Shown here piece by piece: positions 1 to 64,000 of a stretch of DNA of 64,000 nucleotides. Both the position numbers and the translations under genes were made by a program. Every line of letters begins with the position of its first letter. Within the stretch, counting starts at the first letter, position 1. Under the pieces are notes generated by a model. It had not been told where the DNA came from and searched no databases. It saw nothing but the letters and a program-made list of their open reading frames with translations. Source of the DNA: Urbifossiella limnaea (lineage in GTDB: Bacteria; Planctomycetota; Planctomycetia; Gemmatales; Gemmataceae); contig NZ_CP036273.1 of the NCBI RefSeq assembly GCF_007747215.1, forward strand, positions 7,424,322-7,488,321, written 5' to 3'.

Positions 1-1398
1 CACCCGGTGGCGGCGGCGTTCGCGCGGCTGCCGCAGGCGGAGGTGCGGGTGGAGCGGCTGACGGCGGTGCCGGGCTGCGGCGTGGAGGCGGACGTGGTGG
101 CGAACGGTGTGGCGCGCACGCTGCGGGTCGGGCGGCCGGGGTGGGTGGCGGGGGAGGGCGGGGAAGGGCTTCGTCCGACGTGGTTAACCCCGCACGATGA
201 AAGCCAATTCCACCACCGCGTCGCCGTTTCGGTCGACGGCGAGCTCGCCGCGGTCGCCGTGGTGGCCGAGCGGCTGCGCGACTCCGCCGCCGACGCGCTC
301 GCCGCCTTCGACCGCCTCGCGCTTCCCGTCGAAGTGCTCACCGGCGACACCGCCGCCCGCGCCGCCGCGCTCGGCCTTCCCGCGGCGCATGGCGGCCTCC
401 TCCCCGCCGACAAGCTGGCGCGAATCAACACCTTAGCCGCAGCGGGGCGGCGGCCGCTGATGGTCGGGGACGGCATCAACGACGCCGCCGCGCTGGCCGC
501 GGCGCACGCCGGCGTCGCGCTGGCGTCGGGCACCGACCTGGCGGTCGCGGCCGCGGACGCCACCCTCTACCACGGCGACCTGCGCGTGCTGCCGTGGGCC
601 GTGGAACTGTGCCGGGCCGGCGTCCGCGCGGTGCGGCGCGGGCTCGCCGCGGCGGTCGCGTACAACGCCGTCGGCGTCGCGCTCGCGGCCGCGGGGCTGC
701 TCCACCCCGTCGCCGCGGTGCTGCTGATGGTGCTGTCGAGCGTCACGATGGTGGTGTTCGCCGGGCGCGTCGGCGTGCGGCCGGATTGTGGGGGGAACCG
801 CGAAGTCGTGTGCGGCGTGGGCCGCGGCGTGGTTCACGGCGCCGCGGTGGCGCTGCAGGGGCTGCTGTTCGCGCTGCTGACCGGGGCGACGCCCGCGGTC
901 GCGGGTGCCACGGTGGCCGCGGCAGTGGTGCTCGGCGGGCTGCTGGCGGCGTGGTGGGTGCGGCGGCCGGCGCTGGCGCACGGCGCGGACATGGCGTTCG
1001 GGATGCTCACCGTCGGCAACCTCGGCATGCTCGCGGGCTGGTTCGCCGACGCCGGGTTCGCGCCGCTGGCGTGCGCGCGCTGCTGCACGGGCGCGGAACC
1101 CGGCATGTGGTTCGGCATGCTGGTGGCGGCGAACGCGGCGATGCTGTGGCTCGGCCGGCGGCCGTTGCCGGGCGGCGACCACGCGGCGGCGATGTTCGGC
1201 GGCGGGAACGTCGGCATGCTGGTCGGCATGGCCGCCGGCGGGCGGCTCGCGGCGGCGGCGGAGGTGACGCCGCTGGCGGGGGCCGTGGCGGTGGCGCTGG
1301 CGGGGATGACGGTCGGGATGGTCGGCGGGATGCTCGCGGGGACGTGGCTCGCGGAGCGGCTCGTCGGTGCGGCGCGGCGCCACGCCGCAAGCCGCTGA
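1..1398 (+). CDS. P1B-type metal-transporting ATPase, 3' part, with extra membrane tail
   Basis: The gene is cut by the window edge and is open from base 1. The first codons read HPVAAAF, which fits the His-Pro dipeptide of the nucleotide-binding domain of P1B heavy-metal ATPases. The P-domain follows with LTGDTA and GDGINDAAAL (hinge motif), then a membrane pair containing YNAVGVALAAAG and MVLSSVTMVVFAGR, where a normal P1B pump ends. About 200 further residues follow, with several hydrophobic segments rich in Met and Gly and two related motifs (GNLGMLAG and GNVGMLVG). The CPx metal-site motif and N-terminal metal-binding domains lie outside the window, so Cu, Zn and Cd cannot be separated. 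The family hydrolyses ATP to export metal across the inner membrane. The stop lies 3 bases from the stop of the convergent kinase gene. Confidence 0.85.
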   Translation, partial: HPVAAAFARLPQAEVRVERLTAVPGCGVEADVVANGVARTLRVGRPGWVAGEGGEGLRPTWLTPHDESQFHHRVAVSVDGELAAVAVVAERLRDSAADALAAFDRLALPVEVLTGDTAARAAALGLPAAHGGLLPADKLARINTLAAAGRRPLMVGDGINDAAALAAAHAGVALASGTDLAVAAADATLYHGDLRVLPWAVELCRAGVRAVRRGLAAAVAYNAVGVALAAAGLLHPVAAVLLMVLSSVTMVVFAGRVGVRPDCGGNREVVCGVGRGVVHGAAVALQGLLFALLTGATPAVAGATVAAAVVLGGLLAAWWVRRPALAHGADMAFGMLTVGNLGMLAGWFADAGFAPLACARCCTGAEPGMWFGMLVAANAAMLWLGRRPLPGGDHAAAMFGGGNVGMLVGMAAGGRLAAAAEVTPLAGAVAVALAGMTVGMVGGMLAGTWLAERLVGAARRHAASR

Positions 1399-1401
1399 TC
1401 G

Positions 1402-4400
1402 TCACGCCGGCACCAGGTACGTTCCGGCGAGGCGGTCCTGCGGCGGCCGCGTCGGGAACTTCAGCGCCACCGCCACGTACACCGGCAGGAGCGCCGCCGC
1501 CAGCAGCCACAGCGCCACCGCCGCCCCCGACCGCGCCGGGTGGTACACCTGCACCCACGCCGACGCCGTGAGCAGCCCCGCCACCGGCAGCCACACCAGC
1601 AGCGCCCGCCACGCGCACTGCCGCCGCGACGCCCGCCGGCCGTCGGCCCGCACCACCGCGATGCCGGTCAGCAGCATCGACACGCCGCCGCGGAGCAGCC
1701 CGGCCGTCAGCACCCACACCAGCGGCACCGCGGCCAGCAGCACCCACACCGGCCCCGCCTCGGAGCCCCACGGCGAGGTCACGTCGCCGCGGCCGGCCTT
1801 CTCGGGGGCGGCGGCCCACGCCAGCACCACGCCCATCTCGCGGGCCTCCTCCGCCGGCTGCCGCGACAGGTCCAGCACCACGTCCTCGATCCGGTCCAGC
1901 GCCTTCCGCTGAACCCCGAGGAGTTCCGCGCGGCGGGCGCCGGCCTCGTCGCGCTTGCGGTCGCGCAGCCGCTCCACCCGGCCGGCCGCCCGCGGGTCGT
2001 TCAGCGCCTTCGCCGCCCCGTCGATGCGCCCCAGGTGCGGCGCCTGCGCCGGGTCGCGCAGCGCCGCCAGGGTGCGGTCGGAGATGTCGGCCTGCAGCCC
2101 GGCGAGCGCCGTCACCACCACGCCGACCGCGGCCGCGCTCACGAACATCAGCAACAGCCCGCCGGCCAGCACGGCGGCTTGCAGCGTCAGCTGCGCGGCG
2201 CGGATCGACGGCGTCACCTCCGGCGGGTGGGCGTGCGTCGCGGCCAGGTCGGCGTGAACGGCGTCGAGCGCGCGGTAGCCGCGCGGGTCGAACAGGCGGT
2301 CGAGCACCGGCACCGCGTGCGGCGGAACCGGGGCGCGAACCCCACCCGCGTCGGCGTCGCGCGGGCGGCCTTCGAGCGTCAGCCCGGCCACGGCCCGCAG
2401 CAGCGCGAACGGTGCCCCCCCGGCCGCGGCCGTCACCGGGCCGCCGGGAAAGTCCAGCAGCTGAACGCGGCCGTTCGGCTCCACCCACACCTGATCCAGC
2501 CCCAGCCGCGGCGGCGTGGTGCCGTCGGCGGCGGCGGCGCGGAACTCGTCCACCAGCTGTTCCAGCAGGAACCGCGCGTCGGCCCACGGCAACGGGCGCC
2601 GCGGGTGAATCGTGTCGGCCAGCGGCGCCCCGACCGGGGCGGCGAACGCCGTCCACGCGCAGTCGGCGCCGGCCCACGCCACGCGACCGCTGCCGAGGCG
2701 GCGCAGGCGCGTCGGCCGCGCCGGGTCCGTTCCCACCACGGCGGTCGGCGTCAGCCAGATGACGACGCGGCGGCCGAGCGCTCGGTCTTCCGCGGCCCAC
2801 ACCTCGCCGCCGGCGCCGTCGGCCCACAGCCGGCCGCGGACCGCGTACCCGCCGAGCGTCGCCGGCAGCGGCTGCGACGGGTCCGGCGGCACCAGCGCGT
2901 CCAGCGGGTTCGGCCGGGCCGACACCAGCTTCGGCCGCCGCGAGCGGAACGGCCGCTGTGTCACGTGGCAGCCGCTGACCAGGTCGTGGACGCCGCGGTA
3001 GCCGCCGGGCGAGCGGCGCAACTGCACCGCGAACACGGCCAGCCCCGCGGCAAGCACGGCGAGCCCGACCCACCCGCCGAGCACCTGCCCCGCGGCCGCC
3101 GGGGCGTACATCAGCGCCAGCATCATCGCCCCGAACGTGCCGGCGCGGAGCCACGCCCGGCCGAGGCCGGGCGGCCCCGTGGCGCCGACGCGGCTCACGC
3201 GCAGGCCCAGCAGCGCCTTCCCGAGTGTGCGGCCGAACAGGCCTTCGAGCGTGGCGAAGTACGCCAGCGTCACCGCGTCCTCGACCGGGTCGATCGGCAC
3301 GCCGGCCAGCGCGACGTGGCCCCAGCCGATCAGCTTCCGCAGGATTTCGACCGGCAGCGTCACCAGGAGTGTCAGCAGGATGGCGTCGAGGAGGAAGGCG
3401 CCGATCAGCGCCCGCGGCCGGGCCGGCGTCTGCCGCGCGGGCACCAGGTCGATCAGAGCCTCGCGCAGTTCCTCCAACGACCCCCAGCGGCGGCCCGGGT
3501 CGCGCTCCAGCCCCTTCATCACCACGCGGTCGAGCGCCGCGCTCACGGCCGGGCAGCGGTCGCGGATCGACACGGCGGGCTCGGTCACGGCCTTGGCCAG
3601 CGCCGCGGTGATGCTCTCGTGGTGGTACGGCGCCTCGCCGCACAGCAGGTAGTACAGCGTGGCGCACACCGAGTACACGTCCGAGCCGTAGTCGAGCGGG
3701 TCGCCGCGCAGCTGCTCCGGCGACGCGAACAGCACCGTGCCGAGGAACGCGCCGCTCTGCGTGAGCTGGCGGTCGGAGGAGCCGACGAGCGACTTCGACA
3801 GGCCGAAGTCGCCGACCTTCACCCGGCCGTCGGCGGCGAGGAAGCAGTTCGACGGCTTCACGTCGCGGTGGAGCACGCCGAGGCGGTGCGCCTCGGCGAG
3901 CCCTTCGACCACGTCGAGGATGTGGGCGACGGCCTGGTCCGGCGGGACGGGGCCGCGCTCGTCCACCACGTCCTTGAGGGTGCGGCCGGGCATCAGCTCC
4001 ATGACGATGTACGGCCGCCCCGCGTCGGTGTCGGCGGCGAGGACGAACACGCAGCGCGGGTGGGCCAGCTGGCTGGCGAGGCGGCCCTCCTGGCGGAAGC
4101 GGTCGACGGAGCCGGGGTTGGCGGCGAGGCGGCCGGACAGGAGCTTGACGGCGACGCGGGCGCCGGTGTCGGGCGCCTCGGCCTCGTAGACGGTGCCCAT
4201 GCCGCCGGCGCCGAGGAAGCGGCGGAGGTGGTAGCCGCCGACGACGGCCGGGGGCGGCTCGGGGGCGGGCTCGCCGGTGTCGGAGAACGGCACGAACGAG
4301 CCGGTGACCATGCCGGCGGGGACGGGCGTGTTGGGGTCGGCGGGGCCGGCGGAGAGCTTCTGGCCGCAGTACATGCAGAACGCGGGCGGGCCGCCGGGGT

Positions 4401-4446
4401 CGGCGGTGGACAGCGTTCGCCGACAGCGGGTGCAGGTGATGGTCAC
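1402..4446 (-). CDS. Ser/Thr protein kinase with zinc ribbon, RDD membrane domains and a second degenerate kinase domain
   Basis: The protein is about 1014 aa from the GTG at 4446, which has a GGAGG about 10 bases upstream; an open frame without such support extends to 4554. In order it has a zinc ribbon (CTRC and CMYC, residues 5-27) and a complete Hanks-type kinase: GAGGMG near 79, Lys in VAVKLL near 101, HRDVKPSN with catalytic Asp near 195, DFG near 213. Next come an RDD-like membrane domain (RALIGAFLLDAILL), a second kinase-like region beginning GGYAVRGRL that has no HRD motif and reads LLDF in place of DFG, and a second RDD-like membrane region. It is probably a membrane-anchored signalling kinase whose second kinase unit is catalytically dead and regulatory. 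The substrate is unknown. Confidence 0.85.
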   Translation of the reverse strand: MTITCTRCRRTLSTADPGGPPAFCMYCGQKLSAGPADPNTPVPAGMVTGSFVPFSDTGEPAPEPPPAVVGGYHLRRFLGAGGMGTVYEAEAPDTGARVAVKLLSGRLAANPGSVDRFRQEGRLASQLAHPRCVFVLAADTDAGRPYIVMELMPGRTLKDVVDERGPVPPDQAVAHILDVVEGLAEAHRLGVLHRDVKPSNCFLAADGRVKVGDFGLSKSLVGSSDRQLTQSGAFLGTVLFASPEQLRGDPLDYGSDVYSVCATLYYLLCGEAPYHHESITAALAKAVTEPAVSIRDRCPAVSAALDRVVMKGLERDPGRRWGSLEELREALIDLVPARQTPARPRALIGAFLLDAILLTLLVTLPVEILRKLIGWGHVALAGVPIDPVEDAVTLAYFATLEGLFGRTLGKALLGLRVSRVGATGPPGLGRAWLRAGTFGAMMLALMYAPAAAGQVLGGWVGLAVLAAGLAVFAVQLRRSPGGYRGVHDLVSGCHVTQRPFRSRRPKLVSARPNPLDALVPPDPSQPLPATLGGYAVRGRLWADGAGGEVWAAEDRALGRRVVIWLTPTAVVGTDPARPTRLRRLGSGRVAWAGADCAWTAFAAPVGAPLADTIHPRRPLPWADARFLLEQLVDEFRAAAADGTTPPRLGLDQVWVEPNGRVQLLDFPGGPVTAAAGGAPFALLRAVAGLTLEGRPRDADAGGVRAPVPPHAVPVLDRLFDPRGYRALDAVHADLAATHAHPPEVTPSIRAAQLTLQAAVLAGGLLLMFVSAAAVGVVVTALAGLQADISDRTLAALRDPAQAPHLGRIDGAAKALNDPRAAGRVERLRDRKRDEAGARRAELLGVQRKALDRIEDVVLDLSRQPAEEAREMGVVLAWAAAPEKAGRGDVTSPWGSEAGPVWVLLAAVPLVWVLTAGLLRGGVSMLLTGIAVVRADGRRASRRQCAWRALLVWLPVAGLLTASAWVQVYHPARSGAAVALWLLAAALLPVYVAVALKFPTRPPQDRLAGTYLVPA

Positions 4447-4598
4447 CGCCGGGTGGCCTCCGACCGGTGGGCGAAGGGGGGTTCGCCGCCGGGCGTGGGA
4501 GATTATCGGGACGGCGGGCCGGAACGCAAGCAGCGTTGCGCAACCCGGGCGCAACGAGCCGTTTGACCGTGCCTCACAGGGCGGCTAAGGTGTCTGGC

Positions 4599-5492
4599 GT
4601 GTCCAAGCCGTTCGACACCATTCTGAAGACGTTGATCGTCGGCCACCTCGGCGAGTGGACGGCGTACCTCGCCGCCCGCGCCGGGCTGCCGGTCGGCCCG
4701 GCCGAGCCGCTCGACACCGACCTGTCGGCCACCCTCCAGGCTGACCGGCTGTTCCGCGTCCGCGCCGACCCGCCGTTCGTCCTCCACCTCGAACTCGAAT
4801 CGACCGGTCGCCTCGGCATCCCGACCGAGTTGCTGCGGTACAGCGTCGCCGCGCTCGGGGCCGTCGGCCTGCCCGTTCACTCCGTACTGGTGCTGCTGCG
4901 GCCGAAGGCCACCGCCACCGACCTGACGGGGGTGCTGGACGTGCCGGGGGCCGACGGCCGGCCGTACCTGACGTTCCGCTACACCGTCGTCCGCGTCTGG
5001 CAGGAGTCGGTGGCGTCGTTTCTCGCCGCCGGCCCCGGCCTGGCGCCGCTGGCCGTACTGACGAACGAGGCCGCCGGGAATCTGGAGGCGGCGGTCGAGC
5101 GGTTCCGCGACCGGCTCACCGAGCCCGACGTGCCGCCGCACCTGGCGAAGGCGCTGTTCGGTTCGAGTTTCATCCTGTGCGGCATGCGGTATGATGAGGC
5201 ACGGGTCGAGGCCATCTACGAGAGGCTGAGCATGACGCTGGAAGACTCGACGACGTACCAGCTGATCTTGAAGCGTGGCGAGGCGCGCGGCGAGGCGCGG
5301 GGGAAGGCGGTGGGGGAAGCCACGGGCCGAGTCGCCGAGGCCCGCGGCATCCTCGCCCGGCTCGGCACCAAGAAGTTCGGCACCCCACCCCCGGCCGCCC
5401 TGGACGCCATCGCGGACCGCGAACGGCTCGAACGGATCGCCGAGCGCCTCCTCGACGCCGCCGGGTGGGACGACCTCCTCGGCACGCCGTAG
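4599..5492 (+). CDS. Rpn-like PD-(D/E)XK family putative nuclease
   Basis: The protein is 297 aa from the GTG at 4599 (MSKPFDTILKTLI), with AAGG at a suitable distance; the frame is open further upstream to 4467, but that part is low complexity and overlaps the divergent kinase promoter region. The core PFVLHLELESTGR followed by a helix with ELLRYS fits the E-x-(E/K) strand and helix of PD-(D/E)XK enzymes of the Rpn/DUF4351-like group, which is expanded in Gemmataceae and cyanobacteria. The C-terminal part has a short charged repeat (RGEARGEARGKAVGEA) and a helical tail. Family members are linked to recombination-promoting DNA cleavage; the role here is not known. It is a single gene between two unrelated neighbours. 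Confidence 0.7.
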   Translation: MSKPFDTILKTLIVGHLGEWTAYLAARAGLPVGPAEPLDTDLSATLQADRLFRVRADPPFVLHLELESTGRLGIPTELLRYSVAALGAVGLPVHSVLVLLRPKATATDLTGVLDVPGADGRPYLTFRYTVVRVWQESVASFLAAGPGLAPLAVLTNEAAGNLEAAVERFRDRLTEPDVPPHLAKALFGSSFILCGMRYDEARVEAIYERLSMTLEDSTTYQLILKRGEARGEARGKAVGEATGRVAEARGILARLGTKKFGTPPPAALDAIADRERLERIAERLLDAAGWDDLLGTP

Positions 5493-5559
5493 CGCTTCAC
5501 CCCGGGCCGCGGGGCGGGTATAACAGAACGTATCCCGCCTCCCGCACCGGCACCTCCGA

Positions 5560-7017
5560 ATGCACGACTTCCCCTGCCGCCGGTCCACCCGACCACTCAC
5601 CCGCCGCGACCTCCTCGTCCGATCCGCCAACGGGTTCGGCGGCGCCGCCCTGGCCACGATGCTCGCCGACGACGAGGCGCGGGCGCAGACTCCGGGGGCT
5701 AACGCCCCCGGCTCGGGGCGCGCGCCCGACCCGTTCGCGCCGAAGAAGCCGCACTTCGACCCCAAGGCCACCAGCGTTATCTTCCTGTTCATGGACGGCG
5801 GCCCGTCGCAGGTGGACACGTTCGACCCCAAGCCGGCGCTGGAGAAGTACCACGGCCGCCCCTTCCCGGCGCGGGTCGAGCCGACGCAGTTCAACAACGT
5901 CGGCGCCACCCTGATGAGCCCGTGGAAGTTCAAGCAATACGGCCGGAGCGGCCTGCCGGTGAGCGACCTGTTCCCGCACGTCGGGGCGTGCGCCGACGAC
6001 CTGGCGGTGATCCGCTCCGTCACGTCGAACTTCTCCGAGCACACGAACGCCAACTACTTCATCCACAGCGGCAGCGGCCTCCAGGGGCGGCCGAGCGTCG
6101 GCAGCTGGGTGACCTACGGCCTCGGCAGCGAGTGCCGCGACCTGCCGGGGTTCGTCGTCCTCGGCAGCGGCATGATCCCGCCCGGCGGCGTGGACTGCTT
6201 CGGCAGCGGCTTCCTCCCGGCGTCGTACCAGGGCTCGCTGTTCCGCCACGGGTCGCAGCCGGTCGCCGACCTGACGCCGCCGGGCGGCGCCAGCCCGCGC
6301 AGCCGGGCCGCCCAGCGCGACCTCATCCGCACCCTCGACGCCCGCAGCCGCGAGCGGTTCGGCAACGCCGACGCCGTCGAGGCCGCCATCGCCAACTACG
6401 AGCTGGCGTTCCGCATGCAGACGGCCGTGCCCGAGCTCGCCGACCTGAGCCGCGAGACGGACGAGACGAAGAAGCTGTACGGCCTCGACGACCCGAAGAC
6501 CGAGGTGTTCGGCCGGCAGTGCCTGCTCGCTCGCCGGCTCGTCGAGCGCGGCGTGCGGTTCACGGAACTGTTGTGCCAGACCCTTGGCTTCGACCGCTGG
6601 GACCAGCACGGCAGCCTGAAGGCCGGGCACGAGGCCAACGCGAAGGCGGTGGACAAGCCGATCGCCGGGCTGCTGACGGACCTGAAGCGGCGCGGCCTGC
6701 TCGACCGGACGCTGGTGCTGTGGGGCGGCGAGTTCGGCCGCACGCCCGTCGCGCAGGGCTCCGACGGCCGCGACCACAACCCGTTCGGGTTTACGATGTG
6801 GCTGGCCGGCGGCGGCGCGAAGGGCGGCACCGCGTTCGGCGCGACCGACGAGTTCGGCTACCACGCGGTGCAGGACAAGGTGCAGGTCCACGACATCCAC
6901 GCGACGCTGTTGCACCTGCTGGGCTTCGACCACACGAAGCTGACGCACCGGTTCGGCGGCCGCGACATGCGGCTGACCGACGTGCACGGCGAAGTGATTC
7001 GGGGCGTGTTGAAATGA
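5560..7017 (+). CDS. DUF1501 family exported protein
   Basis: The protein is 485 aa, with a twin-arginine type leader (LTRRDLLVRSANGFGGAAL) followed by the DUF1501 domain, a fold related to sulfatases and alkaline phosphatases. Typical blocks are visible: FLFMDGGPSQVDTFDPKP, LARRLVERGVRFTEL, WGGEFGRTP, GRDHNP and DIHATLLHLLGFDH. The catalytic role of the family is not established. It is usually co-transcribed with a cytochrome-like DUF1549/DUF1553 partner, but none is adjacent here. The linker just after the leader is encoded by a GC-rich hairpin also found between other genes (see 5689-5716). A strong inverted repeat follows the stop. Confidence 0.9.
   Translation: MHDFPCRRSTRPLTRRDLLVRSANGFGGAALATMLADDEARAQTPGANAPGSGRAPDPFAPKKPHFDPKATSVIFLFMDGGPSQVDTFDPKPALEKYHGRPFPARVEPTQFNNVGATLMSPWKFKQYGRSGLPVSDLFPHVGACADDLAVIRSVTSNFSEHTNANYFIHSGSGLQGRPSVGSWVTYGLGSECRDLPGFVVLGSGMIPPGGVDCFGSGFLPASYQGSLFRHGSQPVADLTPPGGASPRSRAAQRDLIRTLDARSRERFGNADAVEAAIANYELAFRMQTAVPELADLSRETDETKKLYGLDDPKTEVFGRQCLLARRLVERGVRFTELLCQTLGFDRWDQHGSLKAGHEANAKAVDKPIAGLLTDLKRRGLLDRTLVLWGGEFGRTPVAQGSDGRDHNPFGFTMWLAGGGAKGGTAFGATDEFGYHAVQDKVQVHDIHATLLHLLGFDHTKLTHRFGGRDMRLTDVHGEVIRGVLK
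5689..5716. repeat. GC-rich hairpin repeat inside the DUF1501 coding sequence
   Basis: The stem CCGGGGGC / GCCCCCGG around a TAA-containing loop encodes about ten residues (TPGANAPGSG) of the linker after the leader peptide. Nearly the same hairpin lies in non-coding DNA at 37412-37437 and 37468-37492, and a close relative at 20490-20516. It is therefore a dispersed repeat that has been accommodated in a reading frame. Confidence 0.7.
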
Positions 7018-7021
7018 CTTC

Positions 7022-7092
7022 GGAAATGACGAATGACGAATGACGAATGACGGAACCCCGTCAGATTCTGTCATTCGTCATTCGTCATTTCC
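7022..7092. terminator. Bidirectional inverted repeat between convergent genes
   Basis: A left arm built from iterated GAATGAC units (7022-7044) is a perfect inverted complement of 7070-7092, giving a 23-bp stem. It sits between the DUF1501 stop and the stop of the convergent lipoprotein gene, so a two-way terminator is likely. The iterated heptamer also suggests a dispersed repeat. Confidence 0.65.
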
Positions 7093-7346
7093 TAGAAGCC
7101 CGGCCCGCCCATGCCGCCGCCCGGCCCGCCCATCTGTCGGCCGAGCAGCGCCTTGTCGTCGGCGCTCTTCGCCGGCCGCTTCTTGTACTGCGCCGTCGGC
7201 GGGTTGTTGAACCGGGCCTCGTCGGCCGGGAGGACGACCTCCTCCTTCGGCTTGAACATGAGCCCGTGCTTGTCGTGGTGGCAGCCGGCCGACGCCGCGA
7301 CGAGCGCGACCGCGAGCCCGAACGCTGCCGGCAGCTTGCCCCGCAT
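7092..7346 (-). CDS. Small lipoprotein, unknown function
   Basis: The protein is 84 aa from the ATG at 7346. A short hydrophobic signal ends in the lipobox ASAGC followed by HHDKH, so the mature protein would be a small lipid-anchored protein with a His-rich start. The body carries VVLPADEARFNNPPTAQYKKRP and ends in a Gly-Met tail (QMGGPGGGMGGPGF). Small lipoproteins of this build are common in Gemmataceae and have no assigned role. The in-frame extension upstream of the ATG lacks any signal and was not used. Confidence 0.7.
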   Translation of the reverse strand: MRGKLPAAFGLAVALVAASAGCHHDKHGLMFKPKEEVVLPADEARFNNPPTAQYKKRPAKSADDKALLGRQMGGPGGGMGGPGF

Positions 7347-7461
7347 GTGGTTCCCCGACGTCCGTTCCGCTGTGTGGAAGCGGGGGCCGTATACCACCGC
7401 CGCCGCCGGGTGCAAGCCGAACCCGATTACTGCGGACGACCGAGCAACGCCGCGGGCGGCG

Positions 7462-7803
7462 TCAGTGGCCGCCGAGCTTCTTCAGGTCGTCGAGGTTGGC
7501 CTGGCAGTACGGGCAGCCGACCACGGTGAGGTGGAACGTGACGTAGTCGTGCAGGTCGGGGTCGCCGGCGCCGAGGAGGTAGCCGCCGAGCTGGTCGCGG
7601 CCGGGGCAGCTGACGCGCTCGCGCCGCCAGATCGCGCCGACGGTGTGCTCGCCGCGGTCCTCCTCCTCGCGCACCTCGTCGAGGACGCGGCGCACCTCGG
7701 CGGACGCGCGCACGGCCCGCTCGACGGCCGCCAGCTCGGCCTCGGGCAGGGCGTCGTGCAGGTAGTCCCGCAGCATCTGCCGGGTCACGTCGGACGGCTG
7801 CAT
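7462..7803 (-). CDS. Small putative zinc-finger protein (anti-sigma-factor-like)
   Basis: The protein is 113 aa. The N-terminal half is helical and acidic (LRDYLHDALPEAELAAVERAVR). The C-terminal half has a Cys in VSCPGRD followed by H-x-T-V-V-G-C-P-Y-C, a His-Cys-x2-Cys arrangement like the zinc-binding motif of ZAS anti-sigma factors. It has no transmembrane segment and no adjacent sigma factor, so an anti-sigma role is only a possibility. It lies upstream of the lipoprotein gene on the same strand, with a gap of about 115 bases. Confidence 0.65.
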   Translation of the reverse strand: MQPSDVTRQMLRDYLHDALPEAELAAVERAVRASAEVRRVLDEVREEEDRGEHTVGAIWRRERVSCPGRDQLGGYLLGAGDPDLHDYVTFHLTVVGCPYCQANLDDLKKLGGH

Positions 7804-7836
7804 GACAGTCTTCGGGAGTTGGGAGCCTCTGGGAGT

Positions 7837-8376
7837 CTACTCCCGCGGCTCGACCCGCCAAGTCAGCGGCGTCGTGCGCGACATCGCCGACAGGCCCAGG
7901 AGCGTGTCGCGGGCGTCGGCCGGCAGCAGCGGGGCCACGCCCTGCACCACCCCGGCGACCCGCCGCAGTAGCGGGCGGTTCTCCGGGATCGGCAGGTCCG
8001 CCTTCTGCAAGCCGCTGACCGTGATGACGGCACCGCCCGGCCCGGCCTTGTCGCGCAGCTCCGTCCGCAGGGCGGGAATCTGCGACCCGGCCACGAACGC
8101 AATCAGCTCCAGCTTGCCGGCCGTGGCGTCGTCCGGCGTCTCGCCGGCACGCATGTTCTTCGCCCGGTCGCGGAGCAGCGCCGCGGCCTGCTTCTCGTCG
8201 GTGCTCTCCAGCAAGTCGCGGAACTGCTCGACGCCGCGGCGGCTCAGGGTGATGCGGTAGCCGTTCGGGAGCGGCGCGAGTTCCACGAGGGGGGCCACGA
8301 GTCGGGGCGGCGGGGCGACCTCCGGCCGTGCGTCCGGATCGGCCAGGGCGAGCGCGATGGTAAGGGTTGCGAGCAT
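7837..8376 (-). CDS. Exported protein of unknown function
   Basis: The protein is 179 aa from the ATG at 8376, which begins a short signal peptide (MLATLTIALALADP). The rest is soluble, with alternating helices and strands (ELAPLPNGYRITLSRRGVEQF, LELIAFVAGSQIPALRTELR). No family was recognised. It is the first gene of a minus-strand run with the zinc-finger protein (33-base gap), so the two may be co-transcribed. Confidence 0.6.
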   Translation of the reverse strand: MLATLTIALALADPDARPEVAPPPRLVAPLVELAPLPNGYRITLSRRGVEQFRDLLESTDEKQAAALLRDRAKNMRAGETPDDATAGKLELIAFVAGSQIPALRTELRDKAGPGGAVITVSGLQKADLPIPENRPLLRRVAGVVQGVAPLLPADARDTLLGLSAMSRTTPLTWRVEPRE

Positions 8377-8609
8377 CGTCCGGCCTCCGCCGAGGGTCGT
8401 GGCGCTTCCCGGGCTTAACAAAACGCCAATTGTCCAATCGCGGCGCCGGGAAAACCGACCCCGCGGCGGTATTTTATGCTAGAGTTTCGGGTTTGTCGCA
8501 TTTACAGGGGCGGTAGCGGTTGGTACAAATCGAGGTGTTGGGAGCATTGCCCCGGTCGCGCCGTCGCCCCCCCGCCTGCGCGGCCGTCATTCAGCCCCGA
8601 GCCGCCCAT

Positions 8610-9401
8610 ATGAGCGCCCGTCTTACCCGTCCGTTCGCGGCCGCACTCGTGTTGGCCGCCTTCGCCGCCGGCGCCCCGCGCGCCTCGGCCGAATTCGTGT
8701 TCCTCACGTACAACGGCACGTCCGGCAACCCCGGCATCAGCAACAACCGCCTCGACGCCGAGGCCGGGCCGTTCTACTGGACGCAGAACCAGCTGCCGCC
8801 GAACAGCAGCTTCCCGCCGCCGACGGCCACGTTCTGCCTGGAGCTGAACGCCGGCCCGCCCGTGCAGACGCTGCCGGCCCCCGGCACCACGGTCGAGTTC
8901 GGCGTGTTCAGCCTGAGCAAGGCGCCGTCGCCGGCCGCGGCCAACGCCAACCTCATCGCCGAGCTGTACGGCAAGTACTACGACACCGCCTGGAACAGCA
9001 GCTCGTTCAAGAGCAGCGGCGTGACCGACGCCTCGATCTCGTTCCAGATCGCCCTGTGGGAGCTGATCTACGACGGCAAGTCGAACAACCTGACCACCGG
9101 CAACTTCTTCCTGCCCGACGCCACGTACACGGCCGCGACCAACGCCCAGAAGATGCTCAACAGCCTGACCGCGACCGGCGACGCCTCGTACTTCTCGAAG
9201 AAGTACGCCGGCTACGAGCTGGTGGCGCTGGTGGCCCCGGCGTCGTCGGTGGGCGGCAAGCAGACGATGGAGGTGCAGGACCAGATCACGATGCGGTCGG
9301 TCGGCGCCGTGCCGGCCCCCGCCGGCGCGCTGCTCGGCGGCATCGGCGTCGTGGCCCTGATCGGCCGGTCGCGCCTGCGGCGGAAGCCGGTACCGGCTTA
9401 G
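8610..9401 (+). CDS. Exported protein with PEP-CTERM-like C-terminal anchor
   Basis: The protein is 263 aa from the ATG at 8610, which starts a clear signal peptide (ARLTRPFAAALVLAAFAAG). The Asn/Ser/Thr-rich body includes FCLELN, SFQIALWELIYDG and an aromatic-rich stretch typical of secreted PEP-CTERM proteins. The C-terminus has VPAPAG followed by a hydrophobic helix and a basic end (RSRLRRK), which matches the plan of a PEP-CTERM sorting signal processed by exosortase. No exosortase gene lies in the window. The frame is open upstream to 8520, but that part lacks signal-peptide character. Confidence 0.75.
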   Translation: MSARLTRPFAAALVLAAFAAGAPRASAEFVFLTYNGTSGNPGISNNRLDAEAGPFYWTQNQLPPNSSFPPPTATFCLELNAGPPVQTLPAPGTTVEFGVFSLSKAPSPAAANANLIAELYGKYYDTAWNSSSFKSSGVTDASISFQIALWELIYDGKSNNLTTGNFFLPDATYTAATNAQKMLNSLTATGDASYFSKKYAGYELVALVAPASSVGGKQTMEVQDQITMRSVGAVPAPAGALLGGIGVVALIGRSRLRRKPVPA

Positions 9402-9407
9402 TCGGAA

Positions 9408-9484
9408 CGTGGGGCACGTGTTCAACGTGCCTTGCCGGCCCCGTCCGGGCGCCTCATCCCGGCACGTTGTACACGTGCCCCACG
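9408..9484. repeat. Imperfect inverted repeat downstream of PEP-CTERM-like gene
   Basis: Arms 9408-9431 and 9461-9484 contain GGGGCACGTG / CACGTGCCCC and pair over about 24 bases with very few mismatches. It lies seven bases after the stop, so termination or a REP-type element is plausible. Confidence 0.5.
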
Positions 9485-9492
9485 TACTACAC

Positions 9493-9521
9493 CCGGAGCC
9501 GTGGCAACCCCACGGCTCCGG
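9493..9521. terminator. Terminator-like hairpin
   Basis: A perfect 12-bp stem (CCGGAGCCGTGG) closes a five-base loop. No U-tract follows, as is usual at this GC content. It probably marks the end of the unit that starts at 8610. Confidence 0.45.
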
Positions 9522-9789
9522 TCGCGTTCCGGGAATCGCGCCGAAATTCTCGGATCCTTCTTGAAAGCCGCCGCCCCGCGCCGCAAGTTAAAATCTGCTG
9601 TGGTCCCGCGGCGCGCCAGCCCTCTCATCTCCCACTCCGGCGCAACCACGGGATCGTGACGACGGACTACGCTCCGTCGTGGTCTCTCTCCCCTCTCTCC
9701 TAATCCGGCATCCACAAGACCGAGCGATCGGTCATTGTCCTCGTCTTCCCCACCCCGATCGGCACCCCCGTTCCCGCATGGAGTTGTGC

Positions 9790-10821
9790 ATGACGCCGTT
9801 CGCTCGCCCCCGGACCCGCCGCGGGTTCACGCTCATCGAGCTGCTGGTGGTGATCGCCATCATCGCCATCCTGATCGGCCTGCTGCTGCCGGCCGTGCAG
9901 AAGGTGCGCGAGGCCGCCGCCCGCGTCAAGTGCCAGAACAACCTGAAGCAGTGGGCGCTGGCCGCCCACAGCTACCAGGACACCGTCGGCGGCCTGCCGC
10001 CGGCCATGGTCGTGCCGGGCGCCACCTTCAGCACCGCCCCGGACAACACCACCGGGTACGGGCCGAACTGGATCACCCTCATCCTGCCGTACATCGAGCA
10101 GGCGCCGCTGTACAACCAGCAGGTGACGAGCATCACGTCGTGGCTCAACACCGTGAACACCGACCACAACTGGCGGCTGGTCCGGACGGCGAACTTCAAC
10201 TACGCCCAGTGCCCGTCGGACCCGCGGAACACGACGCCGTACGCCGGCGCCGGCGGGAGCTGGGTGCGCGGCAACTACGCGGCCAACCTGGGGCCGACCG
10301 GGCAGGAGGCCAACGACGGCGGCTCGACCTCGTTCGCGTTCACGATCAACGGCGTGACCACGTCGCTCAACGGCCGCGGACCGTTCTGGTTCACCACCAA
10401 GGCGGCGCACAAGTGCATGACCATCCAGGGCATCCAGGACGGCAGCTCGAATACGATCATGATGTCGGAGGTGCTGTCGGGGTTGAACGCCACCGACAGC
10501 CGCGGCGTCTGGGCGATGGGCCACATCGGCGCCAGCACCATCGGCTCCTACGGCAAGGGCGCGGCGCTGACGCCGAACGCTAAGAACGACCTGTCGGACA
10601 TCATCACCACGTGCCCGGGCTCGACGGCGGCGGCGCTGAACCTGGGGTGCGCCAACGGCAGCAACACCGTGGCGACGGCGCGCAGCGCCCACACCGGCGG
10701 GGTGAACGCGGCGATGGGCGACGGCACCGTGCGGTTCCTCCGCGACAGCATCTCCCAGCTGGCGTTCTACCAGCTCGGCAGCGCCCAAGACGGCCAGCCG
10801 CTGCCGGCCGAAGCGAACTGA
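9790..10821 (+). CDS. DUF1559 protein with type II/IV pseudopilin N-terminus
   Basis: The protein is 343 aa from the ATG at 9790, chosen because GGAG lies six bases upstream; an ATG at 9778 is the alternative. It starts with a prepilin leader and methylation motif (RRGFTLIELLVVIAIIAILIG), then the LLPAVQKVREAAARVKCQNNLKQ block of planctomycete DUF1559 proteins. The body is a large secreted beta-rich domain and ends with the H-variable region (HTGGVNAAMGDGTVRFL). DUF1559 proteins are massively amplified in planctomycetes and are thought to form extracellular pilin-like structures. It appears to be a single-gene unit, preceded by hairpins and followed by GGGCCGGCCC palindromes near 10873-10900. 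Confidence 0.9.
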   Translation: MTPFARPRTRRGFTLIELLVVIAIIAILIGLLLPAVQKVREAAARVKCQNNLKQWALAAHSYQDTVGGLPPAMVVPGATFSTAPDNTTGYGPNWITLILPYIEQAPLYNQQVTSITSWLNTVNTDHNWRLVRTANFNYAQCPSDPRNTTPYAGAGGSWVRGNYAANLGPTGQEANDGGSTSFAFTINGVTTSLNGRGPFWFTTKAAHKCMTIQGIQDGSSNTIMMSEVLSGLNATDSRGVWAMGHIGASTIGSYGKGAALTPNAKNDLSDIITTCPGSTAAALNLGCANGSNTVATARSAHTGGVNAAMGDGTVRFLRDSISQLAFYQLGSAQDGQPLPAEAN

Positions 10822-11032
10822 TTCGGGCAACCAAAGGTGTCGTGGGCGGGACCGACCTCCCGCCGCTCTCGGGCCGGCCCCCTCGGGCCGGCCCCTGTCA
10901 TTTCCCGTCCGCGACCGCCTCGTCCCGAACGCCACACGGGGCGGACGCCTTTCCGGCCGGCGATCCGTCGCGGCGGGCCGATCGGCGGTTACACTACAGG
11001 TGTCCGTCGCCCTCCCCGCCGCCGACCCGCGT

Positions 11033-12844
11033 ATGCCCGACCTGATTGCCCAGGGGCCGCAGCCGGAGAACCACTGGCGCCGCCGCCTGCCCGCCGGCCC
11101 GGTCACACTCGGCCGCGACGGCTGGGGCGCCGCGTGGGAGCCGTTCCTGTCGCGCCGGCACGCCGAGCTGGAATGGTCCGCCGGCCGCCTCCACGTCCGC
11201 CCGAGCGCCGCCCGCAACCCCGTCTTCCGCGACGGCGACCCCGTAGACGGGCCGTTCGAGCTCGGCCTCGGCGCGGCGTTCGTGGTCGGCCGCACCACGT
11301 TCACGGTCGTGCCCGACGCGCCGAGTTCGTCCGCGCCCGGGGCGCGGCACGAGTCACTGACGGTGGCGCACGGCGACCTGGCGCACCTGCCGTTCCGCGA
11401 CGCCCCGCACCGGCTCGACGTGCTCAGCAAGCTGCCCGACGTGATCGCCGGCGCCGCGTCCGACCCCGAGCTGTTCGCCGGCGTGTGCGAGATGCTGCTG
11501 GCCGGCCTGCCGCGGGCCGACGCGGTCGCGCTGGTGGCCACGGAGGTCGGCGCGGTCGAGCTGTTCGGCCCGGCCGGGAGCGTGCCCGAGGTGCCGGTGC
11601 GGGTGCTGCACACCGACCGCCGCCGCGCCGCCGACGGCCCGTTCGTCCCGAGCCGCCGGCTGGTCGTGGAGGCGGTGGCGGCGCGGGAGGCGACGGTGCT
11701 GCACGTCTGGCGCGGCCCCGCGCGGGCACACGAGCCGGCGGGCGAATTCACGGTCCAGGGCGGGTTCGACTGGTCGTTCTGCACGCCGGTCGGGGGTGAG
11801 GCGTGCCGCGGCTGGGGGCTCGTCGCCGCCGGCCGGTTCACGACGGACGACGCGCCGGCGCTGTCGTTCCCCGCCCGCGCGACCGACCTGCGCGACGACG
11901 TGAAGTTCGCCGAGCTGGTCGCCGACATCCTGAGTTCGCTGCGGCAGGTGCAGGTGCTCCGCGAGCGGCAGGGCGTGTTCCGGCGGTTCTTCTCGCCGGG
12001 CGTGCTGCACGTCGTCGCCGGCCGCGACGCCGCCCGCGCCCTGGAGCCGCGCGAGGTGGACGCGACCGTGCTGTTCTGCGACCTGCGCGGGTTCTCGCGC
12101 ACCGTCGAGGAGGCGTCCGGCCAGCTGCTCGACGTGCTGACGCGGGTGAGCGCCGCGCTCGGCGTGATGACCCGCGCCATCGTGGAGAACCGCGGGGCGA
12201 TCGCCGACTTCCTCGGCGACGCGGCGATGGGCTTCTGGGGCTGGCCGCTGGACGACCCGGCGAAGGTGGAGAACGCGTGCCGGGCGGGGCTGGCGATCCG
12301 CGACGGGTTCGCGGCGGTGAGCAGTGACCGGTCGCACCCGCTGTTCGGCTTCCGCGCCGGCATCGGCATCGCCACCGGCCGGGCGGTCGCCGGCGGGATC
12401 GGCACCGCGGAGCAGGCGAAGGTGGGCGTGTTCGGCCCGGTGGTGAACCTCGCGTCGCGGCTCGAAGGGATGACGAAGCCGCTGCGGGTGCCGATCCTGC
12501 TGGACGAGGCGACGGCGGCGGCGGTGCGTGCGCACCTCCCGGCGGACGTGGCCCGCGTGCGCCGGCTGGCGCGGGTGAAGCCGGCCGGGCTGGAGACGCC
12601 GCTGGACGTGAGCGAGCTGCTCCCGCCGGCCGGCCCCGACGCGGTGCTGACCGACGTTCACCTGACCGAGTACGCCGCGGCGCTGGAGGCGTTCATGTCC
12701 GGCGACTGGTCGGCGGCCGACGACCGGCTGCACCGGCTGCCCCCGCGCGACCGCGGCAAGGACTTGCTGACGGGCTTCATTTTGCAGCACAACCACGCCC
12801 CGCCGCCGGGTTGGGACGGCGTCGTGCCGCTGGCGGCGAAGTAG
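11033..12844 (+). CDS. FHA-GAF-like adenylate/guanylate cyclase domain protein
   Basis: The protein is 603 aa from the ATG at 11033; a GTG at 11000 is in frame. Residues 10-95 form an FHA domain (TLGRDGW, SRRHAELEW) that would bind phosphothreonine peptides. Residues about 115-300 are GAF-like. A class III cyclase domain follows: VLFCDLRGFSR near 343 keeps the first metal-binding Asp, FLGDAAMGFWG near 393 keeps the second, and VNLASRLEG near 471 keeps the transition-state Asn and Arg. The usual substrate-selecting Lys (DKFIGD in relatives) is replaced, giving ADFLGD, so the nucleotide substrate is uncertain. It is likely a cytosolic signalling enzyme coupled to Ser/Thr kinase output through FHA. 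Confidence 0.85.
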   Translation: MPDLIAQGPQPENHWRRRLPAGPVTLGRDGWGAAWEPFLSRRHAELEWSAGRLHVRPSAARNPVFRDGDPVDGPFELGLGAAFVVGRTTFTVVPDAPSSSAPGARHESLTVAHGDLAHLPFRDAPHRLDVLSKLPDVIAGAASDPELFAGVCEMLLAGLPRADAVALVATEVGAVELFGPAGSVPEVPVRVLHTDRRRAADGPFVPSRRLVVEAVAAREATVLHVWRGPARAHEPAGEFTVQGGFDWSFCTPVGGEACRGWGLVAAGRFTTDDAPALSFPARATDLRDDVKFAELVADILSSLRQVQVLRERQGVFRRFFSPGVLHVVAGRDAARALEPREVDATVLFCDLRGFSRTVEEASGQLLDVLTRVSAALGVMTRAIVENRGAIADFLGDAAMGFWGWPLDDPAKVENACRAGLAIRDGFAAVSSDRSHPLFGFRAGIGIATGRAVAGGIGTAEQAKVGVFGPVVNLASRLEGMTKPLRVPILLDEATAAAVRAHLPADVARVRRLARVKPAGLETPLDVSELLPPAGPDAVLTDVHLTEYAAALEAFMSGDWSAADDRLHRLPPRDRGKDLLTGFILQHNHAPPPGWDGVVPLAAK

Positions 12845-12886
12845 GGTTCGCCGGTACAATGGCTCCGGTTCGTGGAGGTTCCCCGC

Positions 12887-13516
12887 ATGTCTGCTGTCGC
12901 GCTCCCCGCGCCGCCACCGGCCCCGCCGGCCGACCCGTTCGCGCACCTGCCGCCGGTCGCGCCGCTCCGCTGGACGCGGGAGGAGTATTACCGCCTCGCC
13001 GAGGCCGGCTATTTCGCCGGCAAACGAGTCATGCTCATCGACGGGGAAATCATCGCCATGACACCCCAGAACGAACCGCACTCCACCGGTATTATCGTGT
13101 CCGCGGTGGCCCTCCACGCGGCGTTCGGCGACGAGATGACGTACCGGCAACAGATGCCCCTGAACCTCGGGCAGGCCTCCGACCCGGAGCCGGACATCGC
13201 GGTCGAAGCCGGACCGCCGCGGAGTCAGCCGCGCCGACACCCCACGACCGCGCTCCTGGTGGTCGAAGTGGCTGACAGCTCGCTCGCCTACGACACCGGC
13301 GACAAGGCCAGCCTCTACGCCGCGGGCGGCATCGCCGACTACTGGGTCGTCGATCTCGTCCACAACCGCCTGATCGTGTTCCGCGACCCGAAGCCGGACG
13401 CGGCCGCGCGCTTCGGCCACGGCTACACGAGCATCCGCTACCTCGGCCGCGCCGACACCGTCGTTCCCCTCGCCGCCCCCAACTCGGCCGTCGCCGTCGC
13501 CGACCTGTTGCCGTAG
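12887..13516 (+). CDS. Uma2 family (DUF820) putative endonuclease
   Basis: The protein is 209 aa from the ATG at 12887, which has GGAGG eight bases upstream. It shows the family plan: WTREEYYRLAEAGYF, the PD-(D/E)XK core in DPEPDIAVEAG and LLVVEVADSSL, then DKASLYAAGGIADYWVVDL and RLIVFRDP. Uma2 proteins are restriction-endonuclease-fold proteins present in many copies in cyanobacteria and Gemmataceae; their biological role is unresolved. The gene follows the cyclase gene by 42 bases on the same strand and may share its transcript. Confidence 0.85.
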   Translation: MSAVALPAPPPAPPADPFAHLPPVAPLRWTREEYYRLAEAGYFAGKRVMLIDGEIIAMTPQNEPHSTGIIVSAVALHAAFGDEMTYRQQMPLNLGQASDPEPDIAVEAGPPRSQPRRHPTTALLVVEVADSSLAYDTGDKASLYAAGGIADYWVVDLVHNRLIVFRDPKPDAAARFGHGYTSIRYLGRADTVVPLAAPNSAVAVADLLP

Positions 13517-13596
13517 CCGCGCGGCAATTCGGCTCACCACGCCGTGCCGAGTTTGCCGATCTTACCGCGGGTGCCGATTCCACCGCGGGGGCGGAG

Positions 13597-14781
13597 ATGC
13601 GCCGGGGGGCGACCTCCTACGCTTGCTTGTTGTTGATCGCGGCGGGGTGCCACCACGCCCGCCAGTGCTCCCCCCACGCCCACGCCCCCGTCGAACTGCC
13701 GACCGCGGCACGCCAACCGGTCGCAGTGGACGCCACAGCGGTATCGGGAGCCACGACGCCGGCGCGGCCCGCGACCGTGCGGCGGCTCACCGCCGAGGAG
13801 TGCCGCGCGCTCGCGGCGCAGAACGCGCCCTTCGCCGACGACCTCGACAAGCACCCGGGCAACAGCGGCCCGAGTCACCCGCGGCTTCATCCGAAGAAGG
13901 CCGACAAGGCGGCGTGCGCCCGGCTCGTCCGCGGGTACGCCGCCGACGAGCTCCGCAACCGCGCCGCCGGCGATGCCCTCGACGACTTCTACAAGCTCGC
14001 CCGCGCCGAGGCCCAGTTCGACCTGCTCGTCGCCGCCCGCGCCGAGGTCGCGGCGCGGCTCGCGGAGGCGGACGCCGCCGCGAAGCACGGCCTGCGCGAC
14101 CGCGGCGACCCGCTGCGGGTACAGTTGCACGAGTTCGACGCGCAGCTCGGCCAGCTCGGCGGCGGCATCGGGGCGCTGAACGCCAGCCTCCGCGGCCGGC
14201 TCGCGCTCGACGCCGCCGACCCCATGCCGCTCGGCCCCGCCGACCCGCTCCGCGTCCGCGGCGAGGACGTCGACGCCGCCGAGGCCGTCCGCACGGCGCT
14301 GCACTACCGGCCGGACTTGAACTTCCTGCGGGCGCTGATCGGCTGCCGGGACGGCAGTGACAGCGGGCTGTCGCAACAGGCGCTGACGAGCCTCAACCCG
14401 CTGCTCGCCGCCGCGAGCGGGCACCCGCTGCTGGCGCTACTCTCGGCCCTGTGCGGGAAGGACGACGGCTCCGGGGACCGGCTCGCGTCGGCGCTCGCGG
14501 GGCGGGAGCGGCAGGCCGAGGCCGAGGTGCGGGCGGCGGTGGCGACGCTCCACGGCCACCGCGCCGCCGTCGGCGCGCGGGCGGCGGCGGTGACGGACGC
14601 GGCGGCGCGGGTGGCCGACCTGGAGAAGCAGGCCGCCGCCGGGCAGTCGGTGCTGGCCGAGCTGACGGCGGCGCGGCTGGAGTTGCTGAAGGCCCGCGGC
14701 GCGCTGCTGGAGGCGGCGTCCGACTGGCACCGGGCCGAGGCCCGGCTGCGGCAGGCGATGGGGACGCTGGTGCGGGAGTAG
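13597..14781 (+). CDS. TolC-like outer-membrane lipoprotein
   Basis: The protein is 394 aa with a lipoprotein signal (YACLLLIAAGC). It contains two long helical regions: DDFYKLARAEAQFDLLVAAR through KHGLRDRGDPLRVQ, and a C-terminal coiled coil ending in DWHRAEARLRQAMGTL. This matches the helical hairpins of outer-membrane efflux (TolC/CusC) proteins. No inner-membrane pump or adaptor gene is adjacent, and the beta-barrel segments are not obvious, so the efflux role is inferred from the helical pattern alone. It converges on the PH-domain gene with a two-base gap. Confidence 0.6.
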   Translation: MRRGATSYACLLLIAAGCHHARQCSPHAHAPVELPTAARQPVAVDATAVSGATTPARPATVRRLTAEECRALAAQNAPFADDLDKHPGNSGPSHPRLHPKKADKAACARLVRGYAADELRNRAAGDALDDFYKLARAEAQFDLLVAARAEVAARLAEADAAAKHGLRDRGDPLRVQLHEFDAQLGQLGGGIGALNASLRGRLALDAADPMPLGPADPLRVRGEDVDAAEAVRTALHYRPDLNFLRALIGCRDGSDSGLSQQALTSLNPLLAAASGHPLLALLSALCGKDDGSGDRLASALAGRERQAEAEVRAAVATLHGHRAAVGARAAAVTDAAARVADLEKQAAAGQSVLAELTAARLELLKARGALLEAASDWHRAEARLRQAMGTLVRE

Positions 14782-14783
14782 CG

Positions 14784-15314
14784 TCAGGTCTTCTTCAGCG
14801 CCAGCGAGCGGATCAGGTCGTACACTTCGCGCGGCTGCGGCACGTTCACCAGCGCCACCTTCCGGTTCGAGAGCTTGCCGTCGGAGCCGCTCACCAGCTG
14901 CTGCGTCACCAGCGACACGGTGCCGGCGCCGCGCGTCTGCTGGAGCACGCCCTCGGTCAGCTCCACGTCGATGACCTGGTCGAACACGACGGTCCGCTGG
15001 TGCTTGTTGAAGAAGCCCTCGTCGCACTCCACGCGGTCGGCGAACACCCGGTACGTCGTCTGCTGCGGCTCCTGGAAGCACTTCAGCCCGAAGAGCCCGA
15101 GGGCGATCATGAACGCCGCGACGTACACGCCCACCGCAAGGGAGTGGTCGGGGCCGCGCTCGAGGCGTTCGAACGGGTCGCCGAACATGCCGCCGACGAC
15201 GAACGCGAACGTGGCGGGGAAGACGGCGACGAACCCGGCGACGAGCGGCCCGAGCACGACGAACTGTGCCGGAACGACGACCGGCTTGATCTCGCGGAGC
15301 GGGGCAGTAGACAC
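14784..15314 (-). CDS. Membrane protein with bacterial PH-like domain
   Basis: The protein is 176 aa. Two transmembrane helices occupy about residues 15-45 and 60-80, followed by a beta-rich segment: YRVFADRVECDEGFFNKHQRTVVFDQVIDVEL, then VSLVTQQL and KVALVNVPQPREVYDLI. This topology and the V-D-x-x-L-T-E-G-V-L pattern match bPH2/DUF304 proteins such as YdbS and YdbT. The molecular function of the family is unknown; it acts at the inner membrane. It ends two bases from the TolC-like gene and lies 18 bases downstream of the DUF1501 gene on the same strand. Confidence 0.7.
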   Translation of the reverse strand: MSTAPLREIKPVVVPAQFVVLGPLVAGFVAVFPATFAFVVGGMFGDPFERLERGPDHSLAVGVYVAAFMIALGLFGLKCFQEPQQTTYRVFADRVECDEGFFNKHQRTVVFDQVIDVELTEGVLQQTRGAGTVSLVTQQLVSGSDGKLSNRKVALVNVPQPREVYDLIRSLALKKT

Positions 15315-15332
15315 GACCGGCCTCCGGGTGGG

Positions 15333-16718
15333 TCAGCTGCCGAACAGCCGCCGCAGCGGCTCGCCGGCGGCGAGGCGGTGGGGGCGGCCGGCCTGGTCGA
15401 ACACCTCCGCCGCCGGGTCCAGGCCGAACCGCCAGAAGATCGTCGCCGCCAGGTCGCCGGGCGTCACAGGGTCGCGGGCCGGGTACGCGCCCAGGCGGTC
15501 GCTCGCGCCGTACACCGCGCCGCCGGTCACGCCGCCGCCGGCGAACAGCGCCGTGTAGCAGTCCGGCCAGTGGTCGCGGCCGCCGTCGCGGTTCACCCGC
15601 GGCGTCCGGCCGAACTCGCCCATCGCCACCACCAGCGTGCTGTCGAGCAAGCCCCGCGTGTCCAGGTCTTCGATCAGCGCCGACAACCCCTGATCGAACT
15701 GCGGCAGCAGGTGCGTGCGGTGCTGGTTCGCGCCTTTGAAGTGTGCGTCCCAGTTCTGGCCCTGCTGCTTGAAGTCGTACACGGTCACGAACGGCACGCC
15801 GGCCTCGACCAGCCGCCGGGCCAGCAGGAAGTTCTGGCCGCGCATCTGCCGGGCGACGCCGAGCTCGGCCCCGTTGCCGCCGCCGCCGCCCTCGCCGACC
15901 GCCGCCGGCGCGGCGCCGAACCCGTACCGCTCGCGCACCCGCAGCGGCTCGCGGAACACGTCGGCGGCGCCGCGCACCGCTTCGGCTTCGAGCAGCCGGT
16001 ACGCCGTCTCGTACACCGCGGCGGGCTTGCCGAGCGTGTCCAACAGGCGGCGGCGCTCGCCGAGGCGGGCGGGGCTCACGTCGGCGGCCGGCCGCAGCGC
16101 CCCGGCGCGGTACTCGCGGGTGGCCGCGTCCACGTCCACCCACAGCGGGTCGTAGGCGCGGCCGAGGAAGCCGCCGCCCTGGCACGGCGTCGGCACCACG
16201 TTGTGGAACGGGAACGGCAGCGACGCGAACGGCACGTCCACGCCGCGGCCGCGGGTCAGGTACGCGACGGCGCTGCCGTAGCTCGGGTACACCTGCGGCT
16301 GCGGGGCGAACAGCTCGCGGTCGGGGCCGTCGAGCGGCCGGCCGGTCAGCGCGTGGATCGAGGCCGAGTCGTGCAGCCGGGCCGAGTGCGTGACGCTGCG
16401 GACGAGCGCCACCCTGTCCATCACGCGGGCCACCCGCGGCAGGTGCTCGCACACGCGGAGGCCGGGGACGCTCGTGGCCACCGACCGGAACTCGCCGCGG
16501 ACCTCGGCGGGCGCGTCGGGCTTCAGGTCGAACGTGTCGAGGTGGCTGGGGCCGCCGTAGAGGAAGACGAGGACGCACGCGCGGATCGGCTTCGGGGCGG
16601 CGGGCGGCGGCGCGGCGGCGCGGGCTTCGAGGAGGCCGCCGAGGTTCAGGCCGAGGTAGCCGCCGGCGCCGACGTGGAGGAGCCGGCGGCGGGTGAGGAG
16701 GGCGGTGCGGGCGGGCAT
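15333..16718 (-). CDS. DUF1501 family exported protein
   Basis: The protein is 461 aa from the ATG at 16718, which has GAGG eight bases upstream; the open frame continues further but overlaps the upstream lipoprotein gene. The twin-arginine leader is LTRRRLLHVGAGGYLGLN. DUF1501 blocks include LVFLYGGPSHLDTFDLKPD, LARRLVEAGVPFVTVYD, MGEFGRTPRVN and GRDHWPDCYTALFAGGG. The end, AGRPHRLAAGEPLRRLFG, is complete. It has no cytochrome partner nearby. It is probably transcribed with the lipoprotein gene 29 bases upstream. Confidence 0.9.
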   Translation of the reverse strand: MPARTALLTRRRLLHVGAGGYLGLNLGGLLEARAAAPPPAAPKPIRACVLVFLYGGPSHLDTFDLKPDAPAEVRGEFRSVATSVPGLRVCEHLPRVARVMDRVALVRSVTHSARLHDSASIHALTGRPLDGPDRELFAPQPQVYPSYGSAVAYLTRGRGVDVPFASLPFPFHNVVPTPCQGGGFLGRAYDPLWVDVDAATREYRAGALRPAADVSPARLGERRRLLDTLGKPAAVYETAYRLLEAEAVRGAADVFREPLRVRERYGFGAAPAAVGEGGGGGNGAELGVARQMRGQNFLLARRLVEAGVPFVTVYDFKQQGQNWDAHFKGANQHRTHLLPQFDQGLSALIEDLDTRGLLDSTLVVAMGEFGRTPRVNRDGGRDHWPDCYTALFAGGGVTGGAVYGASDRLGAYPARDPVTPGDLAATIFWRFGLDPAAEVFDQAGRPHRLAAGEPLRRLFGS

Positions 16719-16747
16719 GGGCGGCACCTCGGGAGAGCGAGGGCGGG

Positions 16748-17161
16748 TCACTTGATGCGGTCGTAGTCGTCCACCACGCCGTCGGGCTTGTGGAGCGTCA
16801 GCCGGGTGCCGGCCAGCACCGCCCGCACCCGCCACGTCCGCACCTGGCCGCGGTCGTTGCCGGTCACCTCCATCGTCTCGCCGTCCAGGAAGCGGAACCG
16901 GTCCTCGACCTTCTGGACGTTGCGCGACTGGAGCACGCCGGCCGCGTACACCTCGACCGGCGCCTCGCGCTTGAGGACGCCGCCGGGCTCGATCTCCATC
17001 AGGCCGGACACGTCGGTCCGCGGCGGCACCGGCTGGCCGTTCTGGCGGACGTGTTGCCAGATGCCGACGAGGCGGGCGGAGGCCTGCTCGGGCGTGATCG
17101 GGCGGGTGCAGGCCGGCAGCGCGAGCAGGACCAGGCCGAGCAGCCAGGCGGGGCGGACCAT
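16748..17161 (-). CDS. Lipoprotein with lipocalin-like body, unknown function
   Basis: The protein is 137 aa with a lipobox (LALPAC) at residues 13-18. The body reads as repeated beta strands (GIWQHVRQNGQP, LMEIEPGGVLKRE, DRFRFLDGETMEVTGND, RVRAVLAGTRLTLHKPDG), resembling small lipocalin-like domains found in planctomycete proteins. No catalytic motif was seen. It precedes the DUF1501 gene on the same strand. Confidence 0.65.
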   Translation of the reverse strand: MVRPAWLLGLVLLALPACTRPITPEQASARLVGIWQHVRQNGQPVPPRTDVSGLMEIEPGGVLKREAPVEVYAAGVLQSRNVQKVEDRFRFLDGETMEVTGNDRGQVRTWRVRAVLAGTRLTLHKPDGVVDDYDRIK

Positions 17162-17261
17162 CGCGGCCTCGGAGTGCGGGTGTGTTGAGGCTACCGCGGC
17201 GGCGGGCGGCCGTCAAACGGCAAGCCGACGGTCGGAGGCGGGAAGAGGGCGACGCCGGCGG

Positions 17262-17741
17262 TCAGCCGGCGGGGGGCGGGGTCTTCGCGGCCGGCAGCGG
17301 GTTGGCCTGCTCGAACGCGGTGATCTTGTCCTTGCGCCGCTGGTGCCGGCCGGCCTCGAAGTCGGCGGTCAGCCACGCCCGCACCATCCGGTCGATGACC
17401 TCCTCGCCGATCAGGTCGGCCGACAGGCACAGCACGTTCGCGTCGTTGTGCCGGCGGCTCATCTCGGCGTCGAGGGCGTCGCGGCAGTTGGCGGCGCGGA
17501 CGCCGCGCACCTTGTTCGCCGCGATGCACATGCCGTGGCCGGTCGCGCACAGCAGGATGCCGCGGTCGGCCGCCCCGCCGGCCACGGCCTTCGCCACCAC
17601 GAACGCGAAGTCCGGGTAGTCGCACCCGGCGGGCGCGTCCGTGCCGTGGTCGGTGACCTCGTGACCGAGTTCCTTCAGGAGGCTCACCACCCGGTACTTC
17701 ACGGCCACGCCCCGGTGGTCGTTGCCGACGGCTACTCGCAT
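17262..17741 (-). CDS. rpiB: Ribose-5-phosphate isomerase B
   Basis: The protein is 159 aa from the ATG at 17741. The N-terminus MRVAVGNDHRGVAVK is the substrate-binding start of RpiB. ILLCATGHGMCIAANK contains the catalytic Cys and the anion-binding loop, and HNDANVLCLSAD is the second conserved block. The enzyme interconverts ribose 5-phosphate and ribulose 5-phosphate in the pentose phosphate pathway. Its start overlaps the end of the YrdC/phosphatase fusion gene by 10 bases, so the two are very likely translationally coupled. Confidence 0.92.
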   Translation of the reverse strand: MRVAVGNDHRGVAVKYRVVSLLKELGHEVTDHGTDAPAGCDYPDFAFVVAKAVAGGAADRGILLCATGHGMCIAANKVRGVRAANCRDALDAEMSRRHNDANVLCLSADLIGEEVIDRMVRAWLTADFEAGRHQRRKDKITAFEQANPLPAAKTPPPAG

Positions 17742-18808
17742 GCGGCCACCCACTCCTGTAAGAACCGCCCCACGTGCTCCCGGATCCGCCGGGCGCAGTC
17801 CCGATACACCTCCGGCCCCGCGCCGATGGGGTCGTCCAGGTCGGCGTCGCCGCACAGCAGTCGGGCCGCCGGGCCGACCCCGGGGTAGCGCTCCGCCAGG
17901 GCGTGGGCGTGCGACCGGGTCATGGCGATCACGTCGTCGGCGGCGGCCAGTAGCTGCGGGTTCACCGGCCGGCTGCGGTGGTCGGCGATGTCGGCGCCGA
18001 ACTCCGCCGCCGCCGCCACCGACAGGTCCGACGCCGGCCCGCCGCCGTACGCCGCCACGCCCGCCGACAGCACCCAGATGCCCCTCGCCGGCAGCGCGTC
18101 GGCCGGGCAGCTGAGCCGCTCCGCCAGCAGCGCCTTGGCGATCCCCTCGGCCAGCGGGCTGCGGCAGGTGTTGCCCGTGCACACGAACAACACGATCCGC
18201 GCCGTCAGTCGCTCGACCTCGTCCGCCGGGAAGTCGCCGGCCTGTGTCACCCGCCAGCCCGCGTCCGAAACCGCCACCTCGGTCGGCCGGCGGTCCGTCC
18301 TCAGCCCGCCGGCGCTCACCGCCAGCTGAACCGCGTCGCCGAACGGTTCCGCCGCCGCGCTCGCCGTCGGCTGGTGCGTCTCGCTCAGGAGCACCGGCCC
18401 CGGCAGCGCCGGCAGCAGGGCGTCCGTCAGCGCGTGCTCCGGGCAGCGGAAGCGGACCACGCCGTCCCGCGTCACCGCCTCCCACGCCGCCGCCGGCCAG
18501 CCCTCGGGGACCGCCGTCGGGTCCGCGGGCAGCGCCACCGTCAGCGGCGACGGCCAGCCGCGGAACATCAGCCGGCGGGCGGCCGTCGGCACGCTCACCC
18601 CCAGCCGGGGCGGGTCGTCCGGGCCGTACACCAGCACCGCCGGGGCGGGGATCGTCGGGGCGACGGGCGAAGTCGGGTCGGCGAGGGCGACGTACCCGGA
18701 ATCGCCGGGGTAAATCACCACCCGGCCGGCCGCCAGCTCCTCGCGCACCCGGCGGACGAAGTCCGACGGATCGACGGTCGGGCTCCAGTCCAGGACCGTC
18801 GGTGGCAT
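17732..18808 (-). CDS. YrdC/Sua5-like domain fused to low-molecular-weight (arginine?) phosphatase
   Basis: The protein is 358 aa from the ATG at 18808. Residues about 12-195 are YrdC-like: VIYPGDSGYVAL corresponds to YPTDTVYGL of TsaC/Sua5, and RLMFRGWPSPLTVALPAD to the WPGPLT block. The KxR and SxN residues that bind the substrate in TsaC are not evident. Residues about 205-358 form an LMW phosphatase: VLFVCTGNTCRSPLAEG is the CX5R P-loop, and DDPIG supplies the general acid. Thr in CTGNTCRS is the residue that marks YwlE-type protein-arginine phosphatases; tyrosine phosphatases usually have Ile there. In Bacillus subtilis the separate genes ywlC, ywlE and ywlF (rpiB) form the same order. 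The sequence suggests an arginine phosphatase with a regulatory or altered YrdC domain. Confidence 0.85.
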   Translation of the reverse strand: MPPTVLDWSPTVDPSDFVRRVREELAAGRVVIYPGDSGYVALADPTSPVAPTIPAPAVLVYGPDDPPRLGVSVPTAARRLMFRGWPSPLTVALPADPTAVPEGWPAAAWEAVTRDGVVRFRCPEHALTDALLPALPGPVLLSETHQPTASAAAEPFGDAVQLAVSAGGLRTDRRPTEVAVSDAGWRVTQAGDFPADEVERLTARIVLFVCTGNTCRSPLAEGIAKALLAERLSCPADALPARGIWVLSAGVAAYGGGPASDLSVAAAAEFGADIADHRSRPVNPQLLAAADDVIAMTRSHAHALAERYPGVGPAARLLCGDADLDDPIGAGPEVYRDCARRIREHVGRFLQEWVAACE

Positions 18809-18905
18809 CGGGGCCGGTTCCGGGCGGGCCGGGGCGCAACGGGACAGCGGCGGGTAGTGTACGGAGGCGCTCGCGTGCGAACAAGGAACCCGCGGACGGG
18901 CTTCT

Positions 18906-18995
18906 GAGCCGGCCCCGTCGGGGGTCGGAGCGCACCCACTCCCGACGCGGTCGCGTCCGACCGGGGGACGCTCCGACCCCTGACGGGGCCGGCTC
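18906..18995. repeat. Long inverted repeat between divergent genes
   Basis: Arms 18906-18932 and 18969-18995 (GAGCCGGCCCCGTC and its complement, then GGTCGGAGCG and its complement) pair over about 27 bases. The repeat lies in the divergent intergenic region upstream of both the fusion gene and the DUF1501 gene, so it is not a simple terminator; it is probably a REP-like element. Confidence 0.6.
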
Positions 18996-19102
18996 GGGTG
19001 GGTGATGCGGTCGATTTTCCGCTGGACCCGATCGGCACGATCGCCGAAGATGGCAGCACCTGCCGGGGCCGCGGCCCCACCGTTCCGCCCGGGACCACGT
19101 TC

Positions 19103-20473
19103 ATGCTCAACCTGTTCGGAACCCCCCACCGCGGCGGCGGCTTCTGCGACGGCCGCACCCGCCGCGACTTCCTCACCATCGGCGGCACCCTGTTCGGCGG
19201 CGCCCTCGCGGCCCCGCACCTGCTCGCCGCCGAGGCCCGCCAGGGCACCCGCACGAGCCACAAGTCCGTCATCATGGTCTACCTGCCGGGCGGCCCGCCC
19301 CACATCGACATGTGGGACATGAAGCCCGACGCCCCCGCCGAGGTCCGCGGCGAGTTCAACCCGATCGACACGAACGTCCCCGGCGTCCGCATCTGCGAGC
19401 ACTTCCCGCTGATGGCGAAGATGATGGACAGGTTCGCCGTCGTCCGCTCGCTCGTCGGCAGCAGCGGCGACCACGACGCCTACCAGTGCATGACCGGCCG
19501 GCCGCGCACGCCCGCCAACAACGGCTACTGGCCGAGCTTCGGCGCGTGGGTGTCGAAGACCCAGGGCGGGGCCGACGCCGCCGTGCCGCCGCACCTCACG
19601 CTCATGTACCGCACCGGCGAGCAGCGCTGGGGCTACCCCGGCGACGGCGGCTTCCTCGGCCTGGCGCACGCCCCGTTCCGCCTCAGCGCCGGCAAGGGCA
19701 CCGGCCCCGCCGACAGCATGACGCTCAAGGGCGTCACCCTGGAGCAACTCGGCGACCGCACGGCGCTGGTCCGCTCGCTCGACACCATCGACCGCCGCAT
19801 CGACCGCAGCGGCCTGATGGACGGCATGGACACGTTCAACCGGCAGGCGCTGGACATCCTCACGTCGTCGAAGCTGAAGGACGCGCTCGACCTGACCAAG
19901 GAAAGCCCGAAGACGCTGGAGCGCTACGGCTTCGACGACCCGGCGTTCGAGCGCGACGGCGCCCCGCGGATGGTCCGCAACTTCCTGATGGCCCGCCGGC
20001 TGGTGGAGGCCGGCGCCCGCGTGGTAACGCTGAACTTCACCCGCTGGGACTGGCACGGCGGCGACGGGAAGAACTTCGTGCAGGGGAAGAAGGACATGCC
20101 GCTGCTCGACCGCGCGGTCACCGCGCTGGTGAGCGACCTCCACGACCGCGGGCTGGACAAGGACGTGACGGTGCTGGTGTGGGGCGAGTTCGGCCGCACG
20201 CCGCGGCTGAACAACATGGCCAGCCGCGACCACTGGCCCCAACTGAGCACCTGCCTGCTGGCCGGCGGCGGGATGCGGACGGGGCAGGCGATCGGCTCCT
20301 CGAACCGCCTCGGCGAGTACGCCGTGGAGCGGCCGGTCACCCACCAGAACGTGTTCGCCACGCTGTACCACAACCTCGGCATCGACCTGAACCCGATCCG
20401 CGAGTTCGACCCGAACGGCCGGCCGCAGTACCCGATCGACCCCGGCACCCCGGCGATCCGCGAGCTCGTTTGA
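19103..20473 (+). CDS. DUF1501 family exported protein
   Basis: The protein is 456 aa from the ATG at 19103 (MLNLFGTPHRGGG). The frame extends to 18998, but the leader fits this start. It has a twin-arginine motif (GRTRRDFLTIGGTLFGGALA) and DUF1501 blocks: MVYLPGGPPHIDMWDMKPD, MARRLVEAGARVVTLNF, WGEFGRTPRLNN, SRDHWPQLSTCLLAGGG and HQNVFATLYHNLGID. This subfamily, with an N-terminal GGGFCDGRTRRDF, is one of the most widespread in planctomycetes. It is another copy without a cytochrome partner alongside. A hairpin follows the stop at 20490-20516. Confidence 0.9.
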   Translation: MLNLFGTPHRGGGFCDGRTRRDFLTIGGTLFGGALAAPHLLAAEARQGTRTSHKSVIMVYLPGGPPHIDMWDMKPDAPAEVRGEFNPIDTNVPGVRICEHFPLMAKMMDRFAVVRSLVGSSGDHDAYQCMTGRPRTPANNGYWPSFGAWVSKTQGGADAAVPPHLTLMYRTGEQRWGYPGDGGFLGLAHAPFRLSAGKGTGPADSMTLKGVTLEQLGDRTALVRSLDTIDRRIDRSGLMDGMDTFNRQALDILTSSKLKDALDLTKESPKTLERYGFDDPAFERDGAPRMVRNFLMARRLVEAGARVVTLNFTRWDWHGGDGKNFVQGKKDMPLLDRAVTALVSDLHDRGLDKDVTVLVWGEFGRTPRLNNMASRDHWPQLSTCLLAGGGMRTGQAIGSSNRLGEYAVERPVTHQNVFATLYHNLGIDLNPIREFDPNGRPQYPIDPGTPAIRELV

Positions 20474-20710
20474 CTTCGCCTTCTTCGGGCGAGCCGGGGC
20501 GTCAGTCCCCGGCTCGCCGCGTTTCCGCTCCCCCGCCAGCCACACCCGACAGACCATCTCCGCCGCCCGCAGCGCCTGCGCGGGCGTACCCCCGGCCATG
20601 ACGCCGCGCAGCGCCTGCACGGCGCCGCCGACGCGCGCGTCGTCGTCGAGTTCGCCGAGCGCGTCCGGCAGCGGGTCGAGGTCGGGGAGGGCGTTCAGGG
20701 TGGCGGTCAT
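20474..20710 (-). pseudogene. Possible truncated small gene, reads on into antisense of DUF1501
   Basis: From the ATG at 20710 the frame reads MTATLNALPDLDPLPDALGE, then a helical Ala-rich segment (GTPAQALRAAEMVCRVWLAG) and a basic stretch (RPKKAKS). There is no stop before the frame enters the complement of the DUF1501 gene. The hairpin at 20490-20516 lies within the frame. It looks like a real N-terminus whose natural end has been lost. No family was recognised, and it could still be a chance open frame. Confidence 0.3.
20490..20516. terminator. GC hairpin after DUF1501 stop
   Basis: CGAGCCGGGG and CCCCGGCTCG pair around GCGTCAGT-type spacing. The hairpin belongs to the same family as the copies at 5689, 37412 and 37468. 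Its position 17 bases after the stop fits a terminator. Confidence 0.5.
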
Positions 20711-20882
20711 GGCGGCACCCGGGGGTTGGGGGTGATATGGTGAACAAAAGTTCAATGGCCTCCTGAATGGGAGGTGTCAAGAAATTCGGCGCGGATTCTC
20801 GGTCGGCTATTGGTTTGACCGGCGGGCGAGGGGTCGGGACACTGCGTTGGGTGGGTTCGTGATTCGCGGCGGTGCGTGACTT

Positions 20883-21122
20883 CTGGTTCCCATCGATCGT
20901 GGTTAACCCCCTCACCCCGCGTGCTTCGCCGCGACCCTCTCCCCCGAGGGGAGAGGGTGTGAGCCACACGACACCCATCGAGGGCGGGTGGCCACGCGCC
21001 TGCGCGGCGGGTCGATGCCCGCCCGTGACGGGCGCGGGTCAGGCCCACCCTCTCCCCTCGGGGGAGAGGGTCGCGGCGAAGCACGCGGGGTGAGGGGGTT
21101 AACCACGATCGATGGGGACCAG
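20883..21122. repeat. 240-bp MITE-like palindromic element, copy 1
   Basis: Terminal arms of 77 bases (20883-20959 and 21046-21122) are inverted complements with a single mismatch. They contain the core CCCTCACCCCGCGTGCTTCG followed by a CTCTCCCC/GGGGAGAG sub-hairpin. The loop holds GGGCGGGTGGCCACGCGCC and GGTCGATGCCCGCCC. A second copy lies at 55779-55988 with the loop in reverse orientation. It contains no coding sequence, and no target-site duplication was obvious. Confidence 0.8.
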
Positions 21123-21168
21123 CGCCACGCGCGCACCCCGATTCATCCTGTGGAGCAGTGTTTCGGGC

Positions 21169-21207
21169 GCGAGCCCCGTCGGGCGTCTGAACCCCGACGG
21201 GGCTCGC
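21169..21207. repeat. Short GC hairpin
   Basis: A 15-bp perfect stem (GCGAGCCCCGTCGGG) closes a nine-base loop. It lies between the palindromic element and the small membrane-protein gene, with no gene end nearby, so a REP-type element is more likely than a terminator. Confidence 0.5.
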
Positions 21208-21317
21208 GCCCCGGCCTAACGGCTGGCCGAAAACCGTAAGCACAACCTCGCAGCAATCCGGCCTTCGCGCCGCGGGGGAAGGCGGGTAAACGGGCGCCCC
21301 TCGGCAGGAGGCGGCGG

Positions 21318-21416
21318 ATGCGCAAGCTGATGTGGTGGGTCGGGGTGCCGGCCGCGGTGGTGGTGGTCGGCGCCGCGTGGGTGACGGTGTTCCCGAGCGA
21401 ATCCGGGGCGGGGTGA
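21318..21416 (+). CDS. Small membrane peptide, possibly the 5' part of a split gene
   Basis: The peptide is 32 aa, mostly one hydrophobic helix (MWWVGVPAAVVVVGAAWV), with a strong AGGAGG eight bases upstream of the ATG. The frame ends in TGA at 21414-21416. The same frame then stays open for the 88 codons that encode the proline-rich segment at 21423-21683. Either this is a genuine tiny membrane protein or the TGA interrupts a longer membrane-anchored, proline-rich protein. Confidence 0.5.
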   Translation: MRKLMWWVGVPAAVVVVGAAWVTVFPSESGAG

Positions 21417-21422
21417 ACCCCC

Positions 21423-21683
21423 GTGGGCTGCGGCCCGGCCGGCGGTCTGCCGGCCTTCGACCCCTGGATTTACCAGCGCCCCGTTTATCAGCCCCCGCCG
21501 AGACCGGCGCCCGTGCGGCCGGCGCCCGTGCGGCCGGCGCCGGTGGCCGTGCGGCCACCCGAAGTACGCCCCCCAGAGGTGCGGCCGGTGGCCGTACCGC
21601 CGCCGGAATCGCTGGGGGTGAAGCTGGAAGTGCCGGCGGTGGCGGTGCCGCCGCCGGCGGAGTTGGGGATCGAGCTGAAGTGA
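21423..21683 (+). CDS. Proline-rich repeat protein, probably continuation of the upstream frame
   Basis: This is 86 aa if started at the GTG at 21423, which has no Shine-Dalgarno sequence. It contains tandem repeats PAPVRPAPVRPAPV, then PPEVRPPEVRPVAVPPPE and a final VAVPPPAELGIELK. Proline-rich spacers of this type usually span the periplasm or cell wall. It is in the same frame as the 32-aa membrane peptide, separated only by TGA and two codons, so together they may form one interrupted gene. Confidence 0.45.
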   Translation: MGCGPAGGLPAFDPWIYQRPVYQPPPRPAPVRPAPVRPAPVAVRPPEVRPPEVRPVAVPPPESLGVKLEVPAVAVPPPAELGIELK

Positions 21684-21688
21684 CACGC

Positions 21689-21730
21689 CCGCTTGCGGCG
21701 TAGCGCCCGCGGGCGCTACGCCGCAAGCGG
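21689..21730. terminator. Perfect 42-bp palindrome between convergent genes
   Basis: CCGCTTGCGGCGTAGCGCCC and its exact complement meet without a spacer. The palindrome lies between the proline-rich frame and the stop of the coiled-coil lipoprotein gene, which fits a two-way terminator. Confidence 0.65.
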
Positions 21731-21738
21731 CGGAAGAC

Positions 21739-22203
21739 TCAGTTCGCGGCCGCGGCGGTCGGCGACGGCGTCGGGGCGTGCAGCCCCGACCCGCCCGCGA
21801 ACGCCGGCAGCGGGGCCGACGGGTTCGACAGCGCCGCGTCGGCCTGGCCGAGCAGGTCGCGGATGGTGCGGCGGAAGCCATCGTACTGCGTCTGGAGGTT
21901 GTCGCGCTCGGTGGTGCGGGCGCGGAGGTCGGCGCGGGCCGCGTCCTTCTGCACCCGCTCGGCCGCGGCCGCCGCGTTCGCCTGTTCGAGCTGCCGCTGC
22001 TGCTGGCTGAGCTTCTCGTGCGCCTGCACCAGCTGCGCCCGGAAGTTGTCCCGGGCCGATGCCGCGGCGCGGAAGTCCTCTTCGAGCCGCTGCACCTTCG
22101 CGTCCGTCGCGGCGGGGTCGCCGCCGCCGGGCGCCTTGGCGCAGCCGTAGATGCCCAGCAGGGCGACGAGGAGGAAGCCGAGAACCTTGTGTGATCGCGT
22201 CAT
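21739..22203 (-). CDS. Coiled-coil lipoprotein
   Basis: The protein is 154 aa from the ATG at 22203. A signal peptide ends in the lipobox LLGIYGC. The mature part is one long coiled coil (VQRLEEDFRAAASARDNFRA, LSQQQRQLEQANAAAAAERV) with heptad spacing, then an Ala/Pro/Ser tail. Such proteins act as structural spacers at the envelope in other bacteria; no specific function can be given. It is divergent from the lactate permease gene, with a 264-base gap in which no other feature was seen. Confidence 0.75.
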   Translation of the reverse strand: MTRSHKVLGFLLVALLGIYGCAKAPGGGDPAATDAKVQRLEEDFRAAASARDNFRAQLVQAHEKLSQQQRQLEQANAAAAAERVQKDAARADLRARTTERDNLQTQYDGFRRTIRDLLGQADAALSNPSAPLPAFAGGSGLHAPTPSPTAAAAN

Positions 22204-22467
22204 GGCCGGTCTCCGGCAGCGGGGAAGATCGTGGCGGCGGGTATCGACCCATCTTCTCTCGGCTGCCCGGAGCCCGCGACTTACGCAAATCTGCCTGCTT
22301 CCCGGACCGTTACCCCTTGCCCCGCCCCCCACCGGCCGCGCCAGCCGGCAGAACCCGACCGGCGGATCGCGCACGGGCCCGGGCCCGACTCGTCCCAACT
22401 CCTTGCACCCGCGCCCCGCCCGCCGTAGCATCGCCGGATCGGACCCGCCGCCGCGAGGCCCCTCTCC

Positions 22468-24309
22468 ATGCCCTTCGCCTACGTCCAGGACCTGAACCCG
22501 CTCGGCAACCAGTTGCTCTCGACAGTTGTCGCGGCGCTGCCGGTGCTGGTGCTGTTCTACCTCCTCGTCGGCCGCCGCTGGCTCGCCAGCTGGGCCGGCG
22601 TCGCCGGGGCCACGACCGCCATCCTGATCGCGTGGCTCGTCTACAAGATGCCGGTGGAGCAGGCGTCGTGGTCGTTCCTGTACGGCGCCGCGTTCGGCCT
22701 CATGCCGATCGGCTGGACCGTGTTCGCGGCGATGCTCCTGTACAACGTGACCGTCGAGACCGGCCAGTTCGCCGTGATCCGCCGCAGCATCGGCGGCCTG
22801 AGCGGCGACGCCCGCGTGCAGGCGGTGCTCATCGGCTTCGCGTTCGGCGCCTTCATGGAGGGGGCCGCCGGGGCCGGGTCGCCGGTGGCGATCTGCGGCG
22901 CGATGCTGGTCGGCCTCGGGGTGCCGCCGTTCCGCGCCGCGGTGCTGTGCCTGATCGCCAACACGTCGCCGGTGTGTTACGGCGGGCTCGGCGTGCCCAT
23001 CCTCACGCTCGGCAACGTCACCGGCATCGACCCCGCGACCGTGAGCGTGATGTGCGGGCACCAGCTGCCGCTGCTGTCGTGCCTGGTGCCGCTGTACATG
23101 GTGCGCTGCATGTGCGGCTGGCGCGACACGTTCGCCGTGTGGCCGGCGCTGCTGGTCGGCGGCGGGTCGTTCGCGGCGTTCCAGTACGTGTTCGCCACCT
23201 TCCACACGTGGGTGCCGGGCGTGTACATCTGGCCGCTGACCGACATCGGCGGCGGCCTGTTCTCGCTCGTGACGCTGGCGCTGTTCCTGCGGTTCGTGTG
23301 GAAGCCGAAGGACGAGTGGAAGTTCCCCGCGGCGGGCGACGGCGCCATCCCGAAGCCCGCGCAGACGGCCCCGCACGACCCGCACGCCGAGGCCGCGGTC
23401 GAGGAGGCGAAGCGGCTGCTGGACTCGTCGTTCCGCAACCCGCACACCGAGATCCCGCTGACGGCGCGAAGCATCGCGGTGGCGTGGTCGCCGTTCCTGG
23501 TGATGGCGGCGTTCCTGGCGGCGGCCGGCGTGGTCCGCGGGGCGGAGACGGACGCCAAGCGGGCGCTGGAGGTGGGGCCGCTGCGAACCTTCTACGAGTT
23601 CGAGGTGCCGACGCTGCACAAGCAGGTGGAGCGCGCCGACCGGCTGCTGCCGCCGGGCGCCGTGGGCGACGCCCGCAAGGAGGCCGCGGTCTTCAAGCTG
23701 CCGTGGGTGACGGCCCCCGGCTCGGCGGTGTTCCTGGCCGCGCTGGCGTCGATGGCGTTCCTGCGCATGAACGGTCGCCAGGTGGCCGGCGTGTTTCGCA
23801 AGACGGCGGTGCAGATGAAGATTCCGATCCCGACCATCGCGCTGATGCTGGGCCTGAGTTACGTGACGAAGTACGCCGGCGTCGACGCCACGCTGGGCGT
23901 GGCGTTTGCGGAGACGGGCGTGCTGTACCCGTTCTTCGCGGCGATGCTGGGCTGGCTGGGCGTGTTCCTGACCGGCACCGACGCCGGCAGCAACGCGCTG
24001 TTCGGTAGCCTCCAGAAGATCACCGCGACTGAGGTTTTCAACAACCACCCGGCGGCGCTGTCGAACCTGACGCTGGAGCAGACGCAGGTGCTGGTGTGCA
24101 CCGCGAACAGCACGGGCGGGGTGATGGGGAAGATGATCGACGCGCAGAGCATCTGCGTGGCGACGGCGGGGACGAACCAGCTGGGCCGCGAGGCGGACAT
24201 CTTCAAGGCGGTGATCTGGCACAGTGTGTTCCTGGCGAGCGTCGTCGGCGCGCTGACGGCGCTGCAGGCGTTCGTCCCCCCGTTCACGCGGATGGTGCCG
24301 CACCCCTGA
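22468..24309 (+). CDS. lldP: L-lactate permease family transporter
   Basis: The protein is 613 aa with at least twelve predicted membrane segments. The family signature GAFMEGAAGAGSPVAICGAM is followed by LCLIANTSPVCYGGLGVP, and GVFLTGTDAGSNALFG is the second hallmark near the C-terminus. LctP/LldP proteins import lactate or glycolate by proton symport across the inner membrane. The central cytosolic loop (residues about 290-400) is long and charged. The last 18 codons and the stop are repeated downstream at 25102-25159, flanking two inserted genes. No lactate dehydrogenase genes are adjacent. Confidence 0.9.
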   Translation: MPFAYVQDLNPLGNQLLSTVVAALPVLVLFYLLVGRRWLASWAGVAGATTAILIAWLVYKMPVEQASWSFLYGAAFGLMPIGWTVFAAMLLYNVTVETGQFAVIRRSIGGLSGDARVQAVLIGFAFGAFMEGAAGAGSPVAICGAMLVGLGVPPFRAAVLCLIANTSPVCYGGLGVPILTLGNVTGIDPATVSVMCGHQLPLLSCLVPLYMVRCMCGWRDTFAVWPALLVGGGSFAAFQYVFATFHTWVPGVYIWPLTDIGGGLFSLVTLALFLRFVWKPKDEWKFPAAGDGAIPKPAQTAPHDPHAEAAVEEAKRLLDSSFRNPHTEIPLTARSIAVAWSPFLVMAAFLAAAGVVRGAETDAKRALEVGPLRTFYEFEVPTLHKQVERADRLLPPGAVGDARKEAAVFKLPWVTAPGSAVFLAALASMAFLRMNGRQVAGVFRKTAVQMKIPIPTIALMLGLSYVTKYAGVDATLGVAFAETGVLYPFFAAMLGWLGVFLTGTDAGSNALFGSLQKITATEVFNNHPAALSNLTLEQTQVLVCTANSTGGVMGKMIDAQSICVATAGTNQLGREADIFKAVIWHSVFLASVVGALTALQAFVPPFTRMVPHP

Positions 24310-24311
24310 CG
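24254..24311 (+). repeat. Direct repeat, left copy (3' end of lldP)
   Basis: These 58 bases cover the last codons of lldP (AFVPPFTRMVPHP) and its stop. They recur at 25102-25159 with one mismatch. The pair brackets 790 bases of unique sequence carrying two genes, like the boundaries of an inserted or duplicated cassette. Confidence 0.9.
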
Positions 24312-24351
24312 CGGGCTGGACGTGCCCCAGGCGGCCGGGGAGAATGACGGT

Positions 24352-24666
24352 ATGGCCACGACCACCGTACCTTCGCCGGCGCTCGCTTCCCGCTTCCGCA
24401 CGCTGGCCGCCGAGTGGCAGGCCGCGACGCGGTTCCTGTCGTCGGCCGCCGCCACAGCGAATCACCCGGCGTACCGCGCGGTGGTGGCGCTAGGGCCGGA
24501 CGTGGTGCCGCTGATCCTGGCGGAACTGGCCGCGACGCCGGAGCCGTGGTTCGCCGCGCTGAGGGAGCTGACCGGTGCCGACCCCGTGCCGCCGGCCGAC
24601 CGCGGCCGCCCGCGCGCCGCGGCCGACCACTGGCTGGCGTGGGGCCGCGCCCGCGGGCTGGCCTGA
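24352..24666 (+). CDS. Small helical protein paired with the DUF7689-like gene
   Basis: The protein is 104 aa from the ATG at 24352, with GGAG nine bases upstream. It has a helical N-terminus (FRTLAAEWQAATRFLSSAA) and the block HPAYRAVVALGPDVVPLILA, followed by WFAALRELTGADPVP and a C-terminal ADHWLAWGRARG. Proteins of this pattern occur next to DUF7689-type genes in cyanobacteria and other bacteria, which suggests a two-gene system. The start of the next gene lies three bases after the stop. No enzymatic motif was seen; it may be a partner or inhibitor of the second protein. Confidence 0.6.
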   Translation: MATTTVPSPALASRFRTLAAEWQAATRFLSSAAATANHPAYRAVVALGPDVVPLILAELAATPEPWFAALRELTGADPVPPADRGRPRAAADHWLAWGRARGLA

Positions 24667-24669
24667 CCC

Positions 24670-25104
24670 ATGCTCTCGCCCCTTCTTCAGGCCGCCTTCC
24701 CGGACCTGGACGCCGACGGCGGCGCCGTCACCCACCCGGCCGACCCGGCGTACAACTGCGTGGCGTGGGCCGCGGGCGTGACCGACGTGCTGTGGTGGCC
24801 GGCCGACCCGGACGGGTACTGGCCGCCGGGAGCGCCGGACGAGCTGACCGTAGCGGCGTTCGTCGCCGCGCTGGGAACGGTGGGCTACGTGCCGTGCGCC
24901 GACGGCGGGTACGAGCCGGGGTTCGAGAAGGCGGCGGTGTACGCACGGGCCGGGGTGCCGACGCACGTGGCCCGGCAGGTGGCGGGCGGCCGCTGGTCGA
25001 GCAAGCTGGGCCGCGACTGCACCGTGGGCCACGCGACGCCGGCCGGGGTGGCGGGGCTGGTGTACGGCACCGTCGTGGCTTACCTCCGACGGCCGACGGC
25101 GTGA
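24670..25104 (+). CDS. DUF7689-like protein, possible cysteine peptidase fold
   Basis: The protein is 144 aa. Conserved blocks are AYNCVAWAAG, then WWPADPDGYWPPG, ALGTVGYVPCADGGYEPGFEKAAVYA, THVARQVAGGRWSSKLG and a final GTVVAYLRRP. A Cys at the start of a helix (NCVAWA) with a His opening a later strand (THVARQ) resembles the Cys-His layout of CHAP and NlpC/P60 peptidases; that is an inference from pattern, not a known activity. The stop codon lies inside the right-hand direct repeat. It is tightly coupled to the gene at 24352. Confidence 0.6.
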   Translation: MLSPLLQAAFPDLDADGGAVTHPADPAYNCVAWAAGVTDVLWWPADPDGYWPPGAPDELTVAAFVAALGTVGYVPCADGGYEPGFEKAAVYARAGVPTHVARQVAGGRWSSKLGRDCTVGHATPAGVAGLVYGTVVAYLRRPTA

Positions 25105-25159
25105 CGGCGCGGCAGGCGTTCGTCCCCCCGTTCACGCGGATGGTGCCGCACCCCTGACG
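25102..25159 (+). repeat. Direct repeat, right copy (duplicated lldP 3' end)
   Basis: This copy differs from 24254-24311 by one base (25111). It supplies the TGA stop of the DUF7689-like gene and then repeats the end of lldP including its TGA. No gene is formed by this copy itself. Confidence 0.9.
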
Positions 25160-25276
25160 GAATCGGGCCGGCCTGCTGACGTGTGTCGTGGCGCGGTCGC
25201 GCGGGCGTGCGCCGTGGCCACGCTCGTGGTGCTCGCGGGTACGTCGGCGTCCGCGGGGCGGTGACGTGAGAGCCGG

Positions 25277-26125
25277 TCAGGCCGGCGACACGGCGGGCGC
25301 CGGCGGCGCGGCGGGCGCCGGCGGGTGCGCGAACTGCGGGTTCGAGAACACCGCGAACAGCTCGCGCCAGAAGAAGTCGCCGCGCGGCACCGGCGCGTCC
25401 GGCTGCGGGGTCAGCGGCACCTCGTCCATGATGCTCGTCAGGAACGTCGCCTTCGCCACCAGCTCGGTGTGCACGAAGTCGCCGTCCGACTGGATCGGCA
25501 CCCGCCGCAGGAAGTCGGTGCGGAACAGCTTGAACGGGCTCCCCACGTCGACCATCGGCACGCCGAAGAACCAGCCGACGAACACGCCGTACACCCGGTT
25601 GCGGTAGCCGGGCCACACCTCCGGCGGCTCCATTCGCATGCCGGCGAACAGCCGCCAGAAGCCGCGCCACAGCCAGCTCGCGGCCTGCGCCAGCAGCGGG
25701 GCGCGGCGGCCGCGGCGGGCGCCGCTGATCAGGTCCGCCTGCTTGCCGAGGATCTCGTCGCGCAGCTCGATGCGGTCGAGCATGCCGAACAGGTCGTGCG
25801 GCGTGAACGGGTAGTCGGGCGAGACGTAGCACAGCAGCGGCTGGTGGGCCTCGGCCAGCGCCGTGCGGAGGCAGGCGCCGAAGCCCTTGCGGGCGTCGTG
25901 GCGGAGCCCGCGGACGTGGGACACGCGGCCGGCGGCCATCGCCTCCACCACGGCCGGCGTGCGGTCGGTGCTGCCGTCGTCCACGACCAGGATTTCGTAC
26001 GGCCGCTTGGCGCGGGCGAGGACGGCGCCCCACGCCGGCAGCATCTTTTCGAGCTTGTCGGCGGCGTCGTGCGTCGGCACCACGACGGTGACGCCGGGGC
26101 GCGGGGCGGTCGTCGGGTGGGCCAT
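25277..26125 (-). CDS. Family 2 glycosyltransferase
   Basis: The protein is 282 aa from the ATG at 26125. The GT-A fold start VTVVVPTHDAADKLEKMLPA is followed by YEILVVDDGSTDRTPAVVEA and SHVRGLRHDARKGFGACLRT, giving the nucleotide-binding Asp residues of GT2 enzymes. The later region (VPMVDVGSPFKLFRTDFL, DGDFVHTELVAKA) resembles dolichol-phosphate-mannose-synthase-like enzymes. There is no C-terminal membrane anchor; the tail is Pro/Ala-rich. The substrate is unknown. No other polysaccharide genes are adjacent. Confidence 0.85.
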   Translation of the reverse strand: MAHPTTAPRPGVTVVVPTHDAADKLEKMLPAWGAVLARAKRPYEILVVDDGSTDRTPAVVEAMAAGRVSHVRGLRHDARKGFGACLRTALAEAHQPLLCYVSPDYPFTPHDLFGMLDRIELRDEILGKQADLISGARRGRRAPLLAQAASWLWRGFWRLFAGMRMEPPEVWPGYRNRVYGVFVGWFFGVPMVDVGSPFKLFRTDFLRRVPIQSDGDFVHTELVAKATFLTSIMDEVPLTPQPDAPVPRGDFFWRELFAVFSNPQFAHPPAPAAPPAPAVSPA

Positions 26126-26220
26126 GAGGCGGCGGTCCGGGGTGGGCCGGCGGCGGCCGGCGGTCTGGGATGAGGTACGAACCCGCGGCGGGCGTGGGTA
26201 GGCGCACTCATTCCGGCCCG

Positions 26221-26313
26221 GTGGCGGACCACGGGTACGGGCTGGTGACGTTCGTGAAGGTGCCGGGCGACTTCGCGGTACCGCTGTACCAGCCGAAGTA
26301 CGCGAAGGGGTGA
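26221..26313 (+). pseudogene. C-terminal remnant of a VOC/glyoxalase-family gene
   Basis: Thirty codons read VADHGYGLVTFVKVPGDFAV then PLYQPKYAKG and stop. This matches the usual end of glyoxalase/bleomycin-resistance (VOC) proteins, where GYGLVTxFxVPGxFxVxLYQPxY supplies the last metal ligand region. Nothing upstream in any frame continues the domain, and the glycosyltransferase gene begins just beyond. It is a 3' remnant left by a deletion or rearrangement. Confidence 0.6.
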
Positions 26314-26316
26314 CGG

Positions 26317-27009
26317 CTACCCGAGGTACGCCGCCTCGGTGGCGCGGCGGTACGTCCCCTCCAAATCGACCACCACCGACTCGTCGGCCGACAGCGGCAG
26401 GCGCATCGGCGGCAGCGGGTCGCCGACGGCCAGCGGCCGCCGCCACACCGCCAGGAACCGCCCACCGCCGGGCGCCGGCCCGCCGACCCGGTAGCCGACC
26501 GCGAACGGCGCCGCCACCGCCGGCTGCGCCAGCGCGAGTGCCCGCGCCACCTCGTCGGCGAACGAGAACCCGGCCGGGCGGCGGTGGACATCGACCAGCA
26601 GCAGGTGAACGCCGCGCAGCAAGTACCCGGCGTAGGCCGCGGCATACGCCCCCTGCGCCGACAGCCGGTCCTTGTTCCGCGGCGACACGAGTTCGATCGC
26701 CGCGACCAGCCGGCCGGCCCGCTCGACGAGCACGGCGGTGTCGGCCGCGAGGGTGGCGACGGCGACCTCCTCGTCCGGCTCGGGGCCGTCGGGCGCCGGT
26801 GCGCTCGTCGGCCCGCCGGGCGGCCAGTCGCGAACGCCGACGTCCGGCCGCCCGTCGTCCGGGCCACCGATGGCGAAGGTGGGGGTGGTGCCGATGTAGG
26901 CGCGGTAGGCCGGCGGCAGGAGCGGCTTGAGGGCGTACAGCAGTTCGACGCCCCACACCTGGTGGACGCCGTCCCACCCCGTCAGCGCGGCCCAGTCGTG
27001 AAGTGGCAT
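26317..27009 (-). CDS. DUF4058 family protein
   Basis: The protein is 230 aa from the ATG at 27009. The start MPLHDW, followed by LLPPAYRAYIG and then IELVSPRNKDRL with YLLRGVHLLLVDVHR, is the DUF4058 pattern, whose fold is related to PD-(D/E)XK nucleases and Uma2. The end VVVDLEGTYRRATEAAYLG is normal for the family. The function is unknown. The family is multi-copy in Gemmataceae and cyanobacteria. The gene converges on the VOC remnant. Confidence 0.8.
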   Translation of the reverse strand: MPLHDWAALTGWDGVHQVWGVELLYALKPLLPPAYRAYIGTTPTFAIGGPDDGRPDVGVRDWPPGGPTSAPAPDGPEPDEEVAVATLAADTAVLVERAGRLVAAIELVSPRNKDRLSAQGAYAAAYAGYLLRGVHLLLVDVHRRPAGFSFADEVARALALAQPAVAAPFAVGYRVGGPAPGGGRFLAVWRRPLAVGDPLPPMRLPLSADESVVVDLEGTYRRATEAAYLG

Positions 27010-27133
27010 GGCGTCTCGCCCGGCGACTCGGAACCCGCCGCCATTGTACTCGTGACGCGGGGTCGCCACCCCGCACGCCCCGCGGTACGCTGGGAGCGTG
27101 GCGCCCGCCCGCCGCCCCCACGCGAGACCCCCC

Positions 27134-30100
27134 ATGTTCCCGGCGATCCTCTCCCTCGCCCTCGTCGCCCCCGCCCAGCCGCCCGCCGACGCCGGCGTGC
27201 TCCCCGCCGCCGCCGACGGCCGGCCCCTCAACCTCGACTTCGAGACCGGCACTCTCCAGGACTGGACCGCCGAGGGCACGGCCTTCCGCGACCAGCCGAT
27301 CAAGGGCGACACCGTCGCCGCCCGCCGCGGCGACATGAAGAGCCGCCACCAGGGGCAGTTCTGGGTCGGCGGCTACGAGAAGCACGGCGACAAGGGGACC
27401 GGCACGCTCACCAGCGCCCCGTTCAAGGTGACGCACCCGTGGGCCAGCTTCCTCGTCGGCGGCGGGCCGCACCAGCTCGAAACGTGCGTCGAGCTGGTGG
27501 ACGTGGCCACGAAGGCCGTCTTCTTCCGCGCCGCCGGCCTGGAGGAGGAAGACCTGCGCCGCGTCGTCGTGGACCTGGCGAAGGTGCAGGGGAAGGACAT
27601 CCAGGTCCGCGTCGTGGACCGGCACACCGGGCACTGGGGGCACGTCAACTTCGACGACTTCCGCTTCCACGCGGCGCAGCCGAAGTTCGCCGCGCGGCCG
27701 CAGAAGGCGCCGCCCGCGAAGCAGGACGTTGTGGCGCACGCCGGGCTGGCGCCCGAGGCCGCGGCGAAGGCGATGACCGTGCCCCCCGGCTTCAGCGTCA
27801 CGCTGTTCGCGGGCGAGCCGGACGTTCACCAGCCGATCGCGTTCTGCTTCGACGACCGCGGCCGGATGTGGGTCGCGGAGGCGTTCACCTACCCGAAGCG
27901 GAACCCGCATCCCGGGCCGGTGCTGCCCGAGGCGCAGAAGAAGCTCGGCGACCGCATCCTGATCTTCGAGGACGCCGACGGCGACGGGAAGTTCGACAAG
28001 AAGACGGTGTTCATGGAGGGGCTGAACCTCGTCAGCGGGCTCGAAGTCGGCTTCGGCGGCGTGTGGGTCGGCGCGGCGCCGTACTTCCTGTTCATCCCGC
28101 ACGACGAGGCGACGGACAAGGCCGGCGAGCCACGCATCCTCCTCGACGGCTGGGGCTACCAGGACACGCACGAGACGCTCAACACCTTCGTGTGGGGGCC
28201 GGACGGCTGGCTGTACGGATGCCACGGCGTGTTCACGCACAGCCGCGTCGGCGTCCCGGGCACGCCGGACAAGGACCGCACGCCGATCAACGCCGGGGTG
28301 TGGCGCTACCACCCGACGCGGCACGTGTTCGAGGTGTTCGCGCACGGCACGTCGAACCCGTGGGGCCTGGACTACAACGCGCACGGCGAGTTCTTCGTCG
28401 AGGCGTGCGTGATCCCGCACATGTGGCACATCATCCAGGGTGCGCGCTACCACCGGCAGGGCGGGCAACACTTCAACCCGTTCACGTTCACCGACATCCC
28501 GACGATCGCCCTGCACCGCCACTACCAGGGCGCGACGCCGCACGCCGGGAACAACGTGAGCGACGCGGTCGGCGGCGGCCACGCGCACAGCGGCCTGATG
28601 TGTTACCAGGGCGGCCACTGGCCGAAGGAGTACCACGGCAAGCTGTTCATGGGGAACCTGCACGGCCACCGCATCAACGTGGACGTGCTGACGCCGAAGG
28701 GGAGCGGCTACGTCGCCGACCGCAACCCGGACTTCCTGAAGACCAACGACAAGTGGTCGATGCTGGTGAACCTGCGCAGCGGCCCGGACGGCAACGCCTT
28801 CGCCATCGACTGGTACGACAAGCAGATTTGCCACCGCAACGAGCCGGAGATTTGGGACCGCACCAACGGCCGCATCTACAAGATCAGCTACAAGGGCACG
28901 AAGACCGTCGCCGGCCTCGACCTGAAGAAGCTGAGCGACGAGGAGCTGGTGAAGCTCCAGCTGCACGAGAACGTGTGGTACGTCCGCCACGCGCGGCGCG
29001 TCCTTCAGGAGCGCGGCCTCCGCGACGCCAAGGCCGAGGGCGCGCTGGCCGCGATGCTGACCCACCCCGACCCGCTCCGCCGCCTCAACGCCCTGTGGAC
29101 GCTGGCGGCGTGCGGGAAGTTGACCAGCCTCAACTCCCAGGCGCTGTGGAAGGACGCCGACCCGCACGTCCGGTCGTGGGCGTCACGGATGATGCACGAG
29201 CACTACGCGCTGCACATGTTTAACGCCCAGGAGCACGCGGACACGCTTGCCGCCGCCGCCCGCGCGATGCCGTCGCCCGTCTCCCGGCGCTTCCAGGCGT
29301 CGCTCGCCCAGCAGTTCCGCGCGGCCGACCGGTGGAAGATCGTCGAGGCGCTGACCGCGTTCCCCGAGGACGCGACCGACCACAACCTGCCGCACCTGTA
29401 CTGGTACGCGATGGAGCCGCTCGCCGAGGTGGACGCGCCGCGCGCCCTCATGCTCGCCGCCGACGCCAAGCTGCCGCAACTCCTGCCGCTGATGGCCCGC
29501 CGCATCGGCGCGACGGGCACGCCCGACGCCATCGACCTGCTGGTGAAGTCGGCCGGCGAGTCGAACGATGCCACCAAGCAGCTCGCGCTGCTGCGCGGCC
29601 TCCAGGACGGGCTCAAGGGGAAGCGCCAGTACCCGATGCCGCGCGAGTGGGAGGCGGCGTTCCCGGCGCTGCTGAAGTCGGAGAGCCCCGACGTGCGCAG
29701 CCAGGCACAGGCGCTCGCCGTGGTGTTCGGCGACAAGAAGGCGTTCGCGGCGCTGCGCCGAGTCGTGGCCGACGCGAAGGCCGACGCCGGCGCCCGCACC
29801 TCGGCGCTGACTTCGCTCGTCGATGCGCGCGACGCCGAGCTCCCGCCCGTGCTTCACACGCTGGTGCAGGAGACCGCGCTCCGCGGCGCGGCCATCCGCG
29901 GCCTCGCATCGTTCGACGACGAGAAGACCCCCGGCGTGATCCTCGGCGGGTACGGCTCGTACACGCCCGCCGAGAAGCGGGACGCACTGGCCACGCTCTC
30001 GGCCCGCACCGCCTACGGCAAGGCGCTGATGGCGGCCGTCGCCGACAAGCGCGTGCCCGTCGCCGACGTGACCGCCGAGACGGTGCGCCAGCTCCGCAAC

Positions 30101-31183
30101 CTGCAGGACGCCGGCGTGGACGAGCAGATCGGCAAGCTGTGGGGCGTCGTCCGCGCCACGCCCGCCGACCGGCTCAAACTCATCGCCGAGTGGCGCGCGA
30201 AGCTGACGACGCCGGCGCGCACCGCCCCCGACCTGAACCTCGGCCGGGCCGTGTTCGCCAAGACGTGTCAGCAGTGCCACACCCTCTACGGCGTCGGCGG
30301 CAAGGTCGGGCCGGACATCACCGGGTCGAACCGCGCCAACCTCGACTACCTGCTTGAGAACGTCTTCGACCCGAGCGCCGTCATCCCGAACGAGTACGCC
30401 GCGACGCGGTTCAACCTCGCCGACGGCCGCGTCGTCACCGGCATCCTCAAGGGGCAGACGCCGAACGCCGTCACCGTACTCACCGAGAACGAGACGCTGA
30501 CCATCCCGGCCGCCGACATCGAGAAGCGGGCGCCGTCGGCGCTGTCGATGATGCCGGACGACATCACGAAGAACACCACCGAGTTCGAGGTGCGGTCGCT
30601 GATGGCGTACCTGCAGGCGCCGAACCAGGTGCCGATGCTGGCGACGGCCGACAACGTGAAGGACGTGTTCAACGGCAAGGACCTCACCGGCTGGGACGGC
30701 GACAAGGACGTGTGGAGCGTGCAGAACGGCGAGATCGTCGGCAAGACGGCGACGGGGCTGAAGCGGAACACGTTCCTGAAGTCGTCGCTGGCGGTGACCG
30801 ACTTCAGGCTGAGCGTGAAGGTGAAGCTGACGCCGAACCGGGAGAACAGCGGCATCCAGTTCCGCAGCGAGCCGCTGCCGGACGGCGAGATGCGCGGCCC
30901 GCAGGCCGACGTCGGCGCCGGCTGGTGGGGGAAGCTGTACGAGGAGAGCGGCCGCGGCCTGCTGGCGAAGGAGGGCGGCGAGCAGCACGTGAAGGCCGAC
31001 GAGTGGAACGACTACGTGGTGGAGGCGAAGGGCGCGACCGTGAAGATCTGGATCAACGGGCAGCTGGTGTGCGACTACACCGACGCGCAGCTGTCGCGCC
31101 GCGGCGTGATCGGCCTCCAGGTCCACAGCGGCGGGCCGACGGAGGTGCGCTTCAAGGACATCCGGCTCGAAGTGCTGCGGTAG
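27134..31183 (+). CDS. PVC-type heme-binding CxxCH protein with HEAT-like repeats and DUF1080
   Basis: The protein is 1349 aa from the ATG at 27134, whose start gives a signal peptide (MFPAILSLALVAPAQ). Order of parts: a beta-sandwich N-terminus (about 25-190); a PQQ-dehydrogenase-like propeller typical of the planctomycete membrane-bound dehydrogenase domain (VPPGFSVTLFAGEPDVHQPI, RGRMWVAEAFTYPKR, DGWLYGCHGVFTHS, about 215-600); HEAT-like helical repeats (about 620-1030); a c-type cytochrome domain with CQQCH near 1044; and a C-terminal DUF1080/laminin-G-like sandwich (FNGKDLTGWDGDKDVWSVQN). It is probably a periplasmic sugar- or glycan-oxidising enzyme that passes electrons through its own heme. 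The DUF1080 end suggests a carbohydrate ligand. Confidence 0.9.
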   Translation: MFPAILSLALVAPAQPPADAGVLPAAADGRPLNLDFETGTLQDWTAEGTAFRDQPIKGDTVAARRGDMKSRHQGQFWVGGYEKHGDKGTGTLTSAPFKVTHPWASFLVGGGPHQLETCVELVDVATKAVFFRAAGLEEEDLRRVVVDLAKVQGKDIQVRVVDRHTGHWGHVNFDDFRFHAAQPKFAARPQKAPPAKQDVVAHAGLAPEAAAKAMTVPPGFSVTLFAGEPDVHQPIAFCFDDRGRMWVAEAFTYPKRNPHPGPVLPEAQKKLGDRILIFEDADGDGKFDKKTVFMEGLNLVSGLEVGFGGVWVGAAPYFLFIPHDEATDKAGEPRILLDGWGYQDTHETLNTFVWGPDGWLYGCHGVFTHSRVGVPGTPDKDRTPINAGVWRYHPTRHVFEVFAHGTSNPWGLDYNAHGEFFVEACVIPHMWHIIQGARYHRQGGQHFNPFTFTDIPTIALHRHYQGATPHAGNNVSDAVGGGHAHSGLMCYQGGHWPKEYHGKLFMGNLHGHRINVDVLTPKGSGYVADRNPDFLKTNDKWSMLVNLRSGPDGNAFAIDWYDKQICHRNEPEIWDRTNGRIYKISYKGTKTVAGLDLKKLSDEELVKLQLHENVWYVRHARRVLQERGLRDAKAEGALAAMLTHPDPLRRLNALWTLAACGKLTSLNSQALWKDADPHVRSWASRMMHEHYALHMFNAQEHADTLAAAARAMPSPVSRRFQASLAQQFRAADRWKIVEALTAFPEDATDHNLPHLYWYAMEPLAEVDAPRALMLAADAKLPQLLPLMARRIGATGTPDAIDLLVKSAGESNDATKQLALLRGLQDGLKGKRQYPMPREWEAAFPALLKSESPDVRSQAQALAVVFGDKKAFAALRRVVADAKADAGARTSALTSLVDARDAELPPVLHTLVQETALRGAAIRGLASFDDEKTPGVILGGYGSYTPAEKRDALATLSARTAYGKALMAAVADKRVPVADVTAETVRQLRNLQDAGVDEQIGKLWGVVRATPADRLKLIAEWRAKLTTPARTAPDLNLGRAVFAKTCQQCHTLYGVGGKVGPDITGSNRANLDYLLENVFDPSAVIPNEYAATRFNLADGRVVTGILKGQTPNAVTVLTENETLTIPAADIEKRAPSALSMMPDDITKNTTEFEVRSLMAYLQAPNQVPMLATADNVKDVFNGKDLTGWDGDKDVWSVQNGEIVGKTATGLKRNTFLKSSLAVTDFRLSVKVKLTPNRENSGIQFRSEPLPDGEMRGPQADVGAGWWGKLYEESGRGLLAKEGGEQHVKADEWNDYVVEAKGATVKIWINGQLVCDYTDAQLSRRGVIGLQVHSGGPTEVRFKDIRLEVLR

Positions 31184-31198
31184 CGGCCGTCGCCGTTC

Positions 31199-31220
31199 GC
31201 CCGGGGCGCGCGCCCCGGGC
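31199..31220. terminator. Perfect 22-bp palindrome after the PVC-type gene
   Basis: GCCCGGGGCGC and its complement abut, 16 bases after the stop at 31183. It is likely the transcription terminator. Confidence 0.5.
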
Positions 31221-31338
31221 GGGCGGGCCCCGGCTCCTTGTGCGCGGCCCGCCCCGCGGCTACACTTTCCCGCATCCATCCACCCCTCTCCGGTCCCGTG
31301 TCCCGGCCGCCGCCCCGGCGCCCGCGAGGAGAGCTGCC

Positions 31339-32835
31339 ATGCCGCCGTACCCGTTCCGCTGCCTCGGGGGGGCGCTCGCCCTCGTCGCGCTCGCCGCCGC
31401 CCCCGCCGCCTGGGCCGACCCGCCGCCGCCGGACGCGCCCGCGGTGCAGGTCGCGCGCTCCGCCACCATCGGCCGGCAGAAGGTGGACTACACCGTCACC
31501 ACCGGCCGGCTCAAGGTCGCCGACAAGACCGGCAAGGCCGAGGCCGGCGTCTTCTTCGTCGCCTACACCCGCAAGACCGACACGCCGGCCGCCGCCCGGC
31601 CGGTCACGTACTGCTTCAACGGCGGCCCCGGCGCGTCGTCGTCGTTCGTCCACCTCGCCGCGTTCGGCCCCCGCTGCGTCTCGATGGGCGACGACGGCAC
31701 CACCGTCCCCAAGCCCGCCACGCTCGTGGACAACTACAACTCGATCCTCGACGTGTCCGACCTGGTGTTCGTGGACCCCGTCAGCACCGGCTACAGCCGG
31801 GCCGAGAAGGCCGAGGAGGCGAAACTGTTCCACGGCATCGACGAGGACGCGCACTCGGTCGGCGACTTCATCCGCGCCTACGCCGACCGCTACGACCGCA
31901 AGGCGTCGCCGGCGTACCTCGCCGGCGAGAGCTACGGCACGCTGCGGGCCGCGGCGCTGGCGAAGTACCTGCAGGAGCGCGGCGGCGTGAGCCTCGCCGG
32001 CGTGCTCCTCATCTCGACGGTGCTCGACTACGCCACCATCTCGTTCGGCCCCGACAACCCCCTGCCGAACGTGCTGTTCCTGCCGGCGTACACCGCCGCG
32101 GCGCTGCACCACCGCAAGATCACCGGCGACCGCGACGCGCTGCTGGCGGCGGCGGAGAAGTTCGCGCACGGCGAGTACGCCGCGGCGCTGAAGAAGGGGA
32201 AGGACCTGCCCGACGACGAGAAGGCGGCGGTGGCGAAGCAGGTGGCGCGCTTCTCGGGGCTGAGCGAGGCGGTCGTGTTGAAGGCGAACCTGCGGGTGAG
32301 CGCCAGTGCGTTCCGGGCCGAGCTGCTGCGCGACAGCCAGGAGCTGATCGGCCGGTACGACGCGCGGGTGAAGGCGAAGCTGGTGACCGGCGGGAAGGGC
32401 GGGTTCGGCGACCCGAGCAGCGCGCTCACGTCGCCGCCGCTGGCCGAGTGCCTGAACACGTACCTGACGGGCGACCTGGGGATCAAGACGGAGCTGAAGT
32501 ACAACTCGCTGGTGCCGGTGCGGTGGAACTTCGGCCCGTCGCGCGGCAAGGCGACGGTGGTGCCGCGGCTGCGGGAGGCGATGGAGGCGGACGCGAAGCT
32601 GCGGGTGTTCGTGGCGTGCGGGTACTGCGACCTGGCGACGCCGTACGCGGCGGCGCGGTACTCGCTGGCGAACCTGGGCGGCCCGGCCGAGTTGCAGGGA
32701 CGGGTGTCGTTCGGGTACTACGACGGCGGGCACATGATGTACACCGTCCGCGAGTCGCACCAGCGGCTGAAGGAGGACCTGGCGCGGTTCATCACGGCGC
32801 CGCCGCTGGCCCCCGCCCCGCGGGCGGTGAACTGA
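31339..32835 (+). CDS. Secreted S10-family serine carboxypeptidase
   Basis: The protein is 498 aa from the ATG at 31339, with GAGGAGAG upstream. The signal peptide is at 1-26. The alpha/beta-hydrolase fold carries YCFNGGPGASSSF (oxyanion region), AGESYGT with the nucleophilic Ser, CGYCDLATPY with the Asp and DGGHMMY with the His, so the triad is complete. VDPVSTGYSR matches the S10 family. It would remove C-terminal residues from peptides outside the cytoplasm. Single-gene unit, followed by a terminator hairpin. Confidence 0.9.
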   Translation: MPPYPFRCLGGALALVALAAAPAAWADPPPPDAPAVQVARSATIGRQKVDYTVTTGRLKVADKTGKAEAGVFFVAYTRKTDTPAAARPVTYCFNGGPGASSSFVHLAAFGPRCVSMGDDGTTVPKPATLVDNYNSILDVSDLVFVDPVSTGYSRAEKAEEAKLFHGIDEDAHSVGDFIRAYADRYDRKASPAYLAGESYGTLRAAALAKYLQERGGVSLAGVLLISTVLDYATISFGPDNPLPNVLFLPAYTAAALHHRKITGDRDALLAAAEKFAHGEYAAALKKGKDLPDDEKAAVAKQVARFSGLSEAVVLKANLRVSASAFRAELLRDSQELIGRYDARVKAKLVTGGKGGFGDPSSALTSPPLAECLNTYLTGDLGIKTELKYNSLVPVRWNFGPSRGKATVVPRLREAMEADAKLRVFVACGYCDLATPYAAARYSLANLGGPAELQGRVSFGYYDGGHMMYTVRESHQRLKEDLARFITAPPLAPAPRAVN

Positions 32836-32856
32836 CGCGATCAGGCCGGGCTTCGA

Positions 32857-32878
32857 AGCCCAGCGCCTGCGCTGGGCT
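32857..32878. terminator. Hairpin between convergent S10 and P460 genes
   Basis: AGCCCAGCGC and GCGCTGGGCT pair around a two-base centre. Location between two converging genes suggests two-way termination. Confidence 0.5.
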
Positions 32879-32941
32879 CACCTGCCGCGGGCGGGTGCGA
32901 CGCGGGGCTCGGCGGGGTCTCCGGCCCGCGGGCACGGCGCG

Positions 32942-33499
32942 TCAGTTCTTCTTCTTCAGGCCCTCGAAGAACGACGCGTTGGTGAAGTGATAGTCGTTGC
33001 TCGCTTTTGCGTTGAGGTGGCACTTGGTGCAGAACTGCCCCGTCTCGGAGTTCCCACGCCCGCGCTGTTCCTTTTCCCCCGGCGGGATGAGCACGTACTC
33101 CCAGTCCTTCGATTCCGGCGCGGCACCCGCCTTCAGCTTGATGCTGATGGTCAGGGCCGGGGTCTTCTTCTCCTCCCAGGCTTTCTTGTCCGCGTAGACC
33201 TCACGGACGATGACCGTCCCCGCCGGGTAGAGGTAGGGCGACTGACCCTGGCTCACCGCCGCGCCCGCCGCGTTCACGTACACCTCGCGGTAGCCCTTCT
33301 CGAACTCCTTGTTCCCCAGGAACCCGGTCGGGTCGCCCGTGATCGCCCGGCCCTTCGTGAGGCGGTGCCACGTGTGGTACCCGTCCCACTCCGTCTTCCG
33401 GCCCTTCTCGGGATTGTCTTGGGTCGCATGCGTCCGGGAGGGGGCAGCCCACGTGAGAGACGCGGCCACCCCGACCGCCAGCGCCAGCACACTTTTCAT
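32942..33499 (-). CDS. Cytochrome P460-like exported heme protein
   Basis: The protein is 185 aa from the ATG at 33499, with a signal peptide at 1-24. Sequence blocks YHTWHRLTKGRAITG, YREVYVNAAGAA, YPAGTVIVREVYADKKAW and DWEYVLIPPGEKE match the P460 domain. The single heme motif CTKCH sits near the C-terminus. P460 proteins oxidise hydroxylamine or bind NO in some bacteria; many planctomycete homologues are uncharacterised. The crosslinking Lys of true P460 cannot be assigned by eye. The hcp/nap island lies about 6.5 kb away, and any link is speculative. Confidence 0.75.
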   Translation of the reverse strand: MKSVLALAVGVAASLTWAAPSRTHATQDNPEKGRKTEWDGYHTWHRLTKGRAITGDPTGFLGNKEFEKGYREVYVNAAGAAVSQGQSPYLYPAGTVIVREVYADKKAWEEKKTPALTISIKLKAGAAPESKDWEYVLIPPGEKEQRGRGNSETGQFCTKCHLNAKASNDYHFTNASFFEGLKKKN

Positions 33500-33685
33500 G
33501 GTCCGTCCTTTTCGGTTGAGTGAGCGAGCCCGCCGTCCGCGCACCGGCGTGCTCTCGTGGGGCGGCGCACTCTCGGTGAGCGACCACCCCGTGTTCAGCC
33601 CTCCGTATCGGGCATGGCTCGCCCCCGCTCCGCTCGTGGCCGAACACCCAGCTCAGCAGTCGCGGCCGCTGGCGCTACCCAGATG

Positions 33686-34552
33686 CTACTCGCTGATGAG
33701 GCCGCGGTCTGCTGTAGCGTGTGGTTCGGCCTCGCTTACACCACCCCGGTTGCGGTCGCAGTTACGCTCCAGAAACCGCTGAACGGCCTGATTAACGGCC
33801 GCGGGCTGCTCAACGACTACCGCGTGCCCGGCCTGCGGGATTATGACCAAATCCGACGCGGCGATGCCAGCGTGCATCCGCCGTGCTTCTTCGGGAGGCG
33901 TGGCCCGATCGTCCTCGCCCACGACGATCAAAGTCGGAACCCGGACCCGGCCGAGCTGTCCCGTAAAGTCGGGGCGAGAGATGACTCCGCCGGCCGAGCG
34001 GACCGCCCCGGCGCGGCTCGCGGTGGCGATCCGCTCGAACCAGGCCCGGCGTTCGTCGTCCCGTCGCGGGTCACGGAGGAAGTGCGGCCCGAACTGCACC
34101 GGCATGACTCCGGGGGTGACAGCCCGGACGCCCAGAAGCCGGGCGGCCCAACTCATCAGGCGGAAGCGCCATGGGCTCGGCTCCGGGGAGGCGGAGGACC
34201 CCACGAGCACCAGGGAGCGCAACAGCTCGGCGTGCCGGACGGCCAACCGCATGCCGACGAACCCGCCCATCGAGCTACCGACGAAGTGGCATGGGGCACC
34301 GCCCAGCGCCCGGATCAAGCCGGCCGCGTCTTCGGTGAGGCTATCCATGTCGTAGCCTCGCCGCGTGACCTGGCTCCGCCCCTGGCCTCGGAAGTCGAAG
34401 GCGATACAGCGGTAGCGACCGCGGAAGGCGGCCAGTTGCGCGTCGAACTGGCGGCAGTTGAGCAGACAACCGTGGGCGAAGACGATCACCTCCGCCCCGG
34501 TGCCGTGTTCCTCGAAGTAGAGATCGGCTCCGCGTATCGTCACACGTGCCAT
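33686..34552 (-). CDS. Alpha/beta hydrolase
   Basis: The protein is 288 aa from the ATG at 34552, with AAGG five bases upstream. Standard fold: VIVFAHGCLLNCRQFDAQLA (oxyanion HG), FRGQGRSQ, the nucleophile elbow GSSMGGFVGMRLA, the acid in VGEDDRATPP and the His in PQAGHAVVVEQP. Substrates of this family range from esters to haloalkanes and cannot be fixed here. The C-terminal 20 residues beyond the fold are polar and poorly conserved in character. It has no operon partner; the P460 gene follows on the same strand after about 190 bases. Confidence 0.85.
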   Translation of the reverse strand: MARVTIRGADLYFEEHGTGAEVIVFAHGCLLNCRQFDAQLAAFRGRYRCIAFDFRGQGRSQVTRRGYDMDSLTEDAAGLIRALGGAPCHFVGSSMGGFVGMRLAVRHAELLRSLVLVGSSASPEPSPWRFRLMSWAARLLGVRAVTPGVMPVQFGPHFLRDPRRDDERRAWFERIATASRAGAVRSAGGVISRPDFTGQLGRVRVPTLIVVGEDDRATPPEEARRMHAGIAASDLVIIPQAGHAVVVEQPAAVNQAVQRFLERNCDRNRGGVSEAEPHATADRGLISE

Positions 34553-34847
34553 CGGCACCTTCTGTGGCCGAACAGTGTTTCGGCGTACTCGCCGCGAGTG
34601 GGTGAATCCCCGGTACGGCTCCGCGGCGGGCACCGGCCGTCCGCTGGAGCGTACCGACTGGTAATGACGATCGCAAGAAAATTCGGGAGCCCGGCAGACA
34701 GGCCGAGCTCGGCGGCCGATTCGACCTGTCCCCACGCCGGCTCAGCACACGCAAGCGCCACGCCGTAAGCGGCGGAACGCGCTTGCCCCCTCGCCCGCCA
34801 TCGTGGAGACTATGACGCAAGAACGTGAGTACCCCCGGGTTCACCCC

Positions 34848-37403
34848 ATGCGCCTGTCGCTCCTCGGGCTGCTCGCAACCGCCGGCGTCGCCGGCGCCGC
34901 GCCGCCGGACGCCGCCAAGCTCGAGTTCTTCGAGAAGAAGGTCCGCCCGGTCCTGGTCGGCCACTGCAACCAGTGCCACTCGGCCGACACCAAGCCCGCC
35001 GGCAACCTCCGCGTGGACGACCACCACGGCCTGCTGACGGGCGGCAACGGCGGCCCCGCGGTCGTGCCCGGGCAGCCGGAAAAGAGCCTGCTGCTGAAGC
35101 GCGTCGCCCACGACGCCAAGAAGCAGATGCCGGCCGAGGGCGAGAAGCTCAGCCCCGCCCAGATCGCCGACCTGACGCAGTGGGTGAAGGACGGCGCCGT
35201 GTGGCCGGCGGTCCGCGTGCCGGCGACGCTCGGCAAGGGCCGCCCCGGCTACGACAAGCTCCGCGCCGAGCACTGGGCGTTCAAGCCCGTCGCAAACGCA
35301 CCCGTCCCCGCGGTGACGGACGCCGCCTGGCCGCGCGACGACATCGACCGCTTCGTCCTCGCCGCGCTCGACGCCAAGGGGTTGAAGCCGGTCGGCGACG
35401 CCGACCCCGTCACGCTCGTCCGCCGCGTCACGTTCGACCTGACGGGTCTGCCGCCGACGCCCGCGGAGGTGGACGCCTTCGTCCGCGACCCGTCGCTCCC
35501 CGCGCTCGTCGATCGGCTGCTCGCGGCGCCGGCGTTCGGCGAGCGCTGGGGCCGGCACTGGCTCGACGCCGCCCGCTACGGCGAGAGCACCGGGCCGAGC
35601 CGCAACATCCCGTACCCGCACGCCTGGCGGTACCGCGACTACGTCATCGACGCCGTCAACGCCGACGTGCCGTTCGACCGCTTCGTCCGCGAGCAACTGG
35701 CCGGCGACCTGCTGGCGGCCGCCACCGACGCCGAGCGCGACCGCCTCCGCACCGCCACCGGCTTCCTCGCCCTCGGCGTGAAGGACGTGAACCAGCGGTT
35801 CAAGGTCCGCTTCGAGATGGACAACGTGGACGAGCAGATCGACGCCGTCACCCGCTCGACGATCGGCCTGACGGTCAGCTGCGCCCGCTGCCACGACCAC
35901 AAGTTCGACCCCATCCCGACCACCGACTACTACGCGCTGGCCGGCATCTTCACCAGCACCGACGCGACCGCCGGCGTGCGGAACAAGATGGGCGGCGGCG
36001 GGCTCGACTACTACGCCCCGGACGGGCTCGTGCGCCTCTCCGGCGAGGGGCCGGCGGCGCCGCCGGCCGTTCTGGCGAAGGCGAAGGCCGAACTCGACAC
36101 CCACAAGAAGGCGTGGGACGCGATCCGCGGCACGCCCGAGGGGCTGAAGAAGGCCGCCGACGGGCAGCCGACGCAGCGGCCGTTCCGGCTGAAGTTCGAG
36201 AAGGCCCAGGCCGACTACCAGGCGCTGACCGACCCCGCTGCCCGCGGCTACGCCGTCCACGGCGCCCGCGAGGGAAAGGTGGCCGACACCGAGGTGCGGC
36301 TCCGCGGCGAGGCCGAGAAGCGCGGCCCCGTCGTGCCGCGCGGCTTCCTCACGGCGTTCCCCGTGCCCGGTGCCGCGGCCGTGACCGCGACGGAGAGCGG
36401 CCGCCGCGAGCTGGCCGACTGGCTCGTGAGCCCGAACAACCCGCTGACGGCCCGCGTCGCCGTCAACCGCGTGTGGCTCCACCTGTTCGGCCGCGGCCTC
36501 GTGAACACGCCCGACAACTTCGGCGTCATGGGCGACACGCCCTCGCACCCCGAGCTACTCGACCATCTCGCCGGCCGCTTCGTCCGCGACGGCTGGTCGC
36601 TGAAGCGGCTGGTGCGGACGCTGGTGCTGACCCGCGCCTACGGGCTGAGTTCCGAGGCGACGCCGGCCCACCGCACGGCCGACCCCGGCAACGTGCTGCT
36701 GTGGCGCCACACGCCGCGCCGCCTGGAAGCCGAGGAGTTGCGCGACGCGGTGCTGGCCAGCGCCGGCACGCTCGACCGGAGCCGCCCCGAGGGCTCGCCG
36801 GCGCGGGCGCTGAAGATGATCGAGATGCGCGACAACGGCCCCGAGGCGAAGGGCGTTCACGAGGCCGCGGACCGGAGCCGCGTGCGGAGCGTGTACCTCC
36901 CGCTGCTCCGCGGCGTGACGCCGAAGGCGCTCGAAGTCTTCGACCCCGCCGACCAGACGCTCGTGACCGTGAAGCGCGACACGACGACGGTGCCGGGTCA
37001 GGCGCTGTTCCTGCTGAACTCGCCGTTCGTGCGCCGCAACGCGCTAGCCCTCGCCGACCGGCTGCTGGCCGCGACGACCGACGACGCCGAGCGCGTGACG
37101 ACGGCGTACCGCCTGACGCTCGGCCGGTCGCCGTCGCAGGCGGAGGTGGAGCGGGCGTTGGGCTTCGTGGGCGAGTACGAGTCGGCGTACCGGGCCGAGC
37201 CGCGGCCGCTGCCGGCGGTGCCGCGGCCGGCGGCGCCGCGGCCGAAGGGGCCCACGCCCGAGGTGATCGACCCCGACCAGATCGACCAGACCGGCGAGGC
37301 GGTGACCGAGGACGTGGTCCGCCCGCGCGACTCCCGTACCGCCGCGTGGCTGGCGCTGACGCAGGCGCTCTACGGCAGCGCGGAGTTCCGGTACGTGAAG
37401 TAA
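34848..37403 (+). CDS. Planctomycete cytochrome-type DUF1549/DUF1553 protein
   Basis: The protein is 851 aa from the ATG at 34848, which starts the signal peptide (MRLSLLGLLATAGVAGA). In-frame starts at 34812 and 34803 are possible and have GGAG nearby. N-terminal cytochrome C domain: VLVGHCNQCHSADTKPAGNL, with one CxxCH. DUF1549 follows (WPRDDIDRFVLAALDAKGL, FDLTGLPPTPAEVD, DRLLAAPAFGERWGRHWLD, CARCHDHKFDP). DUF1553 ends the protein (AVNRVWLHLFGRGLVNTPDN, RRLEAEELRDAVLA, LFLLNSPFVRRNALALADRL). The family is paired with DUF1501 genes; the likely role is heme-dependent oxidation in carbohydrate use, but this is unproven. Confidence 0.9.
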   Translation: MRLSLLGLLATAGVAGAAPPDAAKLEFFEKKVRPVLVGHCNQCHSADTKPAGNLRVDDHHGLLTGGNGGPAVVPGQPEKSLLLKRVAHDAKKQMPAEGEKLSPAQIADLTQWVKDGAVWPAVRVPATLGKGRPGYDKLRAEHWAFKPVANAPVPAVTDAAWPRDDIDRFVLAALDAKGLKPVGDADPVTLVRRVTFDLTGLPPTPAEVDAFVRDPSLPALVDRLLAAPAFGERWGRHWLDAARYGESTGPSRNIPYPHAWRYRDYVIDAVNADVPFDRFVREQLAGDLLAAATDAERDRLRTATGFLALGVKDVNQRFKVRFEMDNVDEQIDAVTRSTIGLTVSCARCHDHKFDPIPTTDYYALAGIFTSTDATAGVRNKMGGGGLDYYAPDGLVRLSGEGPAAPPAVLAKAKAELDTHKKAWDAIRGTPEGLKKAADGQPTQRPFRLKFEKAQADYQALTDPAARGYAVHGAREGKVADTEVRLRGEAEKRGPVVPRGFLTAFPVPGAAAVTATESGRRELADWLVSPNNPLTARVAVNRVWLHLFGRGLVNTPDNFGVMGDTPSHPELLDHLAGRFVRDGWSLKRLVRTLVLTRAYGLSSEATPAHRTADPGNVLLWRHTPRRLEAEELRDAVLASAGTLDRSRPEGSPARALKMIEMRDNGPEAKGVHEAADRSRVRSVYLPLLRGVTPKALEVFDPADQTLVTVKRDTTTVPGQALFLLNSPFVRRNALALADRLLAATTDDAERVTTAYRLTLGRSPSQAEVERALGFVGEYESAYRAEPRPLPAVPRPAAPRPKGPTPEVIDPDQIDQTGEAVTEDVVRPRDSRTAAWLALTQALYGSAEFRYVK

Positions 37404-37411
37404 CCGCCCCT

Positions 37412-37492
37412 GAGCCGGGGGCGTCAGCCCCCGGAGCCGTCCCCAGACGAATCACGCGCGCCGAAGACTCCGGGGGCTGACGCCCCGGCTCG
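37412..37492. repeat. Pair of inverted GC hairpins between the DUF1549/1553 and DUF1501 genes
   Basis: Hairpins at 37412-37437 (GAGCCGGGGGCG stem) and 37468-37492 (CTCCGGGGGCTGACG) are mutual inverted copies, so the whole 81 bases could also form one larger stem. They separate two genes that are normally co-transcribed and may set their relative mRNA levels. Confidence 0.6.
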
Positions 37493-37521
37493 GTGGGCGA
37501 TCCACGAACCACGGAAGACCC

Positions 37522-38877
37522 ATGCCCCCGATCAGCCGCCGCGCCGCCCTCAAACAAGCCAGCGCCGGGTTCGGCCTCGTCGCCCTGGCCGGCCTCCTCG
37601 ACCAGCAGGCGAAGGCCCGCCCGCCGGCCGCCGCGCACCCGCTCGCGCCGAAGGCGCCGCACTTCCCCGCGAAGGCGAAGAAGCTCATCTTCGTCCACAT
37701 GAACGGCTCGATGAGTCAGCACGACACGGTCGAGTACAAGCCCAAGCTGTTCGCCGACGACGGCAAGCCCGGCCCCGGCGGCGGCACCCTCACGGCGCCG
37801 AAGTTCCGCTTCGCGCAGCACGGCCAGACCGGCTCGTGGTTCTCGGAGCTGTTGCCGAACCTGGCCCGCCACGCGGACAAGCTGTGCTGGCTCCGCGGCC
37901 TCCATACCGACACGCCGGCGCACCCGCAGGCGGTGGTGCAGCTGCACACCGGCAGCGCCAACGCCGCCCTCACCCGCCCCAGCATCGGGGCGTGGCTGCT
38001 GTACGGCCTCGGCACCGACAACGCCGACCTGCCCGGGTACGTCACCATCAACCCGCCGCCGAACTTCGGCGGGGCCGTGAACTTCGGCAGCGCCTTCCTG
38101 CCGGCCCACTTCCAGGGCACGCGCATCGACGACCGCGGCGCGTTGCCGAACCTCCGCCCCGCGACCGCGGCCGGGCTGCAGCGCCGCCAGCTCGACCTGA
38201 TTCAGGGGATGAACCGCGACCTGGCCGCGGCCCCCGGCGCCCCGGACGCGGTGGACGGCGTCATCGAGTCGTTCGAGCTGGCGTTCCGGATGCAGGGGAA
38301 GGTGCCGGAGCTGCTCGACCTGTCGAAGGAGCCGCTGCGGGTGCGCGAGGAGTACGGCGCGACGGACGCCCCGAACCAGTCGTTCGCCCGGCAGTGCCTG
38401 ATGGCGCGCCGGCTGTGCGAGGCGGGGGTGCGGTTCGTGGAGATCTGCCAGCCGGGTTGGGACCACCACAACAACCTGCACGCCGGCCTGATCGACCGCT
38501 GCCGCTCGGTGGACCGTGCGACCGCGGCGCTGCTGAACGACCTGGAGCGGCGCGGACTGCTGGCCGACACGCTGGTGCTGTTCGGCAGTGAGTTCGGCCG
38601 CCTCCCGACGGCGCAGGGCGTGGACGGCCGCGACCACAACATCACCGGCTACCCGATGTTCCTGGCGGGTGCGGGCGTGAAGCCGGGGTTCACCTACGGG
38701 GCGACGGACGAGTACGGCATCCGCGCGGTGGAGGGGCGGATGCACACGAACGACCTGCACGCGACGCTGCTGGCGCTGATGGGGATCGACCACGAGCGGC
38801 TGACGTACCGCTACGCCGGCCGCGACTTCCGCCTGACGGACGTGGCGGGGACGGTGGCGCGGGAGGTGTTCGCGTGA
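37522..38877 (+). CDS. DUF1501 family exported protein (partner of DUF1549/1553)
   Basis: The protein is 451 aa. The leader is ISRRAALKQASAGFGLVALA, twin-arginine type. DUF1501 blocks: LIFVHMNGSMSQHDTVEYKP, ARRLCEAGVRFVEICQPGW, FGSEFGRLPTAQG, GRDHNITGYPMFLAGAG and DLHATLLALMGIDHERLTY. It follows the DUF1549/1553 gene in the usual order of this two-gene unit. The tRNA gene begins 77 bases after its stop. Confidence 0.92.
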   Translation: MPPISRRAALKQASAGFGLVALAGLLDQQAKARPPAAAHPLAPKAPHFPAKAKKLIFVHMNGSMSQHDTVEYKPKLFADDGKPGPGGGTLTAPKFRFAQHGQTGSWFSELLPNLARHADKLCWLRGLHTDTPAHPQAVVQLHTGSANAALTRPSIGAWLLYGLGTDNADLPGYVTINPPPNFGGAVNFGSAFLPAHFQGTRIDDRGALPNLRPATAAGLQRRQLDLIQGMNRDLAAAPGAPDAVDGVIESFELAFRMQGKVPELLDLSKEPLRVREEYGATDAPNQSFARQCLMARRLCEAGVRFVEICQPGWDHHNNLHAGLIDRCRSVDRATAALLNDLERRGLLADTLVLFGSEFGRLPTAQGVDGRDHNITGYPMFLAGAGVKPGFTYGATDEYGIRAVEGRMHTNDLHATLLALMGIDHERLTYRYAGRDFRLTDVAGTVAREVFA

Positions 38878-38954
38878 GCGAACCGCCGGGTGGCGGCCCC
38901 TGGAATCTTGGCCCGTCGGAGCGTATAAAACGGCTCCGACGGGCTTCCAGTCCT

Positions 38955-39025
38955 TACCCGGTAGTGTAACGGTAGCACAAGAGATTTTGGTTCTCTTTGT
39001 CCTGGTTCGAATCCAGGCCGGGTAA
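38955..39025 (+). tRNA. tRNA-Gln (anticodon UUG)
   Basis: The cloverleaf can be drawn completely: acceptor TACCCGG with CCGGGTA, D-arm GTAGTGTAACGGTAGCAC, anticodon stem AGAGA/TCTCT enclosing the loop TTTTGGT (anticodon TTG), and T-arm CCTGG TTCGAAT CCAGG. CCA is not encoded. The nitrogen-oxide island begins downstream of this gene. Confidence 0.95.
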
Positions 39026-39289
39026 CTCGAAACTCATATTTTTCAGGACCTTGTGGCTGATGTGCCGGCGCATCGTTGGGAGAATTGGGTCTCTTGGGCC
39101 GACCGACCCAACTCCATAGCAACTCTGAGCCGATTTGGACCCAACACCGCATCACTGCCACAAGTCATGAACGCGACGGAACTTCTGCCCCGATGGGCGG
39201 TCCGAGCGGGGTGTTTCTCTCACGCGCTGAGCCCGAGCACGGGCGGGGGCCGAACTTTGGCCGAACATATCGCTCCTCGCTCGGCGTAG
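39026..39289. other. Region after tRNA-Gln without a supported gene
   Basis: This is less GC-rich than the rest of the window (TTTTTCAGG and similar tracts). Open frames are short and lack start signals. It forms the left part of a gene-poor kilobase between the tRNA and hcp. Confidence 0.4.
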
Positions 39290-39720
39290 CCCAGTCTGGA
39301 CACGACCGAGGCCCGGCCTCCGGACTGGTAGTGGCCGTCGGGTGGTCCAGCTTGTTCCCGGAATCGTCGAACGGTTTCTTCAACTGCTCCGGCGACTTGA
39401 ACCGCTGCGAATCCCTCTCGATCAGGTCGATCCACTCCAGTTGCGTCGCGCGGAGATCGCCTCAGCCCGCGTGTTCTTGGCACGTCGGTCCCGCAGAACT
39501 CGAAGGCGAAGGGCAGGTACGACGGGGACAGGTACGACGGGAACGGGAGTGCTGGTGCCGTCGAGGAGTTGGTAAACGCGGCGGTCGCCGCCGACGAAGA
39601 AGCTGCCTTCGGTAATGTGCCGATCCGGCGGGGGCAGGTCGAAGACAGGCTTGCAGACGACCGGAGGGGTGGGGTCCGGTGATACTGGAGGCGGTCGTCG
39701 CTCTGGAGGCATCGCCATCA
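39290..39720 (-). pseudogene. Decayed coding sequence, unknown family
   Basis: Three minus-strand frames carry coding-like stretches in succession: MAMPPERRPPPVSPDP through FVGGDRRVYQLLDG and a VPVVPVPVVP repeat, then FAFEFCGTDVPRTR, then ATQLEWIDLIERDSQRFKSP followed by EQLKKPFDDSGNKLDHP. The last stretch has strongly G/C-ending codons, as in real genes here. The frame changes suggest a gene broken by frameshifts. No family was recognised, and the joining of the pieces is my inference. Confidence 0.35.
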
Positions 39721-39987
39721 CTGGGCGGAGCTGGTCGCGGAGGTTTCCGGTCGAAGTGACGCAGTTCCCGTCGGTGCCGTACAGGGTGTCCTTCCGGCTT
39801 CAGCAGCCGAGCACCGTCTCATTTCAGGGCGGTTCAGGCGGTAACGGTAGACGGTCACCCCCCGCCCGTCGACGGATTGCAGGCTGGTGGCCAGCCGGTT
39901 CCTGTCGGCGCGAGCGGGCGGTTCGTCGGGGCGCCGGCGGCGGGGAATCACTCAGCCCGTGAGCGGAATGGGGGAGAGAAATGCAAC
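39721..39987. other. Gene-poor stretch upstream of the hcp promoter
   Basis: Short open frames exist on both strands, but none has a convincing start or a recognisable domain. Together with 39026-39720 this makes about a kilobase without an intact gene. Confidence 0.35.
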
Positions 39988-40017
39988 TTGACAATTCCGC
40001 AGAATAAAAGATAACAA
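39988..40017 (+). promoter_or_regulatory. Probable sigma70-type promoter of hcp
   Basis: A perfect -35 TTGACA (39988-39993) is followed after 18 bases by TAACAA (40012-40017) in an A/T-rich stretch that stands out sharply in this GC-rich DNA. It lies about 50 bases upstream of the hcp start, and the nearby Rrf2 regulator could bind over it. The operator itself was not identified. Confidence 0.5.
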
Positions 40018-40064
40018 TATCGTGAATTCGGCGAATGCCTCCTCTTCTCTCCCGAGGACGTGTC

Positions 40065-41375
40065 ATGACCACCCTCCCGATGTCGTGTAACCAGTGCGAG
40101 CAGACGATGGGCGGCACCGGGTGCCACCACAGCCCCGGCATCTGCGGCAAGGACGCCGACGTGCAGAGCCTCCAGGAGACCATCCTGTACGGACTCAAGG
40201 GGATGGCCGCCTACGCCAACCACGCCCGCCGGCTGGGCAAGCACGACGAGGCGGTGTCGGCCTTCATCGAGGAGGCCCTGTTCAGCACCATGACCAACGT
40301 CAACTTCGACGTCCCCACCCTGTTCGAGATCGCGATGGAACTCGGGCGGAAGAACTTCCGCGTCATGGAGCTGCTCGACCAGGGGCACGTCGAGGCGTTC
40401 GGCGACCCGTCGCCGGCGGTCGTCACCGTCGGCACGAAGGCCGGCCCCGGCATCCTGATGACCGGGCACGACCTGGTCGACCTGTGGGACCTGCTCAAGC
40501 AGTGCGAGGGGACCGACGTCAACGTGTACACGCACGGCGAGATGCTGCCGGCCCACATGTACCCGAAGCTGCGGGAGCACCCGAACCTGGCCGGGCACTA
40601 CGGCGGCCCGTGGCAGAAGCAGAAGAGCGAGTTCCCCGCGTTCGGCGGGCCGGTCGTCGCCACCACCAACTGCATCCTCATCCCGCACGCGAACTACGCC
40701 GACCGCATCTTCACCACCCGGTTCACCGCCGTGCCCGGCGGCACCCGCATCCCCGGCAACGACTTCTCGGCCGTCATCGCCAAGGCGAGGGCGTGCCCGC
40801 CGCTGACCAAGCGGGTGGACGGCGCGCACGAGGTGGGCTACCACCGGCAGGTCTTGCTGAGCGCCGCCGGGACCATCGTGGACGCGGTGAAGGCCGGGCA
40901 GATCAGCCGGTTCTTCGTCATCGGCGGGTGCGACGGGTACGAGCCCGGCCGGAACTACTTCAGCGACTACGCCGAGGCCACCCCGCCGGACTCGTTCATC
41001 CTCACCCTCGGGTGCGGCAAGTTCCGCATCAACGCCCACGAGTACGGCAAGCACCTCGGCCTGCCGCGGCTGATGGACATGGGCCAGTGCAACGACGCCT
41101 ACGGGGCCATCGCCGTCGCCGTCGCCCTGGCCAAGGCGTTCGACTGCACGGTCAACGACCTGCCGCTGACGATGGTGATCTCGTGGTTCGAGCAGAAGGC
41201 GGTGGCGGTGCTGCTCACCCTGCTGTCGCTCGGCGTCAAGGGGATCAACCTGGGGCCGAACCCGCCGGCGTTCATCACCCCCAACGTGTTCAAGATCTTG
41301 CAGGACAAGTTCGACCTGCGGATCATTGGGAAGGACGCGAAGCAGGACCTGGCCCGCGTTCTCCAGCCGGCCTGA
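40065..41375 (+). CDS. hcp: Hybrid cluster protein (hydroxylamine reductase / NO-related)
   Basis: The protein is 436 aa from the ATG at 40065, with GAGG seven bases upstream. Proximal Fe-S cluster cysteines are C8, C11, C20 and C27 (C-x2-C-x8-C-x6-C). Hybrid-cluster ligand regions are visible: NVYTHGEMLPAHMYP (His, Glu), ATTNCILIPH, FVIGGCDGYEPGRNYFSDY, LTLGCGKFRIN and GINLGPNPPAFITPNVFK. At 436 aa it is about 100 residues shorter than classical Hcp, as in the short class lacking a helical segment after the N-terminus. Hcp reduces hydroxylamine in vitro and acts on NO in vivo. Its place beside nap genes and an NsrR-like regulator supports a nitrosative-stress role. Confidence 0.92.
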   Translation: MTTLPMSCNQCEQTMGGTGCHHSPGICGKDADVQSLQETILYGLKGMAAYANHARRLGKHDEAVSAFIEEALFSTMTNVNFDVPTLFEIAMELGRKNFRVMELLDQGHVEAFGDPSPAVVTVGTKAGPGILMTGHDLVDLWDLLKQCEGTDVNVYTHGEMLPAHMYPKLREHPNLAGHYGGPWQKQKSEFPAFGGPVVATTNCILIPHANYADRIFTTRFTAVPGGTRIPGNDFSAVIAKARACPPLTKRVDGAHEVGYHRQVLLSAAGTIVDAVKAGQISRFFVIGGCDGYEPGRNYFSDYAEATPPDSFILTLGCGKFRINAHEYGKHLGLPRLMDMGQCNDAYGAIAVAVALAKAFDCTVNDLPLTMVISWFEQKAVAVLLTLLSLGVKGINLGPNPPAFITPNVFKILQDKFDLRIIGKDAKQDLARVLQPA

Positions 41376-41402
41376 CCGCCCTTGACCCGACCCGAGGATG
41401 CC

Positions 41403-41648
41403 GTGCCAGCCCTCCCGAAGCCGCCGGACACGTTCGTCGAGTTCATCACCCGCTTCCCCGACCTCGGGCGGGCGTGGGAGGCGGCCCGGCAGGCCGAGCG
41501 GGCCGGCCCGCTGGACGCGAAGGCGTGCCGGCTGGTGAAGCTGGCGGTGGCGATCGGCGGGCGGTCGGAAGGGGCCGTTCACTCGGCCACGGGCGGCGTC
41601 CAGGTAGCCCTCCGGCCGAACGGTTTCAGGACTTGGGCAGGACGTTGA
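41403..41648 (+). pseudogene. Truncated carboxymuconolactone-decarboxylase-like (AhpD fold) gene
   Basis: Starting at the GTG at 41403 (GAGG upstream), the frame reads FVEFITRFPDLGRAWEAARQ, then GPLDAKACRLVKLAVAIGGRSEGAVHSA. This is the first half of CMD-family proteins, which normally continue with an A-x-A-G-A-T-x-E-E block and a second helix pair. After HSA the sequence changes to non-homologous codons and stops inside the 3' end of the opposite Rrf2 gene. The redox CxxC is absent. It is probably a truncated gene; it could be co-transcribed with hcp. Confidence 0.55.
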
Positions 41649-42111
41649 GGGACCGCTTCGCCCCCTTCGACGGCGGGGCGGGCGGCGCCGCCGGCGGGGT
41701 GTAGCCGACGAACCGGCCGAACGTGCTGGTCTTCAGAAACGTCACCATCTGCTCGCGGACCTTGAGCATGTCGAAGTGGAGCGGGCAGTGCGGGCCGGTG
41801 CCGCAGTACTGCGGGCCGTAGGGGCAACTGACGTTGTCGTCCAGCCGCTCGAACAGCGCGACCACGTCGTACAGCGTCACCCCTTCCGGGGGCCGGGCCA
41901 GCCAGTACCCGCCGCCCGGCCCGGGCGAGCCGTTCACGACCCCCGCCTGCGACAGGATGGTGAGCACCTTGGCCACCACCGGCTGCGGCAGGTGTCGGTT
42001 CTCGGCGATGTCGGCCGAGTTCAGCTTCACCCGCCTGGCCGGGTCGTACACTTCGGCCAGCCGGCTGACGGCGGCGATGGCGGTCTGGGCGGTCTTGCCG
42101 TACGGTGACAT
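41626..42111 (-). CDS. Rrf2-family regulator, NsrR-like
   Basis: The protein is 161 aa. The winged helix-turn-helix includes VKLNSADIAENRHLPQPVVA and ILSQAGVVNGSPGPGGGYWL, the Rrf2 signature. Three cysteines in CPYGPQYCGTGPHC (C-x6-C-x5-C) are positioned like the Fe-S cluster ligands of NsrR, the NO sensor that controls hcp and related genes. It is therefore a likely NO- or redox-responsive regulator of hcp and perhaps nap. The Pro-rich C-terminal tail is unusual. The gene ends tail-to-tail with the truncated CMD-like gene, overlapping by about 20 bases. Confidence 0.85.
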   Translation of the reverse strand: MSPYGKTAQTAIAAVSRLAEVYDPARRVKLNSADIAENRHLPQPVVAKVLTILSQAGVVNGSPGPGGGYWLARPPEGVTLYDVVALFERLDDNVSCPYGPQYCGTGPHCPLHFDMLKVREQMVTFLKTSTFGRFVGYTPPAAPPAPPSKGAKRSLNVLPKS

Positions 42112-42141
42112 GGTGAGCCGGTCGGGGTCGGGTTGATCCGG

Positions 42142-42630
42142 TTACTGGGGTTCGTTCGCGGCCACTCCCGCTTCGTACCGGGTGTACACGTACACCGGCA
42201 CCGGCGAGTCACCCAGGTGCTTGCGGATGAGGGGGAACACCCCCTCCCAGGCCAACCCGCCCACGCCGGTGGCCAGCCGCGGCAGGGCCAGGCTCTTGAC
42301 CTCACCCGTGTCGAGTTCGTGCCGCAACCGCTTCAGGCAGTGGTTGACGGTCGCCTCGGTGGCCGGCCCCGGCTGCCCCCCGCGGCCCGTCTCGTCGTCC
42401 TGGGTCATGAGGCAGAAGATGCGGACGCCGGCGGTCCCGCCCCACTCCCACAGTTCGCCCGGCTTCGGGTGACACTGGTGGGCGTAGTGGCGGAAGTCCT
42501 TCGCCATCGCCGGGTACTTTTCCCGCAGGGCGAGGGCCAGCCCGTGGGTGAAGTGGTCGCCGGGGGCCACGCCGTGGGCGATCGCCTGGGCCTTCGTCAG
42601 CAGGATGTCGCCGTGTACTTCGTGAATCAT
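42142..42630 (-). CDS. Macro-domain protein (ADP-ribose binding)
   Basis: The protein is 162 aa, a stand-alone macro domain. IHEVHGDILLTKAQAIAHGV corresponds to the GDI start of the ADP-ribose pocket, with FTHGLALALREKYP after it, and LALPRLATGVGGLAWEGVFP matches the phosphate-binding loop. It resembles the ALC1-like/TARG1/DarG group that removes ADP-ribose from nucleic acid or protein, but the catalytic residue could not be assigned. It lies between the NrfD gene (10-base gap) and the Rrf2 gene on the same strand, so it is probably transcribed with them. The reason for its presence in a respiratory cluster is unclear. Confidence 0.75.
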   Translation of the reverse strand: MIHEVHGDILLTKAQAIAHGVAPGDHFTHGLALALREKYPAMAKDFRHYAHQCHPKPGELWEWGGTAGVRIFCLMTQDDETGRGGQPGPATEATVNHCLKRLRHELDTGEVKSLALPRLATGVGGLAWEGVFPLIRKHLGDSPVPVYVYTRYEAGVAANEPQ

Positions 42631-42640
42631 GGTACGCTCC

Positions 42641-43888
42641 TCAATTCGCGGGGCGGTCGGCGGACGGGCCGGCCGACATCTGATTCGTGAACACCGCCAC
42701 CGTCACCTTCAGCATCGCAGTGAGCAGCAGCAGGCCGAGCCCCCAGATGCCGGCCGTCACCTTCCACTCGGTCAGGCTCGGGGCGTACTCGACCACCTCG
42801 TGCAGGGTGGACGGGATGAAACCGGGCACGATGAGGCCCATCCCCTTCTCGATCCAGATGCCGACGATCACCATCCCGCACGCCACCACCCGCGTCCACC
42901 CCCGCTCCAGGGCGGCCGGGGCGAAGAACAGGAGCGTGCCGCCGACGTTGAGGACGACCGCGGTCCAGATCCACGGCACGAGGCCGTACTTGCCGTGGTC
43001 GCCGAAGAACAGGTAGCGGGCGGACGCCAGGTGCGACCCGCCGGCGTAGAAGAGGGTAAACAGTTCCGACGCCAGCATGAGCAGGTTGACGACCGCGGCC
43101 ACCCGGATGATCTGCACCAGCAGCCGGGCCGGGCCGGGGTTCATCGGCAGGTCGGTGCCGACCCGGATCACCCGCAGCACGAGCAGGATGAACGCCGGCC
43201 CGGACACGAACGCACTCGCCAGGAACCGCGGGGCGAGGAGGGCCGTGTTCCAGAACGGCCGGCCGCCCAGCCCGCAGTACAGGAACGCGGTGACGGTGTG
43301 GATGCTGATCGCCCACACGATCGAGAGCAGCACGAACGGCACGTACCACGTCGGGTTCGGCGTGAGCCCGCGGTACCGGGTGTAGAGCAGGTAGCCGACC
43401 ACGTGCAGGTTGATGAGCAGGTAGCCGTTCAGGACGATGATGTCCCACGTCAGCATCGACACCGGCCAGTTGAACTTGCCGATCCCGGGGATCATGTGCC
43501 AGAACCGGTCCGGGCGGCCGAGGTCCACGACCACGCTCAGGGTACTCATCACGATCGCCGCGATCGCCAGCACCTCGCCGACGATCACCACCTCGTGCAT
43601 GTCGTGGTCGTGGTACAGGTAGGCCGGGATGACCATCATCACCCCGCCGGCGGCCAGCCCGACGCAGAAGGTGAAGTTGGCGATGTACAGGCCCCAACTG
43701 ACGTGGTCGGTCATGTTCGTGCGGACCATGCCGTCCCGCACCTGCACCGCCCAGGCGTTGGCCCCGACCAGGGCGACGGCGGTGAGCACCAGCATCCAGG
43801 CGTAGAACAGCCACCCGCCGTCGGTCGCCACGTGCAGCGACCGGCGGAGGAAGCGGAGGTATGTCGGAACCGGTGTCGGAATACTCAT
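42641..43888 (-). CDS. NrfD/PsrC-type quinone-interacting membrane subunit
   Basis: The protein is 415 aa with about nine to ten transmembrane helices. Typical features are WLFYAWMLVLTAVALVGANA, SWGLYIANFTFCVGLAAGG and HVVGYLLYTRYRGLTPNPTW, and a conserved C-terminal region (GMGLIVPGFIPSTLHEV). NrfD-type proteins exchange electrons between menaquinol and a partner Fe-S protein. Here the Fe-S gene and a tetraheme lipoprotein gene lie upstream on the same strand. In a nap cluster without napC this is the best candidate for the quinol-oxidising subunit. Confidence 0.9.
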   Translation of the reverse strand: MSIPTPVPTYLRFLRRSLHVATDGGWLFYAWMLVLTAVALVGANAWAVQVRDGMVRTNMTDHVSWGLYIANFTFCVGLAAGGVMMVIPAYLYHDHDMHEVVIVGEVLAIAAIVMSTLSVVVDLGRPDRFWHMIPGIGKFNWPVSMLTWDIIVLNGYLLINLHVVGYLLYTRYRGLTPNPTWYVPFVLLSIVWAISIHTVTAFLYCGLGGRPFWNTALLAPRFLASAFVSGPAFILLVLRVIRVGTDLPMNPGPARLLVQIIRVAAVVNLLMLASELFTLFYAGGSHLASARYLFFGDHGKYGLVPWIWTAVVLNVGGTLLFFAPAALERGWTRVVACGMVIVGIWIEKGMGLIVPGFIPSTLHEVVEYAPSLTEWKVTAGIWGLGLLLLTAMLKVTVAVFTNQMSAGPSADRPAN

Positions 43889-43918
43889 GCGGGCTCCATC
43901 GGCCGGGGGTGCGGCCGG

Positions 43919-44824
43919 CTACCTCCGCGGCCGCTTCAGGACGAGTCGGACGGCCGCCTGGGGGCCGGCGGCGGCCGGCGGTAGGATCACGCCCGCCAGC
44001 TCCCAGCCGTCGTTCCCCAACTCGGTCAGCCGCCCCTCCAGCCTCTCCCCGAGCGCCTGGTCGAGGGGCAGATTCAGGACCCGGTACTCCCACCTCCCGA
44101 CGTTGGCACCCGGGCTCTTGTCCTTCGACTTGTCGCCGGCGGGGCCGCCGCGGTCGGCCGGGGCGACTCCTTCCACCCACTTGTACTCGTAGATCGTGTT
44201 GAACTGCCGGGTGTTACCCACCCCGCCGCCCACGCGGAAGGAAATCTGGCCCGGATGCTCCTTCACCATCCAGGGGTTGTTGCGGCCCGGCACAGCGACG
44301 GTGGATTCCTTCGTGTAGGTGCCCGGCTCGAACGTCTTCCCCCCTGCTCCCGGCCAAAGGACGCCTCTCTCCCCCTTCTCGGTCCGCGTGTCCCCGCCCC
44401 TGTGGTAGACTGCGCTGCCGGTCGGCTTCGGGGGCGCGAACCCCGCGTCCAGGCTCCCCCCGATGTACACGCCGGGCACCTTGTCGAACTTCGGGCGTTC
44501 GAGTTTCAACTCGAACGTCATGGGGATTTTCTCTCCGGGCACCAGGATCTGCGGCGGGGCCGTCCACGTCCACACCTGATGTTCCTCGGTGTGGATCACC
44601 TTCGGATTGTTTCCGTCGAGCGCCTTCGCCACCGCCGTGAGCTTGCTCCCTTCGAACTCGAACGCGACCGGGTAGAGCTTGTGAACCATCTCGATCGGGT
44701 ATTCCACCCGTACGGCCTCGACGAACTTCCAGTAGCCCGGGGGCTCCTTAGGCTGGGCGACTCCGTCCCCGCCGACCGCGAGTGACAGACCGACGGCCAG
44801 GGTGAACACGAACAGGCGACTCAT
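43919..44824 (-). CDS. Exported protein with DUF4177-like C-terminus
   Basis: The protein is 301 aa with a signal peptide (LFVFTLAVGLSLAVGGDGVA). The middle is beta-rich (WTWTAPPQILVPGEKIPMTF, VYIGGSLDAGFAPPKP). The C-terminal 50 residues read WEYRVLNLPLDQ, then LEGRLTELGNDGWELAGVIL, the pattern of DUF4177. Lying between the Fe-S and NrfD genes with short gaps, it belongs to the same operon and may be a periplasmic assembly or scaffold factor. No cofactor motif was seen, and the function is not known. Confidence 0.65.
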   Translation of the reverse strand: MSRLFVFTLAVGLSLAVGGDGVAQPKEPPGYWKFVEAVRVEYPIEMVHKLYPVAFEFEGSKLTAVAKALDGNNPKVIHTEEHQVWTWTAPPQILVPGEKIPMTFELKLERPKFDKVPGVYIGGSLDAGFAPPKPTGSAVYHRGGDTRTEKGERGVLWPGAGGKTFEPGTYTKESTVAVPGRNNPWMVKEHPGQISFRVGGGVGNTRQFNTIYEYKWVEGVAPADRGGPAGDKSKDKSPGANVGRWEYRVLNLPLDQALGERLEGRLTELGNDGWELAGVILPPAAAGPQAAVRLVLKRPRR

Positions 44825-44858
44825 GGTGTCCTCCCAGCAAGGGTTGCGGAACTCGTGG

Positions 44859-45794
44859 TCACTTGTCGAAGAAGTAGTAAAAGCGGGGCTTCGTCCCCAA
44901 CTCTTCCTTGAGCACGAACACCCGCTTGTTCTCCAGCACCCAGCGGATCTCGCTGTCCGGGTCGAGGACGTTGCCGAACACCCGGGCCCCGGTCGGGCAC
45001 GCCTCCAGGCACGCCGGCAGCCGGCCCTCGCGGGTGCGGTGCAGGCAGAACGTACACTTCTCCATCACCCCCTGCGGGCGGACGCGGTTGCTCAGGTAGC
45101 TCTGGTTCGGGTTCACTTCCGCGGCGGGGACCTGCGGCGTCTCCCAGTTGAACCGGCGGGCGTGGTACGGACACGCGGCCTCGCAGTACCGGCAGCCGAT
45201 GCACCAGTTGTAATCCACCACCACAATGCCGTCGGACTCCTGCCACGTCGCCTCGATCGGGCACGCCTTCACGCACGGCGGGTTCTCGCACTGCTGGCAC
45301 TGCACCGGCATGTAGTACTTGTCCTTCGCCGGCACCGGGTGGTCGTAGGTGGCGGTCCCCTTCTCGAAGTCGATGCCGCCCTTCTGCATCTCGAACACGC
45401 GGATGTAGCTCTGGTGGCTCGGGCGGTCGTGGTTGTTCTCGACGTGGCACGCCTCGGCGCACCGGCGGCAGCCGATGCAGATGCTCAGGTTCAGGGCGTA
45501 GGCGAACGACACCCCCGGGATCGGCTTGTGGTCCTTGACGACGACCGGCTTGCCGGTCTCCTTGCGGGCCTCGTCGGTCAGCTTGTTCAGGATGGTCTGC
45601 AGCTGCTCGGGCGTCAGCTCGCGGTAGTGCTTCTGGAGGAACTCGTCGGTATCCATCTCGCCGACCCACTCGAACCACGGCTGGATCGCCGCCGCCCACG
45701 CGGCCAGCCCGAGGGTCGCGGCCCCGGCCTTCACGGCCGTCCGGCGGTCCACCTCGCCGAGGACCGGCAGCGAGAACGTCTTCGACTCACTCAC
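44859..45794 (-). CDS. Periplasmic ferredoxin-like protein with four [4Fe-4S] clusters (NrfC/PsrB type)
   Basis: The protein is 311 aa from a GTG at 45794, inside the end of the tetraheme gene (8-base overlap). A twin-arginine-like leader (VDRRTAVKAGAATLGLAAW) is followed by four Cys clusters: CIGCRRCAEACH, CQQCENPPCVKACP, CIGCRYCEAACP and CTFCLHRTREGRLPACLEAC. This is the electron-wire subunit that partners NrfD-type membrane proteins in Nrf, Psr, Qrc and ACIII complexes. It should carry electrons from the NrfD subunit to the tetraheme protein or NapB. Confidence 0.9.
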   Translation of the reverse strand: MSESKTFSLPVLGEVDRRTAVKAGAATLGLAAWAAAIQPWFEWVGEMDTDEFLQKHYRELTPEQLQTILNKLTDEARKETGKPVVVKDHKPIPGVSFAYALNLSICIGCRRCAEACHVENNHDRPSHQSYIRVFEMQKGGIDFEKGTATYDHPVPAKDKYYMPVQCQQCENPPCVKACPIEATWQESDGIVVVDYNWCIGCRYCEAACPYHARRFNWETPQVPAAEVNPNQSYLSNRVRPQGVMEKCTFCLHRTREGRLPACLEACPTGARVFGNVLDPDSEIRWVLENKRVFVLKEELGTKPRFYYFFDK

Positions 45795-46389
45795 GGCCGC
45801 CTCCGGTCTGGAATCGGTCGTTCGGGCCAGGGGCCGGCGTGACGGTCGGGTACTTCGGGGCGTGCGGGTCGTGGCAGTCCACGCAGTTGTTGCGGGAGCG
45901 GCCCCCCTTCGAGAGGTCCCAGTGCCCGGTCATCCCGCCGTGGGCGCCGTGCTGGTAGTCGCGGAACTGCGGCCCGTGGCACTGGGCGCACAGCGTCATC
46001 ACGGCCGTGTACGGCACGCTCTTGCCGTCCGCCAGCCGCAGCGACGCGTACCCGTCGGCCGGGTTGTGACACGAGGTGCAGGTGAGGTTGCCGTGCTTTC
46101 CGGTCAGGCCCTGATGGAACCGGGTCAACGGCGTCCCCAGTTTCGCCTCCGGGTTCGCCGGGTTCGACGCGTGACACGTGGCACAGGCGATCGACACCGG
46201 CCGCCCCTTCTCGTCGACCGTGCCCGTCGGCACCACGGGCGGGCCGGGTGGGGTGCGGACCACGACCGGGTGGCGGGTCGCGCCGGTCGCCGCGGTCGTG
46301 TCCGCCGGGGTCACCGATGGCTTCCCACAGCCGGTCGCGACGGCCGCGAGCGCGACCAGCCACCCGCATTGGCGACAAACGTTCGTCAC
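45787..46389 (-). CDS. Tetraheme c-type cytochrome lipoprotein
   Basis: The protein is 200 aa from the GTG at 46389, chosen for GGGAGG nine bases upstream and the resulting lipoprotein signal (CRQCGWLVALAAVATGC). An ATG at 46434 is the alternative. Four heme motifs are present: CATCH, CTSCH, CAQCH and CVDCH, with extra His residues for axial ligation. It is the first gene of the minus-strand operon and overlaps the Fe-S gene. It likely links the Fe-S/NrfD complex to the NapB-like cytochrome at the outer face of the inner membrane. Confidence 0.88.
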   Translation of the reverse strand: MTNVCRQCGWLVALAAVATGCGKPSVTPADTTAATGATRHPVVVRTPPGPPVVPTGTVDEKGRPVSIACATCHASNPANPEAKLGTPLTRFHQGLTGKHGNLTCTSCHNPADGYASLRLADGKSVPYTAVMTLCAQCHGPQFRDYQHGAHGGMTGHWDLSKGGRSRNNCVDCHDPHAPKYPTVTPAPGPNDRFQTGGGRE

Positions 46390-46524
46390 CGTTCTCACCC
46401 TCCCTGGGAACGACGCTAGCCTAGCCGAGGGCATGCGAGAAATCAAGAACTAGAACTCTTTTATTCTTGAATCCGCCGCGGACCGCGGTAATGTACACTC
46501 GTTGCTCCCCCGCGGAGGCCCGTC

Positions 46525-46782
46525 ATGCACACCAGCGGACTGGTGATTACCTTCGCTGACGACCGGGCGGCGGCCGCAGCTCGTCGCGATCTCTCCGCCG
46601 GGCCGTTCGCCCTCGGTGAGTCCCGGGGAAGGTGCCAGGCGGCCGTCCTGGAGACGACCGCGCCGAGCGCCGCGCACGACTGGCACGACTGGGCGGCGGC
46701 CCTCCCCGGCGTGGTGGGCGTCGAGGTCGTGTTCGTCCACTGGGACGGGGCCGGGCAGGAGGTCACCCATGCCGGTACTTGA
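46525..46782 (+). CDS. napD: NapD-type chaperone for NapA
   Basis: The protein is 85 aa with GGAGG upstream of the ATG. It has a ferredoxin-like fold pattern (SGLVITFADDRAAAAARRDL, LPGVVGVEVVFVHWD), which is the NapD family plan of a small cytosolic protein that binds the NapA twin-arginine leader and guards cofactor insertion. Its last 14 bases overlap napA. Identification rests partly on this position, since NapD sequences diverge widely. Confidence 0.8.
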   Translation: MHTSGLVITFADDRAAAAARRDLSAGPFALGESRGRCQAAVLETTAPSAAHDWHDWAAALPGVVGVEVVFVHWDGAGQEVTHAGT

Positions 46783-49195
46783 GGCATCACGCCGCCGATT
46801 CATCCAGTCGGCCGCCATGGCTGCGGCGACGGCCGTCGTCCGGGGCCGGCCGGCCGCGGCGGCCGACCCGCCGACGCCGCCCGGGGGGCTGGCACTGCCC
46901 GTGCTGCCGGGCGTGACGTGGGACAAGGCCCCGTGCCGGTTCTGCGGCGTCGGCTGTCACGTGCAGGTCGGGGTGAGAGACGGGAAGGTGGTGGCGGTCA
47001 GCGGCGACCGGCAGGCGGAGGTGAACAAGGGCTTGCTGTGCGTGAAGGGGTATCACGTCGGGCACATCCTGTACGGCCCGGACCGGCTGACGCGGCCGAT
47101 GCTGCGGAAGAACGGCAAGCTCGAACCGATCACCTGGGACGAGGCGATCGACACGATCGCCCGGCGGATTCACGCCGCCCCGCAGAAGTTCGCCTTCTAC
47201 GGCTCCGGCCAGTGGACCGTGCCCGAGGGGTACGCGGCCAACAAGTTCATCAAGGGCGGGCTCTCGAACAACCACATCGACCCGAACGCCCGGCTGTGCA
47301 TGGCCTCGGCCGTCACCGGGTACATCAGCACGTACGGCGTGGACGAGCCGTACAACTGCTACGACGACCTCGACCACTGCGACGTGCTCGTCCTGTGGGG
47401 GAACAACTTCGCCGAGATGCACCCGGTCCTGTTCAGCCGGTTCATCGACCGCAAGCTGAAGGGCGACCGGATCACCCTCGTCGATCTCACCACCCGGCAC
47501 ACCCGCACCAGCGAGCGGGCCGACCACGTCCTCGTGTTCCAGCCGCAGTCGGACCTGTCCATCGCCAACTGCATCGCCCACCAGCTGATCGCCGCGAACG
47601 CGGTGGCGACCGATTTCGTCGAGAAGCACTGCACCTTCCGCAAGCCGTGGAAGAAGCCGGGCGACCCGCAGACGCTGATGGGCGAGCCGTGTTCGTTCGA
47701 CGAGTACAAGCAACTCGTCGCCGAGTACACGCCGGAGGCCGTGGCGAAGACGAGCGGGCTGTCGGCCGAGCAACTGCGGCTGCTCGGCCGACTGTTCGCC
47801 GACCGGTCGAAGAAGATTCTCAGCCTGTGGTGCATGGGGCCGAACCAGCACACGCAGGGCACGGCGATGAACAACCTCATCCACGCCGTCCACCTGCTGA
47901 GCGGGCACTGGGGGCGGCCGGGCGACGGCCCGCAGTCGCTCACCGGGCAGCCGTCGGCGTGCGGCACCGTGCGGGAGGTGGGCACCCTGTCGCACGCCCT
48001 CCCGGGCGACCTGCGGGTGGACAAGCCGGACCAGGCGGCGAGGGCCGAGCAGTTGTGGAACCTGCCGCCGGGCCGCATCAACCCGAAGGTGGGCTACCAC
48101 GCCGTCGAGATGTGGGAGAAGTTCTGCACCGCCGGCGGCGACATCGACACCCTGTGGGTGCAGGTGACGAACCCCGGCCAGACCCTGCCGAACGTGCACA
48201 AGCTGTTCGACGCGAAGGCCAAGCTGCCGAACAAGTTCCTGATCGTGTCCGACGTGTACCCGACGGCCACCACCGAACTGGCCGACCTGGTGCTGCCGTC
48301 GGCCATGTGGGTCGAGAAGAACGGCGTGTTCGGCAACTCGGAACGCCGCACCCAGCAGTGGTTCAAGATGGTGAACCCGCCGGGCGACGCCCGCGACGAC
48401 TGCTGGCAGACGATCGCCGTCGCCCGCAAGCTGTTCGACCTCGGGCACTCGGGCATGAGGGACAAGGACGGCAAGTTCCTGTTCCACATGACCGACGCGA
48501 AGGGGCAGGAGGTGCCGGTCTGGAAGTGGGAGAGCTACTACGGCACCGTGAACGTGGACGAGAAGCTGTTCGAGGAGTACCGGCCGTTCACCCAGATCAA
48601 GCACAAGGACGTGGCCCCGTACCCGGAACTGGTGAAAGCCCGCGGGCTGCGGTGGCCGGTGGTGAAGCAGCCGGACGGCACCTGGAAGGAGACGCGGTAT
48701 CGGTTCCTGGAGGAGTACGACCCCTACGTGGCGAAGGGCAAAGGGGTGCAGTTCTACCACTCCGTCGCCGGCGACGACAAGGCGTTCATCTGGTTCCGCC
48801 CGTACGTGCCGCCGCCGGAGGTGCCGGACAAGGACTACCCGCTCTGGCTGGACACCGGCCGGGTGCTGGAGCACTGGCACACCGGCACGATGACCCGGCG
48901 GGTGCCGCAACTGAAGCGGGCCATGCCGTCCGCCTACGTCGAGGTCAGCCGGGACGACGCGACGGCCCTCGGGGTAAAGACCGGCGACAAGGTGCGGCTC
49001 GAAACCCGCCGCGGGTCTCTTGAACTGACGGCCTGGATCGACGGCCGCGGCAAGTGCCCCAAGGGGCACGTGTTCGTGCCGTTCTTCGACGAGACGAAGC
49101 TCATCAACCGGCTGACCCTGGAGGCCCACTGCCCGTTCAGCAAGCAACCGGATTACAAGAAGTGTGCCGTGCGGCTGGTCAAGGTGTCTGCCTGA
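46769..49195 (+). CDS. napA: Periplasmic nitrate reductase catalytic subunit
   Basis: The protein is 808 aa from the ATG at 46769, with AGGAGG upstream. Twin-arginine leader SRRRFIQSAAMAAATAVV. The [4Fe-4S] motif is CRFCGVGCHVQVGVRDGK with the fourth Cys in GLLCVKGYH. NARLCMASAVTGY near residue 177 supplies the molybdenum-ligating Cys typical of Nap. Bis-MGD-binding regions (LWGNNFAEMHPVLFSRF, LWCMGPNQHTQGTAMNNL, HLLSGHWGRPGDGPQSLTGQ) and a C-terminal molybdopterin dinucleotide domain (WLDTGRVLEHWHTGTMTRR) are intact. It reduces nitrate to nitrite in the periplasm. Confidence 0.95.
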   Translation: MPVLEASRRRFIQSAAMAAATAVVRGRPAAAADPPTPPGGLALPVLPGVTWDKAPCRFCGVGCHVQVGVRDGKVVAVSGDRQAEVNKGLLCVKGYHVGHILYGPDRLTRPMLRKNGKLEPITWDEAIDTIARRIHAAPQKFAFYGSGQWTVPEGYAANKFIKGGLSNNHIDPNARLCMASAVTGYISTYGVDEPYNCYDDLDHCDVLVLWGNNFAEMHPVLFSRFIDRKLKGDRITLVDLTTRHTRTSERADHVLVFQPQSDLSIANCIAHQLIAANAVATDFVEKHCTFRKPWKKPGDPQTLMGEPCSFDEYKQLVAEYTPEAVAKTSGLSAEQLRLLGRLFADRSKKILSLWCMGPNQHTQGTAMNNLIHAVHLLSGHWGRPGDGPQSLTGQPSACGTVREVGTLSHALPGDLRVDKPDQAARAEQLWNLPPGRINPKVGYHAVEMWEKFCTAGGDIDTLWVQVTNPGQTLPNVHKLFDAKAKLPNKFLIVSDVYPTATTELADLVLPSAMWVEKNGVFGNSERRTQQWFKMVNPPGDARDDCWQTIAVARKLFDLGHSGMRDKDGKFLFHMTDAKGQEVPVWKWESYYGTVNVDEKLFEEYRPFTQIKHKDVAPYPELVKARGLRWPVVKQPDGTWKETRYRFLEEYDPYVAKGKGVQFYHSVAGDDKAFIWFRPYVPPPEVPDKDYPLWLDTGRVLEHWHTGTMTRRVPQLKRAMPSAYVEVSRDDATALGVKTGDKVRLETRRGSLELTAWIDGRGKCPKGHVFVPFFDETKLINRLTLEAHCPFSKQPDYKKCAVRLVKVSA

Positions 49196-49211
49196 TCTCG
49201 GGAGGTGTGCG

Positions 49212-49976
49212 ATGAGCGAGACCCCGCCGCCGGACGAGCCGCACACGGCGACCGACCTGTTACCCCGACGGCTGCAACGGTTCGCCACGCTGTTCGCGGC
49301 GGTGACGGTCGGCATCGCCCTGTTCGGGTTCCTGACCGGGCTCCGCGAGCCGGCCCGGCCCGACCGGCCCGCCCCGCCGCCCGCGGATCACCACGCGGCA
49401 CCTGCTGCCGTCAACTACTCCGACCTCCCCACGGCGACGATCCGCCCGAACGCCGGGTGGGACCGGAGCCTCTCGCAGTTGAAGTCCGACAAGCCGGGCC
49501 TGTTCGACCCGGTCGTCCGGACGGACGCGATGAAACTGGCCGCCCTCGCCGACCGGGCGAAGACCCGGGCCTACGACGGGGCCCCGCCGACCGTCCCCCA
49601 TCCGGTCGATTCACAGTCCGCCGCGTCGTGCCTGGCGTGCCACGGCGAGGGGCTGAAGGTCGGCGACCGGGTCGCGTCGAAGATGAGCCACGCGGTGATG
49701 ACGAACTGCACCCAGTGCCACGTCGAGCAGTCGCCGGTGCCGGCGGCAACGACGTTCGTCGGCGTGTACCGGGCCGGTCCGGGCGAGCGGGCCTCCCCGG
49801 GTGCCCCGCCGACGATCCCGCACCACACCTGGCTGCGGGAGAATTGCACCAGTTGTCACGGGCTGGTCACCCGGCCGGGCACCCGCACGACACACCCCTG
49901 GCTGACCAACTGCACCCAGTGTCACGCCCCGTCCGCCGCCCTCGATCAGGTCGAGTTCACCGGAGGCCGCAAATGA
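49212..49976 (+). CDS. NapB-like cytochrome c with four heme motifs
   Basis: The protein is 254 aa with GGAGG six bases upstream of the start. A single membrane anchor lies near residues 22-42 (RFATLFAAVTVGIALFGFL). Four CxxCH motifs follow: CLACH, CTQCH, CTSCH and CTQCH, with IPHHTWLRENCTSCHG resembling NapB. Normal NapB is a soluble diheme protein, so this one is doubled in heme number and membrane-tethered. As the gene directly after napA, it is the likely electron donor to NapA. Confidence 0.85.
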   Translation: MSETPPPDEPHTATDLLPRRLQRFATLFAAVTVGIALFGFLTGLREPARPDRPAPPPADHHAAPAAVNYSDLPTATIRPNAGWDRSLSQLKSDKPGLFDPVVRTDAMKLAALADRAKTRAYDGAPPTVPHPVDSQSAASCLACHGEGLKVGDRVASKMSHAVMTNCTQCHVEQSPVPAATTFVGVYRAGPGERASPGAPPTIPHHTWLRENCTSCHGLVTRPGTRTTHPWLTNCTQCHAPSAALDQVEFTGGRK

Positions 49977-50284
49977 CCCAGCCGACGTTCGCCGACGGCC
50001 CACCGGTCCCGCTCATGGTGGAAGGGCTGATCGACCCGCCGACGCTGACCCGCCTGTTCGCCGACATTCAAACCGCCGGAACGGTCCTCGGCGTGCGGGA
50101 GAAGGGCGGTCCGGCCGAGTACGCCGGCGGCGACGTGATGCCCCCGGCCGTCGCCCTGGAACGTCTACTGGCCGGCACCGCACGGGCGGTTCAAGTCCGC
50201 TACCACTTCGACGGGCACGAGTGGACCGACACCGTACTCGCTGCGGCAAACGGCTTCCGAGTCGTCCGCTGCCGCCACGGGTAG
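49973..50284 (+). CDS. Small protein coupled to the nap operon, unknown function
   Basis: The protein is 103 aa. Its ATG overlaps the stop of the cytochrome gene (ATGA), so translation is coupled. It is soluble, with no signal peptide or Cys motif. Blocks: LMVEGLIDPPTLTRLFADIQ, MPPAVALERLLAGTARAVQV and RYHFDGHEWTDTVLAAANGF. I do not recognise the family. Its placement suggests an accessory role for nitrate reductase, perhaps in maturation. Confidence 0.7.
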   Translation: MTQPTFADGPPVPLMVEGLIDPPTLTRLFADIQTAGTVLGVREKGGPAEYAGGDVMPPAVALERLLAGTARAVQVRYHFDGHEWTDTVLAAANGFRVVRCRHG

Positions 50285-50385
50285 TTCGGCACGCCGGTGC
50301 CGAAGTACAGGTCGAACCACCGCGCGGTCGGCTCGTCGGGGGCGGAGACGCGGACGCCACGGAACGACTTCGGCGCTTCGGGCGG
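50284..50385 (-). pseudogene. Possible 3' fragment of an unidentified gene
   Basis: The minus strand reads APKSFRGVRVSAPDEPTARW followed by FDLYFGTGVPNYPWRQ with GC-ending codons, which looks like genuine protein sequence. It continues into the complement of the small nap-linked gene and has no proper start. It may be the remnant of a gene cut at the right edge of the nap region. Family not recognised. Confidence 0.25.
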
Positions 50386-50554
50386 GCTGGCGGTCGAACG
50401 CCGATCGAGACGGCAGCGCCGACCGGGGCCGCCGCCGGAGTGACCCGCCGCTGCAACGCCCGCCCCCTTCGACACGAGCGAAAATCGCTTTCCCGCACCC
50501 GCAGTCCCGGGTAGAGTGAGGTTCCCCGCCCTCCACGCACCTTCATCCCCCGCC

Positions 50555-53062
50555 ATGCCCGCACCGCGACTCCTCGCCGCCGCGTGCGTGCTCGCCGCCC
50601 TGGTCGTGGGACCGCGCCCCGCACCCGTTCGCTCCGACGACGCACCCCCGCACGCGAAGGCGACCGCGCTCCTCCAGAAGCACTGCTTCGGCTGTCACGG
50701 CCCGGCCAAGGCGAAGGGCGACCTGCGGCTCGACAAACTCGACCCCGACCTCGTGAAGGGCAACGACGGCGACACGTGGCGCGAGGTGCTCGACCGCCTC
50801 AACTTCGGCGACATGCCGCCGGCCTCCGAACCGCCGATGGCCAAGGCCGACCGCGAACTGCTCACCAGCTGGCTCGTACAGGAGCGGCGCAAGGCCGCGC
50901 TGGCGAAGAACCCGGCCACGCACTTCCGCCGGCTCACCCGCCGCGAGTACGAGCGCACGCTGCAAGACCTCCTCGGCCTCCCCATCGACTTCGGCACCCG
51001 CCTCCCCGAAGACGGCAAGTCGAAGACCGGCTTCCGCAACGACGGCGACGCGCTGCGGATGTCGCCCCAGCAGTACGAGACGTACCTCCAGATCGCCGAC
51101 GAGGCGCTCGACGCGGCCGTCGTGAGCGGCCCGGCGCCGGCCGTCCACCGCTTCCGCCTCAGCGGCTTCGAGAAGAACGACACGTTCAAGGTCGAGCCGC
51201 TTCCGAAGCCGGAGGACCGGCCGGGCGAGACGTTCGCCTACGCCACCCCCAAGGGGAAGGCGTTCCGCGTCTTCAACGCCTCGCCGCCGCCGAACAACAG
51301 CAAGAAGGCGCCGTGGGACGGCACGCTGCCGCCGTCGGCCGTCCGCCGGCACGGCGAGGCGGCGACGCAGTTCCCCGACTTCCGCGTCGCCGTCGGCTTC
51401 CAGCACGCCTACCGCAAGGGCGAGACGCGAATCCGCGTCCGCGCCGCCCGCGTCGAGGGAGACGCCACGCGCGTGCCCGTGCTCACCGTCGCGCTCGGCT
51501 CGACCAACTTCCACGGCGTCGAACTCACGCCGATCGGCGAGCCGGTGGTGGTCGATCAGGTCGAGGCCCGCACCTACGAGTTCCAGGCGCGGATGGAGAA
51601 CATCTCGCCGCCGAACTCGGGGCCGCTGACCGACAAGAACGCCGCGGTGCTGGCCGTGTGGAACTCGGCGCCGCAGGTGAAGGGCGAGGCCGCGCCGCCG
51701 CGGCTGAAGGTCGAGTGGGTCGAGTTCGAGAGCCCGTACTTCGAGGCGTGGCCGCCCCCGACGCACGCGGCGATCCTGTTCCCGAAGGGCGACCTCGCCG
51801 AGCCGGCGTATGCCCGCGAAGTGATCCGCCGCTTCGCCACCCGCGCCTACCGCGGCCCCGTCGCCACCGCCGAGCTCGACCGCCTGGCGGCGCACTGGCA
51901 AGCCGCCCGCCAGGACGCCGCCACGCTCGAAGACAGCCTGAAGGAGACGCTGGCCGTCGTCCTCAGCTCGCCGCGGTTCCTCGCGCTGCCGGCGACCCGC
52001 ACGGCGACGGCCGAGCGCGAGCGGCTGACCGACCACGAACTCGCGGCGCGGCTGTCGTACTTCCTGTGGAGCACGATGCCGGACGCGGCGCTGGCCAAGC
52101 TCGCCGACGAGGGCGCGCTGCGCGACCCGGCCGTGCGCGCGGCGCAGATCCGCCGCATGATCGCGGACCCGAAGGCGTGGCAGTTCGTCGAGCAGTTCCC
52201 CGACCAGTGGCTCGAACTCGACCGCCTGCAGCGCGTCGTCGTGAACAAGGACCGCTACCCCGGCTTCGACGACGCCCTCGCCGCGGCCATGCGGCAGGAG
52301 ACGGTCCACTTCTTCGGCGAGGTGCTGCGGAAGGACTTGAGCATCTTCCAGTTCCTCGCGTCCGACTTCACGGTCGTGAACGACCGGCTCGCGGCGCACT
52401 ACGGCATCAGGGGCGTGGAGGGGCCGCGGTTCCGCCCGGTGAAGCTCGACGCGGCGCTGCACCGCGGCGGCGTCCTCACCCACGCGAGCGTGCTGACGGG
52501 CACGTCGGACGGGAACGACGGCCACCCGATCAAGCGCGGCATGTGGCTGCTGAAGAACCTGCTCGACGAGACGCCGCCGCCCCCGCCGCCGAACGTGCCG
52601 GAGCTGAACCGCGACAGCCCGAAGCTGAAGGGCCTGACGATCCCGGAGGCGCTGGCCGCGCACCGCGACAGCGCCGCGTGCGTCGGCTGCCACCGCAAGA
52701 TCGACCCGTGGGGGCTGGCGTTCGAGGAGTACGACGCGGTCGGCAACTGGCAGCGCGACGGCGCGGGCGCCGAGCTGCGCAAGAGGCGGACCCGCAACCC
52801 CGTGGACGCGAAGGCCGAGCTCCCCGGCGGCGCGACGGTGGACGGCCTGGAGGGGCTGCGGGCCGAGCTGGTGCGATCGCGCGGCGACGACTTCCGCCGC
52901 GCCGTGCTGCGGAAGGTGATGGCCTACGCGCTCGGCCGCACGCTGACGCTCGGCGACACCGACGCGGCCGACGCGCTGGTGCCGGCGCTGCGCGGCCGCG
53001 GCGACCGCCTCGGCGCCCTCATCGAACTCGTGGTCGAGAGCGAACCGTTCCAATCGAAGTAG
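50555..53062 (+). CDS. Cytochrome-type DUF1587/1595/1592/1588/1585 protein
   Basis: The protein is 835 aa from the ATG at 50555, with a signal peptide (RLLAAACVLAALVVG). Parts in order: an N-terminal cytochrome motif HCFGCHGPAKAKGDLRLD; DUF1587 (RRLTRREYERTLQDLLGLPI); a carbohydrate-binding-like beta region; DUF1595 (RRFATRAYRGPVATAELDRL); DUF1592 (LTDHELAARLSYFLWSTMPD); DUF1588 (RGGVLTHASVLTGTSDGN); and DUF1585 (LRKVMAYALGRTLTLGD). A second CxxCH (CVGCHRKID) lies between the last domains. The family is always followed by DUF1552, as here after eight bases. Role unproven; heme-dependent oxidative degradation outside the cytoplasm is a reasonable guess. Confidence 0.92.
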   Translation: MPAPRLLAAACVLAALVVGPRPAPVRSDDAPPHAKATALLQKHCFGCHGPAKAKGDLRLDKLDPDLVKGNDGDTWREVLDRLNFGDMPPASEPPMAKADRELLTSWLVQERRKAALAKNPATHFRRLTRREYERTLQDLLGLPIDFGTRLPEDGKSKTGFRNDGDALRMSPQQYETYLQIADEALDAAVVSGPAPAVHRFRLSGFEKNDTFKVEPLPKPEDRPGETFAYATPKGKAFRVFNASPPPNNSKKAPWDGTLPPSAVRRHGEAATQFPDFRVAVGFQHAYRKGETRIRVRAARVEGDATRVPVLTVALGSTNFHGVELTPIGEPVVVDQVEARTYEFQARMENISPPNSGPLTDKNAAVLAVWNSAPQVKGEAAPPRLKVEWVEFESPYFEAWPPPTHAAILFPKGDLAEPAYAREVIRRFATRAYRGPVATAELDRLAAHWQAARQDAATLEDSLKETLAVVLSSPRFLALPATRTATAERERLTDHELAARLSYFLWSTMPDAALAKLADEGALRDPAVRAAQIRRMIADPKAWQFVEQFPDQWLELDRLQRVVVNKDRYPGFDDALAAAMRQETVHFFGEVLRKDLSIFQFLASDFTVVNDRLAAHYGIRGVEGPRFRPVKLDAALHRGGVLTHASVLTGTSDGNDGHPIKRGMWLLKNLLDETPPPPPPNVPELNRDSPKLKGLTIPEALAAHRDSAACVGCHRKIDPWGLAFEEYDAVGNWQRDGAGAELRKRRTRNPVDAKAELPGGATVDGLEGLRAELVRSRGDDFRRAVLRKVMAYALGRTLTLGDTDAADALVPALRGRGDRLGALIELVVESEPFQSK

Positions 53063-53070
53063 AGGCGACC

Positions 53071-54402
53071 ATGCCCCGCCCGTCCTGGCTGCTCGACCGG
53101 CGCGCCGTCCTCCGCGGCGCGGGCCTCGCGCTGGCGCTGCCGTGGCTCGAAGCCATGGCGCACGCCGCGCCGGCCGCGAAGCCGCCGCGCCGCTTCTGCG
53201 CCTTCTTCTTCGGCAACGGCGTGAACCTCCAGACGCGCCACCCCGGCCACGAGGACTGGCACTGGTTCCCGCACGCCGACGGCCCCGACTACACGTTCAC
53301 GAAGTCGCTCGAACCGCTCGCCCCGCACCGCGCCGACCTGACCATCCTCGGCGGCCTGTCGCACCCCACGAGCCGGCAACTCGTCGGGCACAACACCGTG
53401 GACGTGTGGCTCACCGGCGCCGACATCCGCGAGACGCTGACCAACTCGGCGTCGATCGACCAGGTGATCGCCCGCCACCAGGGGGCGCAGACGCGCATCC
53501 CGTCGCTGGTGCTGTCGAGCCACGGCGGCGTCGGCACCAAGAGCCGCAGTACGACGATCGCGTTCGACCAGCAGGGCCGCGCCGTCCCGGCCGAGTCGAA
53601 CCCGCGCCGCGTGTTCGAGCGGCTGTTCGAGCCGCCGACCGACGGCGACCTCGCCGCGCGCCGCCGCGCCCTCACCGCCGGCCGTCGCCGCGTGGACTTC
53701 CTGCTGGACGACGCCCGCAGCCTGCGGAACAGCCTGGGCCGCCCCGACCAGCAGCGGCTCGACGAGTTCCTGCAGTCGCTCGACGAGGTGGAGGGCCGAG
53801 TGGCGCGGGCACAGGACTGGCTCGGGCAGGCGCTGCCGAAGGTGGACCGCGGGGCGATCAACCTCGACGTGTCGCCGCAGGGGCCGACCGACTACATCCG
53901 CACGATGTACGACCTGATCGCGCTGGCGTTCGAGACCGACACGACGCGCTCGGCCGCGTACCAGGTGACGGCCGAGGACGGCGTGGGCGTGTGCGACCGG
54001 TTCCCGACGATCCTGAACTTCGGCCGCCGCAACGGCCACCACGGGCTGAGCCACGACGCCGACGACACGACGCACGGCTGGGGCCGCTACGACCGCTACC
54101 TGGCGGAGCAGTTCGGGTACTTCCTGGCGCGCCTGGCCCGGGTCCGCGAGGGCGACGGCCGGCTGCTGGACAACACGGTGGCGCTGTACGGCAGCGGCAC
54201 GAGCACGACGCACAACGCCCGCAACTACCCGCTGGTGCTGGCGGGCGGGAAGACCCTGGGCCTGAAGCACGGCCGCTACATCAAGCAGCGCGCCGAGCGG
54301 CCGCTGGGCGACCTGTTCCTGACGCTGCTGCACCGCTTCGACGTGCCGGCGCGGTCGTTCGCCGACAACGCCGGCGAGTTCCGCGAAATTCTGGCGTCGT
54401 GA
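53071..54402 (+). CDS. DUF1552 family exported protein
   Basis: The protein is 443 aa. The leader LLDRRAVLRGAGLALALPWL is twin-arginine-like. DUF1552 features: CAFFFGNGVNLQTRHPG, the QLVGHNTVDVWLTG region, DYIRTMYDLIALAFETDTTR, NGHHGLSHDAD and a C-terminal LYGSGTSTTHNARNYPLVLA. The fold is related to DUF1501. It partners the DUF1592-type gene upstream, with no room for a separate promoter. The enzymatic role is unknown. Confidence 0.9.
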   Translation: MPRPSWLLDRRAVLRGAGLALALPWLEAMAHAAPAAKPPRRFCAFFFGNGVNLQTRHPGHEDWHWFPHADGPDYTFTKSLEPLAPHRADLTILGGLSHPTSRQLVGHNTVDVWLTGADIRETLTNSASIDQVIARHQGAQTRIPSLVLSSHGGVGTKSRSTTIAFDQQGRAVPAESNPRRVFERLFEPPTDGDLAARRRALTAGRRRVDFLLDDARSLRNSLGRPDQQRLDEFLQSLDEVEGRVARAQDWLGQALPKVDRGAINLDVSPQGPTDYIRTMYDLIALAFETDTTRSAAYQVTAEDGVGVCDRFPTILNFGRRNGHHGLSHDADDTTHGWGRYDRYLAEQFGYFLARLARVREGDGRLLDNTVALYGSGTSTTHNARNYPLVLAGGKTLGLKHGRYIKQRAERPLGDLFLTLLHRFDVPARSFADNAGEFREILAS

Positions 54403-54440
54403 GCGGCGGGGTTCTGGATTGTTCGGCGGAGGGCTTGTAG

Positions 54441-54755
54441 GTGTCGGACAGGAACCTGACGCTGTACCTCCACACCGCAGGAGCCACAGCTGTCCCGTGC
54501 CTCCAGGCTCTCCTCGCCAAGGGGTACGAGGTCTCGCACTACTTCCTGGACTTCGGCGGCGCGGAGAAGCGACCGCAGTGGGCAGCCGAGAAGGACAACC
54601 GGCTGTTTACGGCCGAGCGGCTCGAAGAGTTGCTCGGCTTGGTCGCCATGTGGGAGGTGCGGGGCGACGACTGGCGGCTCAAGGACGGTGAGTACGAGCG
54701 ATTCGAGGAACTTCTTCAAGCTGCCCCGACCGCGGCACCCCGGCCGAGGTGGTAG
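54441..54755 (+). CDS. Small protein of unknown function
   Basis: The protein is 104 aa from a GTG at 54441, with GGAGG within the preceding 14 bases. It contains LTLYLHTAGATAVPCLQALL, YEVSHYFLDFGGAEKRPQW and a helical acidic C-terminal part (RLEELLGLVAMWEVRGDDW). It has no signal peptide, and I do not recognise the family. It follows DUF1552 by 38 bases and may be read through from it. Confidence 0.55.
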   Translation: MSDRNLTLYLHTAGATAVPCLQALLAKGYEVSHYFLDFGGAEKRPQWAAEKDNRLFTAERLEELLGLVAMWEVRGDDWRLKDGEYERFEELLQAAPTAAPRPRW

Positions 54756-54779
54756 GGTCCCAATACTGCGCGGGACCAT

Positions 54780-54943
54780 GCTTCGTAGGTCGGGTCGAGT
54801 CTTCAAGACCCGACATGGGGCAACAGGTACGCACAACGAGAAACCGGAAGCCGAACCAGCGCGGGGTTTCGTTCCCGGTCGGCCGTCGGATGCCGTTCGC
54901 GCCCCGCGTCGGGTCTCGAAGACTCGACCCGACCTACGGAAGC
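54780..54943. repeat. 164-bp element with imperfect inverted ends
   Basis: Ends 54780-54821 and 54901-54943 are inverted copies: CGTAGGTCGGGTCGAGTCTTC pairs with its complement, and AAGACCCGAC with GTCGGGTCT. The inner 80 bases have no clear gene. It resembles a small non-autonomous palindromic element rather than a terminator. Confidence 0.6.
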
Positions 54944-54955
54944 CCCGAGCCCCGC

Positions 54956-55090
54956 TCACGCCGGGTACCCGGCGACGTAGACCGCCTTCACCTGCGTGTA
55001 GTCGAGGAACGTCTCCTCGCAGTTCACGCCGCCGCCGGGGCCGCCCGAGATGCCCTGCCCGCCGTACGGCAGCCCGTACGCGATGGTGTT
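54956..55090 (-). pseudogene. 3' remnant of an aldehyde dehydrogenase gene
   Basis: Forty-four codons read NTIAYGLPYGGQGISGGPGG, then GVNCEETFLDYTQVKAVYVA and GYPA, and stop. The pattern GGxGxSGxGxxxG with a following E-x-F-L-x-Y-T-x-x-K is the standard C-terminus of aldehyde dehydrogenases. Upstream sequence does not continue the domain but runs into hairpin repeats. It is a leftover 3' end after a rearrangement. Confidence 0.7.
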
Positions 55091-55136
55091 GGCTCAGTTC
55101 GGGGTGCATGCCGCCGGCGACGCTCCCGCGGAAATA

Positions 55137-55330
55137 ATTGTTTCGGCCGCGCCCCTGTGCGGGTCGCGGAAACATGTCACGCGGTTAGATCGAATCGCGT
55201 CGCACGGTCGTTGCGGCGACCAACACCCGGGCGTGAGGGCGCAAGGGGTTGCGGCGCAGCCGGCGGTCATTCGAGCCGACATCATTGTTTCCGGCGACCC
55301 CCCCACCGGGTCGCGGAAACAATGATGTCG
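55137..55330. repeat. Two related hairpins with GTTTCCG...CGGAAAC ends
   Basis: A clean hairpin at 55277-55330 pairs CGACATCATTGTTTCCG with its complement and encloses a GCGACCC/GGGTCGC inner stem. A degenerate relative lies at 55137-55175 with the same GGGTCGCGGAAACA half. They belong to a repeat family and break up the stretch between 54756 and 55487, which has no intact gene. Confidence 0.6.
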
Positions 55331-55487
55331 GATTGCTCGTCCCCTGCGGTCGGGCCGGCGTACCCGATCGGACACCCGGGCGACCCGAGCCGGTCCCTCC
55401 CTACTGAGACACGACCGTGACGCCGAGGGACTTGCCCCCGGCGGCGGATCGGTCATGCTGGGGCGGTCGCACCCGAGAGGGCGGGAA

Positions 55488-55667
55488 GTGGATATCGTCA
55501 GCGTCAACCTCGACACCTTCCACGACGAGCTGGATCAGGCGGTAGAGCTGTACTGCGCGGGCCGGTTTGCCGACGCGGATGCGCTGATGGCCGTGTACTT
55601 CGCCAAGATTCAGGAGTTCATCGACGCCGCGGAGCGGCTCGCGACAGAGCAGTCGGCGCCGAAGTGA
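55488..55667 (+). CDS. Small acidic helical protein, unknown
   Basis: The protein is 59 aa from the GTG at 55488, with GAGAGG upstream; an ATG at 55455 is in frame. It reads VNLDTFHDELDQAVELYCAG then RFADADALMAVYFAKIQEF and ends in a polar tail. The pattern is one helix-turn-helix-like pair with no signal. No family recognised. The coding quality is reasonable but the gene is short. Confidence 0.45.
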   Translation: MDIVSVNLDTFHDELDQAVELYCAGRFADADALMAVYFAKIQEFIDAAERLATEQSAPK

Positions 55668-55778
55668 CTGGCGTTGCAGCGTCTGGGGGAAATCGGGTGG
55701 CCCCGAGGCGCCGCCGCGGGGATACTACTGACTGGCAGGTTGGCCGGTGTGCATGGCCGTTCACCGGTCGTCATCGGA

Positions 55779-55988
55779 GGTGGTTAACCCCCTCACCCCG
55801 CGTGCTTCGCCGCGACCCTCTCCCCGAGGGGAGAGGGTGGGACTGACCGGGCCTCATCATGGGCGGGCATCGACCCGCGGACGCAGGCGCGTGGTTACCC
55901 GCCCACAATGGCGTCCGGGTGCCTCTCACCCTCTCCCCTCGGGGGAGAGGGTCGCGGCGAAGCACGCGGGGTGAGGGGGCGAACCACC
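55779..55988. repeat. MITE-like palindromic element, copy 2
   Basis: The same 60-base arms as the element at 20883-21122 (core CCCTCACCCCGCGTGCTTCG) occur at 55779-55839 and, inverted, at 55927-55988. The loop reads GGGCGGGCATCGACCCGCGG and GCGCGTGGTTACCCGCCC, the reverse complement of the first copy's loop apart from a few changes. It lies in a 390-base gap between the small protein gene and the next DUF1592-type gene. Confidence 0.8.
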
Positions 55989-56058
55989 TGTAATGGAAAC
56001 CAGACACCCCGGATCACCTGTGGTCAGTCACTCAGAGGACTGATGGGAGGGCGCAGCG

Positions 56059-58398
56059 GTGGCGAGCAGATTCACCCCCGTGTGGCTGACGCTCGCCGCG
56101 GGCGCGCTCGCAGCCGCCGCCTCCGGCCAGCCGCGGCCGGTCGCGCCCGCGCCGACCGCCGTCGAGCCGGACGGCCGCGCCCTCTTCGAGCGGTACTGCT
56201 TCGAGTGCCACTCCGAAGGCGCCCGCCGCGGCGGGTTCGCCCTCGACACGCTCCTCGCCGACCGCGCCGACCGGCCGCGCTGGGAGAAGGTGTGGAAGAC
56301 GGTCCGGCACGAGTTCATGCCGCCCGCCGCCGCCGACCAGCCCACCGACGCCGAGCGCCGCACCATCGCCCGCTGGGTCGAGCGGAGCGTGTTCGGCGCC
56401 GACCCGGCCCGCCCCGACCCCGGCCGCGTCACCATCCGCCGCCTCAACCGGATGGAGTACCAGTACACCGTCCGCGACCTGTTCGGCATCGACCTCGACG
56501 TCGCCGGCGAACTCCCGCCGGACGACACCGCCTTCGGGTTCGACAACATCGGCGACGCCCTCACGGTCTCGCCCGCGCTCCTCGACACGTACCTCGCCCT
56601 CGCCGAGAAGGTGGCCGCCACCGCGCTCGTCACCGACGGCCCGCGGCACCCGCGGACGCAACTCAAGCCGGCCGACTTCCGCGCGAAAGCGCTCCCCAAA
56701 GGCACCACCCGGGCCGAGCAGGCGGCGAGCGTCGAGCTGAAGCACGCCGGCCGCTACCGGGTGGAGGTGCAGTACGGCGTCGGCGGCTGGCAGGAGTTCG
56801 GCGGCGAGTACGACATCGCGGTGTCACTCGGCGGCAAGGCGGTCGGCGCGAAGCGGACGATCAGCGTCGGCGGCAACCGCACCTACACGGCCGCGGCCGA
56901 GGTCGAACTGGCGAAGGGGGCGCACGAGCTGGTGGTGGCGACCGACCCAGTGGGGAAGGGCCGGCCGCTGCCGGTGTCGCCGCGGGTGACGGTGACCGGG
57001 CCGCTCGGGTCGGACGTGTTCGAGTACCCCGAGTCGCACGCCCGCGTCTTCGACCGCGGCCCCGCCCCGGCCGACGCGGCCGCGCGCCGCGACTACGCCC
57101 GCGCCGTCCTCGGCAAGCTCGCTGGCCGCGCCTTCCGCCGCCCCGTCGAGCCCGCCACGCTCGACCGGCTCGTCTCGCTCGCGCTGGCGGGACCGACGTT
57201 CGAGGCCGGCGTCGGCCGGGCCGCGACCGCCGTACTGTGCTCGCCGCGCTTCCTCTACCGCGCCGAGCTCCAGCCGCGGCCGGACGACCCGCGCGAGGTG
57301 CAGCCGCTCGACGACTTCGCCCTCGCGTCGCGGCTGTCGTACCTCCTCTGGCTCAGCCTCCCGGACGACGAGCTGACGCGCGTCGCCGCCGCGGGGAAGC
57401 TGCGCGCCGAGCTCGGACCGCAGGTGCGGCGGATGCTCGCCGACCCGAAGTCGGCGCGGTTCTTCGAGGATTTTGGCGGCCAGTGGCTCCGCACCCGCAA
57501 CGCGCTGTACGCGCCGGTCACGTTCCGGGACCGCGAGTGGATCGACCCGCTCCGGCCGCTGATGAAGGAGGAGACGGACCGGCTGTTCGAGCACGTCGCC
57601 CGCTCCGACCGCGACCTGACGGAGCTGCTGACCGCCGACTACACGTTCCTCAACGACCGCCTCGCCACCCACTACGGCATCGCCGGCGTGACCGGCGGCG
57701 AGTTCCGCCGCGTGCCGCTGCCGGCCGACGGCCGCCGCGCCGGGGTGCTGACCCACGCCAGCGTGCTGCTGGGCACGTCGAACCCGAACCGCACGTCGCC
57801 GGTGAAGCGCGGGCTGTTCGTGCTGGAAAACCTGCTCGGCCGCGAGGTGCCGCCCCCGCCGCCGAACATCGCACCGCTCGACGACCCGAAGGCGGGCGCC
57901 GCCGAGCCGAAGACGCTGCGCGAGCAGCTGGAGGCGCACCGGGCGAAGGCGTCGTGCGCCGCGTGCCACGCCCACTTCGACCCGCTCGGGCTGGCGCTGG
58001 AGAATTTTGACACCACCGGCCGCTGGCGCGACCGCGACGCCGGCGGCCCCGTGGACCCGCGCACCGCGCTGACGACCGGCGTGAAGGTCGCCGGCGCCGC
58101 CGACCTGGCCCGCGCGCTGGCGGCGCGGAAGGACGTGTTCTACCGCTGCGTGACCGAGAAGCTGCTGACCTACGCCCTCGGCCGCGGGCTCGACCCGGCC
58201 GACGCGCCGGTGGTTGATCGCATCGCCGCCGAGGTCGCGGCCGGGGGCGGGAAGTTCTCGGTGCTGCTCGCCGGGGTGACGACGAGCCCGCAGTTCCAGC
58301 TCCGCCGCGGGGACGCCGGCGAGTCGCCGCGCCTGGCCCGCCCGCCCATCGACATCCGCCGCCCGCCGGCCCACAAGAGTGAGGTCAAGAAGCCATGA
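56059..58398 (+). CDS. Cytochrome-type DUF1587/1595/1592/1588/1585 protein, second copy
   Basis: The protein is 779 aa from a GTG at 56059, with GGGAGGG upstream. Signal peptide (VWLTLAAGALAAAASG), then cytochrome motif YCFECHSEGARRGGFAL. DUF1587: RRLNRMEYQYTVRDLFGIDL; the inner sandwich contains GRYRVEVQYGVGG; DUF1595: LAGRAFRRPVEPATLDRLV; DUF1592: FALASRLSYLLWLSLPDDEL; DUF1588: GVLTHASVLLGTSNPNRTSP; DUF1585 near TYALGRGLDPAD, with CAACHAHFDPLG before it. It is only moderately similar to the copy at 50555, so this is not a recent duplication. Coupled to the DUF1552 gene by a 4-base overlap. Confidence 0.92.
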   Translation: MASRFTPVWLTLAAGALAAAASGQPRPVAPAPTAVEPDGRALFERYCFECHSEGARRGGFALDTLLADRADRPRWEKVWKTVRHEFMPPAAADQPTDAERRTIARWVERSVFGADPARPDPGRVTIRRLNRMEYQYTVRDLFGIDLDVAGELPPDDTAFGFDNIGDALTVSPALLDTYLALAEKVAATALVTDGPRHPRTQLKPADFRAKALPKGTTRAEQAASVELKHAGRYRVEVQYGVGGWQEFGGEYDIAVSLGGKAVGAKRTISVGGNRTYTAAAEVELAKGAHELVVATDPVGKGRPLPVSPRVTVTGPLGSDVFEYPESHARVFDRGPAPADAAARRDYARAVLGKLAGRAFRRPVEPATLDRLVSLALAGPTFEAGVGRAATAVLCSPRFLYRAELQPRPDDPREVQPLDDFALASRLSYLLWLSLPDDELTRVAAAGKLRAELGPQVRRMLADPKSARFFEDFGGQWLRTRNALYAPVTFRDREWIDPLRPLMKEETDRLFEHVARSDRDLTELLTADYTFLNDRLATHYGIAGVTGGEFRRVPLPADGRRAGVLTHASVLLGTSNPNRTSPVKRGLFVLENLLGREVPPPPPNIAPLDDPKAGAAEPKTLREQLEAHRAKASCAACHAHFDPLGLALENFDTTGRWRDRDAGGPVDPRTALTTGVKVAGAADLARALAARKDVFYRCVTEKLLTYALGRGLDPADAPVVDRIAAEVAAGGGKFSVLLAGVTTSPQFQLRRGDAGESPRLARPPIDIRRPPAHKSEVKKP

Positions 58399-59735
58399 CC
58401 CGCCGCTCCCCGTCCCGCCGGACGTTCCTCCGCGGCCTCGGCGCCTGCGTCGCGCTGCCGAGCCTGGAGGCGTTCGCCGCCGCGCGGCCGCCCGGCCCGC
58501 GGCTCGCCGCCACCGCGTCCGGGCTGCCCCTGCGTGCCGCCTTCATCGGCTTCCCCAACGGCTGCAACTACGAGCGCTGGGTGCCGTCCGGCGACGGCCG
58601 CGACTACAAGCTGAACGAAACCTTCGCCCCGATGGAGCCGCTGAAGGGGAAGTTCCAGGTCGTCACGCGCCTCGCCCACGATGCGGCCAACGACTGGGGC
58701 GACGGGCCGGGCGACCACGCCCGCTCGGGGGCGTCGTTCCTCACCGGCTGCCACGCCTGGAAGACGGGCGGCGCCCGGCTGCGGCTCGGCATCTCCGTCG
58801 ATCAGGTCGCCGCGCGGCGCGTCGGCCACCTCACGCGGATCGACTCGCTCCAGCTCGGCACCGAGGCCGGCCGGCTGTACGGGTCGTGCGACACCGGGTA
58901 CGCCTGCGCCTACCAGTACAACCTGTCGTGGGCGTCCGAGTCGCTGCCGCTGCCGCCCGAGGCCAACCCGCGCGTCGTGTTCGAGCAGCTGTTCGGCGGC
59001 GCCGACGCCGCCGCGGCCCGCGCGCGGATGGAGCAGCGGCGCAGCGTCCTCGACTTCGTCCGGGAGGACGCCCGCGACCTGGCCCGCGAGCTCGGCCGCA
59101 CCGACCGCGCGAAGGTGGAGGAGTACCTGGACGGGGTGCGGCGGCTGGAGGAGCGAATCGCCCGGTACGAGCGCTTCCGCGCCCCGGACCCGCGCGGCGC
59201 CCGCCCGCCGGAGGGCGTCCCGGACGATTATCCCGAGCACCTGGCGCTGATGTACGACCTGCTCGCGGTCGCGTTCCAGACCGACTCGACGCGGGTGGCG
59301 AGCTTCGCGGTCGCGCCGGAGGGGGCGAACCGGCCGATGCCGCACCTGGGCATCGCCGAGGGCTACCACTTCCTGACGCACCACGCCGGGAACCGCGAGA
59401 AGAAGCTGAAGGTGGCGAAGATCGAGCGCTGGTACATGGAGCAGTTCGCCCGCTTCCTGGCGCGGCTCGACGCCATGAAGGAGGCGGACGGCACGTCGGT
59501 GCTGGACAACAGCATGGTGGTGTACGGCTGCGCGATCGGCGACGGGAACAAGCACAACCACGACGACCTGCCGGTGGTGCTGGCCGGCGGCGGCGGCGGG
59601 TCGCTGCGCCCCGGCCGGCACGTCGCGGCGCGGCCGGACACGCCGATGACGAACCTGTTCGTGTCGCTGCTGGACCGGCTGGGCGTCGCGGCCGAGAAGG
59701 TCGGCGACAGCACCGGCCGGTTCGACGACGTGTGA
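58395..59735 (+). CDS. DUF1552 family exported protein, second copy
   Basis: The protein is 446 aa. Its ATG overlaps the stop of the DUF1592-type gene (ATGA). Leader SRRTFLRGLGACVALPSLEA with twin arginines. Blocks: AAFIGFPNGCNYERWVPSGD, FLTGCHAWKTGGARL, LMYDLLAVAFQTDSTRVASF and VVYGCAIGDGNKHNHDDLPV. Compared with the copy at 53071 it keeps the same order of motifs but differs through most of its length. Function unknown. Confidence 0.9.
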   Translation: MTRRSPSRRTFLRGLGACVALPSLEAFAAARPPGPRLAATASGLPLRAAFIGFPNGCNYERWVPSGDGRDYKLNETFAPMEPLKGKFQVVTRLAHDAANDWGDGPGDHARSGASFLTGCHAWKTGGARLRLGISVDQVAARRVGHLTRIDSLQLGTEAGRLYGSCDTGYACAYQYNLSWASESLPLPPEANPRVVFEQLFGGADAAAARARMEQRRSVLDFVREDARDLARELGRTDRAKVEEYLDGVRRLEERIARYERFRAPDPRGARPPEGVPDDYPEHLALMYDLLAVAFQTDSTRVASFAVAPEGANRPMPHLGIAEGYHFLTHHAGNREKKLKVAKIERWYMEQFARFLARLDAMKEADGTSVLDNSMVVYGCAIGDGNKHNHDDLPVVLAGGGGGSLRPGRHVAARPDTPMTNLFVSLLDRLGVAAEKVGDSTGRFDDV

Positions 59736-59904
59736 CGTGGGTTCCTGTTACCGCCTCCCCGCCGCCCGTCGGGCGGCTTCGGCCGGGCGTGGGCCACGAG
59801 GGCGAGGACTGCCGAGTCAGCGCCGATCAGGACCGCGAGCGCGAGCGGAACTGCGACCAACCGCCTCAGCCTGCTCCCCTTCTCCCGCGGTCGCCCGCGC
59901 GGGC

Positions 59905-59928
59905 GACCCGGTGGTTCACCACCGGGTC
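59905..59928. terminator. Hairpin upstream of the WD40 kinase
   Basis: GACCCGGTGG TTCA CCACCGGGTC is a perfect 10-bp stem with a tetraloop. It lies 170 bases after the DUF1552 stop in an otherwise featureless 300-base gap, and may end that transcript. Confidence 0.45.
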
Positions 59929-60036
59929 CGGGTGTCGTTCGACAATTCCCGTCTGCCGGGGCGGTTCCCGTTGTGATCGGGAACTGTTGCGTTACGCTAT
60001 ACCGCAGCCACCGCTGCCGGACCGGGCAGGACCACC

Positions 60037-63000
60037 GTGACCCTTTCCCCCATCACACCCAACCACCCCAGCGCCCGCCCGCCCGGCGGCCTGCCGCGCC
60101 GCGACTCCCTCACGTCGGTCGTCGAGTCCCTGCGCGACCGGGCCGAGTTGACCGACCGGGGTGGTGCCGACGTGACCCCGCGGGGCGCCCGCGCGCGGGC
60201 CGTGCCCGTGGTCCTCGGCTTCGAAATCCTGGAGGAAATCGGGGCCGGCGGGATGGGGGTGGTGTACCGGGCCCGGGAACTGGCGCTCAACCGGGTCGTC
60301 GCCCTCAAGATGATCCGCCCGGACGCCCGGCCGGGCGACCGGCCGACGGACCGGGACCTCGTCCGGTTCCAGGCCGAGGCCGAGGCGGTCGCCGCGGTCA
60401 AGCACCCGAACGTGGTCGAGGTGTACTCGTCCAGCCGGGCCGGCGACCAGCCGTACTTCGTGATGGAGTTCGTGGCCGGGGGGAGCCTGGCGGCCCGGCT
60501 GGCGGCCGGGCCGCTCCCCCCGGCGGAGGCGGCCCGGCTGGTCGCCGCCGTCGCCCGCGGGGTCCACGCCGCCCACGAGGCCGGCATCGTCCACCGCGAC
60601 ATCAAGCCCGGGAACATCCTCCTGGACGGCCCCGCCGCGGGGGAGAAGCCCGGGGCCGGCCCCGACCCCGACCCCGGCCCGCGGACCGTCCCCCACCCGT
60701 CCCCGAAGGTGAGCGACTTCGGCCTGGCCCGGCGGGTCGCCCCCGGCGACGACGGGGCGACCCGGACGGCCGTCCCGCTCGGGACGCCGGCGTACATGGC
60801 CCCGGAGCAGGCCCTCGGGGAGGGGCGGTTCGTCGGCCCGGAGGCCGACGTGTACGCCCTCGGGGTGGTCCTGTACGAGTGCCTGACCGGCCGCCGCCCG
60901 TTCGACGACGACGACCCGGTGCGGACGCTCCAGCTGGTCGCCCACGCCACCCCGCCGCCGCCCCGGGCGGTGGCGGCCGGCGTCCCGCCCGACCTCGACC
61001 TGGTCTGCCGGAAGTGCATGGCCCGGGTGCCCCGGGACCGGTACGCGACCGCGGCCGAGCTGGCCGACGACCTCGACCGGTTCCTCGCCGGCCGCCCGGT
61101 CACCGCCCGGCCGGCCGGGCTCGTCGAGCGGCTCTGGCGGTGGTGCAAGCGGGAGCCGGCCCTCGCGACCGCCTCCGGGGTCGCGGCCCTCGCCCTGGCC
61201 GGGCTCGCGGCCGGCGGCGTCTGGTACGCCCGGGCGGTCGGCGTGGCGAAGGCGAAGGCGGTCGGGGCCGACGGGGCGCGGCAGGTGGCGGTCGAGCGGC
61301 AACTCCGGGCCGAGGAGCTGGCCCGGGTCAACGCGTACCACGCCCTGTTCACCCGGGCCCGCGAGGCGATCGCGGACCAGGAGCCGGGCTGGACCTGGCA
61401 GGCGACCGACGACCTGACGGCCGCCGCCCGCCTCGCCCTCCCGCCCGGCGTCCGCGACGAGGCCGGGCTGCGGACGGCGCTGGCCGCCGCCCTGGGCGGG
61501 ATCGACGCGCGGCCGGTGCGGGCCCTGGCCCCGGGGTTCTGGCCGCGGGGGGTGGCGTTCCACCCGAACGGCCGGTGGGTCGTCCTCGCCCAGAACCTCG
61601 CCGACACCACCTTCACCACCACCCCGATGGCCGTCCGGGTCGTGGACGCCCAGACCGGGGCGGACGTCCGCACGCTCACCTTCCCGGCCCGCCTCGGGGA
61701 GTGGGCGAACCTGCGGCCCGACCAGGCGCGGTCCGTGGCGGTCAGCCCGGACGGCCGCTGGGTCGTGGTCGGGACGCGGTCCGGGTACCTGCACCGGTGG
61801 GACCTCGCCGCCCCGGCCGCCGCGGCGGTGAGCTGGAGCCTCGACAACCCCGGCGGGGAGGCCCACTGGGTCGAGTTCGCCGCGGACGGGCGGTCGCTCT
61901 ACGCCGTGTGCGCGGTCACCTCGCGGCCGGCCCCGGCCCGCAGCACGGTCACCCGGTGGGCCGTCGGCACGTGGGAGCGGGCGGCCGTGTACGAGCGGGG
62001 CGACAAGGTGTACGGGCTGGCCGTCGGCCCGGCGGGCGGGTGGGTGGCGGTCAGCACCCATGCCACGATCCGCTTCCTGGACCCGGACTCGCTGCGGCCG
62101 GCGCACGAGATGAGCGCCCCGGGGACCGCGGCGCTGGCCGCGGCCCCGGACGGGTCCACCCTGGCGTTCGCCGCCGAGGACGCGATCCACCTGGCGGACG
62201 TGGCCGAGCGGAAGGTCGTGCGGGTCCTCCGCGAGCCGGGCGAGCGGACCGCCCACGGGGGCGAGATCACCGCCCTCCGGTTCGACCCGGCCGGGCGACT
62301 CCTGGCGTCCGGGTCGGAGTGGGACAAGCACGTGAAGCTGTGGAGCGTGGCCACCGGCCGCCGGGTGGCCGACCTGCGGGTCGAGGGCGCGCCGGCGACC
62401 CCGGCGTTCGACCCGTCGGGCCGGCTGGTGGCCGTGGCCGCCGGCCCCGCGGCCCGGCTGGTCGAGATCAACGGGCTCCGCGAGCACCAGCCGGTCGCGG
62501 TCCACGGCCACCCCCTCCTCGGCGTCGCCCTGGCTGCCGACGGCCGCACCCTCGCCTGCCTCGCCCGGACCGAGAGCAGCGGGCGGGTCGCCCGGCTGTC
62601 GGTCTGGGACCTGGACGCCCCGCACCGCCTCACGCCCGCCGCCCTCCCCGAGGGCGTCCGGACGGTCCGGCACGACGAGCCGCGGGCGACCGAGGGGTGG
62701 GTGGCCGTGGACCCGGCGGGCGAGTGGGTCGCGGCCGCGGCCCGCCGGTACGCGGAGGTGTACCGCCGGGCCGGCGGCGGCTACGACCGGGTGATCCGCG
62801 GGGACCTCCCGTCGGCGGGCGCGTGCCGGCTCGGGGCGGGCGGGCGGCTGTGGGCCCTCGACGGCGCGGACGTGGCGACCGCCGCGGCCCCCGGGTTCGA
62901 CCGGTTCGCCCGGTGGTCGAACGAAGTTCCCGGCCGGGCCACCGGGCTGAAGGGGATGCGGTGCCTGGCCGTCGGCGCCACCCGGGTTCTGGTCGGCGGG

Positions 63001-63483
63001 ATCGACGGGGCGGTGCGGTGCTTCGACGCGGCCGGCCCCGCGCCGGGGGCGGACCTGAGGCCCGCGGCGGTGTGGACGGTCGAGTCGCGGGTGGCGGTGC
63101 GGGCGGTCGCGATCGCCCCGGGGGAGGACGTGGCGGTGGCGACGACCGACACCGGCCGCGGGTACGTGCTCCGCCTGTCGGACGGGCACGTCCTCGCCGC
63201 CTGGCAGCCCCACCGGGACGTGGCCGCGGCCGTGGCGTTCCTCGGCCGCAACACGTTCGCCACGGGCGGGTTCGACCGAACGGTGCGGGTGTGGCGGTGG
63301 GACGCGGACCGGGTGGAGGAGTTGTTCGCGCTGCGGACCCCCGCCGCGGTCCGGGAGTTGACGGCGTCGGCCGACGGGCGGCGGCTGGTGGTCCGGTGCG
63401 AGGGCGACTACGCCGCCCGGTTGTGGGACCTGCCCGCGCTGCGGGCCCGGTTCGCCGACGCCGGGGTGCCGCTCGGGGAGTAG
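60037..63483 (+). CDS. Ser/Thr protein kinase with transmembrane segment and WD40-like C-terminal domain
   Basis: The protein is 1148 aa from a GTG at 60037. The kinase domain at about 60-360 is complete: GAGGMGVVYRA, Lys in VVALKMI near 91, VHRDIKPGN with Asp near 188, DFG near 227 and GTPAYMAPEQ. A Pro/Gly/Asp-rich insert of about 25 residues separates the catalytic loop from DFG. One transmembrane helix follows near 378-400 (LATASGVAALALAGLAAGGV). Residues about 480-1148 are WD40-like repeats (VAVSPDGRWVVVGTRSGYLH, FDPAGRLLASGSEWDKHVKL, RTVRVWRWD), probably a propeller outside the membrane that senses or docks a partner. CGG is the favoured Arg codon throughout. Confidence 0.9.
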   Translation: MTLSPITPNHPSARPPGGLPRRDSLTSVVESLRDRAELTDRGGADVTPRGARARAVPVVLGFEILEEIGAGGMGVVYRARELALNRVVALKMIRPDARPGDRPTDRDLVRFQAEAEAVAAVKHPNVVEVYSSSRAGDQPYFVMEFVAGGSLAARLAAGPLPPAEAARLVAAVARGVHAAHEAGIVHRDIKPGNILLDGPAAGEKPGAGPDPDPGPRTVPHPSPKVSDFGLARRVAPGDDGATRTAVPLGTPAYMAPEQALGEGRFVGPEADVYALGVVLYECLTGRRPFDDDDPVRTLQLVAHATPPPPRAVAAGVPPDLDLVCRKCMARVPRDRYATAAELADDLDRFLAGRPVTARPAGLVERLWRWCKREPALATASGVAALALAGLAAGGVWYARAVGVAKAKAVGADGARQVAVERQLRAEELARVNAYHALFTRAREAIADQEPGWTWQATDDLTAAARLALPPGVRDEAGLRTALAAALGGIDARPVRALAPGFWPRGVAFHPNGRWVVLAQNLADTTFTTTPMAVRVVDAQTGADVRTLTFPARLGEWANLRPDQARSVAVSPDGRWVVVGTRSGYLHRWDLAAPAAAAVSWSLDNPGGEAHWVEFAADGRSLYAVCAVTSRPAPARSTVTRWAVGTWERAAVYERGDKVYGLAVGPAGGWVAVSTHATIRFLDPDSLRPAHEMSAPGTAALAAAPDGSTLAFAAEDAIHLADVAERKVVRVLREPGERTAHGGEITALRFDPAGRLLASGSEWDKHVKLWSVATGRRVADLRVEGAPATPAFDPSGRLVAVAAGPAARLVEINGLREHQPVAVHGHPLLGVALAADGRTLACLARTESSGRVARLSVWDLDAPHRLTPAALPEGVRTVRHDEPRATEGWVAVDPAGEWVAAAARRYAEVYRRAGGGYDRVIRGDLPSAGACRLGAGGRLWALDGADVATAAAPGFDRFARWSNEVPGRATGLKGMRCLAVGATRVLVGGIDGAVRCFDAAGPAPGADLRPAAVWTVESRVAVRAVAIAPGEDVAVATTDTGRGYVLRLSDGHVLAAWQPHRDVAAAVAFLGRNTFATGGFDRTVRVWRWDADRVEELFALRTPAAVRELTASADGRRLVVRCEGDYAARLWDLPALRARFADAGVPLGE

Positions 63484-63488
63484 CGCGG

Positions 63489-63683
63489 CTACAGGTTCCC
63501 CGGGTGGACCCGCCCCGGGGCCGCGGTGCCGTGCCGGCCGTCGAGGATGGTCAGGGTGAGGATGACCGAGTGGTACACGAGGGCGAGCGCGCACGCGGCG
63601 GTGGCCGCCGCCACCTGGGCGAGGGCCGCAAACCGGGAGCGCCCCTCCGGGGAGGGGGGAGGGGTGGGTTGCGGGGTGGACAT
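63489..63683 (-). CDS. Small single-span membrane protein
   Basis: The protein is 64 aa from the ATG at 63683. A Pro-rich N-terminus is followed by one hydrophobic helix (AAATAACALALVYHSVILTL) and a short polar tail. The frame is open upstream to 63920, but that part looks non-coding. It ends five bases from the kinase stop on the other strand. Function unknown. Confidence 0.45.
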   Translation of the reverse strand: MSTPQPTPPPSPEGRSRFAALAQVAAATAACALALVYHSVILTLTILDGRHGTAAPGRVHPGNL

Positions 63684-64000
63684 GATTCCCAACTCGGGTT
63701 GGGCTGTCTCGCCGACCGTCCTGGTCGTCGGGGCATGCATCCTGTTGACCGGCATCCGGTGCCGGCCGGAACGGGCGCCGTTCGGGTCGGGCGGAAGGGG
63801 CCCGTTGTCCGGCAGTCGGGCGCAACCCCAGTCGGGGTCGGGACCCGCGCCACCCGGACGGGTTCGCAATCCGCCCGGGTGCGAGACAACGGAATCCGCG
63901 ACGATTCCGCCGAGCGGCACGCCGGAACCGGGGTCCGTCGTGTCACGGCTGCTGCCAAACGGAAACGCTTTCTACTTAGAGATGAACCGGGGTCGAAGGA
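63684..64000. other. No gene seen to the window end
   Basis: Only low-quality open frames are present. The last 40 bases become A/T-richer (CGCTTTCTACTTAGAG), which may be the promoter region of a gene starting beyond the window. Confidence 0.3.

Follow-up and report, generated by a model that had tools for sequence, protein, structure and literature searches.

The end of lldP and the inserted pair of genes

The window analysed here is a stretch of 64,000 nucleotides from the chromosome of Urbifossiella limnaea, a genome assembled as a single contig of 7.8 Mb, with a G+C content of 73.5% around the site under study; the named relatives belong to the Gemmataceae. An intact gene of L-lactate permease (lldP) is followed in the window by two small genes of the same orientation, orf1 and a gene of the DUF7689 family, and these are followed by a second copy of the lldP 3' end which is detached from any gene (Table 1). 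The initial annotation had already described the end of lldP, stop codon included, as recurring with one mismatch, and the repeat search returned exactly these two copies, a direct repeat of 58 nt with 98% identity, the second copy lying 848 bp downstream of the first. The exact run within it is 48 bp long and reaches two bases beyond the lldP stop, while the single mismatch is preceded by the 9-bp run TGACGGCGC. The chance of a 48-bp exact match in 6 kb at the local composition is about 3e-18. When the whole genome was searched with the lldP-end probe, strong matches were confined to these two copies. Nearby repeats of this kind are rare, as a survey of 1.264 Mb of the chromosome turned up only five pairs, the lldP pair included (direct, at least 35 bp long, at least 88% identical and spaced by 200-4000 bp). 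No transposase or integrase was seen between or beside the repeat copies, and neither a terminal repeat nor conserved element ends were found in the insert.

Table 1. Features around the lldP 3' end, with positions in the window
Feature	Position	Strand	Remarks
lldP, L-lactate permease, intact host gene	22468..24309	+	Pfam Lactate_perm, E=2.5e-134; ortholog with 91% amino acid identity in G001
Left repeat copy: lldP 3' end, stop and 2 nt	24254..24311	+	exact part 24264-24311
Promoter-like stretch, CTGGAC and GAGAAT	24312..24351	+	CTGGACG and a -10-like NANAAT kept upstream of orf1 in L068, L069 and L140
orf1, 104-aa all-helical protein	24352..24666	+	ATG at 24352; model pLDDT 90.4
DUF7689 protein, 144 aa	24670..25104	+	PF24738, E=1.4e-35; model pLDDT 95.9
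Right repeat copy: lldP 3' end duplicate, detached from any gene	25102..25159	+	exact part 25112-25159; 25102-25110 is the TGACGGCGC microhomology

The leader of the insert comprises 40 bp carrying a putative -35/-10 pair, and the start codon of orf1 lies a few bases past the -10 element; the orf1 transcript is possibly leaderless. Three genomes align with the window from position 24312 onwards, and a mobile boundary at this position was considered and rejected, because the edge coincides with the conserved promoter-like motif. At the other edge, the stop codon of the DUF7689 gene had been thought to be supplied by the right-hand repeat. The stop does overlap the first bases of that repeat; the closest homolog (locus L068), however, ends at the same codon (TAACGG against TGACGG), so the stop may be the gene's own. 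If it is, TGACGGCGC may represent microhomology at the junction, and the true copied tract would be about 48 bp long.

The four relatives in the genus with a readable lldP end (G001-G004) all have it once only, with different DNA downstream. Two of them (G001 and G002) are without DUF7689 anywhere, and in the other two (G003 and G004) the 790-bp unit is found elsewhere, at unrelated places and with about 80% identity. The opposite picture, a gene order common to all relatives and repeats that have diverged, was not encountered. The two copies in the window are 98% alike, as compared with 88% to the lldP end of G001 over 58 bp, and since they resemble each other more than either resembles G001, the duplication is young. 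As the operon is absent beside lldP in four relatives and present elsewhere in two of them, the module beside lldP is a recent acquisition rather than an ancient duplication.

The orf1-DUF7689 operon and its distribution

The presence of a helical protein gene and a DUF7689-like gene between the repeat copies was confirmed. The membership of the second in its family is secure, its Pfam score of 122.9 bits lying above the gathering cut-off of 22.6; orf1 has no match among Pfam, NCBIfam or PADLOC families, and a fold search with it gave no match either. In an alignment of 77 DUF7689 sequences the residues Asn29-Cys30, His99 and His121 are invariant, and in the model C30 is placed on helix 30-34, H99 on strand 96-103 and H121 on strand 118-121. 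The best PDB matches of the model are largely NlpC/P60 proteins, at a level that is not significant (E>=0.18, TM about 0.3), and a viral structure library returned similar matches, also not significant, the best with an E value of 0.025. DUF7689 can be said to resemble cysteine hydrolases of the NlpC/P60 type weakly, and a cysteine hydrolase with orf1 as its helical partner is taken as a working guess. A literature search on DUF7689 found no paper.

Of 80 genomic loci, which come from many phyla, 74 have orf1 directly before DUF7689, and so do all 19 viral loci (contigs). In the family, 29 of 95 genomes carry the pair, with up to six matches in one genome. It can be said that orf1-DUF7689 is a fixed pair with a patchy distribution across many phyla. 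At three loci (L146 5465-6286, L147 2077-2898 and L148 6141-6962) single proteins were noticed by eye in which a DUF7689 domain is followed by an orf1-like domain, and both domains appear to be fused there in one protein. In two distant phyla (L178 3797-4540 and L208 3810-4559) a gene of a family with the PITEALLDIRV motif lies directly upstream of the pair.

A plasmid or phage vector was considered and rejected, as the module has no match in plasmid or phage collections, and no bracketing repeats were found in the 19 viral contigs which carry the pair. Likewise, a neighbourhood of toxin-antitoxin genes gave no support to addiction: among small neighbours they account for about 5 of 83 near the module and about 4 of 83 far from it, a null result, and a toxin-antitoxin role of orf1-DUF7689 is unproven. 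Individual neighbours of this kind are BrnT, PemK/MazF, PIN, HicBA, DUF433/DUF5615 and HigBA.

Repeats at other loci and the codon-position test

At several other sites, too, the module has an intact host gene on one side and, on the other, a copy of part of the end of that gene. It is bracketed by 39 bp from the 3' end of an ABC ATPase gene, stop included, at L127, by 278 bp from the 3' part of a convergent gene of 467 aa at L222, by 54 bp near a gene 3' end at L178 and by a short repeat at L227, and at L172 it is the 3' end of orf1 itself that is copied downstream of DUF7689. At L068 (2242-3482) the module lies between 180-bp segments of a cobalamin riboswitch (Rfam), a third copy of which precedes a BrnT gene. 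At L069 (5616-11214) five direct repeats of about 350-490 bp split small cassettes, one of them orf1-DUF7689 and others with a PemK/MazF toxin gene and a PIN-domain gene; by eye, the repeat resembles an N-terminal fragment of IS110.

The same arrangement is formed around other cargo. At a second site in the genome of U. limnaea (L235, 75005-76068) a gene of 267 aa (75096-75899) lies between an intact gene of 519 aa and a 98-bp copy of its 3' end; the repeat reaches two bases beyond the stop codon, just as it does at lldP, and the second junction shows the microhomology GGCGTGACG. At L162 (7487-8490) a gene which looks DUF4258-like by eye is flanked on each side by the initial 94 bp of hsdM, a repeat that starts exactly at the ATG, and at L177 (5510-7319) a higBA-like pair adjoining orf1-DUF7689 has the 5' end of an oxidoreductase gene repeated on either side of it. 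Across loci the bracketing repeats are unrelated in sequence, measure from about 25 bp up to almost 500 bp and derive from unrelated genes, a riboswitch and an IS-like repeat. In five loci (the window, the own-genome repeat at 75974-76068, L127, L172 and L162) the tract stops no more than 2 nt from a stop or start codon of the host gene. The short repeats of L185, L179 and L203 have the appearance of dispersed intergenic repeats, so they were left out as evidence of mechanism, and the matches at L196 and L148 were discarded as a coordinate artefact (self-overlap).

Two further arrangements were observed. At L124 (7101-9028) a 208-aa gene is present in two intact copies with a hicBA-like pair in between, and at L151 (3235-4068) a DUF433/DUF5615 pair is enclosed by 66-bp direct repeats.

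Bracketing repeats are enriched around the module in the Gemmataceae (6 of 44 against 7 of 325 in the control, P=0.002), where flanks of 3 kb were compared with control flanks of 1.2 kb and all six counted matches fall within 1.2 kb. As general support the enrichment was set aside, since in the wider set of genomes it amounts to just 9 of 80 against 4 of 105 (P=0.05).

The copies at other loci carry differences, and their position within codons bears on how the repeats arose. A repeat that arises at insertion would begin as two identical copies, of which one then decays regardless of codons. In the six loci with a coding end in the repeat, third codon positions hold 36 of 49 differences (P=1e-8), or 18 of 26 when L222 is left aside (P=2e-4), P values which are indicative, as the loci were chosen after the pattern had been noticed. 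Taken by itself, L172 does not show the pattern, with one of three differences at the third position; L177, kept outside the main pool, is neutral with four of eight and brings the pool to 40 of 57. The sole indel in the six loci is three bases long. The excess at third positions implies that the flanks diverged largely as working genes, in separate lineages, before they came together, and it favours recombination with a related strain over duplication of a target at insertion. Tract ends close to stop or start codons would also be expected where the coding sequence is shared and the neighbouring DNA is not.

Possible routes of entry

On balance, the insert at lldP is probably the product of additive recombination with a fragment from a related strain bearing an lldP end together with orf1-DUF7689. 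Such a fragment would consist of the last stretch of lldP and then the operon, and it would be added to the chromosome by homologous recombination within the lldP end on one side and by an end-to-end join aided by the short shared TGACGGCGC on the other. In an equivalent route the fragment would be circularised at TGACGGCGC and integrated by a single crossover. Either route would leave lldP intact and place the operon behind it, followed by the 3' scrap of lldP that had belonged to the recipient and then by the DNA that lay downstream before the event. In homology-facilitated illegitimate recombination 3-10 bp of microhomology are typical of the illegitimate join (PMC3240628), and in the window TGACGGCGC provides a microhomology of 9 bp where the non-homologous sides meet. 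Linear DNA that is ligated and then integrated by single crossover has also been described (PMC3240628). The lldP site is like these processes in having one homologous side, one microhomology side and about 1 kb of foreign DNA. It counts against the proposal that the classical process yields mostly deletions rather than duplications (PMC3240628); laboratory cases usually lose host DNA, whereas host DNA is duplicated at lldP. As the two lldP-end copies agree at every position of their 48-bp exact run, the codon test is inapplicable to the lldP event. We infer the donor, the order in which the two sides were joined and the sharing by lldP of the route of the other loci. The order lldP-orf1-DUF7689 without a repeat, as in a donor, was not found among the 59 relatives searched, and the donor strain may be unsampled. 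No mosaic signal is visible in lldP when compared with G001 or G002.

The main rival to recombination at lldP remains an insertion with a long target duplication, which is possible though rather doubtful. According to this explanation the 3' end of lldP was cut in a staggered manner, fill-in copied 48-58 bp, and the operon entered at the break by an unknown transposition-like step or by capture during end joining. The geometry is exactly as expected, with repeats abutting both ends of the insert and a single copy in the empty relatives, and the near-identity of the window copies (48/48 over the exact run) fits a recent fill-in. Moreover, insertion with long and variable target duplications has been reported for restriction-modification genes of Helicobacter pylori by Nobusato et al. 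2000, as cited in PMC1643837 and PMC3031569. That system, the nearest precedent, is alike in that a small unit lies between long variable target repeats, the host gene or locus is otherwise intact and a transposase is lacking; it is unlike the present one in that the cargo there is restriction-modification genes and here orf1-DUF7689, and in that several comparable loci here bear a signature of coding divergence. Under duplication at insertion there is no reason for copies elsewhere to differ chiefly at silent codon positions, nor would a random cut be expected to place the tract ends at stop or start codons, and the insert is without conserved ends.

Site-specific integration of a small non-autonomous element, with a recombinase acting in trans and the repeats as attachment sites, is improbable. 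Gene 3' ends are common integration sites at which the host gene is restored, and the tyrosine-recombinase integrative elements are similar to the lldP insert in that the direct repeat is a gene 3' end and the gene is preserved. Unlike in those elements, no recombinase and no common core are present here and the genes are different each time: no integrase gene was found in the insert or nearby, no common attachment core was found across loci, the repeats elsewhere have neither sequence, length nor gene in common, and the inserts share no termini beyond the promoter-like motif. Elements of the IS1549/IS1634 type are also known for long variable direct repeats around the insert; the lldP insert differs in lacking a transposase gene and terminal inverted repeats. 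The early suggestion of an integration or recombination event which preserved the lldP 3' end thus holds as far as an acquisition with lldP left whole is concerned, and a mobile cassette with ends of its own is not upheld, given the promoter-like pair at the left edge, the lack of an integrase or terminal repeat and the allele-like flanks elsewhere.

An old tandem duplication of lldP and the module, later deleted to scrap, would produce direct repeats too, yet it is very improbable in view of the 48/48 identity against 88% to the nearest relative's lldP end, the absence of the module beside lldP in relatives and of any further lldP remnant downstream; no relative was seen in which complete lldP copies enclose the module on both sides. 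Direct repeats can mislead assemblers, but an assembly error is hardly credible: the genome is a single contig, and the arrangement is met again in genomes unrelated to it and once more within its own sequence.

The preferred recombination with related-strain DNA bears on how small pairs of genes without transposases move between chromosomes, and the analysis suggests that such units may enter in this way, not by a dedicated jumping-gene machine. As a tentative generalisation, small self-maintaining units (orf1-DUF7689 and several toxin-antitoxin pairs) might spread without a mobile element through additive recombination between related strains, many cases of 'long target duplication' might be paired host alleles, and the units might persist as their loss across the flanking repeat costs the cell. 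The codon-position test distinguishes copies made at insertion from alleles of two strains by sequence alone and is applicable to thousands of genomes. The results also point to orf1-DUF7689 as an uncharacterised and widely exchanged operon, present in many phyla and on 19 viral contigs.
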